Of a DNA stretch of 64,000 bases, positions 1 through 64,000 are shown piece by piece. Position 1 is the stretch's first letter, and each line of letters opens with the position of its first letter. Origin of the DNA: Phyllobacterium myrsinacearum (GTDB taxonomy: Bacteria; Pseudomonadota; Alphaproteobacteria; Rhizobiales; Rhizobiaceae); contig NZ_JACGXN010000008.1 in the NCBI RefSeq assembly GCF_014138285.1, positions 1 through 64,000 on the forward strand, read 5' to 3'. The notes under the pieces were generated by a model. It did no database searches. It saw only the letters and a program-made list of their open reading frames with translations, and was not told the DNA's origin. Both the position numbers and the translations under genes were made by a program.

Positions 1-78
1 GATGCGGATCGGACGACCCGCATCCGCACGCGCCTGCATGTCCCGCGCCAATCCCGTCAGTGCTACATTGCTCGCCAT
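1..78 (-). CDS. Partial SAF-domain/homoserine dehydrogenase-like oxidoreductase (N-terminus only)
   Basis: The first 26 codons of a minus-strand gene leave the window at its left edge. The start is the ATG at 76-78; the peptide begins MASNVALTGLARDMQARADA and ends GRPIRI. This resembles the N-terminus of a rhizobial NAD(P)-binding protein family with a C-terminal SAF domain, in which the next residues form a Rossmann glycine motif. That identification comes from memory of the family start and cannot be tested here, because the nucleotide-binding motif lies outside the window. It is divergent from the HAD gene at 256. Confidence 0.45.
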   Translation of the reverse strand, partial: MASNVALTGLARDMQARADAGRPIRI

Positions 79-255
79 ACCAAAAACGCTCCTCAAAAGG
101 CTTCCGATGCGATGTCGGAAACCATTCTTATCCTGCCAATCGAATATTGAACATTTGTATTTTAGTCAACACCTATGTGCATTATAAGGATGATAACGAT
201 GATCCCATAACAACTGCGTCGATGTACGGAACGCAGGCCTTGAAGAGAGATGGAA

Positions 256-927
256 ATGCCGCAAAACAGGTTTGATCTGATAATTTTTGATTGTGACGGT
301 GTACTGGTGGACAGCGAACCACTGGCAGAGCGCGCCTATCACAATGTCTATGCCAGACAGGGGATGGATCTACCGGAGGGGACTGTTGCCCAATGCGTCG
401 GCATGAAACAGGCTGACATCATCAAACGAATCGCTGATTTGACCGGGTTCCAGCTGTCCGACGCCGGTGAGGCCGAACTCTGGCCGGAAACAAAGCATGT
501 CTTCAGCCAGTTCCTGCAACCGACACCGGGCATTGCAACGCTGCTCGCAGCGCTTGAAACACCCCGCTGCGTTGCCTCTTCATCGTCGCTTGAACGCATT
601 CATTTCAGCCTGGAAACCACAAAGCTTGCCCGTTTCTTTGGCGATGCGATCTACAGCTCATCCATGGTAAAGCGCGGCAAACCCGCCCCGGACCTGTTTC
701 TGCATGCAGCCAGGGAAATGGCTTACGAGCCGTCAGCCTGTGTGGTGATCGAGGATTCGCCGTACGGCGTGGAAGGTGCGGTTGCCGCGGGCATGACAGC
801 CATCGGCTATACCGGCGGCGGCCACACCTACACATCCCATGCACAGGTCCTTTTGGACAAAGGTGCAAGCGCCGTCTTCGCCGACTGGAAAGATATTTCC
901 TATTGGATGCGCGCCGCCAACGATTGA
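256..927 (+). CDS. HAD-superfamily phosphatase (phosphoglycolate/sugar phosphatase type)
   Basis: This 223-residue protein is a haloacid dehalogenase-like hydrolase that probably removes phosphate from a small sugar phosphate or similar metabolite in the cytoplasm. Motif I is DCDGVLVDSEP near the N-terminus, with both nucleophile aspartates present. Motif II is the serine of ASSSS near residue 110, motif III is the lysine of KRGKPAPD near 140, and motif IV is VIEDSPYGVEGA near 165. The cap lies between motifs I and II, as in subclass I (GpH/YqaB-like). Two in-frame ATGs exist; AGAGAG at 244-249 is correctly spaced for 256 and too close for 250. The substrate cannot be read from the sequence. 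It converges on the bp26 homologue across a shared terminator. Confidence 0.85.
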   Translation: MPQNRFDLIIFDCDGVLVDSEPLAERAYHNVYARQGMDLPEGTVAQCVGMKQADIIKRIADLTGFQLSDAGEAELWPETKHVFSQFLQPTPGIATLLAALETPRCVASSSSLERIHFSLETTKLARFFGDAIYSSSMVKRGKPAPDLFLHAAREMAYEPSACVVIEDSPYGVEGAVAAGMTAIGYTGGGHTYTSHAQVLLDKGASAVFADWKDISYWMRAAND

Positions 928-950
928 TGATCTGGTTGCATGCACCAACA

Positions 951-977
951 AAAAGGGTGCCCTAAAGCACCCTTTTT
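951..977. terminator. Bidirectional intrinsic terminator between HAD gene and bp26
   Basis: A 10-bp perfect stem (AAAAGGGTGC with GCACCCTTTT) closes a six-base loop. It has an A-tract on the left and a T-tract on the right, so it can end transcription from either side of this convergent gene pair. Confidence 0.85.
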
Positions 978-996
978 ACTCGACTGGCCGCCAGAT

Positions 997-1728
997 TTAG
1001 TTCTTCAGCTCGAACGTGACGTTGACCGTCACATTGTAGCTGTTCTCGCCCGCAGCAACCGGCACCGAATCAGAAGCTTCGGCCGCCATCATCTTGGCAC
1101 GGGGTGCTCCGCCGTAGGGACGAGGCTGGAAAGACTGCTCGTTGATTTCGATGACCTTGCCCATTTCAACGCCGGCAGCGGCTGTCAGGGTCTTCGCCTT
1201 GGCAATGGCATTGGCCACGGCCTTCTTGCGTGCTTCCTCGACAATTGTCTCCGGCTTGTCGTTGGTGAATGTCAGGTTACCGCCCTGATTGACGCCGAGT
1301 GTCACGGACTGATCAAGAATCTCACCAACCTTTTTCAGATCACGCACACGCACCGAAAGAGAATTGGAGACCGCGTAGCCGACAATCTTCGGCGCTTCAG
1401 GCTGCTGGCCCTGCTTGTTTTCCGGATAGACATAGCGTGGATCGATGCTGAAACCCGACGTCTGCAGATCGCGTTCTGCAATTCCGGCCTTCTTCATGGC
1501 ATCGAGAACCTTTGCCATCGTCTCGTTGTTGGCGGTCAAAGCTTCCCGTGCGGTTGGCTTTTCCTGCAGCACGACGAGCGAAATGATGGCCATGTCAGGT
1601 GCGGCAGTGGCTTCGCCTTCCCCGGTAACCGTAATGTGCGGGCGTGGTGTTTCGTCCGCCATGGCGGCGAAAGGAACGGCCATCATTGCGGTTGCGGCAA
1701 AAGCCACGGCTAGAAATTTTGGTGTCAT
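997..1728 (-). CDS. bp26: SIMPL/DUF541 periplasmic immunogenic protein, BP26 (Omp28) homologue
   Basis: This 243-residue exported protein matches the Brucella 26-kDa periplasmic antigen BP26/Omp28. It has an N-terminal signal peptide ending in AMA near residue 24, then the SIMPL (DUF541) domain. Stretches I recognise from BP26 include [44 protein letters not shown] and [21 protein letters not shown]26 forms channel-like oligomers in the Brucella periplasm and its physiological role is unsettled. The start at 1728 has GGGGAGA upstream. It appears to be monocistronic, with a 17-bp perfect dyad 28 bp ahead of the start and a bidirectional terminator behind it. Confidence 0.9.
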
Positions 1729-1755
1729 GGAATATCTCCCCAGGATGAAGTGACG

Positions 1756-1772
1756 CAGCTGCCTCGCAGCTG
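1756..1772. promoter_or_regulatory. 17-bp perfect dyad upstream of bp26 homologue
   Basis: CAGCTGC-CTC-GCAGCTG is an exact inverted repeat 28 bp upstream of the bp26 start codon. It could be an operator or a 5'-UTR hairpin. No T-tract follows on either strand, so it is not a standard terminator. Confidence 0.4.
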
Positions 1773-1839
1773 ATTATGGGCGGAATAGGGCGAAAGGTAC
1801 AACTTTCGCCCTTCCCGAACATTACGTGTACGGATGAAA

Positions 1840-2199
1840 TCAGCGGATAACCGGGCAACCAGGTGCACGGGCAAAGACGACAGCCGTGCGGTGACCGTAG
1901 CGCCAGCCGGTGACGCGGACCACATTGCGGTTGACGATGGCGCGCGGATTACGAACGCCCATGCGGCTCGCCTTGTTCAGTGCAAGATTGACACTGCAGG
2001 CACGAACGGGACGATAGCCGCCATGGTAGCGGTGACCACGGCGATGATCCACTTTGATAACGTTGGAGGATGGACCAACGACCTCAACCACGTGAGATGA
2101 CGCGGTGACTGGCGCTGCCGAGGCGGCATTCACTCCAATTATGGAGCCAAGGCCAAGAGCAGCGGTCACGGCGAGCATCTTGATTGAAATGCGGGACAT
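1840..2199 (-). CDS. Small exported basic protein, unknown function
   Basis: I do not recognise this 119-residue protein. It has a clear signal peptide (MSRISIKMLAVTAALGLGS, cleavage near ASA-AP at about residue 28). The mature part is short and rich in Arg, His, Gly and Tyr (DHRRGHRYHGGYRPVRACS), with two cysteines, near residues 65 and 114, that could form one disulfide. The start at 2199 is chosen over the longer frame from 2307 because AGGAGAAACGCCC sits directly upstream and the signal peptide then begins at residue 1. It is flanked by bp26 and ycgN, both on the same strand. The mature part is presumably periplasmic or surface-associated. Confidence 0.75.
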   Translation of the reverse strand: MSRISIKMLAVTAALGLGSIIGVNAASAAPVTASSHVVEVVGPSSNVIKVDHRRGHRYHGGYRPVRACSVNLALNKASRMGVRNPRAIVNRNVVRVTGWRYGHRTAVVFARAPGCPVIR

Positions 2200-2316
2200 G
2201 GGCGTTTCTCCTTTGTTTGTTGTTTCTCCAGATCTGAAAATCCGGAAGGTGATCGTTTGTTCCACAATCCACCTGAACAAAGCTTCAACGTACCGTTCAT
2301 CTCCCATTCAGTAGAA

Positions 2317-2781
2317 TTAATTTTCTGAAGGAGCCGATTCTTCCATCATCATATGGTCGAAATAGTCTTCGGCTGTTTTCAGGTCATGGTCATAGGCGGT
2401 CACTTTGCCACGCACCGAAATCCCCGCCTCGTGCACGGTTTCCATGCTCCCGGACACAAGTGGATGCCACCAGTACAAATCTTTTCCCTCATCGATCAGA
2501 CGATAGCCGCAGGTATCGGGCAGCCAGCTCACATCGCGTACAATCTCCGGGGTCAGAAAAACACAATCGGGGACTTTCTTCTTCCGGTGCACATAATCGG
2601 AACACTGGCATGTCCCGGCATCAAGCAGCGTACAGGCCACGGTGGTGAAGTAGATTTCATCCGTGTCTTCATCTTCCAGTTTGTGCAGACAACATCGTCC
2701 GCAGCCATCGCACAGACTTTCCCATTCCGGGCGATTCAGCTCGTCAAGCGTCTTGGTTTTCCAGAATGGTTCTTTGGGCAT
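2317..2781 (-). CDS. YcgN family cysteine-cluster protein (UPF0260)
   Basis: This 154-residue protein belongs to the YcgN/UPF0260 family, which carries a CxxCxxCC-type zinc or iron cluster signature. Visible cluster residues are CDGCGRCC near residue 23, then [11 protein letters not shown] and CVFLT with further conserved cysteines, and WWHPLVSG in the C-terminal half. The start at 2781 gives the standard family N-terminus ([11 protein letters not shown]). The open frame reaches back to 2973, but those extra residues do not look family-like. The ribosome site (GGGAG) is about 14 bases away, which is loose. The function of the family is not known to me beyond metal binding. Confidence 0.85.
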
Positions 2782-3038
2782 GCGCTGGAATACATCTCCC
2801 GAAGCGCCGCGTCCAGAGTTTTGCATGAACCCAAAATGAACGGCTCCTTCACACGGGATACAGGCTTGCCCGTGCAGTCTCGCTGTAATCGGACTCGGGC
2901 AGGATCGCATTTTGATAAGTGCGCCCACAGCGAATCCGGTACGAAGACCGCCAAGGTCAATCGGCTGCCACAAAGTTGGCCCAACCTGCGGTCACAGACA
3001 TTTGATGTGTTTCGACGAAACGCAAGACAGGGATGACA

Positions 3039-5363
3039 ATGAAACGTACAGCACTCTTTTTTGCTTCGACAGCAATTCTGTTCTCCTCGCCCTCGGCGAT
3101 GGCAGAGCAATCGCCACTCCCTCGCCCTTTTATTTCCTCCAACACGAACGATGCGCCGCTATTGCTGACACAGGCGGAGATTGAACCGGCAGCGGAAGAG
3201 GTCAAGGATCAGGCTCCCGCTCCCGTTGAAGAAGCACAGAACCAGCCGCAACAGGAAGCAGAACCTGCTGCTCGCGCCCAGCAACAGGCCGAAGAGCAGG
3301 CAAAAAAACGTGCAGAAGAAGAAGCCCGCGCCGCAGAGGCTAAGGCGGCCGAACGTGCCCAGGAAGCCAAGCACGCCGCTCAGGAAGAAGCTCAGAAGGC
3401 TGCTGAACAGCAGAAAGCCATAGAAGCCGAGGCCAAGCAGAAGGCCGCTGAAGAGGCACAGGCTGCCAAGGCCGAAAAGGCCGCAGCCCAGGAAGCCGAG
3501 CAGGCCAAGAAAGCCACTGAGGCCGAAGCCAACAAGGCTGCCGAACAACAGAAAGCCATAGAAGCCGAGGCCAAGCAGAAGGCTGCCGCAGAGGCACAGG
3601 CTGCCAAGACTGCGGAAAAGGCTGCCGCCCAGGAAGCCGAACAGGCCAAGAAAACCACTGAGGCTGAAGCCAACAAGGCGGCAGAAGCTCAGAAGGCAAC
3701 CGAAGCGGAAGCGCGCAAGAAAGCTGAAAGCGCCCAGAAGGCTGCTGACCAGCAGACGGAAAAGACCGCTGAAGATGCGAAAAAAGCGGTGAAGGAAGCT
3801 CCAGCAGCCGCCGAGCAGCCCGCGATTGAGAAGCCGCAACAATCCAAGGGCCAAAAGCCCGCCGTAGAGCAACCTGCAGCTGAAAAGCCCGCGCCGGCTA
3901 CCGAACCTGCGACGGGGGAGAAGCCTGCCAAGCCTGTCGAAGGACAGAAGCCCGCGGGTGAAAAACCGGCATCCGCCGCCGAGCCTGCTACTGGCGAAAA
4001 GCCGGCCAAGCCGGTCGAGGGACAAAAGCCCGTCACCGGGCAGCCAGCAGGCGAACAACCGGCAGCCGGAAAACCTGCGGGCGGCAAACCAGCACCGGTT
4101 ACCGAACCTGCCACGGGTGAAAAGCCTGCCCAGCCCATTGAAAGCCAAAAGCCGGGGACAGAGCCCGCTGCTGGCCAGCCGACCGGTGAAAAACCCGCCG
4201 TCCCCGTTGAAGCTGGAAAGCCTGGTCCCAAGGACAATCCGCCCTTGCCGGAAAATGCCGCGCCGGTGCTCGACAGTCAGAAACCGGCACCGCCCGTCAA
4301 GGGTACGGGCGGTCAGGTCGTCGGGAAGCCTGCGGCTCAGCAGCCGGTTGCCCAGCAGCCCGCCGTACAGACGCCGGCCACCCCTCCAGCGCCTCCGCCA
4401 AAGAATGACGCCGAAGTGCAGAGAACACTCGTACCCGTCAAGGTCGAGCCAATCCGCACCGAAGAAGGCACACGCGTCAAACAGGCACCACAGGCAGAGC
4501 GCCCGGCCGACGTGCAGGTCATCAAGCAGATCGACAACCGCACGATTGTCGAAGTGAACAACAACGTCTTTGTTGAAAGTTCCGACCGTCCGCGCATGTC
4601 CCGCGATGCGCAGGATGTCTACTATGAAGACCTGCCGCGCAACCGCACGCGCGAAACCATCGTGCGTGACAATGGCGTGCAGGTCGTGACGATCCGTAAC
4701 CGTTATGGCGATGTGATCCAGCGGTCGCGTGTCATGCCCGACGGGCGTGAGGTTCTCCTGAGTTACACGCCGGATTATGATCGCGAGGAACGCTATCAGT
4801 GGCGCGATCCGGGTCTGGATTTGCCACCACTGGTTCTGGATATCCCGGTCAGCGACTACATTCTTGATGCGGATCAGGCACCTGAAGAAGAAGTTTATGA
4901 CTTCTTCGCCCGGCCTCCGGTGGAACGCGTCGAACGCATCTACTCCGTGGATGAAGTCAAGCGCTCGGCTCGTATTCGTGACAAGGTGCGCCGTATTGAT
5001 CTTGATACGATCACCTTCAAGTTTGGCTCGGCGGATATCTCCGACGACCAAATCCCCCACCTTGACAGCGTCGCCAAGGCAATGGCGCAGATTCTGCAGA
5101 AGAACCCAGCCGAAACCTTCCTGATTGAAGGCCACACGGACGCCGTCGGGTCCGACCAGGCCAACCTTGTTCTCTCGGACAAGCGGGCGGAATCGGTCGC
5201 GCAAGCACTGACCAATGTGTTCGGTATCCCGCCGGAAAACATGGCCACACAGGGCTATGGCGAGCGCTACCTCAAGATCAAGGTTGATGGTCCCGAGCAG
5301 CAGAACCGCCGCGTCGCCATCCGGCGTATCACGGCGCTGGTACAGCCAATGGCCAGCAAGTAG
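3039..5363 (+). CDS. Long repeat-rich outer-membrane protein with C-terminal OmpA domain
   Basis: This 774-residue exported protein ends in an OmpA/MotB peptidoglycan-binding domain (about residues 650-770), with TFKFGSADIS, IEGHTDAVGSDQANLVLSDK and NRRVAIRR. The signal peptide is MKRTALFFASTAILFSSPSA. Residues 55-265 are a long Ala/Lys/Glu/Gln coiled-coil-like region with tandem 46-47-residue units. Residues about 265-420 are Pro/Lys/Gly-rich degenerate repeats of the GEKPAKPVEGQKP kind. Residues about 480-640 are a less repetitive acidic segment. The likely architecture is an outer-membrane or periplasmic anchor bound to peptidoglycan with a long extended stalk. AGGGA at 3029-3033 favours the ATG at 3039 over 3033. 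A strong terminator follows. The partner is unknown. Confidence 0.85.
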   Translation: MKRTALFFASTAILFSSPSAMAEQSPLPRPFISSNTNDAPLLLTQAEIEPAAEEVKDQAPAPVEEAQNQPQQEAEPAARAQQQAEEQAKKRAEEEARAAEAKAAERAQEAKHAAQEEAQKAAEQQKAIEAEAKQKAAEEAQAAKAEKAAAQEAEQAKKATEAEANKAAEQQKAIEAEAKQKAAAEAQAAKTAEKAAAQEAEQAKKTTEAEANKAAEAQKATEAEARKKAESAQKAADQQTEKTAEDAKKAVKEAPAAAEQPAIEKPQQSKGQKPAVEQPAAEKPAPATEPATGEKPAKPVEGQKPAGEKPASAAEPATGEKPAKPVEGQKPVTGQPAGEQPAAGKPAGGKPAPVTEPATGEKPAQPIESQKPGTEPAAGQPTGEKPAVPVEAGKPGPKDNPPLPENAAPVLDSQKPAPPVKGTGGQVVGKPAAQQPVAQQPAVQTPATPPAPPPKNDAEVQRTLVPVKVEPIRTEEGTRVKQAPQAERPADVQVIKQIDNRTIVEVNNNVFVESSDRPRMSRDAQDVYYEDLPRNRTRETIVRDNGVQVVTIRNRYGDVIQRSRVMPDGREVLLSYTPDYDREERYQWRDPGLDLPPLVLDIPVSDYILDADQAPEEEVYDFFARPPVERVERIYSVDEVKRSARIRDKVRRIDLDTITFKFGSADISDDQIPHLDSVAKAMAQILQKNPAETFLIEGHTDAVGSDQANLVLSDKRAESVAQALTNVFGIPPENMATQGYGERYLKIKVDGPEQQNRRVAIRRITALVQPMASK
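3399..3677 (+). repeat. Tandem coding repeat (46/47-codon units) in the OmpA-domain protein
   Basis: Unit 1 (3399-3536) and unit 2 (3537-3677) both begin AAEQQKAIEAEAKQKAA and end EAEANK. They differ by one inserted codon and a few substitutions. A third, decayed unit (AAEAQKATEAEARKKAE) follows. High nucleotide identity between the units suggests recent duplication and possible length variation between strains. Confidence 0.8.
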
Positions 5364-5390
5364 GCATCGTCGGGATTTCTTGATCCAAGA

Positions 5391-5415
5391 CCCGGGCTTC
5401 GGCCCGGGTTTTTTT
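5391..5415 (+). terminator. Intrinsic terminator after the OmpA-domain gene
   Basis: A 7-bp GC stem (CCCGGGC/GCCCGGG) with a stable TTCG loop is followed by seven T residues, 28 bp after the stop codon. Confidence 0.93.
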
Positions 5416-5494
5416 GTGGTTGCGGCCTGTTTTTCCTTGAGTTCACTGTCTGCATCGCTATCTGATGTATGAAACCAATCGGACCCTGTTATTT

Positions 5495-6019
5495 ATGAAA
5501 CGTATTGAAGTCTTCATCGAAAGCATCATCCTGGCCTCACGCTGGCTGCTGGTTGTTTTCTACCTCGGCCTTGCCATTGCGCTTGCCATCTACGCCTTTT
5601 CGTTTGCCGGAAAGCTGTTCGATTTCGTCAGCAAGGTCACCAGCCTCGACGAAACCGAAACGATCCTCAAGATGCTTGGTCTCATCGATGCGGCTCTGGT
5701 CGCCAGCCTGGTGGTCATGGTCATCATCTCCGGTTACGAAAACTTCGTCAGTCGCTTTGATCAGGCCGATGATGTGCACTGGCTTGGCACGATCGATGCC
5801 GGTTCGCTCAAGATCAAGGTGGCCTCGACAATCGTCGCCATCTCGTCAATCCACCTTCTTCAGGTGTTCCTGAACCTGACGAAATATTCGACGGAACAAC
5901 TGACGTGGTTCACGGTGATTCACCTCGCCTTCGTCTTCTCCGCCCTCTTCCTTGCCTATATCGACAAGATCATGGCCAAGGACAAAGGCGAGAAAAAATC
6001 GGACGAGCCGTCGATCTGA
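5495..6019 (+). CDS. YqhA family (UPF0114) inner-membrane protein
   Basis: This is a 174-residue integral membrane protein of the YqhA/UPF0114 family. Three or four hydrophobic segments are visible, near residues 12-40 (ASRWLLVVFYLGLAIALAIY), 60-85 (IDAALVASLVVMVIISGYEN), 105-125 and 135-155. The segment GYENFVSRFD after the second helix is typical of the family, as is the charged C-terminal tail (KDKGEKKSDEPSI). The start at 5495 gives a family-like beginning (MKRIEVFIESIILASRWL). An in-frame ATG at 5465 adds ten unconvincing residues; neither has a good ribosome site. It appears to be a single-gene unit between two terminators. Function unknown. Confidence 0.82.
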   Translation: MKRIEVFIESIILASRWLLVVFYLGLAIALAIYAFSFAGKLFDFVSKVTSLDETETILKMLGLIDAALVASLVVMVIISGYENFVSRFDQADDVHWLGTIDAGSLKIKVASTIVAISSIHLLQVFLNLTKYSTEQLTWFTVIHLAFVFSALFLAYIDKIMAKDKGEKKSDEPSI

Positions 6020-6031
6020 ATGAGATAAAAT

Positions 6032-6056
6032 AAAAGCCCGGATTTCCCGGGCTTTT
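6032..6056 (+). terminator. Intrinsic terminator after yqhA
   Basis: AAAGCCCGG and CCGGGCTTT flank a short ATTT-containing loop, and the right arm runs into a T-tract, 13 bp after the stop codon. Confidence 0.88.
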
Positions 6057-6089
6057 TCTGTTTCCCCGCATGAAACCACGGGATTTCCA

Positions 6090-6329
6090 ATGAGAGCCAG
6101 CCTCAAGCAAAAGATACTGACGGTCTGCGATCGGAAGATCGCCGCAAAGGGCTCTGATGTCGGATTGTCATTTTACGCGTTCTTTGCCAACAAGAATGAC
6201 GATCCGGAACTCCTGATGGAAGCAGCGGAATGGTGGATACGAACCCACAGGCTCGATCATTTTGAAAAGGCCACCAAGATACGTGCGATGGTGCAGGCGA
6301 TGGATGGCGCAGCGCGTGATGCGCAGTGA
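6090..6329 (+). CDS. Small conserved protein, DUF6500-like
   Basis: This 79-residue soluble protein contains LSFYAFFANKNDDPELLMEA and a following WWIRTHRLDHFEKATKI segment, which I associate with the DUF6500 family of small proteobacterial proteins. There is no signal peptide or membrane segment, and the predicted content is mostly helical. It lies on its own between the yqhA terminator and the convergent rpoD gene. The function is unknown, and the family assignment is from memory. Confidence 0.7.
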   Translation: MRASLKQKILTVCDRKIAAKGSDVGLSFYAFFANKNDDPELLMEAAEWWIRTHRLDHFEKATKIRAMVQAMDGAARDAQ

Positions 6330-6510
6330 GTGCACGCCCTCCTTTGTAACAGGCACTGCTCCTACCCCTTTGGTCCGACTCTCCCCACAAGGAGGAGGGT
6401 AAAGGTGGTGCCACCTGCGCCGCTTTTTGCCAGAGTTTCAAATATTTGCATCGACATAGCGCGTGGTTCGATGCAACTGTTGGCTGATTGTGCCACCTAC
6501 CCAGCAAAGC

Positions 6511-6542
6511 AAAACGGGATGGGTTTTCACCCATCCCGTTTT
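6511..6542. terminator. Bidirectional terminator downstream of rpoD
   Basis: A perfect 13-bp stem (AAAACGGGATGGG with CCCATCCCGTTTT) with a six-base loop lies 25 bp past the rpoD stop. It has A- and T-tracts on both sides. The stretch 6330-6510 before it holds no convincing gene. Confidence 0.92.
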
Positions 6543-6567
6543 CATTTCTACCAACTTTATCCGCGGC

Positions 6568-8595
<2,028 letters not shown>

Positions 8596-8712
8596 ATTCT
8601 ATGTCTCCAAGCGACGTTTCGCTTTGTTCATGCATGGGAACTAACGAGTGCGGTGGCGCACCGGTTCCCCTACAGCGTCAAGGTAATAAATGATCGACTA
8701 GCCGAAATCCCG

Positions 8713-8727
8713 TTAATGCCGGATTAA
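8713..8727. promoter_or_regulatory. CtrA-box-like TTAA-N7-TTAA in the rpoD promoter region
   Basis: TTAA-TGCCGGA-TTAA lies 118-132 bp upstream of rpoD, inside the 305-bp dnaG-rpoD gap (8596-8900). It matches the full-site consensus for the alphaproteobacterial cell-cycle regulator CtrA (TTAA-N7-TTAA). The rest of the gap is AT-rich and without an ORF. Binding is an inference from the motif only. Confidence 0.5.
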
Positions 8728-8900
8728 CCTTGTTATTCCGATGGCGAGCACATTGTATATTTGCCGTATTTGCCGGTTTTTCAGCCAAACCTACAAACAA
8801 CAACTCAATATTTTCAATTCTGCGCAATCTGATTCCGTCATTATTGACCCACGTCAACCCCGACTCAACTGATTCGCGGTAAAAAAGCGAATCAATTCCG

Positions 8901-10871
8901 TCAAAAACCCTTTCCGGACCGTCCGGAAGGGATTCCAAAGCCCTCGATCAGTGCTTCCGTCGCCTGCGCGTTGCGGATGTCGTTCTGAATATCGAGCAGC
9001 CGGTTGAGGTTTTCGTCGGTCGTTTCCGTGGCCAACGCGGTTTCAGCTACTTTCAGCTCTTTATGTAGTGTGCTTGCGCGCTGATGCAAGTGAACGGCCT
9101 GCCGCAATGCTTCCAGCGCGTCCTCTTCGGCCGCTTCGGCTGTCGCGGTCCACATGCGCGCGCGCCGGGCCAAAGCCTCAAGCGCCTCGATCAGAGTGCC
9201 ATGTCCGGCCTCGGTCATGGCTTTGCGCATTTCAACGCCGTCCACCACATGATGCTCCGCCAGGGCATTGAGCATGGCGGAATGAAACCGCTTCAGATCC
9301 GGATGACTGAATTCGAGCCGTACCACCGTTTCGAAATCCTCTTCGATCAGCCGGGGGTGGTTGAACAGCGTCATCAATATGGCAGTTTCGCGCAAAGGCG
9401 GAGCGGCCGAGGTGGTTTTGACCAGAACCGAGCGGGCCAGACTGTCGGAAACGGCGAGTCGTCCCGAGGCCGCACCCCTGCCCCGCTGGCCATAGCTGTT
9501 CTGGCCGCCGTAGCCATTCTGGCCATTGCCACGCTGGTCGCCGTCACGCCGGTTGTTATTGCCGCGTTGGTTTGACCCGAAGAATTGCTGGATGCGGTCG
9601 CGCACGTCCTGCGCATAATGCCGGCGCACATTCTCGTCGGCAATCAGAGCCGTCATCTGCTTGAGCCGGGATTCCAGTTCGGCGCGCCGCTCCGGTGTAT
9701 CGAAAATCCCGCCGCTCGTCTCGCGTGTCCACAGCATGTCTGCCAGCGGACGGGCATCGTCGAGCACCGCCTGGAAAGCCTGCGGGCCCGATGCCTTGAC
9801 CAGATCATCCGGGTCCTTGCCTTCCGGCAGCACGGCAAAGCGCAACGACCGCCCGGGCTTCAGCGCAGGCATGGCAAGATCAATGGCACGGTAGGCTGCC
9901 TTGATACCGGCCTGATCGCCGTCGAAACACAGGATCGGTTCCGGCGACATGCGCCAGAGAAGATCAAGCTGGTCTTCCGTCAGCGCCGTGCCGAGAGGCG
10001 CAACCGCCTGACCAAAACCCGCCTGCGCCAGCGCAATCACGTCCATGTAGCCTTCAACCGCGATAACAGCCTTGGCTGCCTGACCGGCCTGCGGCTGCGC
10101 GGCCCGCCGGGCACGCAAGGCATTGAACAGGACCTTGCCCTTGTGAAAAAGCTCAGTCTCGTTGGAATTAAGGTATTTGGCCGGAGCATTGGGCGTCAGT
10201 GCCCGGCCTCCGAAAGCAATGACCCGTCCGCGCAGATCCTCGATCGGAAACATGATGCGATCGCGGAACCGGTCATAGGAAACGGGCTTGTCGTCGCCAT
10301 AGACCACAAGGCCGCACGCTTCGATCTGCTCGCGTGTTGCGCCCTTCAGCGCCAGATGCTCCTTCAGCGCATTGCGGCTCTCCGGTGAATAACCCAGCCG
10401 GTAGGCGTGCTGCGTCGTTGCCGACAGGCCGCGATCACGCAGATAAGCCCGCGCCTTGGCGCCCGCCGCCGACTGCAGCTGCTCCTCGAAGAATTTTGTC
10501 GCCATATCCATGACGTCGTACAGTGTCGCGCGCTTGGCCTCTCGAATTTCCATTTCCGCATCGCGTGCCGGCATGGGAATACCGGCCATGTCAGCCACCC
10601 GCTGCACCGCTTCGGGGAAACTCAAGCCTTCAAGCTCCGTGAGGAACTTGAAATGGTCGCCGGTTACCCCGCAGCCGAAGCAGTGATAACGGCCCTTGCG
10701 GTCCTCGCAATGGAAACTCGGGGACTTTTCACCATGGAACGGACAGCAGGCCCAGAAATCACCCTTCGGCGCATTGGTTTTTTTCCGGTCGAACGACACC
10801 CGCGTGCCGATCACACTGGAAATCGGTACGCGTTCCCTGATCTCATCGAGAAAGGATGGTGGAAATCGCAT
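8901..10871 (-). CDS. dnaG: DNA primase DnaG
   Basis: This 656-residue primase makes RNA primers at the replication fork and docks on DnaB helicase. The N-terminal zinc ribbon (residues about 40-65) reads CPFHGEKSPSFHCE and YHCFGCGVTGD. The RNA polymerase core holds DRIMFPIEDLRGRVIAFGGR. The TOPRIM domain has VIAVEGYMDVIALAQAGF (catalytic Glu) and CFDGDQAGIKAA (metal-binding DxD-like). A Gly/Asn/Arg-rich low-complexity linker (about residues 430-465, NNNRRDGDQRGNGQNGYGG) joins the core to the C-terminal helicase-binding domain. The length is close to that of rhizobial homologues. The stop codon lies inside a terminator stem. A dyad sits 28-49 bp ahead of the start. Confidence 0.98.
   Translation of the reverse strand: MRFPPSFLDEIRERVPISSVIGTRVSFDRKKTNAPKGDFWACCPFHGEKSPSFHCEDRKGRYHCFGCGVTGDHFKFLTELEGLSFPEAVQRVADMAGIPMPARDAEMEIREAKRATLYDVMDMATKFFEEQLQSAAGAKARAYLRDRGLSATTQHAYRLGYSPESRNALKEHLALKGATREQIEACGLVVYGDDKPVSYDRFRDRIMFPIEDLRGRVIAFGGRALTPNAPAKYLNSNETELFHKGKVLFNALRARRAAQPQAGQAAKAVIAVEGYMDVIALAQAGFGQAVAPLGTALTEDQLDLLWRMSPEPILCFDGDQAGIKAAYRAIDLAMPALKPGRSLRFAVLPEGKDPDDLVKASGPQAFQAVLDDARPLADMLWTRETSGGIFDTPERRAELESRLKQMTALIADENVRRHYAQDVRDRIQQFFGSNQRGNNNRRDGDQRGNGQNGYGGQNSYGQRGRGAASGRLAVSDSLARSVLVKTTSAAPPLRETAILMTLFNHPRLIEEDFETVVRLEFSHPDLKRFHSAMLNALAEHHVVDGVEMRKAMTEAGHGTLIEALEALARRARMWTATAEAAEEDALEALRQAVHLHQRASTLHKELKVAETALATETTDENLNRLLDIQNDIRNAQATEALIEGFGIPSGRSGKGF
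8904..8931 (-). terminator. Terminator overlapping the end of dnaG
   Basis: Read on the minus strand, CCTTCCGGAC and GTCCGGAAAGG form a stem built from the last dnaG codons. It is followed by GTTTTTGA, in which the stop codon TGA closes the U-tract. The terminator therefore encodes the protein C-terminus and insulates rpoD from dnaG transcription. Confidence 0.75.
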
Positions 10872-10898
10872 GCTGCTCTTCGATCACTCAATTTGACG

Positions 10899-10920
10899 AT
10901 TCGGGTCTTGAGACCTGAAT
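10899..10920. promoter_or_regulatory. Imperfect 22-bp dyad upstream of dnaG
   Basis: ATTCGGGTCT-TG-AGACCTGAAT is an inverted repeat with one mismatched pair, 28-49 bp before the dnaG start. It could be an operator or a leader hairpin. The rest of the dnaG/11289 intergenic region (10921-11288) is AT-rich and gene-free, and must hold both divergent promoters. Confidence 0.4.
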
Positions 10921-11288
10921 CTCACTGTTTTTGACGGTTTCGGCAGTTGTCTGCAGAACCTGTTCCATATTGCATCATATCGTGGGGTGGTGAAAGGTCT
11001 GCAAGACAATCATCCCCTGTTCATCCTGTCTTTCTGATTCCGGGTCCGGCCCTTCATCATCAGGTCAACTTATCGATGTATCAGGCCATTTTATAGAAAG
11101 CCGGCTCATAATCATCAATCCAGCAAAAAACTGTCATAAAACTGTTACACTTTGCCAAAAACGACAGAATTTTTCTTAGCCGGAACATATTTTTTCCCCT
11201 TTTGGACTGATATGTTATCTTAATAATTAGCGACTAGAATTCGTCTGGTTGTTTACCGCATTTTTCCACCTTGTTAGGATTGGCTCAA

Positions 11289-12959
11289 GTGAACGGTTCG
11301 ACAGTTTTATTGCATCTTGCAGGTGCGGTGGCCCTCCTGTTGTGGGCGACACGCATGGTTCGTACGGGCGTCGAGCGCGCCTATGGCGAGCGCATGCGTC
11401 AAAGCCTGCGTGGTGTCCTGCATAATCCCGTTCTTGCTGTCCTCTGGGGTACGATGCTTTCCATCGCTCTGCAGAGTTCGACAGCGGTCAGCCTTCTCGT
11501 TGGCTCCTTTGTCGGTTCCGGCATTGTCAGCGGCATTTCCGGCCTGATGGCGGTACGCGGCGCCGAGGTTGGTTCGGCGCTCGTTGTCCTGATCCTCAGT
11601 TTCGATCTGACGCTGCTTGTGCCTGTCTGCCTTCTGGCGGGTACCGTCATTTTCATGTCAACGGAGCGCGGCGACTGGCGCCAGATCGGCCGTATCCTTG
11701 TCGGTATCGGCCTTCTCGTGCTTTCACTTGAAATGACCGGCCAGGCGACGGAGCCGCTGCGCAACAGCGACCTCCTGCCTGTCATTGTCAGCTATCTTAA
11801 CACCGACCCGATCACCGCATTCATGCTGGCAGCCTTGATGACATGGCTGTTCCATTCCAGTATCGCCGCCATTCTCCTGCTCGTCACGTTTGCTTCGCGC
11901 GGTCTGATCGAGCCGGAACTTGGCGTGGTCATGGTGTTCGGCGTCAATCTCGGTTCGTCCTTCATCGCGCCGCTGCTCACCCGCAACGCCGCGCCACAGG
12001 CCCGTATCGTGCCGATGGGCAATCTTTTGATGCGCGGTGCCGGTTCACTGGTCATCCTTGTCGCGTACCTGACCTTCAAGCCCTCGGTGACTTTCCTCGG
12101 TTCGGCTCCGAGCGACCAGATCATCCACGCCCACATCCTCTTCAACATCATCATTCTGCTTGCCGGTGTGCCGCTGTCAGGTCTTGTCCTGAAAGCCACC
12201 AAAGCCATCGTCGCGCTTAACGCCCCTGCTACGCAGGCTCCGCCGCTTGGACAGGCGGAACTCAGTGCACTGGATGAAAGCGTCCTTGATGTGCCAAGTC
12301 TTGCCCTTGCCAATGCAACGCGCGAGACCGTGCGCGTCTGCGAGACAGTGGAAATCATGCTGCAGCGGATCATCGGCCTCTACGAAAATCCCGAGCAGCC
12401 ACGCATCGATGAACTGTCGGGCCTTGATGACAAGGTTGACCGCAAGCACGCGGAGATCAAGCTTTACCTTGCCAAGCTGACCACACGTTCGCTGTCGCCG
12501 CAGGAAGTTGGCCGCGCCCAGGAACTGCTTGGCGCCTGTGTCAAGCTCGAACAGGTCGGCGATATCATCGTGCGCAACATGCTGGCCCTTGTGCAGAAGA
12601 AAATGGACCGCAAACTCAAATTTACCGATGAGGGCTGGCTCGAACTCAGCAACTTCCACGCCAAGGTTCTGACCAATGCACGCATGGCGTTCAATGTGCT
12701 GGTCTCGCGCGACAGCGAAATGGCACACCAGCTGGTTCTGGAAAAGGATCTTCTGCGCGATCTGGAAAAGCAGAGCAGCCAGCGGCACTTCAGCCGCCTG
12801 CGCGAGGGAACACTGCGCAGCCTCGAAACCAGTTCGATCCATCTCGATACGATCCGCGACCTCAAGCAGATCAACTCTCTGCTTGCCGCCATGGCCTATC
12901 CGGTTCTGGAAGAACAGGGTCTGCTCAACACAACACGTTTGCGCGCACTGAACAGCTGA
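11289..12959 (+). CDS. Na+/phosphate cotransporter family protein (NptA/YjbB type) with PhoU-like C-terminus
   Basis: This 556-residue inner-membrane protein belongs to the Na/Pi cotransporter (PNaS) family, which moves phosphate with sodium, often outward in bacteria. The N-terminal half has two inverted Na/Pi repeats with the QSSTAV signature (LQSSTAVSLLVGSFVGSG) and a second copy around FHSSIAAILLLVTFASRG. About eight to nine membrane helices are seen up to residue 310. Residues about 340-550 form a soluble, helical, PhoU-like region (ETVRVCETVEIMLQRIIGLY). The start is judged to be the GTG at 11289, because AGGA at 11276-11279 is nine bases upstream; TTG codons at 11271 and 11280 are in frame. 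Known bacterial relatives are linked to phosphate homeostasis. Confidence 0.88.
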   Translation: MNGSTVLLHLAGAVALLLWATRMVRTGVERAYGERMRQSLRGVLHNPVLAVLWGTMLSIALQSSTAVSLLVGSFVGSGIVSGISGLMAVRGAEVGSALVVLILSFDLTLLVPVCLLAGTVIFMSTERGDWRQIGRILVGIGLLVLSLEMTGQATEPLRNSDLLPVIVSYLNTDPITAFMLAALMTWLFHSSIAAILLLVTFASRGLIEPELGVVMVFGVNLGSSFIAPLLTRNAAPQARIVPMGNLLMRGAGSLVILVAYLTFKPSVTFLGSAPSDQIIHAHILFNIIILLAGVPLSGLVLKATKAIVALNAPATQAPPLGQAELSALDESVLDVPSLALANATRETVRVCETVEIMLQRIIGLYENPEQPRIDELSGLDDKVDRKHAEIKLYLAKLTTRSLSPQEVGRAQELLGACVKLEQVGDIIVRNMLALVQKKMDRKLKFTDEGWLELSNFHAKVLTNARMAFNVLVSRDSEMAHQLVLEKDLLRDLEKQSSQRHFSRLREGTLRSLETSSIHLDTIRDLKQINSLLAAMAYPVLEEQGLLNTTRLRALNS

Positions 12960-13029
12960 ACGGTCGCTGATAGAGCAGCTCTCCCTGAAGGAATGGCGTG
13001 GTTGTGGGTTTGCAAATGTTGAATGGATA

Positions 13030-13193
13030 TTCACCCCCCTCTGCCCTGTCGGGCATCTCCCCCGCAAGGGGGGAGATCACATTGACATCAAAGATTTCGC
13101 GCTATTTTCAACATTGCAAATTGCCCGAAATATCAATGAAGGCTGATCTCCCCCCTTGCGGGGGAGATGTCCGACAGGACAGAGGGGGGTGAA
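13030..13193. repeat. Long palindromic intergenic repeat, copy 1
   Basis: Nearly identical 48-bp arms in inverted orientation (starting TTCACCCCCCTCTGCCCTGT and ending AGGGGGGTGAA) enclose a core of about 68 bp. Within each arm lies a smaller hairpin (CTCCCCC-GCAA-GGGGGGAG). Two further copies occur at 27421 and 62215. The element resembles the palindromic intergenic mosaic repeats of rhizobia and brucellae and could fold into a long cruciform or an RNA hairpin ending the 11289 transcript. Confidence 0.9.
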
Positions 13194-13448
13194 CCAGCCC
13201 TCTAATTTGGCTTTGATCAGAAAAAATCACACCAACTTATCCAACACTTCTCATCCTCGCGTATTCTCATCGTGTCCTTTCCGGCGGGAATGCTTCCGGA
13301 AACTTTCGAAAGTCGGGAAAGGATCGGCGCTTCGGCCTCGCGGGGAGAACCTGTGAGACTGGGGAGGTTTCGCTGAAGTTGTTCTATTCATTCGGCCCAG
13401 CAGCCAAATGAAGAGGCAGAACAGGCGGAAACGTAAAATCGCCGGGGC

Positions 13449-13593
13449 GGGTGGTCCTTGGATCGCAAGCATCGCATACCGAACTACCCAAGACCCGCGT
13501 TCCAAGGACCGCCCGTCATTCTCTCTTTCAATGGCCAGACGCAAAAGCGGGCGTGGCAACGGGGAAAGTGCAAGGTCCGTAGAACCACGGACC
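13449..13593. repeat. Second, different inverted-repeat cluster in the 13.2-13.6 kb gap
   Basis: GGGTGGTCCTTGGA (13449-13462) is the inverted partner of TCCAAGGACCGCCC (13501-13514), with one mismatch, across a 38-bp spacer. A separate perfect 7-bp hairpin, GGTCCGT-AGAACC-ACGGACC, lies at 13574-13593. No coding frame with gene-like composition is present in 13194-13619, so this gap is filled by repeat-type sequence only. Confidence 0.55.
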
Positions 13594-13619
13594 ATGCAAT
13601 TGCAGCAACTACGGCTCGC

Positions 13620-14204
13620 CTACTTCAGCAGACCATTCAATAATTCCTTAATACCATCCACCGCCCGGCGTGACGTCGCTTCCGGTTCGGATGAGTTGGC
13701 AATCCAGGAGGCAGCATGCAGCAAGGCGCCGTTCAACAGGCGCGCCAGCGCCTCGGGATCACCCGGCTTGATGGTTCCAGCCGCGCCCAGTCCTTCGAGA
13801 CTGGCCGACATTGAACGGATGCATTTGCTCTGGTTCGGCCACGTTGCGGGGTCGCCAAGAACGGATGGGCCATCGCGCAGCACGATACGCTGGATTTCCG
13901 GCTCCAGTGCCATCTCCAGATAGGCGGTGCATTCGTCGACAAATCCCTGCCAGCGGCTTGCCGATTTGCTGGTGACTTCGATCAGACGCGCATCCATCTC
14001 CGCATCGATCTCAGCAATAACCGCTTCAAGCAGCCCCTTTTTATCGCCAAAATGGTGGTACAGCGCACCGCGCGTCAGGCCCACGGCGGATGTAAAATCG
14101 TCCATGGACGCGTCGGCATAACCTACCGCCCCGAAGGCCTCTCTGGCCGCGGCAACCAGTTTTGCCCGTGTTTCCACGATCATTTCGGCACGGGATTTAT
14201 GCAC
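13620..14204 (-). CDS. TetR/AcrR family repressor, divergent from MFS pump
   Basis: This 194-residue regulator has an N-terminal TetR helix-turn-helix (AFGAVGYADASMDDFTSAVG, then LTRGALYHHFGDKKGLLEAV) and a variable helical ligand-binding C-terminus. GTG at 14204 is chosen because AAAGGA lies nine bases upstream; the open frame to 14228 would run into the operator. It faces the MFS transporter at 14323 across a promoter region holding three related dyads (14222-14290). The usual arrangement is repression of both genes until a substrate of the pump binds. Confidence 0.88.
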   Translation of the reverse strand: MHKSRAEMIVETRAKLVAAAREAFGAVGYADASMDDFTSAVGLTRGALYHHFGDKKGLLEAVIAEIDAEMDARLIEVTSKSASRWQGFVDECTAYLEMALEPEIQRIVLRDGPSVLGDPATWPNQSKCIRSMSASLEGLGAAGTIKPGDPEALARLLNGALLHAASWIANSSEPEATSRRAVDGIKELLNGLLK

Positions 14205-14221
14205 GATACGGATTCCTTTCA

Positions 14222-14290
14222 CATACACAGCGTATATTAATTGACATACGCTGCGTATGCAACTATTTCATAAACATACGTCACGTATGT
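14222..14290. promoter_or_regulatory. Three related operator dyads between tetR-type regulator and MFS gene
   Basis: CATACG-CTG-CGTATG (14245-14259) and ACATACG-TCA-CGTATGT (14274-14290) are exact inverted repeats. CATACA-CAG-CGTATA (14222-14236) is a decayed third copy. All share CATACG-N3-CGTATG, the typical shape of a TetR-family site. Centres are 23 and 30 bp apart, covering both start regions. Confidence 0.8.
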
Positions 14291-14322
14291 GAATGCGAAT
14301 CTGTCGCAAAGGAATGTTCATT

Positions 14323-15540
14323 ATGACCAATCCCTATCAGGATATTTTCAAAGCCCCGGGAAGTTTTGCTTTCTCCGCATCCGGATTGATCGCGCGCCTG
14401 CCCGTTGCCATGATAACCCTCGGCATTGTTACGATGCTTTCCCAGACCCATGGCGCTTATTGGCTGGCCGGTGCGGTATCAGCTGCATTTGCCCTTTCCA
14501 ACGCGTTGATTGCACCGCAAATCTCACGGTTCATCGACCGGTATGGCCAGCGGCGCGTTCTTCCGCCGGTAACGATCATCACAATTCTTGCTCTGATGGC
14601 ACTCATCGTATCGGCGCGCTACGGCGCCCCTAACTGGATGCTCTTTCTCTTCGCCGTACTGGCGGGCTTCATGCCAAGCATCTCGGCCATGGTCCGGGCA
14701 CGCTGGACCGAGATCTATCGCGATACGCCGAAACTCCACACCGCCTTTGCGCTGGAATCCGTGGTCGACGAAATCATCTATATGCTGGGACCGATCCTCT
14801 CTATTGGTTTGAGCGTCGCCCTCTTCCCGGAAGCCGGGCCGTTGGCCGCAACGCTATTCCTCGCCGTTGGAACGCTCCTGTTCATCGCCCAAAGATCAAC
14901 GGAGCCACCAGTCCATGCTCAGGATAGAAGCAAGGGAGCATCGGTCATCCGCTTGCGCCCTCTGCAATGGATCGTGCTGACACTGATCGCGATCGGCGCC
15001 ATCTTCGGAACCGCTGAAGTGACGGCTATCGCGTTTGCCGAGGAACAGGGGCAAAAGGCTGCGGCAAGCATCGTCCTGGCCAGCTATGCCGCCGGGTCGC
15101 TGATTATCGGCCTTGTCTTTGGCGCCCTTAAATTCAAGCGGTCTCTGGCAACACAATTTCTGCTCGCCATCACTCTGGCAATGCTCACAACACTGCCTTT
15201 GCTTTTCGCGACCAGTATTCCGGTTCTCGCGGTGTTGCTGTTCCTCGCAGGCGCAGCGGTGTCCCCGACGATCATCATCTCCATGGGCCTGATCGAACGC
15301 CTCGTCCCACCATCGAAACTTACCGAAGGCATCACATGGGCAATGACGGGTATAGGCATCGGGATGGCGCTGGGCTCATCGGTATCCGGACTCGTTATCG
15401 ATGCTTATGGTGCACGTTTCGGGTTTTGTGTTTCTGTTGCCGCCGGGGTTGCCGCCTTGACGATTGCCGGAATGGTGTACTGGAGCGCGCGTCCGAAGCC
15501 GGTTACACATTGTGAAGCAACCGTTTCAGCTCCCTGCTGA
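14323..15540 (+). CDS. MFS transporter (12-helix efflux type)
   Basis: This 405-residue major facilitator has about twelve hydrophobic segments and the loop 2-3 signature as FIDRYGQRRVLPP near residue 78. It probably expels a small toxic compound or metabolite across the inner membrane. Start 14323 is supported by AAGGA nine bases upstream; frames from 14293 and 14314 lack this. It is controlled by the divergent TetR regulator, judging from operators immediately upstream. The substrate is not predictable. The final codons are part of a 10-bp hairpin. Confidence 0.87.
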   Translation: MTNPYQDIFKAPGSFAFSASGLIARLPVAMITLGIVTMLSQTHGAYWLAGAVSAAFALSNALIAPQISRFIDRYGQRRVLPPVTIITILALMALIVSARYGAPNWMLFLFAVLAGFMPSISAMVRARWTEIYRDTPKLHTAFALESVVDEIIYMLGPILSIGLSVALFPEAGPLAATLFLAVGTLLFIAQRSTEPPVHAQDRSKGASVIRLRPLQWIVLTLIAIGAIFGTAEVTAIAFAEEQGQKAAASIVLASYAAGSLIIGLVFGALKFKRSLATQFLLAITLAMLTTLPLLFATSIPVLAVLLFLAGAAVSPTIIISMGLIERLVPPSKLTEGITWAMTGIGIGMALGSSVSGLVIDAYGARFGFCVSVAAGVAALTIAGMVYWSARPKPVTHCEATVSAPC

Positions 15541-15545
15541 AACGG
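15521..15545 (+). terminator. Hairpin overlapping the MFS stop codon
   Basis: CCGTTTCAGC-TCCCT-GCTGAAACGG is a perfect 10-bp stem that contains the TGA stop. The nearest T-tract is 14 bp further on (15559-15565), so terminator strength is uncertain. Confidence 0.55.
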
Positions 15546-15605
15546 TGCCCAGGATCCAATTTTTTTGACGGTCAGGACATGGGATCGAGGCGACGCCTCT
15601 CAATC

Positions 15606-16475
15606 TCATTTCAGTTTGAAACCGAGAGATTTGACGACTTCCTTAAGTTTATCCCGGTTCTTCAAGGCTTCTTTTGTGGCAATGCGTCTGCTCATTTGTT
15701 CGGTCCAGTCAATTCCCGGCATGCGTTGTGTCTTTTGAAAACCGCGCAATACATCGTTGTAGCCGCTGAAATCCGATCCTTTTTCATCAGTGCCATACTG
15801 TTCAAAATGCAGAACGGCGGCTTGCGGCAGGCGTGGTTTGACATCAGTCACGTCGCTCGGGTCCGGATAACCCACCGTAAGTCCGAAAACCGGAAACACC
15901 TCGGCTGGCAACCCCAGTTCTCTGGCCACAAAGGCTGGATCATTGCGTATGGCGCCGATGTAGCACGTTCCGAGCCCCAGTGACTCCAGCGCAACGACAG
16001 CATTCTGCGCCGCAAGGGCTGCATCAATGACACCCAGAAGAAAACTCTCCAGATAGTCCAGACCTTGTGATGTGGATTGTTGATTGTGAGCGATTCCACG
16101 CAGCCGCGACAGATCTGCCAGCCAGACGAGCAGCAACGGCGCCTGTTCGATCTGTCTCTGATTACCGGCAATCACATTGATCCGGGCTTTGCGGTGCTCA
16201 TCCGTAATCGCAACAACACTCCAGGCTTGAAGATTTGAAGAGCTTGGCGCTGATTGTGCGGCCGCTATCGCGAGCTCCAGCGTTGATATCTCGACCGGGA
16301 CCGGTAGATAGGAACGCACGCTGCGGTGCGACAGGATCGTATCGATCGTATCCGTCCACGAAGCACCCGCAGGCAAAGACTGCTCGGTGCCGTATCGGCG
16401 CTGAAGCAGTAAACCAAGCTCGGTATCCCTGGGATTGGCCTCAAGTTTGGTGGGATGGATGGCCTGTTGAGACAT
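15606..16475 (-). CDS. Nitroreductase-family FMN oxidoreductase, last gene of the organosulfur-type operon
   Basis: This 289-residue NfsA/NfnB-fold flavoprotein contains HRSVRSYLPVPV (the FMN-phosphate arginine region) near residue 50, QSAPSSSNLQAWSVVAITD near 75 and LESLGLGTCYIGAI near 175. It would use NAD(P)H to reduce flavin, nitro compounds or quinones. It starts 26 bp after the permease gene at 16502, so it is in the same transcript. A flavin reductase partner for the operon monooxygenase is a reasonable inference, though classical SsuE-type reductases belong to another fold. Start 16475 has AGGA seven bases upstream. Confidence 0.82.
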   Translation of the reverse strand: MSQQAIHPTKLEANPRDTELGLLLQRRYGTEQSLPAGASWTDTIDTILSHRSVRSYLPVPVEISTLELAIAAAQSAPSSSNLQAWSVVAITDEHRKARINVIAGNQRQIEQAPLLLVWLADLSRLRGIAHNQQSTSQGLDYLESFLLGVIDAALAAQNAVVALESLGLGTCYIGAIRNDPAFVARELGLPAEVFPVFGLTVGYPDPSDVTDVKPRLPQAAVLHFEQYGTDEKGSDFSGYNDVLRGFQKTQRMPGIDWTEQMSRRIATKEALKNRDKLKEVVKSLGFKLK

Positions 16476-16501
16476 GGGATTATCCTGTTGTAAGCAAAAA
16501 T

Positions 16502-17290
16502 TCAGTGCGCAGTGACGCGCCAACGCAGAAGGTAGGCCTCACCGGCAGCGGCAAGCCGGTTCAAGAGAAAGCCGACCAGCCCAAGGATGATCACGCCAAC
16601 CATGACAAGAGCCATATCAAACCGTTCGCGGCCAGCAATGATCAATCCACCCACACCGGGCCCAACAGCAAGAAAATACTCGGCGCCAACGGTCGCCAGC
16701 CAGGAGTATATCAGGCCAAGATGAACACCGGTAGCGATGGATGGCATGGCTGCAGGCAAGAAGATGCGGGTGACGCGCTGCACGTTCGTGAATTTCAGCG
16801 CGTGGCCGACCTCGATCAGATCACGCGGAACATTGCGCATTCCTTCATAGGTATTCAGGACAACCGGGATGAAGGCGGCAATAGCGACAAAGACAATCTT
16901 GGCCTGTTCGCCAAACCCGAACCAGATGGAAATCAGTGGTATCCATGCCAGCAGGGATATCTGCTTGAATCCGTTGAAAGTCGGGGTGACGAGAGCATCG
17001 GCCGCCCGTGACAATGCCAAAAGGGTCGCAAACACAATGCCGATCGCCGAGCCAATGACAAACCCGGCGATGTTACGCAACAGGCTGGCCGTCAGTTCAC
17101 CAAACAGATTGTTATCGACGAGTTCCCGTTTTGCGGTCAGGAAAACATCTTCCAGAGAGGGAAGAAAACGGGCATCCACCAAGCCGGTGCGGCTCGACAC
17201 TTCCCAGAAGATCAGCAGCAGCACGGGCAAGGTCAATCCTCGCCTGATCTTTACGGCTCTCGGCGTTTGCAAGGCGGACAAAACGGTCAT
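16502..17290 (-). CDS. ABC transporter permease, SsuC/TauC type (second permease)
   Basis: This 262-residue inner-membrane permease carries the BPD_transp_1 domain with six predicted helices. The cytoplasmic EAA loop that contacts the ATPase reads VGHALKFTNVQRVTRIFLPA, near residue 150. Its start codon overlaps the stop of the preceding permease by four bases (ATGA). Two non-identical permeases in one operon suggest a heterodimeric channel. The family moves sulfonates, taurine, nitrate or related substrates. Confidence 0.88.
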   Translation of the reverse strand: MTVLSALQTPRAVKIRRGLTLPVLLLIFWEVSSRTGLVDARFLPSLEDVFLTAKRELVDNNLFGELTASLLRNIAGFVIGSAIGIVFATLLALSRAADALVTPTFNGFKQISLLAWIPLISIWFGFGEQAKIVFVAIAAFIPVVLNTYEGMRNVPRDLIEVGHALKFTNVQRVTRIFLPAAMPSIATGVHLGLIYSWLATVGAEYFLAVGPGVGGLIIAGRERFDMALVMVGVIILGLVGFLLNRLAAAGEAYLLRWRVTAH

Positions 17291-18138
17291 GCCTCACCCT
17301 CGCTTCTCTTCCAGCGCTGGAAATAGGTCTCGGCGACATCAAGTCCCTTGTCCATGAGAAAGCCGACAATGCCGATAACGATCATCGCGACGATAACCAC
17401 ATCGAGCCAGAACATCTGGCGTCCCCAGACGAGCAGGTAGCCAAGCCCTTCCGACGATGCGAGCAGTTCCACCCCGACCAGCGCGGTCCAGGAATGCGTC
17501 AGGCCATATCGCACGCCGGTAAAGATCGAGGGAGCGGCACCCGGCAGAACGATCAGCCGCAATGTCTGCAGGCGGCTGAACCGCAAGGCACGGCCGACTT
17601 CGACATAATTTGCGGGAACAGAGCGGATGCCGGCCGCAGTATTCATTGTCATCGGCACAAGCGCACCCTTGGCGATAACAATGATCTTCAGCGTCTCGCC
17701 GATGCCGAAAATCAGCATCAGCAGCGGGATCCAGCCCAGTGTCGGAATCTGCGCAAAGGCCAGAAAGATCGGCCGTACGTAGTCATCGACTGTCCGCGAC
17801 AGACCCATCGCTACACCCAGCGACAATCCGGCAATCGCCCCGAACATAAATCCGTAGACCACCCGCCGCAGGCTCATCCCCGCATGGTAGAAAATCTCGC
17901 CGGAGGCGATCATTTCCACCGCGGTGGCATAGACATAGGCGGGGGATGGCAGGATCTGTTCGGGCAGCCAGCCGCGGCTTGACGCCAACCACCAGGTGAA
18001 CACCAGCATCACCGGCAGGATGAGACCAATGACGGCACGCCGCACAACGCGCCGGTTCCTCAGACGTTTCCATCCCGCAGTGTTATCGATGCCCTTGGCA
18101 CCAGCTGCGCCAATGACCGTGTCTGTAAAGCTGCTCAT
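17287..18138 (-). CDS. ABC transporter permease, SsuC/TauC type (first permease)
   Basis: This 283-residue integral membrane protein has an N-terminal hydrophobic helix near residues 28-48 and the BPD_transp_1 domain (residues about 85-270). The EAA loop is VGRALRFSRLQTLRLIVLPG. Start 18138 (MSSFTDTVIG) is preferred; an upstream TTG at 18237 would overlap the binding-protein gene. It sits 31 bp after the substrate-binding protein gene. With the 16502 gene it would form the channel of a sulfonate-type importer. Confidence 0.88.
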   Translation of the reverse strand: MSSFTDTVIGAAGAKGIDNTAGWKRLRNRRVVRRAVIGLILPVMLVFTWWLASSRGWLPEQILPSPAYVYATAVEMIASGEIFYHAGMSLRRVVYGFMFGAIAGLSLGVAMGLSRTVDDYVRPIFLAFAQIPTLGWIPLLMLIFGIGETLKIIVIAKGALVPMTMNTAAGIRSVPANYVEVGRALRFSRLQTLRLIVLPGAAPSIFTGVRYGLTHSWTALVGVELLASSEGLGYLLVWGRQMFWLDVVIVAMIVIGIVGFLMDKGLDVAETYFQRWKRSEGEA

Positions 18139-18169
18139 GCTATGGTCTGCCACCCAACAGTACGCCCTG

Positions 18170-19246
18170 TCAGGAACCGGCCGGCTTGCCATCGGCACCA
18201 TAGGCTTGCCAGAAGTTCTGCAGTCCGAGTTTTTCAAGCGAAGCCTTCAGATATTTCGGTTCGAACCATCCGTCGGTGCTCACCTCGCGGCGGATCAATC
18301 CGAACTCCTTCGCCTTGACGCCCTGCTCCTCATACTGTGAGACTAGGAGATTATCGATCAGCGGCGAGTTGCGATATGCCAGTGTGTCATTGCTGAAATA
18401 GTCTTCGAGAATGGGGATCGGTGTGCCCGATTTATGCCACAGCTCGAAAAGTGCGGCACGGTTCGGCTCGTCAGATGACCATTGCGCTGCTTTGACAAAC
18501 GCATCGACAACGCGCTGTGTGATCTCAGGGTGTTTTTCGATGAAATCCTCGCGGGCAATGATGCCGGCATTGCGGCCATAGCGCGGGTCCTGCCCCTTGG
18601 TCGTATAGATGATCTTTGCATTGCCTTTGGCCGCGAGATTGATCAGCTGCGTATCACCGAAGGCGGCGTCAATGTCCTGACTGGTCAGTGCGGCGACAGT
18701 ACCGGCGCTGTCCAGATTGATGACCTGAATATCCTTCTCGGTCAGGCCGTTGGCCTCCAGAATCTTGATCGCCGAGAGATGGCCGTTGGTGCCGCGCTGA
18801 TAGGCGACCTTCTTGCCTTTCAGATCCGCAACAGACTTGATGTCTGCATCCTTGGCCACGGCGAGATAAAGCGGCTTGCGCGCGCCGCTTGCCAGAAGAT
18901 ACTTGGTCTTCAATCCATTGGCCCGGCCGATCAGTGCCGGCAGATCGCCCTGATAGGCGAAGTCGAGCTGGTCATTACTGAACCCTTCATTGACGGCGGG
19001 ACCGGCGCCCTTGAAGAAGAACCATTCGATCTTCACGTCGGGATCGTTGGCGAACTCCTTTTCAAGATACTCGCCGGCCCGCGCCGTCGCCGCCGACGTA
19101 CCCTCGGCATAGGGCCGGTTGTCGACGCCGATGGCCGCATAGCCGACATGGATGGTCAATGGTTCGGCAGCAAGCGCAGGCGCTGCCAGAAGGGAAACAG
19201 TAAAGAGGGCGAGAGCCGCCCGCCGGGTAATCGTCGAGAATGTCAT
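18170..19246 (-). CDS. ABC transporter periplasmic substrate-binding protein, SsuA/TauA type
   Basis: This 358-residue protein has a signal peptide (MTFSTITRRAALALFTVSLL, cleavage after ALA near residue 26). The mature NMT1/SsuA-like fold contains FKGAGPAVNEGFSNDQLDFA and VADLKGKKVAYQRGTNGH, both typical of aliphatic sulfonate or taurine binding proteins. The signal contains TRRAAL, so Tat export is possible but Sec looks equally likely. It is one base after the ATPase gene, hence co-translated. The ligand is not determined. The context with an NtaA/DszA-type monooxygenase suggests an organosulfur or aminopolycarboxylate substrate. Confidence 0.9.
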   Translation of the reverse strand: MTFSTITRRAALALFTVSLLAAPALAAEPLTIHVGYAAIGVDNRPYAEGTSAATARAGEYLEKEFANDPDVKIEWFFFKGAGPAVNEGFSNDQLDFAYQGDLPALIGRANGLKTKYLLASGARKPLYLAVAKDADIKSVADLKGKKVAYQRGTNGHLSAIKILEANGLTEKDIQVINLDSAGTVAALTSQDIDAAFGDTQLINLAAKGNAKIIYTTKGQDPRYGRNAGIIAREDFIEKHPEITQRVVDAFVKAAQWSSDEPNRAALFELWHKSGTPIPILEDYFSNDTLAYRNSPLIDNLLVSQYEEQGVKAKEFGLIRREVSTDGWFEPKYLKASLEKLGLQNFWQAYGADGKPAGS

Positions 19247-19247
19247 C

Positions 19248-20126
19248 TCATATCTCCGTTGTCGAAAAGGCCGGCTGCGCTAGTTTTGCGCGATGTGCGG
19301 CATGAATGTGATTGGCGGTTGCGACAGGGCGTTTTGCTGCGACGGGCCGGGTTGCGAGCTTTGGTGTCTCGCCGTTGGTGCTGTTGAGAATATCGAGCAC
19401 CTCATTGCGGATAGCCGCGAGTTCGGCAGACGTGCGCTCGCGCGGATGGGGTAATCCCACCGGCACGATCTGCTTGATCCGGCCCGGCCGCGGCGACATG
19501 ACGACCACCCGGTCGCCCAGATAGACTGCCTCGTCGACGTCATGCGTCACCAGCACCATGGTGATTTTCTCGGTTGCCCATATGTCCTGCAGCTCGCCCT
19601 GCAGCCTTGCCTTGGTAATGGCATCAAGCGCCCCGAAAGGCTCATCCAGGAACAGCACATCCGGCCGATTGACCAGACCGCGCGCGATACCCGCACGCTG
19701 CGCCATACCGCCGGAAAGCTGATGCGGATAGGCCTTTTCAAAGCCCGACAAGCCAACGAGAGCGATCTGCTCGCTCACCAGCTGGCGCTTTTCCGCTTTG
19801 GAAAACGCCGCATTCTCCAGTCCGAGAGCAACGTTGCGCTCAACAGTCAGCCACGGGAAAAGTCTTGGCTCCTGAAAGACGATACCCCGGTCGAGGCTGG
19901 GGCCGTCAACGCTTTTGCCGTCATGCTCAATGATACCATCATGCTCGACATCGAGACCGGCGCCGAGGCGAAGCAGGGTCGACTTGCCACAGCCGCTCGC
20001 CCCAACGATGGTCACGAACTCGCCTGCCTTGATATCAAGACTGACATCGTCAAGCGCCGTCAGCGTGGTGCCGTTGACATTGAAACGCCGGCTGACATTG
20101 CGGATTCTCAGATGAACAGGGGTCAT
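19248..20126 (-). CDS. ABC transporter ATP-binding protein, SsuB type
   Basis: This 292-residue cytoplasmic ATPase has an intact Walker A (GASGCGKST near residue 43), Q-loop (VFQEPRLFPW), signature (LSGGMAQRAGIARGL), Walker B (VLFLDEPFGALD) and H-loop (VTHDVDEA). The last 45 residues are a basic, alanine-rich tail beyond the usual SsuB end and look unstructured. Start 20126 is backed by GAGGTG; the open frame to 20399 runs back into the monooxygenase gene. It couples to the two permeases downstream. Confidence 0.92.
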   Translation of the reverse strand: MTPVHLRIRNVSRRFNVNGTTLTALDDVSLDIKAGEFVTIVGASGCGKSTLLRLGAGLDVEHDGIIEHDGKSVDGPSLDRGIVFQEPRLFPWLTVERNVALGLENAAFSKAEKRQLVSEQIALVGLSGFEKAYPHQLSGGMAQRAGIARGLVNRPDVLFLDEPFGALDAITKARLQGELQDIWATEKITMVLVTHDVDEAVYLGDRVVVMSPRPGRIKQIVPVGLPHPRERTSAELAAIRNEVLDILNSTNGETPKLATRPVAAKRPVATANHIHAAHRAKLAQPAFSTTEI

Positions 20127-20154
20127 GATGCCACCTCTTTCCCGGTAGGATGTT

Positions 20155-21510
20155 TCATTCAGCTGCAACTGCGGTGCGCGACGGATGCTGCGGCTCGCGC
20201 AGACCGAGATGGCTGCGCAATGTGCGGCCGGCATATTCCGTGCGGAACAGGCCGCGGCGGCGCAGCTCCGGTACGATATGTTCGACGAAATCCGTAAGGC
20301 CAACCGGCAGATGCGGCGGCATGACGTTGAACCCATCCGCTGCACCGGTGATGAACCACTCTTCCATCTGGTCGACAATCTGTTCGGGTGTTCCGACAAT
20401 TTGCCAATGACCGCGTGCCCCCGCCACGCGCAGATACAGCTGGCGGATTGTCAGGTTTTCACGGCGCGCCAGCTCAAGCAGCAGTTTCTGCCTGCTCTTG
20501 CTGCCATTGGTTTCCGTGACGTCCGGGATCGGACCATCCAGTGGATATGCCGACAGATCGACATCGCCAGCCATGCCACTGAGCAGTGACAAACCCACAG
20601 CCGGATGAATGAGTTCCTGTATCTGTTCGAATTTCTCCCGCGCCTCCGACTCCGTCTTGCCGATGACAGGGAAAATACCGGGCATGATCTTCAGATCGTC
20701 AACCGAACGGCCAAAACGGGCAAGCCTGCCTTTGACGTCACTATAGAACGCACGCGCGTCCTCGATCGTCTGGTGCGCCGTAAATATGACTTCAGCCGTG
20801 CGGGCGGCGAGATCCCTGCCCGGCTCCGACGATCCCGCCTGCACGACAACGGGATGCCCCTGCGGCGCCCGCGAGACATTGAGCGGGCCGCGAACCTTGA
20901 AGTGCTTGCCGCGATGATTGAGCAAATGCTGCTTGTCCGGGTCGTAGAAGATGCCGCTTTCCTTATCACGCAGAAACGCATCCTGTTCCCAGGTGTCCCA
21001 TAAACCCCGCACGACATCAGCGAATTCCTCGGCGCGCTCGTAGCGCTCGGCATGGGCAACATGGTGATCCCGGTTGAAATTCTGCGCTTCATCTTCACTC
21101 GCCGATGTCACAAGATTCCAGCCCGCACGCCCGCCGCTGATATGATCGAGCGAGGCAAATTTTCGGGCAATGTGGTAGGGCTCATTGTAGGTGGTGGAAG
21201 CCGTGGCAACGAAGCCGACCCGCTCGGTCAGGGCGGCGAGTGCGGAGAGGAGTGTGAGCGGCTCGAACTGCGCGACATACCGGACTGCGGTGCGGCTCAG
21301 CGCTTCCGTGTCCCTGCCGCGTGTACCGACACCATCCGCCATGAAGATCAGGTCGAACTTGGCCGCTTCGACGATCCGCGCCAGCGCCGCATAGTGCGCG
21401 AAATTCGACCCGGCATCGGCTTGCGCCTGCGGGTGCCGCCAGGCAGCGATATGGTGGCCTGTCGGATATAGAAAGGCGCCCAAACTCAATTGGTCTTTCC
21501 GTCTGGTCAT
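20155..21510 (-). CDS. LLM-class FMN-dependent monooxygenase (NtaA/SnaA/DszA family)
   Basis: This 451-residue bacterial luciferase-like TIM-barrel protein belongs to the NtaA/SnaA/SoxA(DszA) subfamily. Visible family segments are LGAFLYPTGHHIAAWRHP at the N-terminus, FDLIFMADGVG, ASTTYNEPYHIARKFASLDH, SGGRAGWNLVTS and HPVVVQAGSSEPGRD. These enzymes use reduced FMN and O2 to cleave C-S or C-N bonds (dibenzothiophene sulfone, nitrilotriacetate and similar). It is the first gene of the operon, 28 bp ahead of the ATPase, so uptake and oxidation are linked. Start 21510 has GGAAG upstream; ATG 21525 does not. Confidence 0.9.
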   Translation of the reverse strand: MTRRKDQLSLGAFLYPTGHHIAAWRHPQAQADAGSNFAHYAALARIVEAAKFDLIFMADGVGTRGRDTEALSRTAVRYVAQFEPLTLLSALAALTERVGFVATASTTYNEPYHIARKFASLDHISGGRAGWNLVTSASEDEAQNFNRDHHVAHAERYERAEEFADVVRGLWDTWEQDAFLRDKESGIFYDPDKQHLLNHRGKHFKVRGPLNVSRAPQGHPVVVQAGSSEPGRDLAARTAEVIFTAHQTIEDARAFYSDVKGRLARFGRSVDDLKIMPGIFPVIGKTESEAREKFEQIQELIHPAVGLSLLSGMAGDVDLSAYPLDGPIPDVTETNGSKSRQKLLLELARRENLTIRQLYLRVAGARGHWQIVGTPEQIVDQMEEWFITGAADGFNVMPPHLPVGLTDFVEHIVPELRRRGLFRTEYAGRTLRSHLGLREPQHPSRTAVAAE

Positions 21511-21814
21511 AGGTGCTTCCAGCATCAAGAGTGAAGTTGGGAGCCTAACCTTCGCGTTTTAATCACGACAGAAATGGTATTCTTTAAATGGAGGGGTTTC
21601 GGGTTTATTGGTCCGCGCGGTGCCGATCTTGTAAAAACCGGAAAGCGAAGTCCGCGAGCGTTGTCCGCTCAGCTATCCCGTGAAATCGGAAAGAAATTAA
21701 GCCACTACCAACGACACATCGCTGGACTGGTGAAACTGTGCCGCCCGAGGTGAACTGCACCCGCAACAACCTGGCCCGGCAATCCGGATTTTCGGCACAT
21801 GGCCATATACACGA

Positions 21815-21842
21815 AGGCTCGAATCGTTACCGATCCGAGCCT
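21815..21842 (-). terminator. Hairpin downstream of yqeY
   Basis: AGGCTCGAATCG and CGATCCGAGCCT form a 12-bp stem with one mismatch and a four-base loop, 26 bp beyond the yqeY stop. There is no strong U-tract. The remaining sequence of the 21511-21867 gap must carry the monooxygenase-operon promoter; no further gene is seen there. Confidence 0.5.
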
Positions 21843-21867
21843 CCACATTTCAATCATGTCCGAGACG

Positions 21868-22317
21868 CTACTGAAGGATTTCCTTCACAATGCCGCTGGC
21901 CTTGGTGAAATCCATCTGGCCGGCATATTTTTCCTTCAGCGCATTCATGCACTTGCCCATATCACGCAAGCCGCCTGCACCGATTTCATCGATGACTTGC
22001 GAGCAGGCCTGACGGATGTCTTCCTCACCCAGCTGTTTGGGCAGAAAACCGCGAATAATCTCGATCTCGCTGCGCTCCTGCTCGGCAAGTTCAAGCCGGT
22101 TGCCTTCCTCGTAAAGCTTCGCAGATTCCTCGCGCTGCTTGATCATCTTGGCAAGAATCGCGCTGATTTCATCGCTCGTGACCGGGTCCTTGCCCGATCC
22201 GCGATTGAGAATATCCCGATCCTGAATAGCGGCCATGATCAGGCGCAGCGTGGAAACGCGGCGCTTGTCCTGTGCCTTGACGGCGGTTGTCAGTGCCCCG
22301 GCGATGGTATCGCGCAT
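21868..22317 (-). CDS. GatB/YqeY domain protein
   Basis: This 149-residue protein is a stand-alone YqeY (tRNA amidotransferase-associated domain) protein. Typical stretches are KAQDKRRVSTLRLIMAAIQD near the N-terminus, KQREESAKLYEEGNR, and AEQERSEIEIIRGFLPKQL in the middle. It is related to the GatB C-terminal domain, which binds tRNA, but the precise role of free YqeY is unclear. Start 22317 has AGGAGAG seven bases upstream. It is divergent from carA, as in several alphaproteobacteria. Confidence 0.92.
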   Translation of the reverse strand: MRDTIAGALTTAVKAQDKRRVSTLRLIMAAIQDRDILNRGSGKDPVTSDEISAILAKMIKQREESAKLYEEGNRLELAEQERSEIEIIRGFLPKQLGEEDIRQACSQVIDEIGAGGLRDMGKCMNALKEKYAGQMDFTKASGIVKEILQ

Positions 22318-22452
22318 GGCTTTACTCTCCTGTTGTCCGCACAGCCTACCGGTGGGTCCGAGCGAAATCAATCATCGTGGCGGTATCGGTTCGGCACCGA
22401 TTTCCACGAAGAGTTGTCGTGTCGCAATTGACCGGAAGCGCGGTTTTCTTTA

Positions 22453-22516
22453 AGGTCCGTGACCTAGCCAGACATTTTGGGTTGTTGCAGCGGTGGTAAG
22501 GTCAATCGACCACCGC
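22453..22516. promoter_or_regulatory. Dyad and hairpin in the carA leader region
   Basis: AGGTC-CGT-GACCT (22453-22465) is a perfect operator-like dyad. GCGGTGGT (22490-22497) pairs exactly with ACCACCGC (22509-22516) across an 11-base loop. Both lie 88-151 bp upstream of carA, in the yqeY/carA divergent promoter region. Their regulatory role is inferred only from symmetry and position. Confidence 0.4.
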
Positions 22517-22603
22517 GTTCAGCCATGTCATATGGAATACCGAACGGCATTTTTCAATGCCCAATCAACAACGACGACGCAAGCCCACGCTCAGGAGTGC
22601 CGC

Positions 22604-23833
22604 ATGACAACCACAGACGCAGGTGCAAAAACCGCAGCCTGGACAGAATTCAAGCCGACAGCGGTTCTGGTTCTGGCCGATGGAACAGTGATCGAGGGCA
22701 AGGGACTGGGTGCAACCGGCGCCTGCGAGGCGGAAGTCTGCTTCAACACGGCGTTGACGGGCTACGAGGAAATCCTCACCGATCCTTCCTATGCGGGCCA
22801 GATCGTTACCTTCACATTTCCCCATATCGGCAATGTCGGCACCAACAAGGAAGACATCGAAGACCTGACCCCGGCCAACCGCGCCGGTGCCGTCGGCGCC
22901 ATCTTCAAGGCCGATATCACCGCGCCATCGAGCTACCGCGCTGCCGAGCATCTGGACGATTGGCTGAAGGCCCGCGGCGTGATTGCCCTTGCCGGTGTCG
23001 ATACCCGTGCGCTCACCGTTCTCATCCGCGAAAAGGGCATGCCCAATGGCGTCATCGCCCACGATCCGGACGGCAACTTCGACATCCCTGCCCTGACGAA
23101 ACGCGCTGCCGCCTGGCACGGCCTGCTCGACCTTGATCTTGCCAAGGACGTCACGTCGGGCCAGAGCTCGGTCTGGACCGAGAAGCCATGGGTCTGGAAT
23201 GAAGGCTTCGACCAGCAGGCCGCGCCGGAATTTCACGTGGTTGCCATCGATTACGGCATCAAGCGCAACATCCTGCGTCTCATTGCCGGGCTTGGTGCCA
23301 AAGTCACCATCGTCCCCGCAACGGCGACGGCGGAAGACGTGCTCGCCTACAAACCCGACGGCATTTTCCTGTCGAACGGCCCCGGCGATCCGGCTGCCAC
23401 AGGCAAATATGCGGTTCCAGCCATTCAGGAGCTGATCAAGACCGACATTCCCGTGTTCGGCATCTGCCTTGGCCACCAGATGCTGGCCCTGGCGCTCGGC
23501 GGCGATACCAAGAAGATGCATCAGGGCCACCACGGCGCCAACCATCCGGTACGCGACGACACGACCGGCAAGGTTGAAATCGTCTCGATGAACCATGGTT
23601 TTGCGGTCGACGCGGATTCACTGCCCGATGGCGTGGAAGAAACCCACGTGTCGCTGTTCGACGGCAGCAATTGCGGTCTGCGCGTCACCGGCAAGTCGAT
23701 CTTCTCGGTACAGCATCACCCGGAAGCATCGCCCGGCCCGCAGGACTCCCACTACCTGTTCCGCCGGTTCGCCAATCTGATCCGCGCGCGTCAGGGACTT
23801 GAGCTCCTGCCCGAGCGCGATCAGGCTGCCTGA
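22604..23833 (+). CDS. carA: Carbamoyl-phosphate synthase small subunit CarA
   Basis: This 409-residue glutaminase subunit supplies ammonia to CarB for carbamoyl phosphate, the precursor of arginine and pyrimidines. The N-terminal CPSase_sm_chain domain has CFNTALTGYEEILTDPSYAG. The C-terminal class I glutamine amidotransferase domain has the nucleophile Cys288 in FGICLGHQMLALALGG and the His/Glu pair in QHHPEASPGP. Start 22604 is preceded by AGGAG at good spacing; the frame continues to 22493 without a signal for an earlier start. carB is 6.5 kb away, not adjacent. The stop abuts the convergent aldo/keto reductase stop with no gap (TGATCA). Confidence 0.98.
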   Translation: MTTTDAGAKTAAWTEFKPTAVLVLADGTVIEGKGLGATGACEAEVCFNTALTGYEEILTDPSYAGQIVTFTFPHIGNVGTNKEDIEDLTPANRAGAVGAIFKADITAPSSYRAAEHLDDWLKARGVIALAGVDTRALTVLIREKGMPNGVIAHDPDGNFDIPALTKRAAAWHGLLDLDLAKDVTSGQSSVWTEKPWVWNEGFDQQAAPEFHVVAIDYGIKRNILRLIAGLGAKVTIVPATATAEDVLAYKPDGIFLSNGPGDPAATGKYAVPAIQELIKTDIPVFGICLGHQMLALALGGDTKKMHQGHHGANHPVRDDTTGKVEIVSMNHGFAVDADSLPDGVEETHVSLFDGSNCGLRVTGKSIFSVQHHPEASPGPQDSHYLFRRFANLIRARQGLELLPERDQAA

Positions 23834-24754
23834 TCAGGCCACATCCTGGCCGGTGCTGGCTTTCAGGATTGCAAACCACTGCTGGCGCTCGAGTTTGATA
23901 TCGAGCGCCGATACCATTTTCGCCAGACGCTCCCGCTTCAAACTGCCCAGAACGGGGATCAGCCTTGCCGGATGGCGCAGCAGCCAGGCAATGGCAATCG
24001 CCGAGATATCGTCAACACCGAGCTCATCGCCCACCGTCTGCAACGCGGCACGCACGCGCTGTTCCTGCTCGCCCGTGCCGGTAAACAGGCTACCGCCGCC
24101 AAGCGGTGACCAGATCATCGGCGCATAGCGCAGCCGCTGAGCATGATCGAGACTGCCATCGTCAAGCGGCGCGGTGGAGGTAACCGACATCTCGATCTGG
24201 TTTGTTACCACAGGGAATGGCAGGCGCGAGGCCAGCAAATCGATCTGTGACGGCGTGAAATTCGACACGCCGATGGCGCGCACCTTTCCGGTCTTCACGA
24301 CATCCTGCAATCCGGCGGCAGTTTCATCCGCATCCATCAGCGGATCGGGACGATGCAGCAGCAACACATCGATATAGTCGGTCTTGAGGTTCTGCAGCGA
24401 GCGGTCTACGGACGTTTTGATATGCGCAGCGCTGGTATCGTAATGCTTCACCCTGTTGTCAGGGCGCTGGCTCGACGTCAGCATGATATCGCATTTGGTG
24501 ATCAGCTCAATGGATTGACGCTTGCCGCTCCAGCCGGCAAGACCCGCGCCGAAAGCGGCCTCGACGCCATAATTGCCGTAAATGTCCGCATGATCGAAAC
24601 TGGTCAGGCCAAGCGCGATCGCCTCGTCAATCAAGCGCGCCACCTCCGCTGCCGACGGTTTTGCACCCTGATCAAGCAGCCGCCACACACCCAGCACCAG
24701 CCGGGACAGCGACAAACCTTCGGAATTGAGCGGAATACGGTTTTGGGCAGACAT
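23834..24754 (-). CDS. Aldo/keto reductase (YdhF-like)
   Basis: This 306-residue NAD(P)H-dependent TIM-barrel oxidoreductase has Asp and Tyr of the catalytic tetrad in SFDHADIYGNYGVEAAFG near residue 55. Lys is in LITKCDIML and His in LLLHRPDPLM. The nucleotide-binding end contains SPLGGGSLF and IPVLGSLKRERL. The FDHADIYG and HRPDPLM motifs resemble the YdhF branch. GAGG lies ahead of the ATG. The substrate is unknown. It is divergent from the DUF1348-TetR pair and convergent with carA. Confidence 0.9.
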   Translation of the reverse strand: MSAQNRIPLNSEGLSLSRLVLGVWRLLDQGAKPSAAEVARLIDEAIALGLTSFDHADIYGNYGVEAAFGAGLAGWSGKRQSIELITKCDIMLTSSQRPDNRVKHYDTSAAHIKTSVDRSLQNLKTDYIDVLLLHRPDPLMDADETAAGLQDVVKTGKVRAIGVSNFTPSQIDLLASRLPFPVVTNQIEMSVTSTAPLDDGSLDHAQRLRYAPMIWSPLGGGSLFTGTGEQEQRVRAALQTVGDELGVDDISAIAIAWLLRHPARLIPVLGSLKRERLAKMVSALDIKLERQQWFAILKASTGQDVA

Positions 24755-24861
24755 GGGGAAACCTCATTTCGGCAGGTGGGACATGCTGCATAGCGCAAAG
24801 GGCCAGCCAATCAAAGGTGGCGTTTGCAAATCCGCGATCATCGTTGACAATGATAGTCGCC

Positions 24862-24902
24862 AATTGTACCTATTGATACAAACTTTACCAATCAGTACAA
24901 TT
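24862..24902. promoter_or_regulatory. Pair of inverted 18-bp operator-like sites before the DUF1348-tetR pair
   Basis: TTGTACCTATTGATACAA (24864-24881, plus) and TTGTACTGATTGGTAAAG (minus strand, about 24883-24900) match the shared pattern TTGTACNNATTGRTANAR in opposite orientations. Outer arms AATTGTAC and GTACAATT are exact inverted repeats. A TTGACA -35-like element is at 24844-24849, so the first site would cover the -10 region. The TetR protein encoded at 25393 is the obvious candidate ligand. Confidence 0.65.
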
Positions 24903-24915
24903 CACGGAGATGATC

Positions 24916-25389
24916 ATGCCGGAACAACGCCCGCCGCTTCCTCCCTTCACCCGCGAAACTGCGATTCAGAAGGTCCGTGCGGCCGAAGATGGCTGGAACG
25001 GCCGCAACCCCGAACGGGTCGCGCTCGCCTATACCGTGGACAGCTACTGGCGCAACCGGGCCGAATTCGTTCAAGGTCGTGATGCCATTGCCGCATTTCT
25101 CACGCGCAAATGGAACCGCGAGCTCGATTATCGCCTGATCAAGGAGTTGTGGGCCTTCACCGACAACCGCATCGCCGTGCGGTTTGCCTATGAATACCAT
25201 GATGATTCCGGCAACTGGTTCCGCGCCTATGGCAACGAGAACTGGGAGTTTGACGAGAACGGCCTGATGCGCACGCGGTTTGCCTGCATCAACGATCTGC
25301 CGATCAAGGAATCCGAGCGGAAGTTTTTCTGGGACCGTTCCGCTCCCCGCCCGGCTGACCATCCGGGTCTGACAGAACTCGGCCTCTGA
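24916..25389 (+). CDS. DUF1348 / NTF2-like family protein
   Basis: This 157-residue protein with a cone-shaped NTF2 (SnoaL-like) fold belongs to the DUF1348 family. Landmarks are [39 protein letters not shown] and [20 protein letters not shown]. The family is often found near stress or solvent regulators; its reaction, if any, is not known to me. GGAG at 24906-24909 fits ATG 24916, not ATG 24910. It is followed after three bases by the TetR gene, so the two are one unit under paired operator-like sites. Confidence 0.87.
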
Positions 25390-25392
25390 GCC

Positions 25393-25947
25393 ATGGCCAA
25401 AACCATCGCCGAACGCGCCGACATCATACCTGTCCTTGCCGAGATCTTTCGCGAATATGGGTTTGAGGGCGCAAGCCTTGCAGTCGTCGGCAACAGGACC
25501 GGCCTTGGCCGCGGCAGCCTTTACCACTTCTTTCCCGGCGGCAAGGAAGAGATGGCAACGGCGGTACTGCTCCATATCGATACGTGGTTTGAAGACCGCA
25601 TCTACCGCCCACTGCGCGAGTCGGATGATCCGACCGCAGCCATCAGTGCGATGTGTCGGGCCGTGTCGGATTATTTCCATTCAGGATGCCGCGTCTGTGT
25701 CGTGGGTGCCTTTGCCCTCGACAATGTTCGCGATCGCTTTGCCGGGGCCATCCTCGACTATTTTGCAGACTGGAAACACGCGCTTGCCACGGCCTTGCAG
25801 AAGACCGGGCGCATGCCGGATCACGCTATCGACCTCGCGGAAGAAGCGGTGGCCAACATTCAGGGCGCTTTGGTTCTTGCCCGCGCGCTGGATGATCCTG
25901 CCGTGTTCGAACGGGCCATGCAGCGGATTGAAAAGCGTCTGTTATGA
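25393..25947 (+). CDS. TetR/AcrR regulator (LmrA/YxaF-like C-terminus)
   Basis: This 184-residue regulator has an N-terminal helix-turn-helix (FREYGFEGASLAVVGNRTGL, then GRGSLYHFFPGGKEEM). The C-terminal domain (CRVCVVGAFALDNVRDRF and NIQGALVLARAL) resembles the LmrA/YxaF branch. It starts three bases after DUF1348 without its own clear ribosome site, which points to translational coupling. It probably represses its own operon through the sites at 24862-24902. Its last six bases overlap the convergent MFS gene. Confidence 0.87.
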   Translation: MAKTIAERADIIPVLAEIFREYGFEGASLAVVGNRTGLGRGSLYHFFPGGKEEMATAVLLHIDTWFEDRIYRPLRESDDPTAAISAMCRAVSDYFHSGCRVCVVGAFALDNVRDRFAGAILDYFADWKHALATALQKTGRMPDHAIDLAEEAVANIQGALVLARALDDPAVFERAMQRIEKRLL

Positions 25948-27213
25948 GGCTTCGCTGGAGACCAGTGCGCCCGGTTCCAGCGGTTCGTGCGCGGGATTAG
26001 CCGGTTTTTCCACCCTGAGGACAAAGACGGCGACTGCAATCACCACGAAAATTCCGCCGAGCACATAGGGCGCGCCGCCGAAGGTGACTGATGCGGCAGG
26101 CGCGGTGAACATCGCAAAAATCTGCGTGAAGATCAGCGGGCCGATGACATTGGTGATGCTGAAAAGACTGGTCATCGCGCCCTGCAATTCGCCCTGTTCT
26201 GAGGGCGGAACCTTGGCGGCGGCAATGCTGCGCATGGCCGGATCGGCCACGCTCTCCAGACAGGTCGCGACAATGACCGCATAGACCATCCAGCCCTGCC
26301 ACGCGGCGGCATAGCCAAAGAAACCCAGCGCCGTGAAAACCAGCCCGATCACCGCCGTCCGCCACTCCCCGAACCGGGCAACGACCCGCGGCAGGATGAA
26401 AATCATGACGAGCGCGCCGCCCATGCCGAAAACACCGAGCGACAGGCCGATATCCCGCTGGTTCCAGTCATAGCGATAGGCGCTGACGAACGACCACACC
26501 GATGGATAAGCCATATGCCCGAGTGTCAGCATGAAGAAGACAAGGCCGATCCAGAGAATGCCCTTGTGGCCGCGCATCTGCTTCAGGGCGCCCAGAGGAT
26601 TCGCGCGCTTCCAGTCAAATGCCCTGCGGTTCCTGATCTCCAGCGTTTCCGGCAGCAAAAAATAGGCGACGACAAAATTCAGAAACGCGATCAATGCTGC
26701 GCCGAAGAACGGTACACGCGGGCCAAGCTCGCCCAGCAGTCCCCCGATGATCGGTCCGAGGATAAAGCCCACGCCGAACGCAATCCCGAGAAGGCCAAAA
26801 TTCTTGGCACGGTTCTCGTCCGTGCTGACATCGGCAATATAGGCTGACGCCGTGGAAAAGCTCGCCCCACTGATGCCAGCCAGCACACGGCCGACGAACA
26901 GCATGCCAAAACTTGTTGCCAGCGCGCAGATGAGATTGTCGATCGCGAAGGTGAACACCGAGGCTAGCAGCACAGGGCGACGGCCAAACCGGTCGCTCAG
27001 ATTGCCGATCAGCGGCGCAAAGACGAACTGCATGGCGGCATAGACAAACAGCAGCCACCCACCGTCTATCGCCGCGTGACTGACATCCGATCCCGTCAGC
27101 TGTTCGAGATAAGCGGGCATGACAGGCACGATGATCGCAATACCGATGACATCAAGAAGAAGCATGACAAAGACAAGGGTCAGCCCACGCTTGGCAAGTA
27201 CGGGATCAATCAT
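25942..27213 (-). CDS. MFS efflux transporter, TetA/TCR-like
   Basis: This 423-residue drug:H+ antiporter-like protein has twelve predicted membrane helices. The loop 2-3 motif A is GNLSDRFGRRPVLLAS near residue 73. The TetA-like motif GRVLAGISGASFSTASAYIAD lies near 110, and FGVGFILGPIIGGLLGELG near 145. It resembles class A/B tetracycline pumps and their uncharacterised relatives, so export of a drug-like compound is likely, but tetracycline specificity cannot be claimed. AGGTG is eight bases before ATG 27213. No adjacent TetR is divergent to it; the TetR at 25393 is convergent. Confidence 0.87.
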   Translation of the reverse strand: MIDPVLAKRGLTLVFVMLLLDVIGIAIIVPVMPAYLEQLTGSDVSHAAIDGGWLLFVYAAMQFVFAPLIGNLSDRFGRRPVLLASVFTFAIDNLICALATSFGMLFVGRVLAGISGASFSTASAYIADVSTDENRAKNFGLLGIAFGVGFILGPIIGGLLGELGPRVPFFGAALIAFLNFVVAYFLLPETLEIRNRRAFDWKRANPLGALKQMRGHKGILWIGLVFFMLTLGHMAYPSVWSFVSAYRYDWNQRDIGLSLGVFGMGGALVMIFILPRVVARFGEWRTAVIGLVFTALGFFGYAAAWQGWMVYAVIVATCLESVADPAMRSIAAAKVPPSEQGELQGAMTSLFSITNVIGPLIFTQIFAMFTAPAASVTFGGAPYVLGGIFVVIAVAVFVLRVEKPANPAHEPLEPGALVSSEAS

Positions 27214-27412
27214 CGGACACGCACCTTTGGCCTTCCGGAACAAAATTGATCCGGGAAATGCTCATAGTCGAATTCTGCAAGCGAACAATACGTGAACATA
27301 ATCAGAAAACCGGGGGAAATGCATCAGAATATCGGGCGAGAGCCAAGACATACTGACATATACTGCCAAAGAGAGGTCGCAACCGAACATGGCTTATTGA
27401 ATACATTTCACT

Positions 27413-27592
27413 TTTGTACGTTCACCCCCCTCTGCCCTGTCGGGCATCTCCCCCGCAAGGGGGGAGAACAGCCTTCACTCCCGTTTCAGCTCACCTTCAA
27501 GGGTGAAAGTTGAGCACGGTCATAGATGGCGATGTGATCTCCCCCCTTGCGGGGGAGATGCCCGACAGGGCAGAGGGGGGTGAAAGTACAAA
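27413..27592. repeat. Long palindromic intergenic repeat, copy 2
   Basis: The same 48-bp arms as copy 1 occupy 27421-27468 and 27537-27584. Here symmetry extends further out to TTTGTAC (27413-27419) and GTACAAA (27586-27592). The right end is two bases from the stop of the Lrp gene, which it probably terminates. The core differs from copies 1 and 3 and has its own dyad (ACCTTCA-AGG-TGAAAGT region). Confidence 0.9.
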
Positions 27593-27594
27593 CA

Positions 27595-28059
27595 CTACTT
27601 CGCATAATGCGTTGGCAGGGCGGTAGTCGCTTTCAGCGTCTCCATTGAAACCGAGGCGGATATGTCAAAAAACTCGACCTTTTCCACCAGCGCTTTGTAG
27701 ATGCCGTCATAGGCTTCGACGCGGGGTAAAACGAGCTTCAGGATATAGTCGATGGTGCCGGTCATCCGGTGCACCTCGACGATTTCAGGGATATCGATAA
27801 TGGCTGCGCGAAACTGTTCCAGCCAATCGGCGGAATGGCGCGCAGTGCGGACAATGACGAACATCGTCGTTGGCAAGCCCATCGCCGGCCGGTCGAGAAG
27901 AACAACCCGCCGGGCAATATACCCCTCTTCCTCCAGACGCTGGATACGCCGGGAACAGGCCGAGATGGATAAACTGACCCGGTCGGCGAGATCCGACACG
28001 GCTGTCGACGAATCTTCTTGCAGCAAATCCAGGATTTTACGGTCACGATCATCGAGCAT
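27595..28059 (-). CDS. Lrp/AsnC family regulator, divergent from racemase
   Basis: This 154-residue regulator has an N-terminal winged helix (LDDRDRKILDLLQEDSSTAV, then SDLADRVSLSISACSRRIQR) and a C-terminal RAM/AsnC ligand-binding domain (MTGTIDYILKLVLPRVEAYD). Start 28059 gives the normal family length; ATG 28107 adds an unlikely N-terminus. It is divergent from an aspartate/glutamate racemase-like gene, so the most direct inference is amino-acid-responsive control of that gene. The 146-bp intergenic region has several AT-rich half-sites but no clean dyad. Confidence 0.9.
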   Translation of the reverse strand: MLDDRDRKILDLLQEDSSTAVSDLADRVSLSISACSRRIQRLEEEGYIARRVVLLDRPAMGLPTTMFVIVRTARHSADWLEQFRAAIIDIPEIVEVHRMTGTIDYILKLVLPRVEAYDGIYKALVEKVEFFDISASVSMETLKATTALPTHYAK

Positions 28060-28205
28060 ATCAATTCCCACGCAATATTTCGGCGTTGTGTCATAATCAT
28101 ACGCCATTTTTTTGCGTACAGGCAGATTTAATTCACAAACTTTGCGAACCTTTCGCGCGCAATTCAAACTATTATTCCCGCAATCACATCAATGGGAGAA
28201 TAAAA

Positions 28206-28928
28206 ATGCGCACGATTGGGCTGATTGGCGGAATGAGCTGGGAAAGCACTGCCGTTTATTACCGGCAGATCAACGAAGCCGTCCGTGCCCGCTTGGGTGG
28301 CCTCGCCTCCGCCAAGGTCGCAATGCAGTCACTGGATTTCTCCGAAGTCGTCGCCCTGCAGAAAAGCAACCGCTGGGAAGATGCTGCTGCGCTGTTGTCT
28401 GACGCAGCCAAGCGCCTTGAATCAGCCGGTGCCGACTGTGTTCTCATCTGCACCAACACCATGCACCTTGTGGCTGACGACGTTGCCAAGTCGGTCACCA
28501 TTCCACTGATCGACATCCGCCAGGAGACCGGCCGCGTCCTCACCGCAGCCGGCATGAAGCGCCCTCTGCTGCTGGCGACACGCTACTCCATGGAACACGG
28601 CTTCTACGCCGATTACATGCGCGATGAATTCGGCATCGAGGTGATCGTTCCCAACGAAATCGACCGTGCCAAGGTGCATTCGGTAATCTTTGACGAACTC
28701 TGCTGCGGCATTGTCAAAGAAGATTCCCGCCAGGCGCTGGAAAAGATCATCGTGCGCGGCAAGGAAGCCGGTGCCGATTGCGTCATTCTCGGCTGCACGG
28801 AAATCTGCCTTTCGATCACGGATAACAATGTCGCGCTTCCGGTGTTTGATTCAACCACGATCCACTCCGATGCCGCCGTATCAATGGCACTTGGACGGGA
28901 TTTTATGGATCGGCAGACCGCCATTTAA
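28206..28928 (+). CDS. Aspartate/glutamate racemase family protein
   Basis: This 240-residue cofactor-independent racemase would interconvert L- and D-aspartate or a related amino acid using two cysteines. Both catalytic cysteines are in place: Cys82 in DCVLICTNTMHLVAD and Cys197 in VILGCTEICL. The N-terminus IGLIGGMSWESTAVYYRQIN is the typical RacD/YgeA start. GGGAG precedes ATG 28206; the frame to 28086 lacks a start signal. Regulation by the divergent Lrp-type protein is likely. Confidence 0.92.
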   Translation: MRTIGLIGGMSWESTAVYYRQINEAVRARLGGLASAKVAMQSLDFSEVVALQKSNRWEDAAALLSDAAKRLESAGADCVLICTNTMHLVADDVAKSVTIPLIDIRQETGRVLTAAGMKRPLLLATRYSMEHGFYADYMRDEFGIEVIVPNEIDRAKVHSVIFDELCCGIVKEDSRQALEKIIVRGKEAGADCVILGCTEICLSITDNNVALPVFDSTTIHSDAAVSMALGRDFMDRQTAI

Positions 28929-28952
28929 CGGCGGCTGATGTTGAGATTGCAT

Positions 28953-28981
28953 GTGCGTGGTGAGCTTAGCTAACCACGCAC
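28953..28981. terminator. Hairpin between racemase and ypfJ
   Basis: GTGCGTGGT and ACCACGCAC form a perfect 9-bp stem around an 11-base loop, between two convergent genes. The tail AATTTAT is only weakly T-rich, so it may be a modest terminator. Confidence 0.5.
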
Positions 28982-29006
28982 AATTTATCGTGCAGCGCGC
29001 GTCTTA

Positions 29007-29951
29007 TCAGATGGCGCCGCTGAACGTATCGCAGCTGTCGAGCTTGCCGCTGTCAAAACCGCGCTTGAACCATGAACTGCGCTGGGCCGAGGTGCCGTGG
29101 TTGAAGCTTTCCGGAACCACATAACCCTGCATCTTGCGCTGCAAGGTGTCGTCGCCGATCTGCTTGGCAGCATTCAAGGCTTCTTCCAGATCACCAGCCT
29201 CCAGAATACCCTTCTGCTGGGTGAAATGTCCCCAGATACCGGCAAAACAGTCCGCCTGCAGCTCGACCCGTACAGACATGGCATTGGCATCGGCTTCGCT
29301 CATGTTCTGGCGCATCTGGTTGAACTTCGGCAGGACGCCGATCAGGTTCTGCACGTGGTGGCCCACTTCATGCGCCAGCACATAGGCCTGGGCGAAATCA
29401 CCTGAAGCTCCAAACTTTTTATCCAACTCGTCATAGAAGCTCAGATCGATGTAGAGCTTCCTGTCGCCCGGGCAATAGAATGGTCCGGAAGCCGCACTGG
29501 CAAAACCGCAGGCAGAACGCACCTGCCCGTTAAACAGAACCATTGTGGGCGGCGGATATTGTTTGCCTTCAGACTGGAAAATGCCGCTCCAGACGTCCTC
29601 AGTCTCCGCCAGAACAGTCTTGACGAACTGGGTCATCTGGTCGTTGGACTGGGCCGTCGGACGGGAAGCCGGCGACTGTGGCTGGCTTTGGCCCGTCGAC
29701 GATTGATCCATCATGCCGCCATCCACGAGAATCTGCATCGGATCAATATTGGTGCAGAACTTCAGAAACAGGAAAATGGCTGCAAGAATGAGGATGCCCG
29801 ATATGCCGCCGCCGCGAACGGATTGCATGCCGCCGCCGCTGGGAAAACGAAAACCGCCGCCATTGCCCATACCGCCGGGAATGCCGCCATCGTCACCTTC
29901 GGTGCGGCGGTCTTCAACGTTGTCACTTTGTCTACCGCCTTGCCAGCGCAT
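29007..29951 (-). CDS. Neutral zinc metallopeptidase, YpfJ family
   Basis: This 314-residue membrane-anchored protein has a Gly-rich cytoplasmic N-terminus, one transmembrane helix (residues about 48-66, GGISGILILAAIFLFLKF) and a zincin-like domain. The zinc site is HEVGHH (His194, Glu195, His198) with a downstream acidic motif ELQADCFAGIWGHF. Family members are assumed to be peptidases, but substrates are not established. A strong ribosome site (GGAGGTG) supports the start. It is divergent from carB over a 369-bp region. Confidence 0.92.
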   Translation of the reverse strand: MRWQGGRQSDNVEDRRTEGDDGGIPGGMGNGGGFRFPSGGGMQSVRGGGISGILILAAIFLFLKFCTNIDPMQILVDGGMMDQSSTGQSQPQSPASRPTAQSNDQMTQFVKTVLAETEDVWSGIFQSEGKQYPPPTMVLFNGQVRSACGFASAASGPFYCPGDRKLYIDLSFYDELDKKFGASGDFAQAYVLAHEVGHHVQNLIGVLPKFNQMRQNMSEADANAMSVRVELQADCFAGIWGHFTQQKGILEAGDLEEALNAAKQIGDDTLQRKMQGYVVPESFNHGTSAQRSSWFKRGFDSGKLDSCDTFSGAI

Positions 29952-30264
29952 TACCCACCTCCAAATGAACCATCAGCCAAGCCGATGATATGCTGCACTT
30001 CAACAGTATAGTCCCTTATTTGTTCCATGCACGATGCTATTTTCAACTGGTGGCTGCAATGGATTCACGATCAATTTTCATGACTGAATAATGCAGAGTC
30101 ATCCGGTTGTTTCAGATCAGGATAAGCACAAAGAGTTGCCTCATTCCTTGTCCACACCAAACTGCGGCGAAAAAGCATGGATTTGCGCGTTTTTGGGGTT
30201 ACGCAATGCGATCGCTTTGCCTATAAGGCAGCCTTAGCCTCGCATTTTGAATTCAAGTACCTGC

Positions 30265-30291
30265 CCGTACGGTAAAACCGTGCGGTTTTTT
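30265..30291 (+). terminator. Terminator-shaped hairpin in the carB leader (possible attenuator)
   Basis: CCGTACGGT pairs with ACCGTGCGG (one G-T wobble) around AAA, followed by six T residues. It ends 29 bp before the carB start and 20 bp before its ribosome site (AAGGA). A -10-like CTATAA at 30221-30226 would place the transcript start near 30233, so the hairpin would be inside the leader. The rest of the 29952-30264 gap shows no gene. Confidence 0.65.
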
Positions 30292-30320
30292 GTGCAGACC
30301 GCTATGACAAGGAACCGAAC

Positions 30321-33300
30321 ATGCCAAAACGCACCGACATCAAATCTATTCTGATCATCGGCGCAGGACCGATCATCATCGGTCAGGCATGTGAATTCGA
30401 TTACTCCGGCACACAGGCCTGCAAGGCTTTGAAGGAGGAAGGCTACCGCGTCATCCTCGTCAATTCCAACCCGGCCACGATCATGACCGACCCGGAACTG
30501 GCCGATGCCACCTATATCGAGCCGATCACCCCGGAAGTTGTTGCCAAGATCATCGCCAAGGAGCGCCCTGACGCCCTGCTGCCAACCATGGGTGGCCAGA
30601 CTGCGCTGAATACCGCCTTGTCGCTGCGCCGCATGGGTGTTCTCGAACGCTACAATGTCGAAATGATCGGTGCCAACGCCGAAGCCATCGACAAGGCCGA
30701 GGACCGCGCGCTTTTCCGCGAAGCCATGGCCAAGATCGGTCTGGAAACACCCAAGTCCATGCTGGCCAACGCGACCGAGGTGAAGGATCTCGACCGCCGG
30801 CTGCACAAGGAACAGCGCGAAGTTGTCAAAGCCAAATATTCGGGCGATGAACTGGATGCAGCACTCGACAAGCTGGAAACCGAATGGCAGCTCGGCGAAG
30901 GGGACCGCAAGCAGCGCTATGTTTCTCACGCACTCGGCATGGCCGGCGCGGCATTGGATCATGTCGGCCTGCCCGCCATTATCCGCCCGTCCTTCACCAT
31001 GGGCGGCACCGGCGGCGGCATTGCCTACAACCGCACCGAATTCTACGAGATCATCGGCAGCGGTCTCGACGCGTCACCGACCACCGAAGTGCTGATCGAA
31101 GAATCGGTTCTCGGCTGGAAGGAATATGAGATGGAAGTCGTTCGCGACAAGGCGGACAACTGCATCATCATCTGCTCCATCGAAAACATCGACCCGATGG
31201 GTGTCCATACCGGCGACTCGATCACCGTGGCGCCTGCCTTGACCCTGACGGACAAGGAATACCAGATCATGCGCAACGCCTCGATTGCGGTGCTGCGCGA
31301 GATCGGCGTCGAGACCGGCGGTTCGAACGTGCAGTTCGCCGTCAATCCGGAAAATGGCCGTCTGATCGTCATCGAAATGAACCCGCGCGTGTCGCGCTCG
31401 TCGGCGCTGGCTTCCAAGGCGACTGGTTTTCCCATCGCCAAGATCGCCGCCAAGCTTGCCGTCGGCTACACGCTGGACGAACTCGAAAACGACATCACCG
31501 GCGGCGCGACCCCGGCTTCGTTCGAGCCATCCATCGATTACGTCGTCACCAAGATCCCGCGTTTTGCCTTCGAGAAATTCCCCGGCGCCGAACCAACCCT
31601 GACCACGGCGATGAAATCCGTCGGCGAGGTCATGGCCATCGGCCGTACATTCAAGGAATCGCTGCAGAAAGCCCTGCGTGGCCTTGAAACCGGCCTCACC
31701 GGTCTTGATGAAATCGCCATTCCCGGCCTTGGCGAAGGCAGCGACAACAATGCCATCCGCGCCGCCATCGGCACGCCGACACCGGACCGCCTGCGCATGG
31801 TGGCACAAGCCCTGCGCCTTGGCCTTTCCGTAGAGGAAGTCCACGAAGGCTGCAAAATCGATCCATGGTTCCTCGAACAGATGGCGGAAATCATCGCCAC
31901 CGAAGAACGCGTACGCGAACACGGTCTGCCCCAGGACGCACAGAACCTGCGTATGCTGAAGGGTATGGGCTTCTCCGATGCCCGCCTTGCCAGCCTGGCC
32001 AAGATCGAGCCCAACGACGTATTCAAACTGCGCAAGAAGCTGGACGTGCACCCGGTCTTCAAGCGCATCGATACCTGCGCGGCCGAATTCGCGTCGCCGA
32101 CCGCCTACATGTATTCGACCTATGAAGTGCCGTTCGCCGGTGCCCTCGCTTCGGAAGCGCAGGTTTCGGACCGTAAGAAGGTCGTCATTCTTGGCGGCGG
32201 TCCCAACCGTATCGGTCAGGGTATCGAGTTCGATTATTGCTGCTGCCATGCGGCCTTTGCCCTGCGTGATGCTGGCTATGAAGCCATCATGATCAACTGC
32301 AATCCGGAGACCGTTTCGACGGACTACGACACGTCGGATCGTCTGTATTTCGAACCGCTCACGGCTGAAGATGTACTGGAGATCCTGCGCGTCGAGCAGA
32401 CGGCCGGAACATTGCACGGCGTCATCGTCCAGTTTGGCGGCCAGACACCGTTGAAACTTGCAGAGGCGCTGGAAAAAGCCGGTATACCGATCCTCGGCAC
32501 CTCGCCGGATGCCATCGATCTGGCGGAAGATCGTGACCGCTTCCAGAAGCTGCTGATCAAGCTCGACCTGACCCAGCCGAAGAACGGCATCGCCTATTCG
32601 GTCGAACAGGCGCGTACCATTGCCGGTGAACTCGGGTTCCCCCTGGTTGTGCGCCCGTCCTACGTACTCGGCGGTCGCGCCATGCAGATCATCCATGATG
32701 AGCGCGCGCTTCAGAGCTACCTGCTCGACACGGTTCCTGAACTCGTGCCGGAAGATATCAAGCAGAAATATCCGAACGACAAGACGGGGCAAATCAACAC
32801 ATTGCTTGGCAAGAACCCGCTGCTGTTCGATCGCTACCTGAGTGAAGCCATCGAAGTCGATGTGGATTGCCTCTGCGACGGCAAGAACACCTGGGTTTCC
32901 GGCATCATGGAGCACATCGAGGAAGCCGGTATTCACTCCGGCGACAGCGCCTGCTCGCTGCCGGTTCATTCGCTTTCGGCTGACATCGTTGCCGAACTCG
33001 AGGCGGAAACCGCCGCGCTGGCAAAATCGCTCAACGTCGTTGGCCTGATGAACGTGCAATATGCCATCAAGGACGGCACGATCTATGTACTCGAAGTCAA
33101 CCCGCGCGCCTCGCGTACGGTGCCCTTCGTCGCCAAGACCATCGGCAAGCCGATTGCCAAGATCGCAGCCCGCATCATGGCGGGTGAAACGCTGGATGAA
33201 GCGCTGGCCAACTATGGCGGCAAACCATCCAGCACCGCTCGCAAGCACATCGCTGTCAAGGAAGCCGTCTTCCCGTTCGCCCGGTTCCCCGGCGTCGACA

Positions 33301-33803
33301 TCCTGCTTGGACCGGAAATGCGCTCGACCGGCGAAGTCATGGGCCTTGACTACGACTACGCGCTGGCTTTTGCCAAGGCGCAGCTCGGTGCCGGTGTCGA
33401 TCTTCCGCGTGACGGCACCCTGTTTGTCTCCGTGCGCGACGAGGACAAGCAGCGTATTCTTGCACCGGTCAAGCGGCTGGCGGACCTTGGTTTCAAGGTT
33501 CTGGCAACCGGCGGCACGGCGCGTTTCCTCGCGGAAAACGGCGTTGCCGCCCAGAAGATCAACAAGGTTCAGGAAGGCCGTCCACATGTCGAGGATGCCA
33601 TCCGCAACCGGCAGGTGCAGCTGGTGTTCAACACCACTGATAGCGCCAAGGCGATCTCGGACTCGAAGTCGCTGCGCCGGGCTACGCTGATGCAGAAGGT
33701 GCCTTACTACACGACCCTGTCGGGTGCCGATGCCGTGGCGGAAGCCATCGCAGCGCTGAAGGCAGGTTCGCTCGAAGTGCGTCCGCTGCAGGATTATTTC
33801 TAA
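30321..33803 (+). CDS. carB: Carbamoyl-phosphate synthase large subunit CarB
   Basis: This 1160-residue synthase makes carbamoyl phosphate from bicarbonate, ammonia and two ATP. It has two homologous ATP-grasp halves: the first starts [20 protein letters not shown], the second (about residue 620) [23 protein letters not shown]-grasp signatures include [16 protein letters not shown] and [14 protein letters not shown]. Metal-binding [20 protein letters not shown] and [20 protein letters not shown] are both complete. The C-terminal MGS-like domain (from about 1020) holds [15 protein letters not shown], the allosteric region. The protein is about 80 residues longer than E. coli CarB, with extra sequence in the first ATP-grasp half (about residues 155-205, [20 protein letters not shown]). 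A terminator-shaped hairpin precedes it and a strong terminator follows. Confidence 0.98.
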
Positions 33804-33809
33804 AAAAGG

Positions 33810-33843
33810 ATCCGGTCGCGACCTATGTCGCGACCGGATTTTC
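33810..33843 (+). terminator. Intrinsic terminator after carB
   Basis: A perfect 13-bp stem (ATCCGGTCGCGAC with GTCGCGACCGGAT) with loop CTAT and a TTTT tail begins seven bases after the carB stop. Confidence 0.92.
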
Positions 33844-33854
33844 CTTCGCGGGGT

Positions 33855-34232
33855 TCAGCTGGGCTTGGGTTCCTTTGTCGGATCGCCCTTTTCATGATTG
33901 AGCGCTACGCCAGCCTCAACAAGCTTGCGCACAACGGTCGACCTCAATTCACCCGGCCCCTGGAGTTTCAGCGAGGCCATCAGGAAACTGCCGCTCTCCT
34001 GCAGTTTCGGTTGAATTGATTTCATCTCTGCGCCGCGCCACAGGGCAAAGGCCACGTGCGTCTTGTGCGCTTTGAAGAGACATACAGGCCCGTTCGACTC
34101 ATAAACCGGATGACCCCATTTGAAGGTTTCCGTGATCCCGTCAACACTCAATATGTCCCGCCGCAGCGCAACCGCGGCCTCTGCCTGCCAGCCGCCAAGC
34201 TCCGCAATATAATCATCAACCGTCTTGGCCAT
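33855..34232 (-). CDS. DUF1801 (YdhG-like) protein
   Basis: This 125-residue protein belongs to the DUF1801/YdhG family, which has a frataxin-like or CyaY-like alpha/beta fold. Landmarks are VDDYIAELGGWQAEAAVALR, ETFKWGHPVYESNGPVCLFK and HVAFALWRGAEM. Members are small cytoplasmic proteins of unknown reaction, commonly next to ArsR-type regulators. It follows the ArsR gene at 34268 by 35 bp and is probably co-transcribed. Confidence 0.85.
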   Translation of the reverse strand: MAKTVDDYIAELGGWQAEAAVALRRDILSVDGITETFKWGHPVYESNGPVCLFKAHKTHVAFALWRGAEMKSIQPKLQESGSFLMASLKLQGPGELRSTVVRKLVEAGVALNHEKGDPTKEPKPS

Positions 34233-34267
34233 TCCCGCTCCCTTTTGTTGTGTGGAAAATTGATAGG

Positions 34268-34615
34268 TCAGCTGGGTGTCCCGCCGGGATCACCTTTCTG
34301 CAGAGCCTGCAGGTAGTCCTCCAGCCGATCAAGACTCTCGTCCCAGAAACGCCGGTAATGGTCGAGCCAGTCGGATACTTCGCGCAACGGTCCCGCTTCC
34401 AGACGGCAGGGCCGCCACTGGGCTTCACGACCGCGCGCTATCAATCCTGCCCGTTCGAGCACCTTCAGATGTTTGGAAACTGCCGGCATGCTCATGGCGA
34501 ATGGTTCGGCCAGTTCGGTGACGGATGTTTCGCCTTCGGCAAGACGCGCCAGAATAGCCCGCCGCGTTGGATCGGCAAGCGCAGATAGAATGCCGCTGAG
34601 ACGGTCAGGCGTCAT
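34268..34615 (-). CDS. ArsR family winged-helix regulator
   Basis: This 115-residue repressor has the ArsR winged helix (LSALADPTRRAILARLAEGE, then TSVTELAEPFAMSMPAVSKH and LKVLERAGLI). No ELCVCDL-type metal-binding cysteines are present, so it is not a classical metal sensor. The C-terminus (WLDHYRRFWDESLDRLEDYL) matches the branch normally paired with an SRPBCC/AHSA1 gene. Here the partner is DUF1801 and no SRPBCC gene lies between. A small dyad (34635-34646) sits 20 bp upstream of the start. Confidence 0.88.
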   Translation of the reverse strand: MTPDRLSGILSALADPTRRAILARLAEGETSVTELAEPFAMSMPAVSKHLKVLERAGLIARGREAQWRPCRLEAGPLREVSDWLDHYRRFWDESLDRLEDYLQALQKGDPGGTPS

Positions 34616-34634
34616 ATTTATTACATTACCTCAG

Positions 34635-34646
34635 GGTTAAATAACC
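34635..34646. promoter_or_regulatory. Short dyad upstream of arsR-type gene
   Basis: GGTTA-AA-TAACC lies 20-31 bp upstream of the ArsR start in an AT-rich promoter region. It is a plausible autoregulatory site, short enough to be chance. Confidence 0.35.
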
Positions 34647-34766
34647 AAATAGTTTAGTACTGCAAACCCTAGGGGATTGTCAAGATTCGCCTTCCCCATG
34701 CTAGCGGCATCAAAGACGGGAAACCAGACCCGTCGGGCGTTGGACAAAATGACCTTTGCTCGACGA

Positions 34767-34797
34767 TTGACCTCAACTTAAGTTGAGGTTTTATAAC
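34767..34797 (+). promoter_or_regulatory. SoxR-type promoter with 19-bp spacer and perfect soxbox-like palindrome
   Basis: TTGACC (-35, 34767-34772) and TATAAC (-10, 34792-34797) are separated by 19 bp, the overlong spacing used by MerR-family activators. Between them sits the perfect 18-bp palindrome CCTCAACTTAAGTTGAGG (34771-34788), which closely resembles the known soxbox CCTCAAGTTAACTTGAGG. It should start a transcript near 34804, about 32 bp before the NmrA-like gene. No soxR gene is in this window. Confidence 0.75.
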
Positions 34798-34835
34798 CCC
34801 CACTCCTAACGGAATCGATCTACCCAGGAGCAATC

Positions 34836-35711
34836 ATGTTGAGCGATATCGAAAGACTTACGGACGCACAGTTTCTCAAGCTGTTTCAGGCAAAGCGGTT
34901 TCTTGTGACCGGGGCGACGGGCAATGTCGGCCGGCACATTGTCAATGAGCTGCTTGAAAATGGCTATCTCGTCCGGGCGCTGACCCGCGACGCGAAGAGT
35001 GCCGACCTGCCTTCCGGCGTTGAAGTGGTTGAGGGCGATCTGACAAGGCCCGAAACATTCGAACGGGCGCTTGCCGGTGTCACGGGTATCCACCTCATCA
35101 CTATTGGCGGCGATGATTACACCCCCCTCGAAAACGGCAGGGACATTGTGCAACTGGCGCGCTGGGAAGGCGTGCAGCGCATCTGCGTGCTCAGCGATGG
35201 CCGGACTGGCAGCGTCGAGGCCGCGGTCAGGGCGAGCGATCTGGATTGGACGATTCTGCAACCGGTTGATCTCATGTCCAACACGCTTGGCTGGATCAAG
35301 AGCATCAAATCGGCCAGTATCGTACGCGAACCCTATGGAAGCATGGCGAGGACCCTCATTCACGAGGCTGACGTGGCGGCGGTTTCTGCAAGGATTCTGA
35401 GCAATGGCGGGCACGCTCGCAAGACACTCAAACTGACGGGTTCCGAAGTCCTGACCATACCGGACAAGATCCGGGCGATCAGCGCGGCCACGGGCAAACC
35501 CATACGCTATGTCGAGGTCAGCGAGGAGCACACGCGGCAGTCCATGCGCGAGCTCGGTATTGGCGAAGATGTCATCGACTACGTGGTGGCCTGGAACAGC
35601 AATCCGCCACTGGAGGGACGCGCCGTCAACGGAAGTGTTCAGCAGGTCATCGGACGCCCGCCCCGCAGCTTCCACCATTGGGTAAAGGAGCATGCACCGC
35701 TGTTCATGTGA
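34836..35711 (+). CDS. NmrA-like / atypical SDR NAD(P)-binding protein
   Basis: This 291-residue protein has a Rossmann motif FLVTGATGNVGRHIVNELLE near residue 22. NAD(P)-contacting and substrate-pocket segments follow as in the NmrA/QOR2-like atypical SDRs (VRALTRDAKSADLP and WTILQPVDLMSNTLGWIK). The canonical YxxxK active site is absent, as usual for this branch. Such proteins sense the NAD(P) state or reduce quinones. An upstream SoxR-type promoter suggests induction by redox-active compounds. AGGAG precedes the ATG. The first 20 residues extend beyond the fold. Confidence 0.85.
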   Translation: MLSDIERLTDAQFLKLFQAKRFLVTGATGNVGRHIVNELLENGYLVRALTRDAKSADLPSGVEVVEGDLTRPETFERALAGVTGIHLITIGGDDYTPLENGRDIVQLARWEGVQRICVLSDGRTGSVEAAVRASDLDWTILQPVDLMSNTLGWIKSIKSASIVREPYGSMARTLIHEADVAAVSARILSNGGHARKTLKLTGSEVLTIPDKIRAISAATGKPIRYVEVSEEHTRQSMRELGIGEDVIDYVVAWNSNPPLEGRAVNGSVQQVIGRPPRSFHHWVKEHAPLFM

Positions 35712-35736
35712 GGTGAATGCGGGGGCTGCAGGGGAA

Positions 35737-35889
35737 GTGGTGCGTGGTTCGACAAACTCACCATGAGGGAGAGTGAGGACTTCAGGGAGCTATATTCTGC
35801 AAGAATGTTCAAGCTGCAATATTTCCGGTTGGCCTTACAGCCTCACTCTCCCTCATAGTGAGCTTGTCGAACCACGAACCAGGCACCAC
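35737..35889. repeat. 153-bp inverted-repeat element between NmrA-like gene and ABC gene
   Basis: The left arm begins GTGGTGCGTGGTTCGACAAA (35737) and continues through ACTCACCATGAGGGAGAGTGA. The right arm, from TCACTCTCCCTCATAGTGAG to GGCACCAC (35889), is its inverted copy with a few mismatches. The loop is about 50 bp. The GTTCGACAAGCTCACCATGAGG-type arm recalls a palindromic element scattered in many proteobacterial genomes. It sits between a plus-strand and a minus-strand stop, where it may act as a terminator. Confidence 0.85.
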
Positions 35890-35919
35890 ACGGCATACAT
35901 GCTCCCGGTAACAAAATAC

Positions 35920-37704
35920 CTAAACGCCAGTCAGGCCTTCGTCTTCCATCCCGTGTCCGCTGGGATCACTGACAAAATGCAGCACCTTGGAGAAAACATG
36001 ATCGGTTTTGTCCTCGCGCCCGATATGCACTACCGTTGATTTGGCGAGCTTGTCGCGCAGTACACCCATGACCCGGTGATGGGCGTCGGCCTCCATGGCA
36101 TCCAGGGATTCGTCGATCACCACCCAACTCGGCTTGTGCAGCATCAGGCGGGCAAAGGCCAATGACTGCTGTTCGTCATCGCTGAGCTCCCGATCCCAGC
36201 GGGCGCGGAAGTCGAGCATGGTCTTGAGACGATAGAGGCCCAGTTCATCGAGGGCGGAGACCAGTTCCTCGTCAGGAAAAGCATCCTTGCCGAGCGGATA
36301 GGACATGACTTCCCGCAGGCTCCCCGGGGGAAAATAGGGAGACCGCGGCATATAGAGAATGGATGTGTCCTTCGGCAGGGCGATATTGCCGGCACCCCAT
36401 GGCCAGAGACCGGCAATCGCGCGGAAAAGCAGCGTTCTGTCGATGCCGGGCTCGCTGGTGATCAACACCCGCTCACCCGCTTTGACGACAGCTTTCTTCT
36501 CCTTCAGACGCACAGTTGCCAGCGGCGCTGTGATCTTCAGCGAGTCGAAAACAAGCTGGTTCGTTTCCGATTCCGAAAATTTGATCCGCTGCTCGACGCT
36601 GTTCAGGCTATCCATCGACTGAACCGCCTGCCGAAACGAGGTAACGCGCAAAAGGGTGGCGCGCCAGTCGGCAATCGCACTGAAATTATCGACAAACCAT
36701 TTGAGCGAGGCCTGCAGCTGATTGAATGCACCGACGGCGATGATCAACCCGCCAAAGGACAGGTTCCCGGTAAAATAAACAGGCGCGGCCACCAGATAAG
36801 CCGCGATGCTCGTGAACCAGCCGTAGCCCGAGGTAACCCACACCAACTGCGTCCAGGCCGAAACCAGCTTGCGGATGGCAGCCAGCAAGGCATCGACATC
36901 CACACCCAACCTGGCCTTTTCGTCCTGTTCTCCGCGATAGAGCGAAATCGCGTCGATGTGCTCGTTCACGCGCATCAGTGAAAACCGCAGATCGGACTCG
37001 CGTTGATAGCGGTCAGCGTTGAGTTTGATCAACTTGCGTCCGACGAACCAGCTGATGGCTGATGCAGAACCGGCATAGAGGAATGCTGCCCACACCATGT
37101 AGCCAGGAATGGAAAAATTGTAGCCATAGACATTGAAGACGAAGCCGCTGGACAAGCCCCAGAGCACGCCGATGAAACTCGCCACAAGAATGGATGCCTG
37201 CAACAGGCCAATTCCGAGATCCGTTGACATTTCAGCGAGATGGCGCGCGTCCTCATGCAGACGCTGATCTGGATTGACGCCAATCGGCCCTGAATTGGAA
37301 AGCTTGAAAGCCCGGCGCGGGACCAGCCATTCGCCGATCAGATCTCGGGTCAGGCCCTCGCGCAGTTTCATGCGGGTCATCTGGTTGAACCAGGCTTGCG
37401 CCACAGCCAGAAGCAAAAGCGCACTTGCAATCCCCAGAAAGATCAGCAGTTCGTTGAGAAAGGCCGTGAAATCGCGATGAGAAAGCGCATCAAGGAAGCG
37501 GCCATTCCATGCATTGAGACGAACCTGACCGGCAGACGTAATAATGATGATGGCGAAGAGGCTGAGCAGCAGCAATATGACCCGGTTGCGGACGGGCGAG
37601 ATCCAGTAGATATCGATGATAACGCGGAGCTGAGAAAGAAGCCCCACCTGGACTTCGCCGGCAACGGCGATGGCGGACGTCTTGCTCTGTTTGTCTTCCG
37701 CCAT
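35920..37704 (-). CDS. SbmA/BacA-like ABC transporter (ABC_membrane_2) with degenerate ATPase domain
   Basis: This 594-residue fusion has an N-terminal membrane domain of the SbmA/BacA/ABC_membrane_2 kind (five or six helices, residues about 35-330; RAFKLSNSGPIGVNPDQRLH is a family segment) and a C-terminal ABC ATPase domain. The membrane part looks intact. The ATPase motifs are not. The Walker A region reads TSEPGIDRT, where relatives have a GxSGxGKST-type loop, so the lysine is Arg423. The Q-loop glutamine is Arg454, the signature is LSDDEQQ instead of LSxGE(Q), and the H-loop histidine is Arg563. The Walker B aspartate and glutamate (Asp531, Glu532) remain. The frame is uninterrupted, so this is a pseudo-ATPase or a specialised variant, not a recent pseudogene. 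Relatives export or import peptides, vitamin B12 or bleomycin. Confidence 0.88.
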   Translation of the reverse strand: MAEDKQSKTSAIAVAGEVQVGLLSQLRVIIDIYWISPVRNRVILLLLSLFAIIIITSAGQVRLNAWNGRFLDALSHRDFTAFLNELLIFLGIASALLLLAVAQAWFNQMTRMKLREGLTRDLIGEWLVPRRAFKLSNSGPIGVNPDQRLHEDARHLAEMSTDLGIGLLQASILVASFIGVLWGLSSGFVFNVYGYNFSIPGYMVWAAFLYAGSASAISWFVGRKLIKLNADRYQRESDLRFSLMRVNEHIDAISLYRGEQDEKARLGVDVDALLAAIRKLVSAWTQLVWVTSGYGWFTSIAAYLVAAPVYFTGNLSFGGLIIAVGAFNQLQASLKWFVDNFSAIADWRATLLRVTSFRQAVQSMDSLNSVEQRIKFSESETNQLVFDSLKITAPLATVRLKEKKAVVKAGERVLITSEPGIDRTLLFRAIAGLWPWGAGNIALPKDTSILYMPRSPYFPPGSLREVMSYPLGKDAFPDEELVSALDELGLYRLKTMLDFRARWDRELSDDEQQSLAFARLMLHKPSWVVIDESLDAMEADAHHRVMGVLRDKLAKSTVVHIGREDKTDHVFSKVLHFVSDPSGHGMEDEGLTGV

Positions 37705-38038
37705 GAGCTACCTCTGTGGACGACCGTGATTCGGCATGTCCACTTTATCATTGTTGGTTCATTTACATCGGATAAAGCAGTGGATTTCACCAAGGCAAGT
37801 AAGGCTCAATTTCGCTTAATCAAGGGCGCAGGCAAGACGCTGGCAAGGAGCCGATTTGAATCCGGCTTGTTTCAGCTCTGATTCTGTCTTATGTATCCCG
37901 CATCGATTTATCGGTCGAGTGACTTTGCGACCCGCGTAACCCGTTGCGCTTCCTGATGAACTCCATTGCATAGGTTCGATTCCCCTTGGGCAGCATAGCT
38001 GTATGTTGCCTGTGTTTTATATCTGAAAGGAATTTCCC
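37705..38038. other. Gene-free region upstream of cspA
   Basis: These 334 bp separate the divergent ABC gene and cspA. No ORF with gene-like codon use was found. A GGTTCGATTCC string at 37973-37983 looks like a tRNA T-loop, but no T-stem or acceptor pairing accompanies it. The segment probably holds the cspA promoter and a cold-responsive 5'-UTR. Confidence 0.5.
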
Positions 38039-38251
38039 ATGGCTACGGGAACAGTGAAATGGTTCAACAGCACTAAGGGCTATGGTTTCATCCAGCCTGA
38101 CACCGGCGGTGCAGACGTATTCGTACACATCTCCGCTGTTGAGCGCGCAGGACTGCGCGGCCTCAATGACGGTCAGAAGGTCAACTACGAAATCGTACAG
38201 GATCGTCGTTCGGGCAAGTCGTCCGCTGACAACCTCAGCGTTGCTGGCTAA
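38039..38251 (+). CDS. cspA: Cold-shock protein CspA family
   Basis: This 70-residue single cold-shock domain binds single-stranded RNA and DNA and melts secondary structure. RNP1 is KGYGFIQP and RNP2 is VFVHISAV, both complete. The sequence starts [17 protein letters not shown] as in rhizobial CspA proteins. AAAGGA precedes the ATG. It is a single-gene unit with its own terminator at 38296. Confidence 0.97.
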
Positions 38252-38295
38252 CAGCCGCAAGCGAAAATCTTCGGATTTTCCAGCGCACACATTTG

Positions 38296-38323
38296 AAAAG
38301 GCGGGATTAAATCCCGCCTTTTT
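38296..38323 (+). terminator. Intrinsic terminator after cspA
   Basis: AAGGCGGGAT-TAA-ATCCCGCCTT is a perfect 10-bp stem with an A-tract before it and five T residues at the end, 45 bp after the cspA stop. It could also act on the convergent dehydrogenase transcript. Confidence 0.92.
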
Positions 38324-38349
38324 GCATTTTATCATTTCGCTCTCGCGTC

Positions 38350-39381
38350 TCAGCCGATCTCGACAACAACCTTGCCGAACGGCCCGCGGTCCAGATGATC
38401 AAGCGCTTCGGCAAAATCTGCCATCTTGTAAACTGCATCCACGACGGGTGTCACACCGTACAGATCGAACGCGGCAACCAGATCTTCCAACGCACGCCGA
38501 TGGCCGACCTGAATCCCCTCGACGATCACGCGCTTGCGGGCGAAGGCGACAAATCCACCTGATACCTCGAAGCCGTCGATGACTCCGATCAGCGATATAC
38601 GCCCGCCGACCGCTGCGGCCCGCAAGGACTTGTCGAGATGGGTACCGCCTACTGTCTCCAATATGTGGTCTGCACCATGATCGTTGGTCAGGCGATAGAC
38701 TGCTTCGACCCAATCTTCTTTCTGCCGGTTGATCCCGTGATGAGCGCCCAGCTCTTTCGCCCGGGCAAGTTTCTCGTCATCGCCGGAGACAACAATGACT
38801 TTTGCACCGTGCAGAAGCGCAATCTGCATGCCGAAAATCGAGACGCCGCCCGTTCCGATGACAACCACAGTCTGACCTGCCCTGAGCTTGCCGCGTTCGA
38901 CCAGCGCCGTCCACGCGGTGAGAGCCGCACAGGGCAATGTGCTCGATTGAAGACCGGTCAGTTTGCTTGGAGCATGAACAGCCCAGTCCTCATGCAGAAC
39001 AACATATTCTGCAAGAACACCCTGCATCGGCGCACCGAGGTTGCGGTCATTGGGATTGCGCGCTGTACCAAGGTCATCACCATCGATCCAGCCGGGCAGA
39101 AACGTCGAGATAACACGGTCGCCCGCAGAAAATCGCGTCACGTCAGGTCCGACGGCAACGACTGTTCCGGACAGATCCGACAGCGGTGTAACCGGTTCCG
39201 TCAGGGGCGTCGGCAGTCCAAAACCAAGATCAACCAACAGCTTGTCGCGATAGTTCAATGAGGCTGCGGCTGCCTTGATCAGAATTTCGCCGGGGCCTGG
39301 TGTCGGCACTTCAGCCTCGACCAGTTTGAGAATTTCACGACCGGCACCACTCAGGGCCCAGCGTTTCATCGTCGTCGTCAT
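38350..39381 (-). CDS. Zinc-free MDR-family NAD(P)H oxidoreductase
   Basis: This 343-residue medium-chain dehydrogenase/reductase has an N-terminal GroES-like fold and a C-terminal Rossmann fold with VVVIGTGGVSIFGMQIALLH near residue 170. The catalytic-zinc cysteine found in alcohol dehydrogenases is replaced: the segment reads SLNYRDKLL, as in quinone reductase-type and other zinc-independent MDRs. The structural zinc cysteine cluster is also absent. Quinone or enoyl reduction is more likely than alcohol oxidation. Start 39381 has GAGG nine bases before it. It is divergent from a LysR gene that may regulate it. Confidence 0.85.
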   Translation of the reverse strand: MTTTMKRWALSGAGREILKLVEAEVPTPGPGEILIKAAAASLNYRDKLLVDLGFGLPTPLTEPVTPLSDLSGTVVAVGPDVTRFSAGDRVISTFLPGWIDGDDLGTARNPNDRNLGAPMQGVLAEYVVLHEDWAVHAPSKLTGLQSSTLPCAALTAWTALVERGKLRAGQTVVVIGTGGVSIFGMQIALLHGAKVIVVSGDDEKLARAKELGAHHGINRQKEDWVEAVYRLTNDHGADHILETVGGTHLDKSLRAAAVGGRISLIGVIDGFEVSGGFVAFARKRVIVEGIQVGHRRALEDLVAAFDLYGVTPVVDAVYKMADFAEALDHLDRGPFGKVVVEIG

Positions 39382-39504
39382 GATTTCCATCCTCGTATGC
39401 ACCCGCCAGCCGGGTCGAAGACAGCAATCTATATGATCGATTATCGATGCAGTTGCGCTGATATCATGCATTATTGTATCGTTATATTCTACAATGGAGC
39501 TAAA

Positions 39505-40431
39505 ATGGACCGGTTGGCAGGTATTCAGGAATTCGTGGCGGTGGTGGAAGCCGGGGGATTTTCTGCCGCCGGGCAGAAACTTCATCTGTCACGCTCGTCC
39601 GTCGGAAAAGCCGTAGCCCGGCTGGAGGGCCGGCTTGGCGTTCGTCTCTGCCACCGCACCACAAGGGCCTTTACACTGACGAGCGACGGCAACGCCTTCT
39701 ACGAGCATTGCGTGCGCATACTGGCGGAACTCGATATTGCAGAAAATGCGATGACCACCGACAAGGAGCAGCCGGCGGGTCGCCTGCGCATCAGCGTCCC
39801 CGTGATTTTCGGCCGGCACTGCGTCGCTCCCGTCATTGCGGACCTTGCCCGCCAGCACAGCAGACTACGCTTCGACGTTTCGTTCACCGACCGTCCCGTG
39901 GATCTGATCGATGAGGGCTACGATCTCGTTGTTCGCAATACAACACTCCCCGACAGCGCCGTGCTCACTGCCCGCCGCATCGCACGGCAACGCATGACCA
40001 TTTGCGCAGCACCTTCCTATCTTGCGGCACGCGGATCCCCGCGCGAAATCGGGGATATCGCCGAACATGACTCGATCGTCTATGGCCGGGATGGCAGCAC
40101 CCGTCCCTGGCTTTTCCCGGATGGAAAGGGTGGCACCTATGCTGCCCCAGCCCGCACCCGGTTGATCCTCGATGATCTGGAGGCTGCGGCGGATATGGCG
40201 GTCGCAGGCATGGGACTTGCCTGGCTGCCCTGCTGGCTTATTCGCGAACGGGTAGCCAGCGGCAGCCTTGTCAGGGTCCTGCCAGATATAGAACCACTGG
40301 TCTTCGATACCTATGCGGTCTGGCCGAGGGCGCCGTTCATGCCCGCCCGCATGCGTGTGCTCATCGATGCCCTTGCCTCCCGCCTGCCCGGCATGACCGG
40401 CACAGGTGATGAAATCAAATCAGCTGCCTGA
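39505..40431 (+). CDS. LysR family regulator, divergent from MDR oxidoreductase
   Basis: This 308-residue regulator has an N-terminal helix-turn-helix (FVAVVEAGGFSAAGQKLHLS, then RSSVGKAVARLEGRLGVRLC) and a periplasmic-binding-protein-like effector domain. The 123-bp divergent region contains ATCGA-TTA-TCGAT (39436-39448) and AT-rich T-N11-A candidates, as expected for LysR control of both genes. ATG 39505 is preceded by GGAGC; an earlier frame to 39397 has no ribosome site. Its last 12 bases overlap the convergent GST gene. Confidence 0.9.
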   Translation: MDRLAGIQEFVAVVEAGGFSAAGQKLHLSRSSVGKAVARLEGRLGVRLCHRTTRAFTLTSDGNAFYEHCVRILAELDIAENAMTTDKEQPAGRLRISVPVIFGRHCVAPVIADLARQHSRLRFDVSFTDRPVDLIDEGYDLVVRNTTLPDSAVLTARRIARQRMTICAAPSYLAARGSPREIGDIAEHDSIVYGRDGSTRPWLFPDGKGGTYAAPARTRLILDDLEAAADMAVAGMGLAWLPCWLIRERVASGSLVRVLPDIEPLVFDTYAVWPRAPFMPARMRVLIDALASRLPGMTGTGDEIKSAA

Positions 40432-41046
40432 GGTTTCCGGCAGCCATGTAATGGGAACGTGTCCATCATCACCGGCAACCCGGCTCAACCATTTCGCCAC
40501 GGACGGATAGGCCGACAGGTCATAGCCGCCTTGATTTGCCTCATGGGTGTAGGCGTAAAGCGCGATGTCGGCGATGCTGATCGCATCACCGGCAAAATAG
40601 GGCGTCTTCTGCAACTGCTGTTCCATGACAAGCAGCGCCTTGTTGCCGCCTTCCAGCGTTGCCGCCAGTCGCTCGGGCGTGGCATCCTTGGCCCGTTCCG
40701 GATAAACAAGAAGCGCGCGGCGAACCGCAATGTTGGGTTCGTGGGTATATTGCTCGAAGAACAGCCATTGATACATCAAGGCGCGCGCATAGGAATCGTC
40801 AGGGATGAACCGCGTCCCTTCGGCCAGGTGGAGTAGAATTGCGTTCGACTCCGCCAGAAACCGGCCATCGTCCAGCTCAAGCAGCGGCACCTTGCCATTG
40901 GGGTTCTTGGCGGTGAATTCAGGTTTTCGCGTCGATCCGTCCACCGACGAAACAGCCACATGCTCAAATGGCAGACCAAGCTTCGCCATCAGCAGGCGCG
41001 GCTTGTAACAATTTCCGGAACTGAGCTGCGAATAGAGTATCGGCAT
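40420..41046 (-). CDS. Glutathione S-transferase
   Basis: This 208-residue soluble GST has an N-terminal thioredoxin-like domain (MPILYSQLSSGNCYKPRLLM, with Ser/Cys candidates for GSH activation; PLLELDDGRFLAESNAILLH, the glutathione-binding ES motif). The all-helical C-terminal domain includes YFAGDAISIADIALYAYTHE. It would conjugate or reduce electrophiles with glutathione. AAAGGAGA precedes ATG 41046. Expression is likely monocistronic. Confidence 0.9.
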   Translation of the reverse strand: MPILYSQLSSGNCYKPRLLMAKLGLPFEHVAVSSVDGSTRKPEFTAKNPNGKVPLLELDDGRFLAESNAILLHLAEGTRFIPDDSYARALMYQWLFFEQYTHEPNIAVRRALLVYPERAKDATPERLAATLEGGNKALLVMEQQLQKTPYFAGDAISIADIALYAYTHEANQGGYDLSAYPSVAKWLSRVAGDDGHVPITWLPETSGS

Positions 41047-41228
41047 GGCTGGTCTCCTTTGGCGGGCGAATATCCCCGCTGGTGTCCGGTCTGATCGGTT
41101 TGTGTGAAGCATCTTACAAAGAGACGTGATGCTTTGAACGTTTCATGTCACACCCTGCATAGAAACAGCGCGATGTGAAGTCTTTTGCGCACGCTTTTGC
41201 TTGCGATTCCTCGTCCGTTGCGACATAG

Positions 41229-42485
<1,257 letters not shown>

Positions 42486-42507
42486 TCGCACAATCAAATT
42501 GAAGATG

Positions 42508-42535
42508 AAAAAGGGGCCTCATAGGCCCTTTTTCT
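42508..42535 (+). terminator. Intrinsic terminator after aatA
   Basis: AAAGGGGCCT-CAT-AGGCCCTTTT has nine of ten matched pairs and runs into TTTCTTT, 23 bp after the stop. Confidence 0.85.
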
Positions 42536-42626
42536 TTATCTTCCGGCTTCACGGCTTTGTGTTGATCGTCATTGGGGGGAAATGGCATATTTTCACGGCA
42601 GCACAAGCAGAGATGAAAGAGCAGTC

Positions 42627-43607
42627 ATGGCCGCAATTCACCGCAAGCCCGCCTGGGCGATAGCTGAGACCTTGGCAACGCCAGAAACGGCGTTTCTCAA
42701 CCGGCGTGCAATCCTTCAGGCATGGGGTCTTGGTGTGCTGGCGACCGCTGCTCTGACAGGATTGCCAAAAGTGGCGCGCGCTGAAGGGGATCGCAAACCT
42801 GCGGGCAGTCCGGCCCTCTATCCGGCCAAACGCAACGACGCCTACAAGCTCGATCGCAGCCTGACCCCGGAAGAGATCAACGCGAAATACAACAATTTCT
42901 ATGAATTCGGATCGGACAAGGGCATTTACGCGGAGGCGCAGAGCCTGATCACCAATCCATGGGCGATAGACGTCGACGGCATGGTGGAAAAGCCGTTCAC
43001 GATAGAATTCGCTGATCTTGAAGCAAAAATCCCGCTCGAAGAACGTCTCTACCGCCACCGCTGCGTCGAGGCATGGTCGATGACCATTCCATGGACCGGC
43101 TTTTCGCTGTCCAAGCTGGTTGAGCTGGCAAAACCGCTCGGCTCAGCCAAGTATATCCGGTTTGAGACTTTCAATGATCCGTCGATGGCGAGCGGCCAGA
43201 ACGGCTTTCTCTATACGTGGCCTTACGTGGAAGGCGTCACCATGGCGGAAGCCGCCAGTGACCTCGCCTTCATGGTCACCGGCGCCTATGGCAAGCCGCT
43301 GCTCAACCAGTTCGGTGCTCCGATCCGCCTTGCCCTGCCGTGGAAGTACGGTTTCAAGTCGGTCAAGTCGATCCGCAGGATCACCTTCACCGACAAACGG
43401 CCAGTCAGTTTCTGGGAAGAACTGGCATCGAACGAGTATGGCTTCTGGGCCAACGTCAATCCGGAGGTTGCCCATCCGCGCTGGAGCCAGGCGCAGGAGC
43501 GCGTCCTGCATACGGGCGAAACCGTGCCGACACTGCTGTTCAATGGCTATGGCGATCAGGTCGCTTCCCTCTACAAGGGGCTCGAAAACGAAACGCTCTA
43601 TCGCTGA
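42627..43607 (+). CDS. msrP: Protein-methionine-sulfoxide reductase catalytic subunit MsrP (YedY)
   Basis: This 326-residue periplasmic molybdopterin enzyme reduces methionine sulfoxide in envelope proteins. The Tat signal holds the twin arginines Arg26-Arg27 (AFLNRRAILQAWGLGVLATA). The molybdenum-ligating Cys146 is in YRHRCVEAWSMTIPWTGF. ATG 42627 is preferred over 42582 because it places the Tat motif at the usual distance and starts like Brucella MsrP (KPAWAI..LATPE). No msrQ membrane partner gene lies next to it. It ends near a hairpin that also serves the convergent small RNA candidate. Confidence 0.93.
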   Translation: MAAIHRKPAWAIAETLATPETAFLNRRAILQAWGLGVLATAALTGLPKVARAEGDRKPAGSPALYPAKRNDAYKLDRSLTPEEINAKYNNFYEFGSDKGIYAEAQSLITNPWAIDVDGMVEKPFTIEFADLEAKIPLEERLYRHRCVEAWSMTIPWTGFSLSKLVELAKPLGSAKYIRFETFNDPSMASGQNGFLYTWPYVEGVTMAEAASDLAFMVTGAYGKPLLNQFGAPIRLALPWKYGFKSVKSIRRITFTDKRPVSFWEELASNEYGFWANVNPEVAHPRWSQAQERVLHTGETVPTLLFNGYGDQVASLYKGLENETLYR

Positions 43608-43626
43608 TATCGGAAACATACCCCTG

Positions 43627-43747
43627 AAAAGAAAAGAGGCCGGACAATTGCCCGGCCTTAAGTTTTGAAGGATGCCATTTCTGGCAAAACCTCCAGAGGG
43701 GAACACTAGCGGATGCGCAATGGGAGGAGGAGACGCATCGGCTAGTG
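43627..43747 (-). ncRNA. Candidate CCUCCUCCC-loop small RNA (cuckoo RNA-like)
   Basis: On the minus strand, TTGCAA (43776-43781) and CATATC (43758-43753), 17 bp apart, predict a start near 43746. Immediately there, ACTAGCCGATGCG and CGCATCCGCTAGT form a 13-bp stem with one mismatch (43746-43705). Its 16-base loop shows CCTCCTCCC, an anti-Shine-Dalgarno motif. A TGCCA-GAAA-TGGCA hairpin with a GNRA-type loop follows (43686-43673). AGGCCGG/CCGGCCT (43658-43637) then leads into CTTTTCTTTTC, a terminator. The RNA would be about 120 nt. Known alphaproteobacterial cuckoo (CcsR-type) RNAs display the same loop motif. No ORF fits this interval. Confidence 0.65.
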
Positions 43748-43943
43748 ATGTGGATATGGGCCCTTTGACCGTTTCTTGCAATCCCCCAATTGTGCATTGC
43801 ACCCATGCACCGGATGCATACCGACAATTTATCGGCATTTTTGAAATGAGGGCGGGTCTTTACAGGGCGGACAGGCAACATCATGCTCCATTCCGACTGA
43901 CTTTCGAAAGAATATTTTTCCGCAAAAATACAGAAACAACCGA

Positions 43944-44840
43944 TCAATAGGACCAGGTGCGCGCCTTCGAGAAAAGGAAATCTCGAAACACGTGCAATTT
44001 GGCTGCGTTCTTGATTCCCTCGGGGTAACAGAAGAACGTGTCGAAGGATGGCATCTCCATCTCCGGCAACAGGCGCACGAGGGTCGAATCCTTCTCGACC
44101 ATATAGTCGGGAAGCACCCCGAGGCCGACACCTTTCTGGATGGCGCGCTTGATCGACAGAAGATTGTTGATCTGCAGTACAGCGGGCCGCAGATTGCCAT
44201 CGGACCGGCCGATCACTTCAAGCCAGTTGAGGTTGGTCAGGTAAGAAGGCGCCGGTTCACCAAAGCTGACAATGCGATGGGAGTCGATCTCGTCGATGCT
44301 TTCGATCTTGCCATACTTGGCAATGTAGCCCGGCGATGCATAGACGTGCATATGCACCGTGAACAGCCGCCGCTGGATCAGGTCAGGCTGTTGCGGCTGG
44401 CGCAGGCGGATTGCGCAATCCGCATGGCGCATCGTCAGATCCAGCTCTTCATTATCGAGCAGAAGCTGCAACTGCACTTCCGGATAGAGCTCGATGAATT
44501 CCTGTACCCGCTCGATCAGCCAGCCGGAACCGAGACCCACGGTCGTGGTGACACGCAGCTTGCCAGACGGACGGTCCTTGCTCTCGGTAAGGCGCGAGCG
44601 GACATTTTCCAGCTTCATCAACACTTCGTGGGCGGTGCGGTACAGCACCTCGCCCTGCTCGGTCAGGATAAGGCCACGCGCATGTCGGTGAAACAGCGGA
44701 ACGCCGACATCCTGCTCCAATGCGCTGACCTGACGGGAGATGGCCGATTGCGACAGATGCAGCGTCTCGGCGGCATGGGTGAATGACCCAGCCTCCGCCG
44801 CAGCATGAAATATTCGCAATTTGTCCCAGTCAAGCGACAT
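43944..44840 (-). CDS. lsrB: LysR regulator LsrB/VtlR
   Basis: This 298-residue LysR protein begins MSLDWDKLRIFHAAAEAGSF, which I recognise from LsrB of Sinorhizobium/Agrobacterium and VtlR of Brucella. The helix-turn-helix is HAAETLHLSQSAISRQVSAL; residues 90-298 are the effector domain. In those bacteria it controls redox defence, envelope and virulence or symbiosis genes and small RNAs. Cysteines at 142 and 271 are candidates for the reported thiol sensing of LsrB. trxB lies 60 bp upstream on the same strand, the conserved neighbour. A candidate small RNA lies downstream on the same strand. Confidence 0.92.
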   Translation of the reverse strand: MSLDWDKLRIFHAAAEAGSFTHAAETLHLSQSAISRQVSALEQDVGVPLFHRHARGLILTEQGEVLYRTAHEVLMKLENVRSRLTESKDRPSGKLRVTTTVGLGSGWLIERVQEFIELYPEVQLQLLLDNEELDLTMRHADCAIRLRQPQQPDLIQRRLFTVHMHVYASPGYIAKYGKIESIDEIDSHRIVSFGEPAPSYLTNLNWLEVIGRSDGNLRPAVLQINNLLSIKRAIQKGVGLGVLPDYMVEKDSTLVRLLPEMEMPSFDTFFCYPEGIKNAAKLHVFRDFLFSKARTWSY

Positions 44841-44900
44841 GGCGCAGTCTCTCCCCCATTCCGGTTTCGCTCATCGAGACCGGCTTTATGATATCAGCCC

Positions 44901-45899
<999 letters not shown>

Positions 45900-46152
45900 T
45901 CAGCCAGAAACCTTCATAACAGGCCTTCGCCTGTCTTCACTGGTATAAGGTAGTGGGTCAGCCCCCTCTGTTGCAAGGTCTGAGCTTGATATAGCGGGGT
46001 TAGCCACAGCTTGTACGTGGTGTTTTGCCGTTGCAACCGCATTGTGACACTGGATGGAACCGGTTATGAAACATTCCATGTCCATGTCTCCAGGCTGAGG
46101 TCCGCTCATTTTTCGCACCATCATCAATATTTGCGCGCGATTTGGCCTGGTT

Positions 46153-47553
46153 ATGGCAGCCGCCATGCTGATTCCCGCCGCTGTTGATCTGCACATCGGC
46201 AACCGGGACTGGATCGCCTTCGTTCAATCGGCGATTTTCACCGGCGTTCTCTGCGGCCTGACCGCCCTTGCCACGAACAACCCTGAAGTCCGGTTTACCC
46301 CGCGTCTCGGCTTTCTCCTGATTGTTGCCGTATGGCTGACAGCGGCGCTGCTCGGATCATTGCCGCTGTATTTCTCCACATTGCCGATTAGTTTTGCCAA
46401 AGCGCTGTTCGAATCCATGTCAGGCATTACCTCGACCGGCGCCACCGTTCTGACGGGTCTCGACACCATGCCGCGCGGCATTCTGCTGTGGCGGTCATTG
46501 CTGTGCTGGTTTGGCGGCTTCGGTTTCGTCGGTCTGGGTCTTTTGCTTCTGCCGTCACTGCGCGTCGGCGGCATCCAGCTCCTGCATATGGAATCCTCCG
46601 ACAAGTCGGAGAAAATCCTGCCGCGCATTCACCAGATCGCCATGGGCATTGTCCTCGCCTATGTCAGCATGACGGTGCTGTGCACAATCCTGTACTTCGC
46701 AGCGGGAATGGGCATGTTCGATGCGATCAATCACGGCATGACAACCGTGGCGACTGCAGGCTTTTCTACCCATGATTCATCGCTGGGCTTCTATGCCCAC
46801 AACCGGGCGATCCTCGTTATTGCCACGGTCTTCATGATTCTCGGCGCTTTGCCCTTCGTGCTCTACATCAAGGCGGTGATGCCGCAACGCCTGTCATCGC
46901 TTGCTGATCCGCAGGTGACGCTGTTCTTCATCATCGTCATCGGCCTCAGTTTCTTCCTTGCGGTCGACCTCACGCTGGAAACCGGTATCGGCTTCGGCGA
47001 TGCGCTGATCGCCGCATCCTTCAACCTTGTCTCCGTCATCTCCACCACAGGTTTTGCCACCGAGGATTACACCCGCTGGGGCTCCGAAGCGCTGGGCATC
47101 TTTTTCCTCGTGACATTCATCGGCGGCTGCGCCGGTTCAACCTCCGGTGGCATCAAGCTCAATCGCTTGATCATTCTCTGGCAACTCGCCTCCGCCAGCC
47201 TGACCCGGCTGATCATGCCCAATGCCATTGTGAAAATGCGCTATGGCCGCGCTGAAATCAGCCAGGAGGTTGCCCAATCGGCGCTTCTTTTCATTTTTCT
47301 GTACATGTCGTCGCTGGTGATTGGTGCCACGGTGCTTGCCATGCTCGGCAATGATCTCGGCACGTCGATTACCGGCGCCCTGACGGCGCTCTCCAATGTC
47401 GGGCCCGGTTTTGGCGATACGATTGGGCCGGTCGGCAATTTCTCGACATTGGGAGATGCGTCCCTCGTTGTCCTCAGCTATCTGATGCTGGCCGGGCGTC
47501 TTGAAATCATCACCATCGTTATTCTGTTTACACGCAGCTTCTGGAGCCGTTAG
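46153..47553 (+). CDS. trkH: TrkH family potassium uptake protein
   Basis: This 466-residue membrane protein is a K+ channel-like subunit of the Trk system with four M1-P-M2 repeats. The filter-like segments are SGITSTGATVLTG near residue 95, TTVATAGFSTHDSSLG near 200, SVISTTGFATEDY near 295 and LSNVGPGFGDTIG near 420. It needs a TrkA-type regulatory protein, which is not nearby. The ATG at 46153 lacks a ribosome site. Upstream, the frame is open to a stop at 46096, and an ATT at 46108 has GAGG seven bases before it, which would add 15 residues (FRTIINICARFGLV) that look like part of the first helix. Confidence 0.93.
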   Translation: MAAAMLIPAAVDLHIGNRDWIAFVQSAIFTGVLCGLTALATNNPEVRFTPRLGFLLIVAVWLTAALLGSLPLYFSTLPISFAKALFESMSGITSTGATVLTGLDTMPRGILLWRSLLCWFGGFGFVGLGLLLLPSLRVGGIQLLHMESSDKSEKILPRIHQIAMGIVLAYVSMTVLCTILYFAAGMGMFDAINHGMTTVATAGFSTHDSSLGFYAHNRAILVIATVFMILGALPFVLYIKAVMPQRLSSLADPQVTLFFIIVIGLSFFLAVDLTLETGIGFGDALIAASFNLVSVISTTGFATEDYTRWGSEALGIFFLVTFIGGCAGSTSGGIKLNRLIILWQLASASLTRLIMPNAIVKMRYGRAEISQEVAQSALLFIFLYMSSLVIGATVLAMLGNDLGTSITGALTALSNVGPGFGDTIGPVGNFSTLGDASLVVLSYLMLAGRLEIITIVILFTRSFWSR

Positions 47554-47665
47554 AGCCTTTCCTGCTAGGAACCTGTTTGTAACCGGACGGGAATGCATTA
47601 CACAGCGGCAGGAATCGCCTATGGTGCTCGCCGTAAGCGCCTTTTGACAGGGATATAATCAGACC

Positions 47666-48136
47666 ATGCCTTTGAAGGCGGACTTGGACGAGATTGACTG
47701 GAAAATCCTGAAACAGCTTCAGGATAATGGCCGCATTACCAATGTGGAGCTTGCCGAACGTGTCGGCATATCGGCGCCGCCCTGCCTGCGCCGGGTGCGC
47801 AAACTGGAAGAAAGCGGGATTATTCAAGGCTACAGGGCCATCCTGAATGGCTCAATCCTTGGTCAGGATATCGTTGCGTTCTGCATGATCCGGTTGCACC
47901 GCCAGTCTGATGCCGATCTGAAGAGCTTTGCCGAAAAGACCAACAGCTGGACCATTGTGCGCCGTGCATGGATGGTTTCGGGCGAATCCGATTTCCTGCT
48001 GCACTGCGTGGCCAGCGACATCAGCATTTTCCAGAATTTTGTGATTGAAGACCTGACATCGACACCGAATGTCGATTCCGTCCGCACGTCGCTGACGATC
48101 CGCGCGGTCAAGAACGAACCCCTGATGGTGCTCTAA
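47666..48136 (+). CDS. Lrp/AsnC family regulator
   Basis: This 156-residue feast/famine regulator has an N-terminal winged helix (LDEIDWKILKQLQDNGRITN, then VELAERVGISAPPCLRRVRK) and a C-terminal RAM domain (WMVSGESDFLLHCVASDISI). A similar Lrp gene lies near trxB in brucellae, which supports a conserved neighbourhood. GGGAT precedes the start at a long distance. It ends convergent with, and overlapping by four bases, the GT25 gene. Targets are not visible. Confidence 0.9.
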   Translation: MPLKADLDEIDWKILKQLQDNGRITNVELAERVGISAPPCLRRVRKLEESGIIQGYRAILNGSILGQDIVAFCMIRLHRQSDADLKSFAEKTNSWTIVRRAWMVSGESDFLLHCVASDISIFQNFVIEDLTSTPNVDSVRTSLTIRAVKNEPLMVL

Positions 48137-48861
48137 CCGCGAATTTTTGAATAAAAGAACAGCAAGACACGGTAATAGGGCCGGAGCACCTCGCGCTTCA
48201 GCTTATCCGACAAACTCTTTTTGCCCTGAACAACCGTGCCACCGAGATTGAAATCGATCTCGCGAATAGTGATGGGCCGGGCGGAAAGCATGCGAACCGG
48301 ATGCAGCCAGCGCATCTGCAGCGTGGTGTCCACCGGCCGGTCAAACCGCTTTGTCGCTTCAAGCAGGGCAATTGCCGCATCGCGGCCGATCAGCTGCATC
48401 TGCATGCCGAGGCCGGGTAGTTTGGGCTGCATGATGGAGATTTCGCCTTGTCGGGAAATCTCACCGCCCTCTTCCCCCCGCGCCCAGCGCGGAAAGCGGA
48501 TGTAGTCAGCTGGCTTGATCGTATCGCCGGCCAGCTTCAACTGATCGGCAAAGCCGGGATCAATGTCGACATCGTCCTCAATGACCAGTCCCGCATCGAG
48601 ATTGTCGTCCACAATTGCCTGCCATGCCTTGCGGTGCGAGAGGAAACAGGCGATTTCGGTGACACGCAGTTCGAAGGGATAAGGCGGGAAATGCCGTGAT
48701 CTCCGGCTGTAAACCGCGGCGATTTCGCTCTCGGCGAGTTTCTGGGCGTCAACGGCATCTAAAATTCTGGCTTCAATCGGCAGCCGCTGCATCAGTTCCC
48801 TGACATGCGCGCCGCGTTTTTCGGCACGCTTCAGGTGAATGATCAATGCGGAGACCTTCAC
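48133..48861 (-). CDS. Glycosyltransferase family 25 (LPS biosynthesis type)
   Basis: This 242-residue LPS-type GT25 starts VSALIIHLKRAEKRGAHVRE and has ACFLSHRKAWQAIVDDNLDA, followed by LVIEDDVDIDPGF, whose EDD is the metal/nucleotide-sugar motif near residue 97. The C-terminus is basic with RPYYRVLLFFYSKIRG, suggesting membrane association. It would add a hexose to a surface glycan. Its start overlaps the stop of the GT4 gene by four bases, so the two act in one pathway, probably LPS core assembly. Confidence 0.87.
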   Translation of the reverse strand: MKVSALIIHLKRAEKRGAHVRELMQRLPIEARILDAVDAQKLAESEIAAVYSRRSRHFPPYPFELRVTEIACFLSHRKAWQAIVDDNLDAGLVIEDDVDIDPGFADQLKLAGDTIKPADYIRFPRWARGEEGGEISRQGEISIMQPKLPGLGMQMQLIGRDAAIALLEATKRFDRPVDTTLQMRWLHPVRMLSARPITIREIDFNLGGTVVQGKKSLSDKLKREVLRPYYRVLLFFYSKIRG

Positions 48862-49925
48862 GACACAGGCCTGTCGGTGCTGGCAAAGAGGCGCTCATAA
48901 ACCGTGAGGATTTTTGCCGCTTCATTCTGCAGAGGAAAGTTCTCCCGCACATGCGCCAGCCCGGCGCTACCGGCTTCCTCGCACTTGGCTGGATCGGCAA
49001 GATAACGTTCGATGGCTTCTTCCAGTGCCGGAGCATCGCCCGCTGGCACCACCATGCCCGAGGCGCGGTCGACCATTTCAGCATAGGCACCGGCATCGCT
49101 GGTCACGACGGCGGTTTGCGAGGCCATGGCTTCAAGCGGCGTCAGGCCAAAGCCCTCCTGACGCGACGGTGCAACATAAAGGCTCATGCGTCGATACCAG
49201 AGTTTCACGTCAGGCACTTCACCCAGAAAGAGCAGGCGGTCCTGCAATCCGGCCTTTGCGATCTTGTCGCGCAGCGCCTGCTCGAACCCTTTGTTTTCGG
49301 CGGTTGTCCGGCCGGTCATGACGGCTGTCCATTCGGGATAGCGCGGCAGAAGGTTGACCATCGCATCCACGAACAGATCCGTCCCCTTGGAGTGCCGGAT
49401 ACGCCCGGAACATCCAACAAGATATTTGCCGGGCAGGCCCGACGCCGCAAACGTGTCCTCGTCCGTCACCGGCGGGTGGAACATGTCCGTATCCACGCCA
49501 TGCATGATCACCGTGTGCGGCACGCGGAGATAACTACCGGATTTTGCACTCGTGGCAATCACGGCATTCATCCGCCGGATCAGCCATTTGGTGAAGGGTT
49601 TGTGGTCGCGTTGCGCGGCTGATGTAAACAGCAGCCGCAGCTTCATGCGCAGGATATGCCGCAGGATAACACCCGCAATCATCTCGTTGTTGCGGCGTGC
49701 GTGCCAGATCCGGAAGGGGCGTGTCTTAGGCTTGAACCAGAGACCGGGCAGCGCACGCCACCCGATTTTCGGCAGAAAATCAGGAAGACCTGGTCCCATG
49801 GCAACGATTTTGACGCCGTTCGCCCTTTGCAGCGGAATAAGCTGCACGATAGTCGAGGTGACCCCGGAAAGCTTGCGCTTTAAATTCGGAGCGATCACCT
49901 CGACGTTGCTTACCGGTTCCGGCAC
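48858..49925 (-). CDS. lpcC: GT4 lipopolysaccharide core mannosyltransferase, LpcC/WadC type
   Basis: This 355-residue GT-B glycosyltransferase has KRKLSGVTSTIVQLIPLQR at its N-terminus, a hallmark of the LpcC/WadC group, which transfers mannose to Kdo in the LPS inner core of rhizobia and brucellae. The nucleotide-sugar-binding half contains GCSGRIRHSKGTDLFVDAM and the EX7E region SRQEGFGLTPLEAMASQTAV. The start is uncertain: GTG 49925 lies five bases beyond the greA stop, and the open frame to 49970 would overlap greA. It follows greA closely and is likely in the same transcript as greA and the GT25 gene. Confidence 0.87.
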   Translation of the reverse strand: MPEPVSNVEVIAPNLKRKLSGVTSTIVQLIPLQRANGVKIVAMGPGLPDFLPKIGWRALPGLWFKPKTRPFRIWHARRNNEMIAGVILRHILRMKLRLLFTSAAQRDHKPFTKWLIRRMNAVIATSAKSGSYLRVPHTVIMHGVDTDMFHPPVTDEDTFAASGLPGKYLVGCSGRIRHSKGTDLFVDAMVNLLPRYPEWTAVMTGRTTAENKGFEQALRDKIAKAGLQDRLLFLGEVPDVKLWYRRMSLYVAPSRQEGFGLTPLEAMASQTAVVTSDAGAYAEMVDRASGMVVPAGDAPALEEAIERYLADPAKCEEAGSAGLAHVRENFPLQNEAAKILTVYERLFASTDRPVS

Positions 49926-49929
49926 GATA

Positions 49930-50403
49930 TCAGGCGAACTTGAATCCGACGATCTCGTACGAACGGGCACCGCCCGGTGCGTTGACCTCGATCGTGTCGC
50001 CTTCGCTCTTGCCGATCAGGGCACGCGCGATGGGCGAGGAAATGGAAATACGGCCGGCCTTCGGATCAGCCTCCTGATCGCCGACGATCTGGTAGATCTT
50101 CTTGTCTTCCGTATCCTCGTCAATCAGCTGCACGGTGGCGCCAAACTTGATCTTGTCACCGGACAGTTTCGAGATATCGATGATCTCGGCATGCCCGATA
50201 TAGCCTTCAAGCTCGCTGACGCGGCCTTCATTGTGGCTCTGGGCTTCCTTGGCGGCATGATACTCGGCATTTTCCGAAAGGTCGCCATGAGCGCGCGCTT
50301 CCGAAATTGCCAGGATGATGCGGGGCCGCTCTTCTTGCTGGCGCCAGCGCAACTCTTCCTTGAGCTTGTCAAATCCGCCTTGAGTCATCGGGACCTTTTC
50401 CAT
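49930..50403 (-). CDS. greA: Transcription elongation factor GreA
   Basis: This 157-residue factor rescues backtracked RNA polymerase by stimulating transcript cleavage. The N-terminal coiled coil ([20 protein letters not shown]) carries the acidic tip in [20 protein letters not shown]. The C-terminal FKBP-like domain includes [28 protein letters not shown] precedes ATG 50403; the frame beyond to 50484 is not GreA-like. The glycosyltransferase genes follow at once. Confidence 0.97.
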
Positions 50404-50712
50404 GCCCTCTCCTTTCGCAGTCAGTGTCAAATGCGCCCCGCTAGGGCCGCGCGACACAAAAAGAAAACGGTCACCGAAGCTCAAGACTTCGGAACCGTTC
50501 AGTCATTCGTCGTTTAATATAGCATTCTTTCCGGCGATTTCACGAAGAAAGTAGAAAATGTCGCGCAATGGCCAGTTTAAATAAGCCGTGGCTGACTGAG
50601 CCGCTGGTCACGTGAGTGTGATTGAGTGTGAAAGGACCCTGACGCAACAATGTTCCACACTGCATGTCGTCCGGGTTCCTGATCCGGTCGGCCAAAACAT
50701 GGGAGGGACGCG
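50404..50712. other. Divergent promoter region greA / sugar dehydrogenase
   Basis: These 309 bp lie between greA (minus) and the 50713 gene (plus). An AT-rich stretch around 50510-50560 probably holds the greA promoter. No ORF and no convincing dyad were found. Confidence 0.5.
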
Positions 50713-51846
50713 ATGCTGAACCGAATGAGTATGCTGGCGACCGGTTTTACGCTGATGCTTTGCGCGCCCCTGCCGCTGGCAGCAGCGGACTTCAAAACCG
50801 AAAAGCTCAGCGTGGCAGCCGAAATTGCCGCCGAAGGCCTGCAGCATCCATGGGGTCTCGCTTTTCTGCCTGATGGGGCACTGCTTGTTACAGAACGTAC
50901 CGGCCAGATGCGCATCGTTACAAAGGGCAGCATTTCGGACCCTGTCGCCAATGTCCCCGCTGTTGCTGTCGCCGGTCAGGGCGGCCTGCTTGACGTGGTG
51001 CTGGCCCCCGGCTTTCCTGAAAACGGCACAATTTACTTCACCTTCTCCGAGCCCGGAAAAGGCGGCGCCGGAACGGCACTTGCCAGCGCGACGCTTGTTC
51101 GCGGCGAAAACAGCAACAGGCTTGAGAACGTCAAAGTGCTGGTCTCCATGAACCGCAAGACGACCAAGGGCCAGCATTTCGGCTCGCGCATTGTCGTTGC
51201 GCCCGATGGCAAACTGTTCGTGACCATGGGCGAGCGCGGCGAACAGGATCGCGCGCAGGATCTCAGGGATCACGCGGGTTCGGTCCTTCGGATCAATGCG
51301 GATGGCTCTATTCCCGCTGACAATCCCTACGCTGATGGCAAAAAGGGCCTTGCCGAAATCTGGTCTAAGGGACATCGCAACCCACAAGGTGCCGCGTGGG
51401 ATCCGGTTACACAATCGCTTCTCGTTGTCGAACACGGCGCCCGCGGCGGCGATGAGATCAACCAGCCGCAAGCGGGAAAGAACTATGGCTGGCCGGTTAT
51501 CTCCTATGGCAAACACTATTCCGGGCAGACAATCGGCAAGGGCACAAGCGCACCCGGCTATGAACAGCCGCTCTTTTATTGGGATCCCTCCATCGCACCA
51601 TCCGGATTGGCGGTTTATCAGGGCGCGATGTTCCCGGAATGGCAGGGTGACCTTCTGGTCGGATCGCTCAAATTCGAGCTGCTTTCACGACTCGACAGGG
51701 ACGCGAAAGGCGCGTTTTCCGGGGAGGAACGGATGTTTGACGGCGCGTTCGGCCGCATTCGCGATGTCAGGATTGCGTCTGATGGTTCGGTTTATCTGCT
51801 GACGGATGAGGCAAACGGCAAGATCATACGGCTGACACGCGCCTAG
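50713..51846 (+). CDS. PQQ-dependent soluble aldose sugar dehydrogenase family protein (YliI/Asd type)
   Basis: This 377-residue periplasmic beta-propeller protein has a signal peptide ending LPLAAA near residue 25. It then shows GLQHPWGLAFLPDGALLVTE, GQGGLLDVVLAPGFPENGTI, SKGHRNPQGAAWDP and GARGGDEINQPQAGKNYGWP, all landmarks of the YliI/Asd glucose/sorbosone dehydrogenase family. Members oxidise aldose sugars with PQQ and calcium in the periplasm. GGGAGG sits before the start. No PQQ biosynthesis genes are in the window. Confidence 0.9.
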   Translation: MLNRMSMLATGFTLMLCAPLPLAAADFKTEKLSVAAEIAAEGLQHPWGLAFLPDGALLVTERTGQMRIVTKGSISDPVANVPAVAVAGQGGLLDVVLAPGFPENGTIYFTFSEPGKGGAGTALASATLVRGENSNRLENVKVLVSMNRKTTKGQHFGSRIVVAPDGKLFVTMGERGEQDRAQDLRDHAGSVLRINADGSIPADNPYADGKKGLAEIWSKGHRNPQGAAWDPVTQSLLVVEHGARGGDEINQPQAGKNYGWPVISYGKHYSGQTIGKGTSAPGYEQPLFYWDPSIAPSGLAVYQGAMFPEWQGDLLVGSLKFELLSRLDRDAKGAFSGEERMFDGAFGRIRDVRIASDGSVYLLTDEANGKIIRLTRA

Positions 51847-51950
51847 GCTGGTTTTTGATCTTCTTTTCCAGTCACCCTTGAAGTCGCCAATGACAACCGG
51901 TAGAGCAGGCTGCGGGCCGAGGACGACCGCGGAAATTCTGTGGTTTCATC

Positions 51951-52838
51951 ATGACGCAAGGCCGTGCCAATCTGTTGCTGCTGTTCGCAGGCGCCATCTG
52001 GGGTCTGGGATTTGTTGCGCAGGCAAGTGCCGTCGGCAACGTCGGCGCCTTTCTGTTCATCGGATTGCGCTTTGCTTTGGCGAGCATCACAGTCGCGCCG
52101 CTCGCATGGCGTGAAGCACAGCAGGCCAAGCGCAGCGTGACACTTAAAGACTATGGCGGTTTTGTCTTCATCGGCCTGTTCCTGTCGATCGGCTCGGTTC
52201 TGCAGCAGATCGGCCTTGCCACGACAACGGTGACCAATTCGGGCTTCCTGACCGGTCTTTATGTGGTGATGGTACCCATTCTCGGTGTCCTGCTGTTCTG
52301 GAACTGGCCAAGCCCCATTGTCTGGCCCTGTGCCCTGACCGCGCTTGGCGGCATCTATCTCCTGTCCGGCGGACAGCTAAACAACCTGACGACGGGCGAC
52401 TGGCTGACGATCCTGTGCGCGGTTTTCTGGGCGCTCCAGATCATCTTCATCAACCGCCTCGCGCACGAAAACGGCCGCCCCTTCATGCTGTCGCTTGTGC
52501 AGTTCCTCACCTGTGCCGTCTTCGGCTTCAGCGTTGCCGCGTTCACCGAACCATTCAACTGGCCGTCGGTCATGCTGTCATGGCCGGCAATCCTGTTCGG
52601 CGGCGTGTTCTCCTGCGGCATCGCCTTTACACTGCAGGCGGTGGGACAGCGCTACACCAGCGCACCGCAGGCGGCGATCATGCTGTCATCGGAAGCCTTG
52701 TTTGCGGCCCTCTTCGGCGCCATCCTTCTCGGCGAGCGCATGACGTTCCACGGCATGATCGGCTGCGCGCTGATCTTCATCGCCATGATCACCGTTGAAG
52801 TGGTTCCGGCGCTGCGCAACCGTACGAACGCCGCGTAG
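51951..52838 (+). CDS. EamA/DMT family transporter
   Basis: This 295-residue inner-membrane protein has ten predicted helices forming two EamA repeats (residues about 5-140 and 150-285). Landmarks are LLLLFAGAIWGLGFVAQASA at the start, PLAWREAQQ, and ILFGGVFSCGIAFTLQAVGQ and QRYTSAPQAAIMLSSEALFA in repeat 2. These carriers move amino acids, nucleobases or other small metabolites, usually outward. The ribosome site is weak. It follows the sugar dehydrogenase by 104 bp on the same strand. Confidence 0.9.
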   Translation: MTQGRANLLLLFAGAIWGLGFVAQASAVGNVGAFLFIGLRFALASITVAPLAWREAQQAKRSVTLKDYGGFVFIGLFLSIGSVLQQIGLATTTVTNSGFLTGLYVVMVPILGVLLFWNWPSPIVWPCALTALGGIYLLSGGQLNNLTTGDWLTILCAVFWALQIIFINRLAHENGRPFMLSLVQFLTCAVFGFSVAAFTEPFNWPSVMLSWPAILFGGVFSCGIAFTLQAVGQRYTSAPQAAIMLSSEALFAALFGAILLGERMTFHGMIGCALIFIAMITVEVVPALRNRTNAA

Positions 52839-52957
52839 GGCTCAACGGCTGCCTTGTTATAGACACAGGCATTACCGTCACCGCTGACCTTTCCTTTACA
52901 TTTTGATTTTATTTTATCGCATCGACGCTTGATTTCAGGCGAAAAGGATGTGGTGAC

Positions 52958-53935
52958 ATGAGTTTTGCGTTGTCGTCCGCAGCGCCGTTGAGGCGCCTCT
53001 CGACTGTCTTTATCCTGTGCACGGCCACCACGCTGAACGCGTGCGGCATGGGCGATGTGAGGCGTCCGCAGGCCAATGTCGGCCACAGCTCCAGCGCGGC
53101 GGAATCAGGCGAGTACATCGCAGTACCTGCCGCAGCGGATACGACTTCCGACACATCTGTTGCAGACACTTCCTTGGCAGACAATTCCTTGGCCGGTGAA
53201 GAAAACCGCATCGCCAATACTGACGCCGAGCAGCCCGCGGGCGACGAAAGTGCGCCCGCCGAACAGCCTGCTGTCATGACGGAAGAGAACCATGCGGTGG
53301 CAAACAACGAAACGAATTATGGTTACGCCAGCGGCGGCCTCCGCGACCCCATTGCACGCAGCGAAAGCCGCTACGGCATGCCGGCAAGCGAAACCGCCTG
53401 TAGAACACAGCTGAAGCAACTCGGCGTTGTCTTTCAGGAGCGTGCGCCCATCAATGATGGTGGTGTGTGCCGCATCGACAATCCGCTGACCGTCAGCGGT
53501 TTTGCCAGCGGACAGATCCGGCTAAAACCCAGTGCGACGCTGAACTGCCAGATGACCCTCGCCTTCGCCCGCTGGGTCAAGGGCGATCTTTCGCCGTCTA
53601 CGCGGTTGCGTTATCTCTCCGGCGTTAACACCATTCATCAGGCATCAAGCTATTCCTGCCGAACCATGAGCAACCGGCGCGGCGCCAATATGTCGGAGCA
53701 TTCGAAGGGCAATGCCCTGGATATCGCCAAGATCACCCTGAACAATGGCACTGACATCAAGGTGCAAAAACCCGGCCTCTTCGCATTCCGGCAACGTGGA
53801 TTGCTCAACAATGTTCGCTCGGACGCCTGCGATTATTTCACGACGGTGCTCGGGCCCGGCTACGATATTTTCCATAGGGACCATTTTCACTTCGACCTGA
53901 TGCAACGGCGAAACGGCCATCGTGCCTGCCGTTAG
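52958..53935 (+). CDS. Extensin-family protein (extensin-like C-terminal domain), exported
   Basis: This 325-residue protein has a basic N-terminus, a hydrophobic stretch ending TTLNACGMGD (a lipobox-like LNAC near residue 28) and a low-complexity Ala/Ser/Thr/Glu region to about residue 125. The extensin_C domain follows (from about 145): CRTQLKQLGVVFQERAP, then YSCRTMSNRRGANMSEHSKG (with a metal-site-like SEHSKGNALDI), and the final HRDHFHFD. Such domains resemble D-Ala-D-Ala metallopeptidase folds (His/Asp/His), so cell-wall hydrolysis is plausible. The start has AGGA upstream. It overlaps the convergent ltrA gene. Confidence 0.87.
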   Translation: MSFALSSAAPLRRLSTVFILCTATTLNACGMGDVRRPQANVGHSSSAAESGEYIAVPAAADTTSDTSVADTSLADNSLAGEENRIANTDAEQPAGDESAPAEQPAVMTEENHAVANNETNYGYASGGLRDPIARSESRYGMPASETACRTQLKQLGVVFQERAPINDGGVCRIDNPLTVSGFASGQIRLKPSATLNCQMTLAFARWVKGDLSPSTRLRYLSGVNTIHQASSYSCRTMSNRRGANMSEHSKGNALDIAKITLNNGTDIKVQKPGLFAFRQRGLLNNVRSDACDYFTTVLGPGYDIFHRDHFHFDLMQRRNGHRACR

Positions 53936-55116
53936 TGGTGGCTTGGTTCCTTCACCCGGCCGATATACTCCCAGATCGTCACAACGATCAGGATAAGGCT
54001 GGTTGCAGCACCTAGTACAAGCGGCGAAAGCGCGCCGCCCGCAAACGCCAGAACGGCGCACAGCACCAGCCCGGCAATGTGTGAAAGCGGCGGCCTGCCC
54101 TCCACATAACCCTTGAACAGCAGGTTTCCGATCAGATAGAGCGCCGTGCCGCCGATCGAGGTCCAGAGAACCGCAGGCGCCGAATGACCGGTCGGATGTG
54201 CCAGTATCAGCTCATCGGAAACAGCCACGACGATGATACCGGCGACCAGCAGGACATGGATATAAGTATAGGCGACACGGGCAATCCGGCCAGGATCGTC
54301 CGTCGACGCAATTTTATGGTGCGCCCGCAGCTGCCCGACATTGAAATAGATCAGCCACATCGCCACCGAAGCGACGAACGTGGTCAGGAACGCCGAGAAC
54401 GAGATGAACGTCCATTCCTGTTCGGCAAACGTCGCGCCCGACACGAGAATGGATTCGCCCAGCGCGATGATGATGAACAGCGCCGCACGCTCGGCCATAT
54501 GATCGCCGTCCACGTCCCAGTCCGCCGTGCTGGATGCACCAAGGCCGGGCGTGCGAAAGCCCAGCGCCGGACCCGCAACTTCAATCAGCAGAGCAATCAG
54601 CCAGAAAAATACCCGGCTTTCCGGCTCGGCCAATCCGCCGGCAATCCAGAACAGCGCGGAGACACAAAGCCAGATCGAAATGCGGACAAAATTGAGGTAA
54701 TTGGAGCGGTTATGGCGCCGCATAGCCCACATCATGAACAATGAGCGGCCCAGCTGCATCGTTGCGAACGCCAGCGCAAAGACCAGCCCACGGCCGGCAA
54801 AGGCCGTGGGGATCGACGTGGAGAGCACCAGGCCCGCCAGCATGAGCACGAACAGCATGACGCGTACCGGGGGTGTTGTCGGGTCGAGCCAATTGGTGAC
54901 CCAGGCCGTATAGACCCATACCCACCAGACCGCCGCCAGCAGCAATGTGCTTTCACCAAGCCCCTTGAGGCTCAGATCGTGCAGCAGGAAATGTGAAATC
55001 TGCGTGATGGCGAACACAAAGACGAGGTCGAAGAACAGTTCGACGAAATCAACCTTGGCGCTGTCGCCCTCTCCGCGCCTGCGCGAATAATTCCGCATTG
55101 CCCCCGATAGTGTCAT
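53932..55116 (-). CDS. Low temperature requirement protein A (LtrA) family membrane protein
   Basis: This 394-residue membrane protein has about ten helices and the LtrA hallmark VDFVELFFDLVFVFAITQIS near residue 25. ERAALFIIIALGESILVSGA near residue 215 carries the conserved ALGES motif. The family takes its name from a Listeria cold-growth mutant; its transport or enzymatic role is not known. ATG 55116 is supported by GGAGG seven bases upstream. The gene overlaps the 3' end of the extensin-like gene by four bases, so the two are convergent. Confidence 0.9.
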   Translation of the reverse strand: MTLSGAMRNYSRRRGEGDSAKVDFVELFFDLVFVFAITQISHFLLHDLSLKGLGESTLLLAAVWWVWVYTAWVTNWLDPTTPPVRVMLFVLMLAGLVLSTSIPTAFAGRGLVFALAFATMQLGRSLFMMWAMRRHNRSNYLNFVRISIWLCVSALFWIAGGLAEPESRVFFWLIALLIEVAGPALGFRTPGLGASSTADWDVDGDHMAERAALFIIIALGESILVSGATFAEQEWTFISFSAFLTTFVASVAMWLIYFNVGQLRAHHKIASTDDPGRIARVAYTYIHVLLVAGIIVVAVSDELILAHPTGHSAPAVLWTSIGGTALYLIGNLLFKGYVEGRPPLSHIAGLVLCAVLAFAGGALSPLVLGAATSLILIVVTIWEYIGRVKEPSHH

Positions 55117-55361
55117 GCGCCGCCCTCCAACATCAAACCCCACGGAAACGGTGCCTGATTAACGGCCCCAATCCAAGCTTTTTAGCAGTTTGACCACAAG
55201 TTGATTGCGTTGCGATACGGGTACCGGGTTAATGTCTCATCGGATGAACACTCATGTCACCTTCCATGATTTTCCGGAAAGACTACTGACAAAAGGCTCT
55301 TGTCATCAGCGGTCGGGCTGCCTTTAATGGTGCAAATCACAACCCTTGGGAAAGGCATGCC

Positions 55362-55778
55362 ATGCGCTTTACGGATCGCTATCCGATCATTGTCACCGAC
55401 AGAAAAGAAGCCTGCCGCGATTTTTGGATACGGCATCTCGGCTTCACAAGCGGCTTTGACAGCACATGGTTCTGCTGGCTTTCAGGTGAAGATCACACCG
55501 CCTCTATCGCCTTCATGACGCCTGACCATCCGTCAGCCCCGCCCGGCCCTGAAAGTTTCGGCGGCAAGGGCATGTGTTTTGAGCTGCAGGTGGAGGATGC
55601 GGCGGCGGCATTCGAGAAAGTCACCACCACAGGATTGCAGGTCGAATATCCCCTGACCGACGAGCCCTTCGGTCAGCGCCGTTTCGGCTTCCATGATCCG
55701 TCGGGCCTGTGGATCGACATTGTGGAACAAACCGAACCGCAGGCCAATTTCTGGGACAAATATATGATTGGTGGCTAG
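55362..55778 (+). CDS. VOC superfamily (glyoxalase-like) protein
   Basis: This 138-residue vicinal-oxygen-chelate protein has two beta-alpha-beta repeats. It starts RFTDRYPIIVTDRKEACRDF and ends with PFGQRRFGFHDPSGLWIDIV and EQ. Glyoxalase/dioxygenase/bleomycin-resistance proteins share the fold, so the function is open. Metal ligand candidates are only partly conserved. AAAGG lies ahead of the start. The acyl-CoA thioesterase converges with a three-base gap. Confidence 0.85.
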   Translation: MRFTDRYPIIVTDRKEACRDFWIRHLGFTSGFDSTWFCWLSGEDHTASIAFMTPDHPSAPPGPESFGGKGMCFELQVEDAAAAFEKVTTTGLQVEYPLTDEPFGQRRFGFHDPSGLWIDIVEQTEPQANFWDKYMIGG

Positions 55779-55781
55779 AGC

Positions 55782-56177
55782 CTAGCCTTTCGGTTCCGGT
55801 GGCACCGGTGTCGGCTTGCCCGATGAATCGAGTGCTACCATCACGAAATCCGCATGGGTAACCCGCTCCATCAAGTCGGAGAGATAGCGCTGTGCCCAGG
55901 CTTCCACTTTCAGGGTGATGGATGTACGCCCGACATGCTCGATATGCGTGTAGACGCAAAGCGTGTCGCCAATCTTGACCGGCTTGGCAAAAGCCATTTC
56001 CTTCACGGCTGCCGTCACGACACGGCCGCGTGCCCGTTCTGCCGCCCGGATACCGCAGGACAAGTCCATTTGCGCCATAACCCAGCCGCCAAAAATATCA
56101 CCGGCTGCGTTGGCATCCGCAGGCATGGCAAGCGTGCGCAGGGTCAGTTCGCCGATTGGCTTGGTTTCTTCACTCAA
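55782..56177 (-). CDS. Acyl-CoA thioesterase, YciA type
   Basis: This 131-residue hotdog-fold thioesterase hydrolyses acyl-CoA. It has LRTLAMPADANAAGDIFGGW (catalytic Asn/Asp helix) near residue 18, MAFAKPVKIGDTLCVYTHIE in the middle and a proline-rich tail. It begins with TTG (56175-56177); GGAG lies seven bases before. The YciA group acts on short- and medium-chain acyl-CoAs. Confidence 0.92.
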   Translation of the reverse strand: MSEETKPIGELTLRTLAMPADANAAGDIFGGWVMAQMDLSCGIRAAERARGRVVTAAVKEMAFAKPVKIGDTLCVYTHIEHVGRTSITLKVEAWAQRYLSDLMERVTHADFVMVALDSSGKPTPVPPEPKG

Positions 56178-56351
56178 TTCCGGTCTCCATAGGCAATGCG
56201 TATCTGCTCATGATGCAGTGCAATAGAGGCAATGGAAAGACCTTCTGTGCAAGAACTGTCAGAAAGCCGACATGCCGGGTCGTTGCACGGTTTTTGACAT
56301 GGGCGCCCTGTCCCTTAGGGTCGGGTTGAGACTGAACGATCGGAGCAGATC

Positions 56352-57548
56352 ATGAAAATCACCGATGTTAAAACCTTTGTTGTCGGCAATCCGCCGCCAT
56401 CTTTCGGCGGTACATGGTTCCTCTTCGTCAAACTCACCACCGATTCCGGTGTCGTCGGCTATGGCGAGGCCTATAATTCCACCGTGAGCCCGCAGGTCAT
56501 GCGCAAGGTGATCGAGGATGTGGCCGAGCGCTGGCTGATCGGTGAAGACCCGCACCATATCGAGCGATTCTTCCGTCGCGCCTATTCCGGCGGCTTCACC
56601 CAGCGCCCTGATGTGACCATCATGGGCGCCGTATCGGCGCTGGAGATGGCCTGCTGGGACATAATCGGCAAGGAAGCGGACAAGCCTGTCTACGAACTGC
56701 TCGGCGGCCGGGTGCATGAGCGGCTGCGCAGCTACACCTATCTCTACCCGAAACCGGAACTGGGTGAGACGTCGGCGATCTACTGGAATGCCGAAGCCTC
56801 GGCCGAGCGCGCCGCAGAATATGTCGCGCAGGGCTATACGGCCGTGAAATTCGATCCGGTTGCACCCTATACATCCTTTGATCCGCGCCAGCTCTCGCTC
56901 GAACAGCTCGATCTCGGCGAGAAATTCGTCCGGCTGGTGCGCGAGGCTGTCGGCTCGAAAGCCGATCTTCTCTTCGGTACCCATGGTCAGATGACACCCA
57001 CCAGCGCTGTACGGCTGGCCAAACGGCTCGAACCCTATGATCCGCTTTGGCTGGAAGAGCCGGTTCCGCCAGATATGCCTGAGAACATGGCCTATGTGCA
57101 GCAGCACACTTCCATTCCCGTGGCCGCAGGCGAGCGCCTGACGACAAAGTACGAGTTCCAGCGCCTGCTGGTGAACCGGGCTGCCAATATCCTGCAGATG
57201 AATCTGGGGCGTGTCGGCGGCATTCTGGAAGCCAAGAAGATCGCAGGCATGGCTGAAACGTTTCATGCCCAGATCGCCCCGCATCTCTATTGCGGACCGA
57301 TTGTCGGCGCAGCCAATATCCAGCTTTCCACCTGCAGCCCGAACTTCCTTATCCTCGAATGCATTCAGGCCTTTGGCGGTTTTCATGCGGAGATTCTGAC
57401 CAGACCGCTTGTATGGGAAAACGGCTATATTATTCCGCCCACGGCACCCGGTCTTGGCGTTGAACTCAACGAAGCCGTCGCCGAAGCCCACGCCTATGAT
57501 GGTCACGAACTGCATCTGAACATGGGCCGGGATCCGCTGATCGTCTGA
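56352..57548 (+). CDS. Mandelate racemase/muconate lactonizing enzyme family (enolase superfamily)
   Basis: This 398-residue acid sugar dehydratase or racemase has an N-terminal capping domain (residues 1-120) and a TIM barrel. Metal-ligand regions are LLFGTHGQMTP, PLWLEEPVPPDM and AAGERLTTKYEF. The catalytic His is in IAPHLYCGPIVGAAN, and ILECIQAFGGFHAEI closes the site. In galactonate-type dehydratases the first ligand strand reads DFHG; here it is GTHG, so the usual aspartate is missing at that place. The specific acid sugar cannot be given. GGAG precedes the start. A palindromic hairpin (57581-57603) follows the gene. Confidence 0.9.
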   Translation: MKITDVKTFVVGNPPPSFGGTWFLFVKLTTDSGVVGYGEAYNSTVSPQVMRKVIEDVAERWLIGEDPHHIERFFRRAYSGGFTQRPDVTIMGAVSALEMACWDIIGKEADKPVYELLGGRVHERLRSYTYLYPKPELGETSAIYWNAEASAERAAEYVAQGYTAVKFDPVAPYTSFDPRQLSLEQLDLGEKFVRLVREAVGSKADLLFGTHGQMTPTSAVRLAKRLEPYDPLWLEEPVPPDMPENMAYVQQHTSIPVAAGERLTTKYEFQRLLVNRAANILQMNLGRVGGILEAKKIAGMAETFHAQIAPHLYCGPIVGAANIQLSTCSPNFLILECIQAFGGFHAEILTRPLVWENGYIIPPTAPGLGVELNEAVAEAHAYDGHELHLNMGRDPLIV

Positions 57549-57689
57549 CACGTCACGGCATAATGTTGTTGGAAAATTGTCACGCTGGCTGATGATCAGC
57601 GTGCCTATATCAAGGGAAGACGCGCTTTTAAGTTGCAGTGCAGTTCAAATGCTGGTTCTAACTTCGGGAATGCAGTTTGGAGTGCGTCC

Positions 57690-58859
57690 ATGACCGTTTC
57701 CCGCTTGTCGGCCTTTCTGCTCGTCATGCTTGTGTTGACAGGATGCGGTGGCCGCGCCGTGCTGGGTCTCACGTCGCAAAGCGTTATCAAGGCGAATGCG
57801 GCTGTACCCGCACCCATTTTGAACGACAAGACAGGACCCAAGGCCGTCATTCCCATTTTCGTGGCGACCAGCCGTGAACGCTCCGACAATCTGTCCCTGC
57901 CCTATTCGGCAAAGCGCTCCGCGACTGTGAATTTTTCCCGCGTCGACGTCGGCATCCCGCCGAACCACAAGCGTGGTGAAGTGGAAAAGAGCAGCAACAA
58001 GCCCAATCCGGCTCGTGATTTCGCCGCAACGGCATTCCAGCCCTACGACAGCAAGCAGGTCTTCGTCGAGAAGATCAACGCGGAACTGGCCAAACGCCCC
58101 GCCAACCAGCGCGAGCTCTTTGTCTTTGTGCATGGCTACAACAACAATTTTGCCGACAGCGTGTTCCGGCAGGCCCAGTTCGCCTACGATTATGGCCTCC
58201 CAGCCGTTTCCGTACACTACTCCTGGCCGTCGGCAGGCTCACTCGGCCTTTACGTCTATGACCGCGACAGCGCCACCTATGGCCGTGACGGTCTGGCCGA
58301 ACTTCTGCAGCTTGCCGCTTCGACCAAGGCCACCAAAATCCTACTCGTTGGCCATTCCATGGGATCCTTTGTCGTCATGGAAGCGCTGAGCCAGTTGGCG
58401 CAGACCGGTCACCGCGATGTTTTCCGCCGCCTGTCCGGTGTCATGCTGGCGGCGCCTGACATCGATATCGACGTGTTTCAGGGTCAGGTCAGGGATATCG
58501 GTGAACTGCCAAAACCCTTTACGATCCTCGTTTCCCGCGCCGACAGTGCCCTGAGCGTATCGGGCCGGATCACAGGCGGTCATCCGCGCGTGGGCGACGG
58601 CACCAGCATTCCCATACTGCAGAAGCTTGGTATCGTCGTTCTCGACGCATCCGACCTCGATGGCGGGTCGCACGGGGTGTTTGCGAGTTCGCCGACCTTG
58701 ATGAACATGGTGCGCAGCGGGCAATTGTCGGAGAAAGTATTGTCCGGCGATGAAACTCCGGCAGGACAGTCCGTTCTGGCCGATGGTACCTCGGTCATAA
58801 CGGGTGCAGCGTCACTCGTGATCTATCTTCCGGCCCGACTTCTGGGTGCCGTTCAGTAG
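57690..58859 (+). CDS. DUF900-type alpha/beta hydrolase lipoprotein
   Basis: This 389-residue lipoprotein has a signal sequence with lipobox VLTGC at Cys residue about 18. The alpha/beta hydrolase domain of the DUF900 family has VFVHGYNNNFADSVFRQAQF, whose glycine/His loop forms the oxyanion hole, and a nucleophile elbow LLVGHSMGSFVVMEAL with Ser near 230. A C-terminal HGVFASSPTLM supplies the catalytic histidine. The enzyme is probably an esterase anchored in the envelope. GGAG precedes ATG 57690; an upstream frame from 57633 lacks a signal peptide. A perfect hairpin follows it. Confidence 0.87.
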   Translation: MTVSRLSAFLLVMLVLTGCGGRAVLGLTSQSVIKANAAVPAPILNDKTGPKAVIPIFVATSRERSDNLSLPYSAKRSATVNFSRVDVGIPPNHKRGEVEKSSNKPNPARDFAATAFQPYDSKQVFVEKINAELAKRPANQRELFVFVHGYNNNFADSVFRQAQFAYDYGLPAVSVHYSWPSAGSLGLYVYDRDSATYGRDGLAELLQLAASTKATKILLVGHSMGSFVVMEALSQLAQTGHRDVFRRLSGVMLAAPDIDIDVFQGQVRDIGELPKPFTILVSRADSALSVSGRITGGHPRVGDGTSIPILQKLGIVVLDASDLDGGSHGVFASSPTLMNMVRSGQLSEKVLSGDETPAGQSVLADGTSVITGAASLVIYLPARLLGAVQ

Positions 58860-58887
58860 CCTGCATGCAAAAGACACAAGACCAACA

Positions 58888-58915
58888 ATCCGCGATATAA
58901 ATTTTTATCGCGGAT
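58888..58915 (+). terminator. Perfect 10-bp hairpin between the DUF900 gene and the SemiSWEET gene
   Basis: ATCCGCGATA-TAAATTTT-TATCGCGGAT is an exact inverted repeat. It has no T-tract afterwards, so it is a weak terminator or an RNA-stability element. It covers the first ATG of the longest open frame that follows, which argues against that start. Confidence 0.6.
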
Positions 58916-59000
58916 GGGCAGTTACGTCATGATTCCGCTGTATTTTTTCGAAGAATTCCCTCATATATCAATTATCTCTTTTTTTCTGAAAGATCAGTCC

Positions 59001-59258
59001 GTGCCTCTCCATATCGAGCTCGTTGGTAGTCTTGCTGCCTTGATCACCACCCTGTGCTGGGTTCCGCAGATCATCAAGATCGTTCGGCAGCGGGAAACCG
59101 GCAGCATTTCGCTGATCAGCAATGCATCGCTGGCACTCGGCGTGCTGCTCTGGCTGTTCTATGGCATCATGATCAGTTCCTGGCCCGTCATCGCCGCCAA
59201 CGGCATGACGCTTCTGCTCATTCTGACCATTCTCGGCCTGAAACTGCGCTACGGCTGA
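59001..59258 (+). CDS. SemiSWEET sugar transporter
   Basis: This 85-residue protein has three helices and the bacterial SemiSWEET signature LVGSLAALITTLCWVPQIIK (the PQ motif), followed by GSISLISNASLALGVLLWLF and GIMISSWPVIAANGMTLLLI. Two such chains form a sugar-transporting dimer. GTG 59001 gives the normal family length; GAAAGA lies seven bases before it. A longer frame from ATG 58914 begins inside a hairpin and adds 29 unusual residues. It is downstream of the DUF900 lipoprotein gene and upstream of uvrB. Confidence 0.85.
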   Translation: MPLHIELVGSLAALITTLCWVPQIIKIVRQRETGSISLISNASLALGVLLWLFYGIMISSWPVIAANGMTLLLILTILGLKLRYG

Positions 59259-59278
59259 CGTCCGGCAGAGGCGCCACA

Positions 59279-59310
59279 CCTGACATTCCTACTGACAACC
59301 TTATGTCAGG
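59279..59310. promoter_or_regulatory. Dyad upstream of uvrB
   Basis: CCTGACAT (59279-59286) and ATGTCAGG (59303-59310) are exact inverted arms with a 16-base gap, 73-104 bp before uvrB. It may end the SemiSWEET transcript or regulate uvrB. I saw no GTTC-N7-GTTC SOS box here. Confidence 0.4.
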
Positions 59311-59382
59311 AGCCTGCCGCTTCCGGTGACTTTTGCAGAGTTGGGTCTTTCCATTTTGCCGGACTCCCACCATATTCAACCC

Positions 59383-62205
59383 ATGGTTAAATCTCCTGAC
59401 AAATATAACGCGGATGGTTTCAGCGAAGCGCCGCAATCGGAACTGGAGGGCACACCGCTTTCCGGCTCGATCAGTGATTGGGCCAAGCAGATTTCCGAGG
59501 AAACCGTCAAACCGCAACCCAAGGCTGCAAAGCCAAAGAAGGCAGCGGCCAAGGAAACGAGCAGTTCCAGAACCGCACGCGGCACATCCATAGGCGGATC
59601 AAGCGATCCGAAGACCCGTGCCGCTGCCGGATTGAATCCGGTCGCGGGTATGGACATCGCACTTGAAGATACGGGCAATCTGCCGGCTGGCGGCGCTACC
59701 GCAACGGTTGCAGCCCTGTCCGCATTGATCGAAAGCGGTAATCCGCTGTTCAAGAACGGGATGGCGTGGCAACCGCACCGCCCGGCCCGGCCAGCGAAAT
59801 CCGAGGGTGGCATTGCCATCCAGATGGAAACGGACTTCAAGCCATCGGGCGACCAGCCGACAGCCATCCGCGATCTCGTTTCGGGCATCGCCGATGATGA
59901 CAAGACGCAGGTGCTGCTCGGTGTGACCGGTTCGGGCAAGACCTTCACCATGGCCAAGGTCATCGAGGAAACCCAGCGTCCGGCACTGATCCTCGCACCC
60001 AACAAGACGCTGGCGGCGCAGCTTTACGGGGAGTTCAAATCCTTCTTTCCCAACAATGCCGTCGAATATTTCGTTTCCTATTACGACTACTATCAGCCGG
60101 AAGCCTATGTGCCGCGCTCCGATACGTTCATCGAAAAGGAATCGTCGATCAACGAACAGATCGACCGGATGCGCCACTCGGCTACCCGTTCGCTGCTGGA
60201 ACGCGATGACGTGATCATCGTTGCATCCGTATCGTGTATCTACGGTATCGGCTCGGTCGAAACCTATACGGCCATGACCTTCGAAATGAAGATCGGCGAT
60301 AGGCTCGACCAGCGGGCATTGCTGGCCGACCTCGTGGCACAGCAGTACAAGCGCCGCGATATGGACTTCACGCGTGGTTCCTTCCGGGTTCGCGGCGACA
60401 CGATCGAACTGTTCCCCGCCCACCTTGAAGACCGGGCCTGGCGCATCTCCATGTTTGGCGACGAGATCGAGACGATTACGGAATTCGACCCGCTGACGGG
60501 CCAGAAGACGGGCGATCTCAGCCAGGTGAAGATTTATGCCAACTCGCACTATGTGACGCCGCGCCCGACCCTCAATCAGGCGATCAAGTCGATCAAGGAA
60601 GAGCTGAAGCACCGGCTGGTCGAACTCAATCAGGCGGGCCGCCTGCTGGAAGCACAGCGGCTGGAGCAACGCTGCACCTTTGATCTCGAAATGCTTGAAG
60701 CCACCGGCTCCTGTGCCGGTATCGAGAACTATTCGCGCTATCTCACCGGTCGCAAGCCCGGCGAGCCGCCACCCACGCTGTTCGAATATATCCCTGACAA
60801 CGCGCTTGTGTTCATCGATGAAAGCCATGTGACCGTTCCACAGATCGGCGCGATGTACAAAGGCGACTTCAGGCGTAAAGCGACGCTGGCGGAATATGGT
60901 TTCCGTTTGCCGTCATGTCTGGACAACCGCCCTCTCCGCTTCGAGGAATGGGACGCAATGCGCCCGCAAACCGTTGCGGTTTCAGCCACGCCCAGCAACT
61001 GGGAAATGGAAGAAGCCGGCGGTGTGTTTGCTGAACAGGTTATTCGTCCGACCGGTCTGATCGATCCGCCGGTTGAGATTCGCCCGGCCAAATCGCAGGT
61101 TGACGATGTCTTGGGCGAAATCCGCGAGACATCGGCAAAGGGCTATCGCACGCTGGTCACCGTTCTGACCAAACGCATGGCGGAAGACCTGACGGAATAT
61201 CTGCACGAACAGGGCATCCGTGTCCGTTACATGCACTCGGACATCGACACGCTGGAACGCATAGAGATCCTTCGCGACCTGCGGCTGGGTGCTTTTGACG
61301 TTCTCGTCGGCATCAATCTGCTGCGCGAGGGTCTCGATATTCCCGAGTGCGCATTTGTTGCCATTCTTGATGCCGACAAGGAAGGATTCCTGCGATCCGA
61401 GACATCGCTGATCCAGACGATTGGCCGCGCCGCCCGCAATATCGACGGCAAGGTCGTTCTTTATGCAGATCATGTGACCGGTTCGATGGAACGGGCAATG
61501 GCCGAAACCAGCCGCCGCCGCGAGAAGCAGGAAGCCTACAACACGGAACACGGCATCACCCCAGCCAGTATCAAGAAGAATATCGGCGATATTCTCAACA
61601 GTGTTTACGAGCGTGATCACGTCCGGGCCGATATTTCGGGCTTTGCCGATTCCGGCGCGATGATGGGCAACAATCTCAAATCGCATCTCGAACATCTGGA
61701 GAAACAGATGCGCGTGGCTGCCGACGATCTCGACTTCGAAGTGGCAGCACGGCTGCGCGACGAAATCAAACGGCTGCGCGAGACGGAGCTTGCCATCTCG
61801 GACGATCCCATGGCCCGCGAGGTGGAACTGGAAAGCCCGGTCAGCGGCCGCACAAAGGGCCGGCACAATGCCGGACGCGCCATGCACCGTGTCGTCACGG
61901 ACGAAAACAGCGATCCGAACTCGCCACTGTTCCGCAAGCCGCATCTCGACGAGATGGGCGGCGATTCCACCCGGCCTCTGGGTGGCGGACAGTTCCGCAA
62001 GAACTCGCTGGATGAGATGACCGTCGGTCGGACGGAAAAGCCCGTGCGTGGCGCCATACCGGAAAAGCCGCCGCTTCCCGGTGCCACCAACCGGAATGAC
62101 GATGCCATCATCCGCCGGGAGCGCAGCGGCATTGGTTCTTATGAAGATGCCAATGATGCGCGTAAAAAACGCAGGCCAGGTAAGACGGGGCGTCCGGGGC
62201 GGTAA
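59383..62205 (+). CDS. uvrB: Excinuclease ABC subunit B (UvrB), with N- and C-terminal extensions
   Basis: This 940-residue nucleotide-excision repair helicase loads onto damaged DNA handed over by UvrA and recruits UvrC. Walker A is [14 protein letters not shown] at residue 180, about 140 later than in E. coli, and the beta-hairpin has [12 protein letters not shown]. Walker B is [11 protein letters not shown], the motif V/VI region [14 protein letters not shown], and the UVR coiled coil ([20 protein letters not shown]) is at residue about 765-805. The N-terminal about 140 and C-terminal about 135 residues are low-complexity and charged; similar extra tails occur in rhizobial UvrB. Start 59383 is chosen over a GTG at 59326 for its sequence; no clear ribosome site was seen. 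Confidence 0.96.
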
Positions 62206-62214
62206 TTGATATTT

Positions 62215-62411
62215 TTACCCCCCTCTGGGCTGTCGCCCTACCGGGGCGAGCCACGGGTCTCGCCCGCCTTCGGCCCCCGCAAGGGGGGAGATCAGCCTTC
62301 ATGGAGGCCTTCGCACAATTTGCAGTGTTGAAAATAGCTCGAAATCTCTAATGCCGATGTGATCTCCCCCCCCTTGTGGGGGAGATGCCCGGCAGGGCAG
62401 AGGGGGGTGAA
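62215..62411. repeat. Long palindromic intergenic repeat, copy 3 (197 bp, core inverted)
   Basis: The arms match copies 1 and 2 (ending AGGGGGGTGAA at 62411). The left arm carries about 33 extra GC-rich bases (CTACCGGGGCGAGCCACGGG region). Its core, read in reverse complement, lines up closely with the core of copy 1 (shared GCTATTTTCAACA and GCAAATTG, and GAAGGCTGATCT). It separates uvrB from the convergent TetR gene. Confidence 0.88.
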
Positions 62412-62421
62412 TATCCCAGCC

Positions 62422-63000
62422 CTACTCCACATCCCTCCCGAACACAGCCTCACCGACCCGCTTGATCTCTTTGGCGAATTCGGGATCATCCACCGCGCGC
62501 GCCAGCACGACGGTGCCCACAAGCCCCGCCATGATGGCAATGGCCTTTTCACGCTGCCGGGCTTTCGTGCGCCCGGTCACAGCGTTCACCAGAATACCGA
62601 GAAGCGCCTTGGTGCCCTCCGTGAAACGCGAGCGGACGGGACCGCCACGACGGGCGATATCAGGTGCCAATGCCGCCATCATGCACCCGCTCATCTGTCC
62701 TTCACCATGCGCGTCGCCAGCCAGATAGGATTGCGTGATGGCACCGAGCGCATCGTCAGGCGCGCCTTCGGAAAGACTGGTCCATCGCCGGACTGACAGC
62801 GCCATGGCCGCTTCGCAGGCCTCGGCAATCAGATCATCCTTCGAACTGAAATGTCCGTAGAACCCGCCGTGCGTGAGACCCGCACTTTTCATCACGTCAG
62901 CGACGCCAATGCCGTCAAAACCCTTCTCGCGAAACTGTTGTCCGGCAATCTCGATGATGCGGGCGCGATTCTGTGCTGCCTGGTCCCTGCTGACGCGCAT
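62422..63000 (-). CDS. TetR/AcrR family regulator, divergent from aldo/keto reductase
   Basis: This 192-residue repressor has an N-terminal helix-turn-helix (RIIEIAGQQFREKGFDGIGV, then ADVMKSAGLTHGGFYGHFSS). The C-terminal domain is of the common TetR type found next to oxidoreductases, including SGCMMAALAPDIARRGGPVR. ATG 63000 is supported by GAAGGA. Two dyads in the divergent promoter (63038-63077) are its likely sites. It is divergent from an aldo/keto reductase that it probably represses. Confidence 0.9.
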   Translation of the reverse strand: MRVSRDQAAQNRARIIEIAGQQFREKGFDGIGVADVMKSAGLTHGGFYGHFSSKDDLIAEACEAAMALSVRRWTSLSEGAPDDALGAITQSYLAGDAHGEGQMSGCMMAALAPDIARRGGPVRSRFTEGTKALLGILVNAVTGRTKARQREKAIAIMAGLVGTVVLARAVDDPEFAKEIKRVGEAVFGRDVE

Positions 63001-63037
63001 GAAACATTCCTTCAAAAAAACTGCATTGACATTTTAT

Positions 63038-63077
63038 ATGATGACCATCATCAATAGTCAATTATGACGACCATCAT
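63038..63077. promoter_or_regulatory. Two operator dyads between tetR-type regulator and aldo/keto reductase
   Basis: ATGATG-AC-CATCAT (63038-63051) is a perfect dyad. ATGACG-AC-CATCAT (63064-63077) is the same with one mismatch. Their centres are 26 bp apart. A TTGACA element is at 63026-63031, so the first dyad lies inside a promoter. Confidence 0.75.
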
Positions 63078-63118
63078 CTAAATTCATGTGGCGGCGAGCC
63101 AACGATCGGGAGCATTCC

Positions 63119-64000
63119 ATGCGCTACAGGGTTTTCGGCAGCCACACCGGGCTGCAAGTGTCGGAGCTTTCGCTTGGCACGGGCAATTTCGGCACCGGCT
63201 GGGGGTATGGCTCGACACGGGACGTGGCCAAGCAGGTGTTTGACGGCTATGCGGAAGCCGGCGGCAATTTCATCGACACGGCGGACGTTTATCAGTTTGG
63301 CGAGGCCGAAACGCTCCTGAGCGAGTTCATCGCCCCTAAACGGGATAATCTCGTCATCGCAACAAAGTACACACAGGGCTCCACGGCCAATCCCACGGTG
63401 CAGGGTGTCGGCAACAGCCGCAAATCCATGATCCAGTCGGTCGAGGCCAGCCTCAAGCGCCTGAAGACCGACCGGATAGACCTGTTATGGGCTCACATTG
63501 CCGATAGCGTGACGCCGGTCGAGGAGATCATGCGCGGCTTCGAAGACCTGACCCGCTCCGGCAAGATTATCTATGCGGGCTTTTCGAACTTCGCCGCATG
63601 GCGCATCGCCAGCGCGGCAACTCTTGCAGCATTGCGCGGCTGGACCCCGGTGGTCGGATTGCAGACGGAATACAGCCTCGTGGAGCGGAGCGCCGACCGC
63701 GATCTTCTACCGATGGCACAGGCGTTCGGACTGGGTACAGTCGGCTGGTCACCGCTTGGCGGCGGGCTGCTGACCGGCAAATACCGCAAGGGTGAAGCCG
63801 GGCGCGCAACCGGTCTTGGCGCGGTGATCCAGTATGAGGACACCGCCCAGCGCACGTCGATTGTCGACACCGTTCTGGCAATCGCCGCGGAAACAGGCGC
63901 ATCGCCGGGTCAGGTCGGCATTGCCTGGGTGGCCTCGAAGGGCGTACTCCCAATTATCGGCCCGAAAAACCTTGACCAGCTGAAGGACAATCTCGAAGCG
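63119..64000 (+). CDS. Aldo/keto reductase, C-terminus beyond window
   Basis: The first 294 codons of an NAD(P)H-dependent aldo/keto reductase run off the right edge. It starts MRYRVFGSHTGLQVSELSLG. Catalytic Asp/Tyr are in NFIDTADVYQFGEAET, Lys in VIATKYTQGS and His in LLWAHIADSVTP. The nucleotide-binding end SPLGGGLLTGKYRKG and PIIGPKNLDQL is visible. GGGAG lies six bases before the start. It is controlled by the divergent TetR gene, judging from the two dyads. The substrate is unknown. Confidence 0.92.
   Translation, partial: MRYRVFGSHTGLQVSELSLGTGNFGTGWGYGSTRDVAKQVFDGYAEAGGNFIDTADVYQFGEAETLLSEFIAPKRDNLVIATKYTQGSTANPTVQGVGNSRKSMIQSVEASLKRLKTDRIDLLWAHIADSVTPVEEIMRGFEDLTRSGKIIYAGFSNFAAWRIASAATLAALRGWTPVVGLQTEYSLVERSADRDLLPMAQAFGLGTVGWSPLGGGLLTGKYRKGEAGRATGLGAVIQYEDTAQRTSIVDTVLAIAAETGASPGQVGIAWVASKGVLPIIGPKNLDQLKDNLEA

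Follow-up and report, generated by a model that had tools for sequence, protein, structure and literature searches.

A predicted lsrB-linked small RNA of the AbcR family in Phyllobacterium

The alpha-r15 family of small RNAs comprises AbcR1 and AbcR2, and more than one abcR copy per genome has been stated for Rhizobiaceae and Brucellaceae (PMC3712013). Its members carry two anti-Shine-Dalgarno seeds, CUCCUCCC (aSD1) and UUCCCCUC (aSD2), which act independently, and the layout of these seeds serves as a family criterion (PMC8844928). In S. meliloti, the abcR pair lies between SMc01226 and lsrB (PMC3712013); the abcR1 promoter has a box at -61 to -49 by which LsrB binds and activates it, and abcR2 depends on RpoH1 (PMC8844928). 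In A. tumefaciens, vtlR lies upstream of abcR1 and abcR2, and VtlR binds the abcR1 promoter (PMC7486931), while in B. abortus VtlR controls abcR2 (PMC5461406). The linkage of lsrB to abcR, the activation by LsrB and both seeds are already published for Sinorhizobium and Agrobacterium. Other RNAs share part of this design: those of the alpha-r14 family display CCUCCUCCC in three hairpins (PMC10746234), and the CcsR-like RNAs accompany DUF1127 genes, as at the CIN1 locus (PMC10253847).

We analysed a 64-kb stretch of Phyllobacterium DNA (the window), in which a minus-strand sRNA gene occupies the gap between msrP and lsrB. The reading that we favour, with a probability of about 0.93, is that positions 43632-43746 encode an lsrB-linked AbcR sRNA, equivalent to AbcR1 in promoter and place, which would be activated by LsrB and would repress ABC-transporter mRNAs via their ribosome-binding sites. 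Family membership, the conserved structure and seeds, the box and the gene order were all found by computation. The features of the locus are as follows.

42582..43607, plus strand: msrP, the convergent neighbour (NCBIfam NF003767, 403.9 bits, cut-off 207)
43632..43746, minus strand: AbcR (alpha-r15, RF02345) sRNA gene, 115 nt according to the Rfam model match, ends predicted
43637..43658, minus strand: intrinsic terminator hairpin followed by CTTTTCTTTT (terminator scan; both-sided changes at three pairs)
43666..43695, minus strand: stem-loop 2 with a GAAA-capped tip (fold; 12 residues in place of a single one in the Rfam model)
43696..43703, minus strand: aSD2 seed UUCCCCUC, in the unpaired stretch that joins stem-loops 1 and 2; all 70 copies have it
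43705..43746, minus strand: stem-loop 1, 13 pairs and a 14-nt loop (fold; both-sided changes at 4 of 13 pairs in 7 distinct rows)
43722..43729, minus strand: aSD1 seed CUCCUCCC, an unpaired part of loop 1; all 70 copies have it
43753..43781, minus strand: core promoter TTGCAA-N17-CATATC (TTGCAA 43781-43776, 17 nt, CATATC 43758-43753)
43796..43808, minus strand: predicted LsrB/VtlR box GCATGGGTGCAAT, a perfect GCAT-N3-TG-N3-T, spanning -62 to -50 relative to the 5′ end of the model
43944..44840, minus strand: lsrB/vtlR, LysR-type regulator and presumed activator (Pfam HTH_1 and LysR_substrate; trxB beside it)

The original prediction had described a complete minus-strand sRNA gene here, and its parts (promoter, 5′ hairpin, GAAA-capped hairpin and terminator) are all present. 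It had also suggested that the RNA could be a new branch of the cuckoo (CcsR-type) family and proposed an Rfam search and a comparison of stem 1 in relatives as checks. The Rfam search pointed elsewhere: RF02345 (ar15) matched with 58.7 bits against a cut-off of 40 (E 2.2e-9; model positions 1-112 of 112), and it was the only family above its cut-off within the window. The exposed anti-Shine-Dalgarno loop, which had suggested a cuckoo RNA, corresponds to the published aSD1, and the second seed (43703-43696) as well as the LsrB box (43808-43796) had been overlooked. The first loop holds aSD1 and an unpaired aSD2 separates stem-loops 1 and 2, which is the AbcR layout. Judged from its sequence, it is a new member of the known AbcR family, not a new class.

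The closest described counterpart is AbcR1 of S. meliloti and A. tumefaciens. Both belong to RF02345, carry the same two seeds, have an LsrB/VtlR box about 60 nt upstream and lie downstream of lsrB/vtlR with trxB at its other side. At this locus, however, there is a single copy instead of the abcR1-abcR2 tandem, the far neighbour is msrP instead of an ArsR-type regulator, and the tip of stem-loop 2 is longer than in the Rfam consensus. AbcR1 and AbcR2 of B. abortus, as described, have the motifs M1 CUCCCA and M2 GUUCCC in the same places and likewise occur as two copies on separate replicons or contigs; in that species, though, the VtlR-controlled copy is the one named AbcR2. Our naming of lsrB draws on its LysR domains, the trxB neighbour, which matches a published gene order (PMC7486931), and the linked AbcR RNA, and is to that extent provisional; among the matches listed for its product, no NCBIfam model scored above its own cut-off. 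Over the 3.1 kb around the gene, identity amounts to 89.6% with P. calauticae and 89.0% with P. myrsinacearum. A similarity search of the msrP-lsrB gap against plasmids returned no match, and a literature search for Phyllobacterium together with AbcR found no paper on this locus.

The RNA folds far more stably than shuffled versions of it: the 117 nt folded gave -50 kcal/mol against a shuffle mean of -28.27 (z = -6.65), and none of 200 shuffles was as stable. Stem 1 consists of 6 and 7 pairs flanking a 1x1 mismatch, and its loop exposes CCUCCUCCC. The 13-bp stem proposed earlier therefore stood, while the loop, said to have 16 bases, has 14 nt, as a closing U-G pair had been omitted. The GAAA-capped hairpin and the terminator were recovered by the fold and the terminator scan, and similar GGAAA-capped tips occur in the other Phyllobacterium rows. 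Both seeds stay accessible, aSD1 being wholly unpaired in 47 of 47 distinct folds and aSD2 in 46 of 47. The longer string CCTCCTCCC occurs once in the window (43722-43730), which is by itself not significant, with 0.52 occurrences expected and at least one in 46 of 100 shuffles.

Conservation was studied in 70 copies, namely the window copy and 69 relatives above cut-off, which represent 47 distinct RNAs; many rows are close relatives, so the conservation counts are not independent events. A MAFFT alignment took in 42 of the 70 copies and misplaced the variable stem 1, which resulted in a consensus fold with only 7 stem-1 pairs. Stem 1 was therefore counted on 15 of the 70 rows, picked as nearly gap-free, which collapse to 7 distinct rows. 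Both-sided changes, for which the original prediction had proposed to look, were seen there in 4 of 13 pairs; the count is lowered because two of the seven rows (L037 and L041) have a shifted 5′ side. In the 7 distinct rows 92.3% of the cells are paired, compared with at most 47.3% when the stem is slid, and three of five conservation measures exceeded all 500 shuffles. Two measures did not rise above the shuffles: the number of pairs changed on both sides, which 101 of 500 shuffles reached, and that of further pair types, which 404 of 500 reached. For the terminator hairpin, both-sided changes were observed at three pairs among 42 relatives.

The promoter TTGCAA-N17-CATATC was found exactly as proposed, on the minus strand at 43781-43753, and a scan with the sigma-70 consensus recognised no canonical promoter at this element. 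Among the 70 copies, 63 have CATAT and 69 have ATAT no more than 25 nt ahead of the RNA. Upstream of it, the LsrB/VtlR box sits at -62 to -50 from a predicted 5′ end, close to the AbcR1-type position of -61 to -49. In 65 of the 70 copies it starts between -60 and -63, and a box at -64 to -59 arose in only 12 of 14,000 shuffled upstream regions. The pattern as such is no rarity: the window contains 16 matches, against an expectation of 12.45.

We sampled relatives as 80 lsrB loci, the best 80 of at least 564 confirmed. An ar15 RNA above cut-off was found downstream of lsrB on the same strand at 69 of these 80 (16 + 16 + 20 + 17), and two more loci (L069 and L085) carry lsrB-linked ar15 copies below the Rfam cut-off. 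Together with the box upstream, this bears out the link to LsrB that had been suspected. At 9 of the 80 no convincing AbcR was found within 3 kb of lsrB, the best weak match reaching 17.9 bits; seven of these are labelled Brucella, one Rhizobiales and one Mesorhizobium. The seven Brucella loci and the Rhizobiales locus are L023-L026, L030, L032, L034 and L035, and AbcR is present at L028, L031 and L041, which are labelled Brucella too. LsrB is 97-100% identical to its 14 closest loci among the best 80 of at least 564, 13 of them labelled Phyllobacterium, and 84-85% identical to L033, L037 and L040, which bear the same genus label. Across 151 same-family genomes, an ar15 match was obtained at E 0.001 in 114 and above cut-off in 99, and the strict filters may lose some. 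In the fetched Phyllobacterium loci, in part of the Brucellaceae and in most of the fetched Mesorhizobium loci (best 80 of at least 564), box, seeds and linkage stay associated, and the well-studied LsrB-AbcR circuit, its parts precisely placed, is extended to Phyllobacterium. Phyllobacterium sp. OV277 has an ORF of 349 aa (L008:3946-4995) on the opposite strand between lsrB and the AbcR RNA; it contains an HPFQDGNGR motif that resembles the Fic motif.

A search of the genome itself revealed two ar15 RNAs, the lsrB-linked copy and one on contig 1. More than one copy is thus present, although this is a loose feature, with one match only in many genomes of the family. The contig-1 copy (L002:1501-1597; G000:C1:1212049-1212145) has a shorter stem-loop 2, with 7 pairs and a 4-nt loop. 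No LsrB box was found in the 160 nt upstream of it; instead CTTGAA stands at -36 and TATAT at -14. These elements resemble the RpoH1-type promoter of S. meliloti abcR2, with a spacing 2 nt shorter than the consensus (PMC8844928).

Which of the two copies deserves which name depends on their promoters. The lsrB-linked RNA could conceivably be of the AbcR2 type, stress-induced and driven by RpoH1, with the contig-1 copy as AbcR1; naming does vary among genera, and VtlR controls abcR2 in B. abortus (PMC5461406). We consider this improbable, because the LsrB box is found at the lsrB-linked copy, whereas the contig-1 copy has none and bears imperfect RpoH1-type elements. The lsrB-linked copy is therefore best called AbcR1-type. 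More speculatively, the pair may have split in Phyllobacterium, with the lsrB-linked copy keeping the box and its sister lying elsewhere without it and with a heat-shock-sigma-like promoter, so that nutrient and stress control would be divided between them. In the lsrB copy, stem-loop 2 would have been enlarged into a GAAA-capped hairpin, which might provide a further protein contact or serve a separate function.

Membership in the cuckoo or CcsR type, as a new one-loop branch resembling alpha-r14, was rejected on family scores, loop count and neighbouring genes, and we hold it to be very improbable. The loop CCUCCUCCC is indeed the same as in alpha-r14/NfeR1 and cuckoo RNAs, and the ar14 model aligned over its full length (30.2 bits, E 0.00088 in a 601-base search). 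Yet this score is well under the ar14 cut-off of 58.8, whereas that for ar15 is above its own; there is one such loop, not the three hairpins described for alpha-r14 (PMC10746234), and the neighbours are lsrB and msrP, with no DUF1127 gene of the kind that accompanies CcsR-like RNAs (PMC10253847). The RNA also possesses the AbcR aSD2 seed and the lsrB linkage, and five ar14 loci above cut-off are situated elsewhere in the genome. Slightly less credible still is the idea that the hairpins are merely 3′ structure or a terminator of lsrB or msrP without a separate RNA. Their position between convergent genes, after lsrB on the same strand, would suit it, but a conserved promoter element and a box whose spacing to the start of the RNA is fixed would not, nor would conserved unpaired seeds; moreover, the RNA is kept in Phyllobacterium sp. 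OV277 in spite of the ORF that separates it from lsrB.

For the lsrB-linked AbcR RNA we propose the following course of events, by analogy with its relatives. LsrB would bind the box that starts 62 nt upstream and activate a weak housekeeping promoter, from which an RNA of about 115 nt, ending at its own terminator, would be made. Its two seeds could then pair with the ribosome-binding sites of mRNAs, mainly those that code for substrate-binding proteins of ABC transporters, and block their translation, probably with Hfq, which may also stabilise the RNA. As in the related bacteria, this AbcR copy probably turns down nutrient-uptake genes; its expression, the binding and activation by LsrB and the repression itself are likewise expected from those species.

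In this genome, 66 substrate-binding-protein starts paired better than 89 control starts with aSD1 (p = 0.0015) and with aSD2 (p = 2.6e-5), where the p values are uncorrected for several tests. For the first set, 24 of 24, 12 of 12 and 30 of 41 matches were used, one of the 12 scoring below the Pfam cut-off; the controls comprised 30 of 71, 30 of 52 and 30 of 101, less one locus that was dropped, and include lsrB itself. Starts were taken as the most upstream in-frame ATG, or else GTG or TTG, and some are surely wrong. With the 16S rRNA tail, too, the substrate-binding-protein genes paired better than the controls (p = 0.004). When the seeds were scrambled, a difference of that seed's size recurred in 14 of 100 trials for aSD1 and in none of 100 for aSD2. 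The aSD1 preference is for these reasons confounded by general Shine-Dalgarno strength, and it is the aSD2 result that carries the weight; the better pairing is specific for aSD2 and weak for aSD1. Counts of exact seed complements are small and mixed. GGGAAC was found at 4 of 66 starts and 0 of 89 controls (p 0.03), while TGGGAG was not enriched (4 of 66 vs 3 of 89, p 0.34). The full complements of aSD1 (2 of 66 vs 0 of 89, p 0.18) and aSD2 (1 of 66 vs 1 of 89, p 0.67) were not enriched either, and runs of at least 6 with aSD1 (p 0.07) or at least 8 with aSD2 (p 0.12) did not differ significantly. The best single case, L170, has 12 consecutive pairs with the aSD1 fragment; it and L154 are among the best aSD1 and aSD2 pairings.

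Two further observations concern other loci. The five ar14 RNAs of the genome hold 3, 3, 2, 2 and 1 exact copies of CCUCCUCCC, and one with three copies (L003:1501-1621; G000:C9:93746-93866; 114.6 bits) starts 10 nt downstream of a DUF1127 gene of 52 aa, as has been described for CcsR-like (CIN1) loci. One contig (L047), which bears the label Bacillus subtilis SK6B4, carries an lsrB that is 80% identical, together with an ar15 RNA like those of the Pseudochrobactrum loci; this assembly is probably mislabelled or contaminated.
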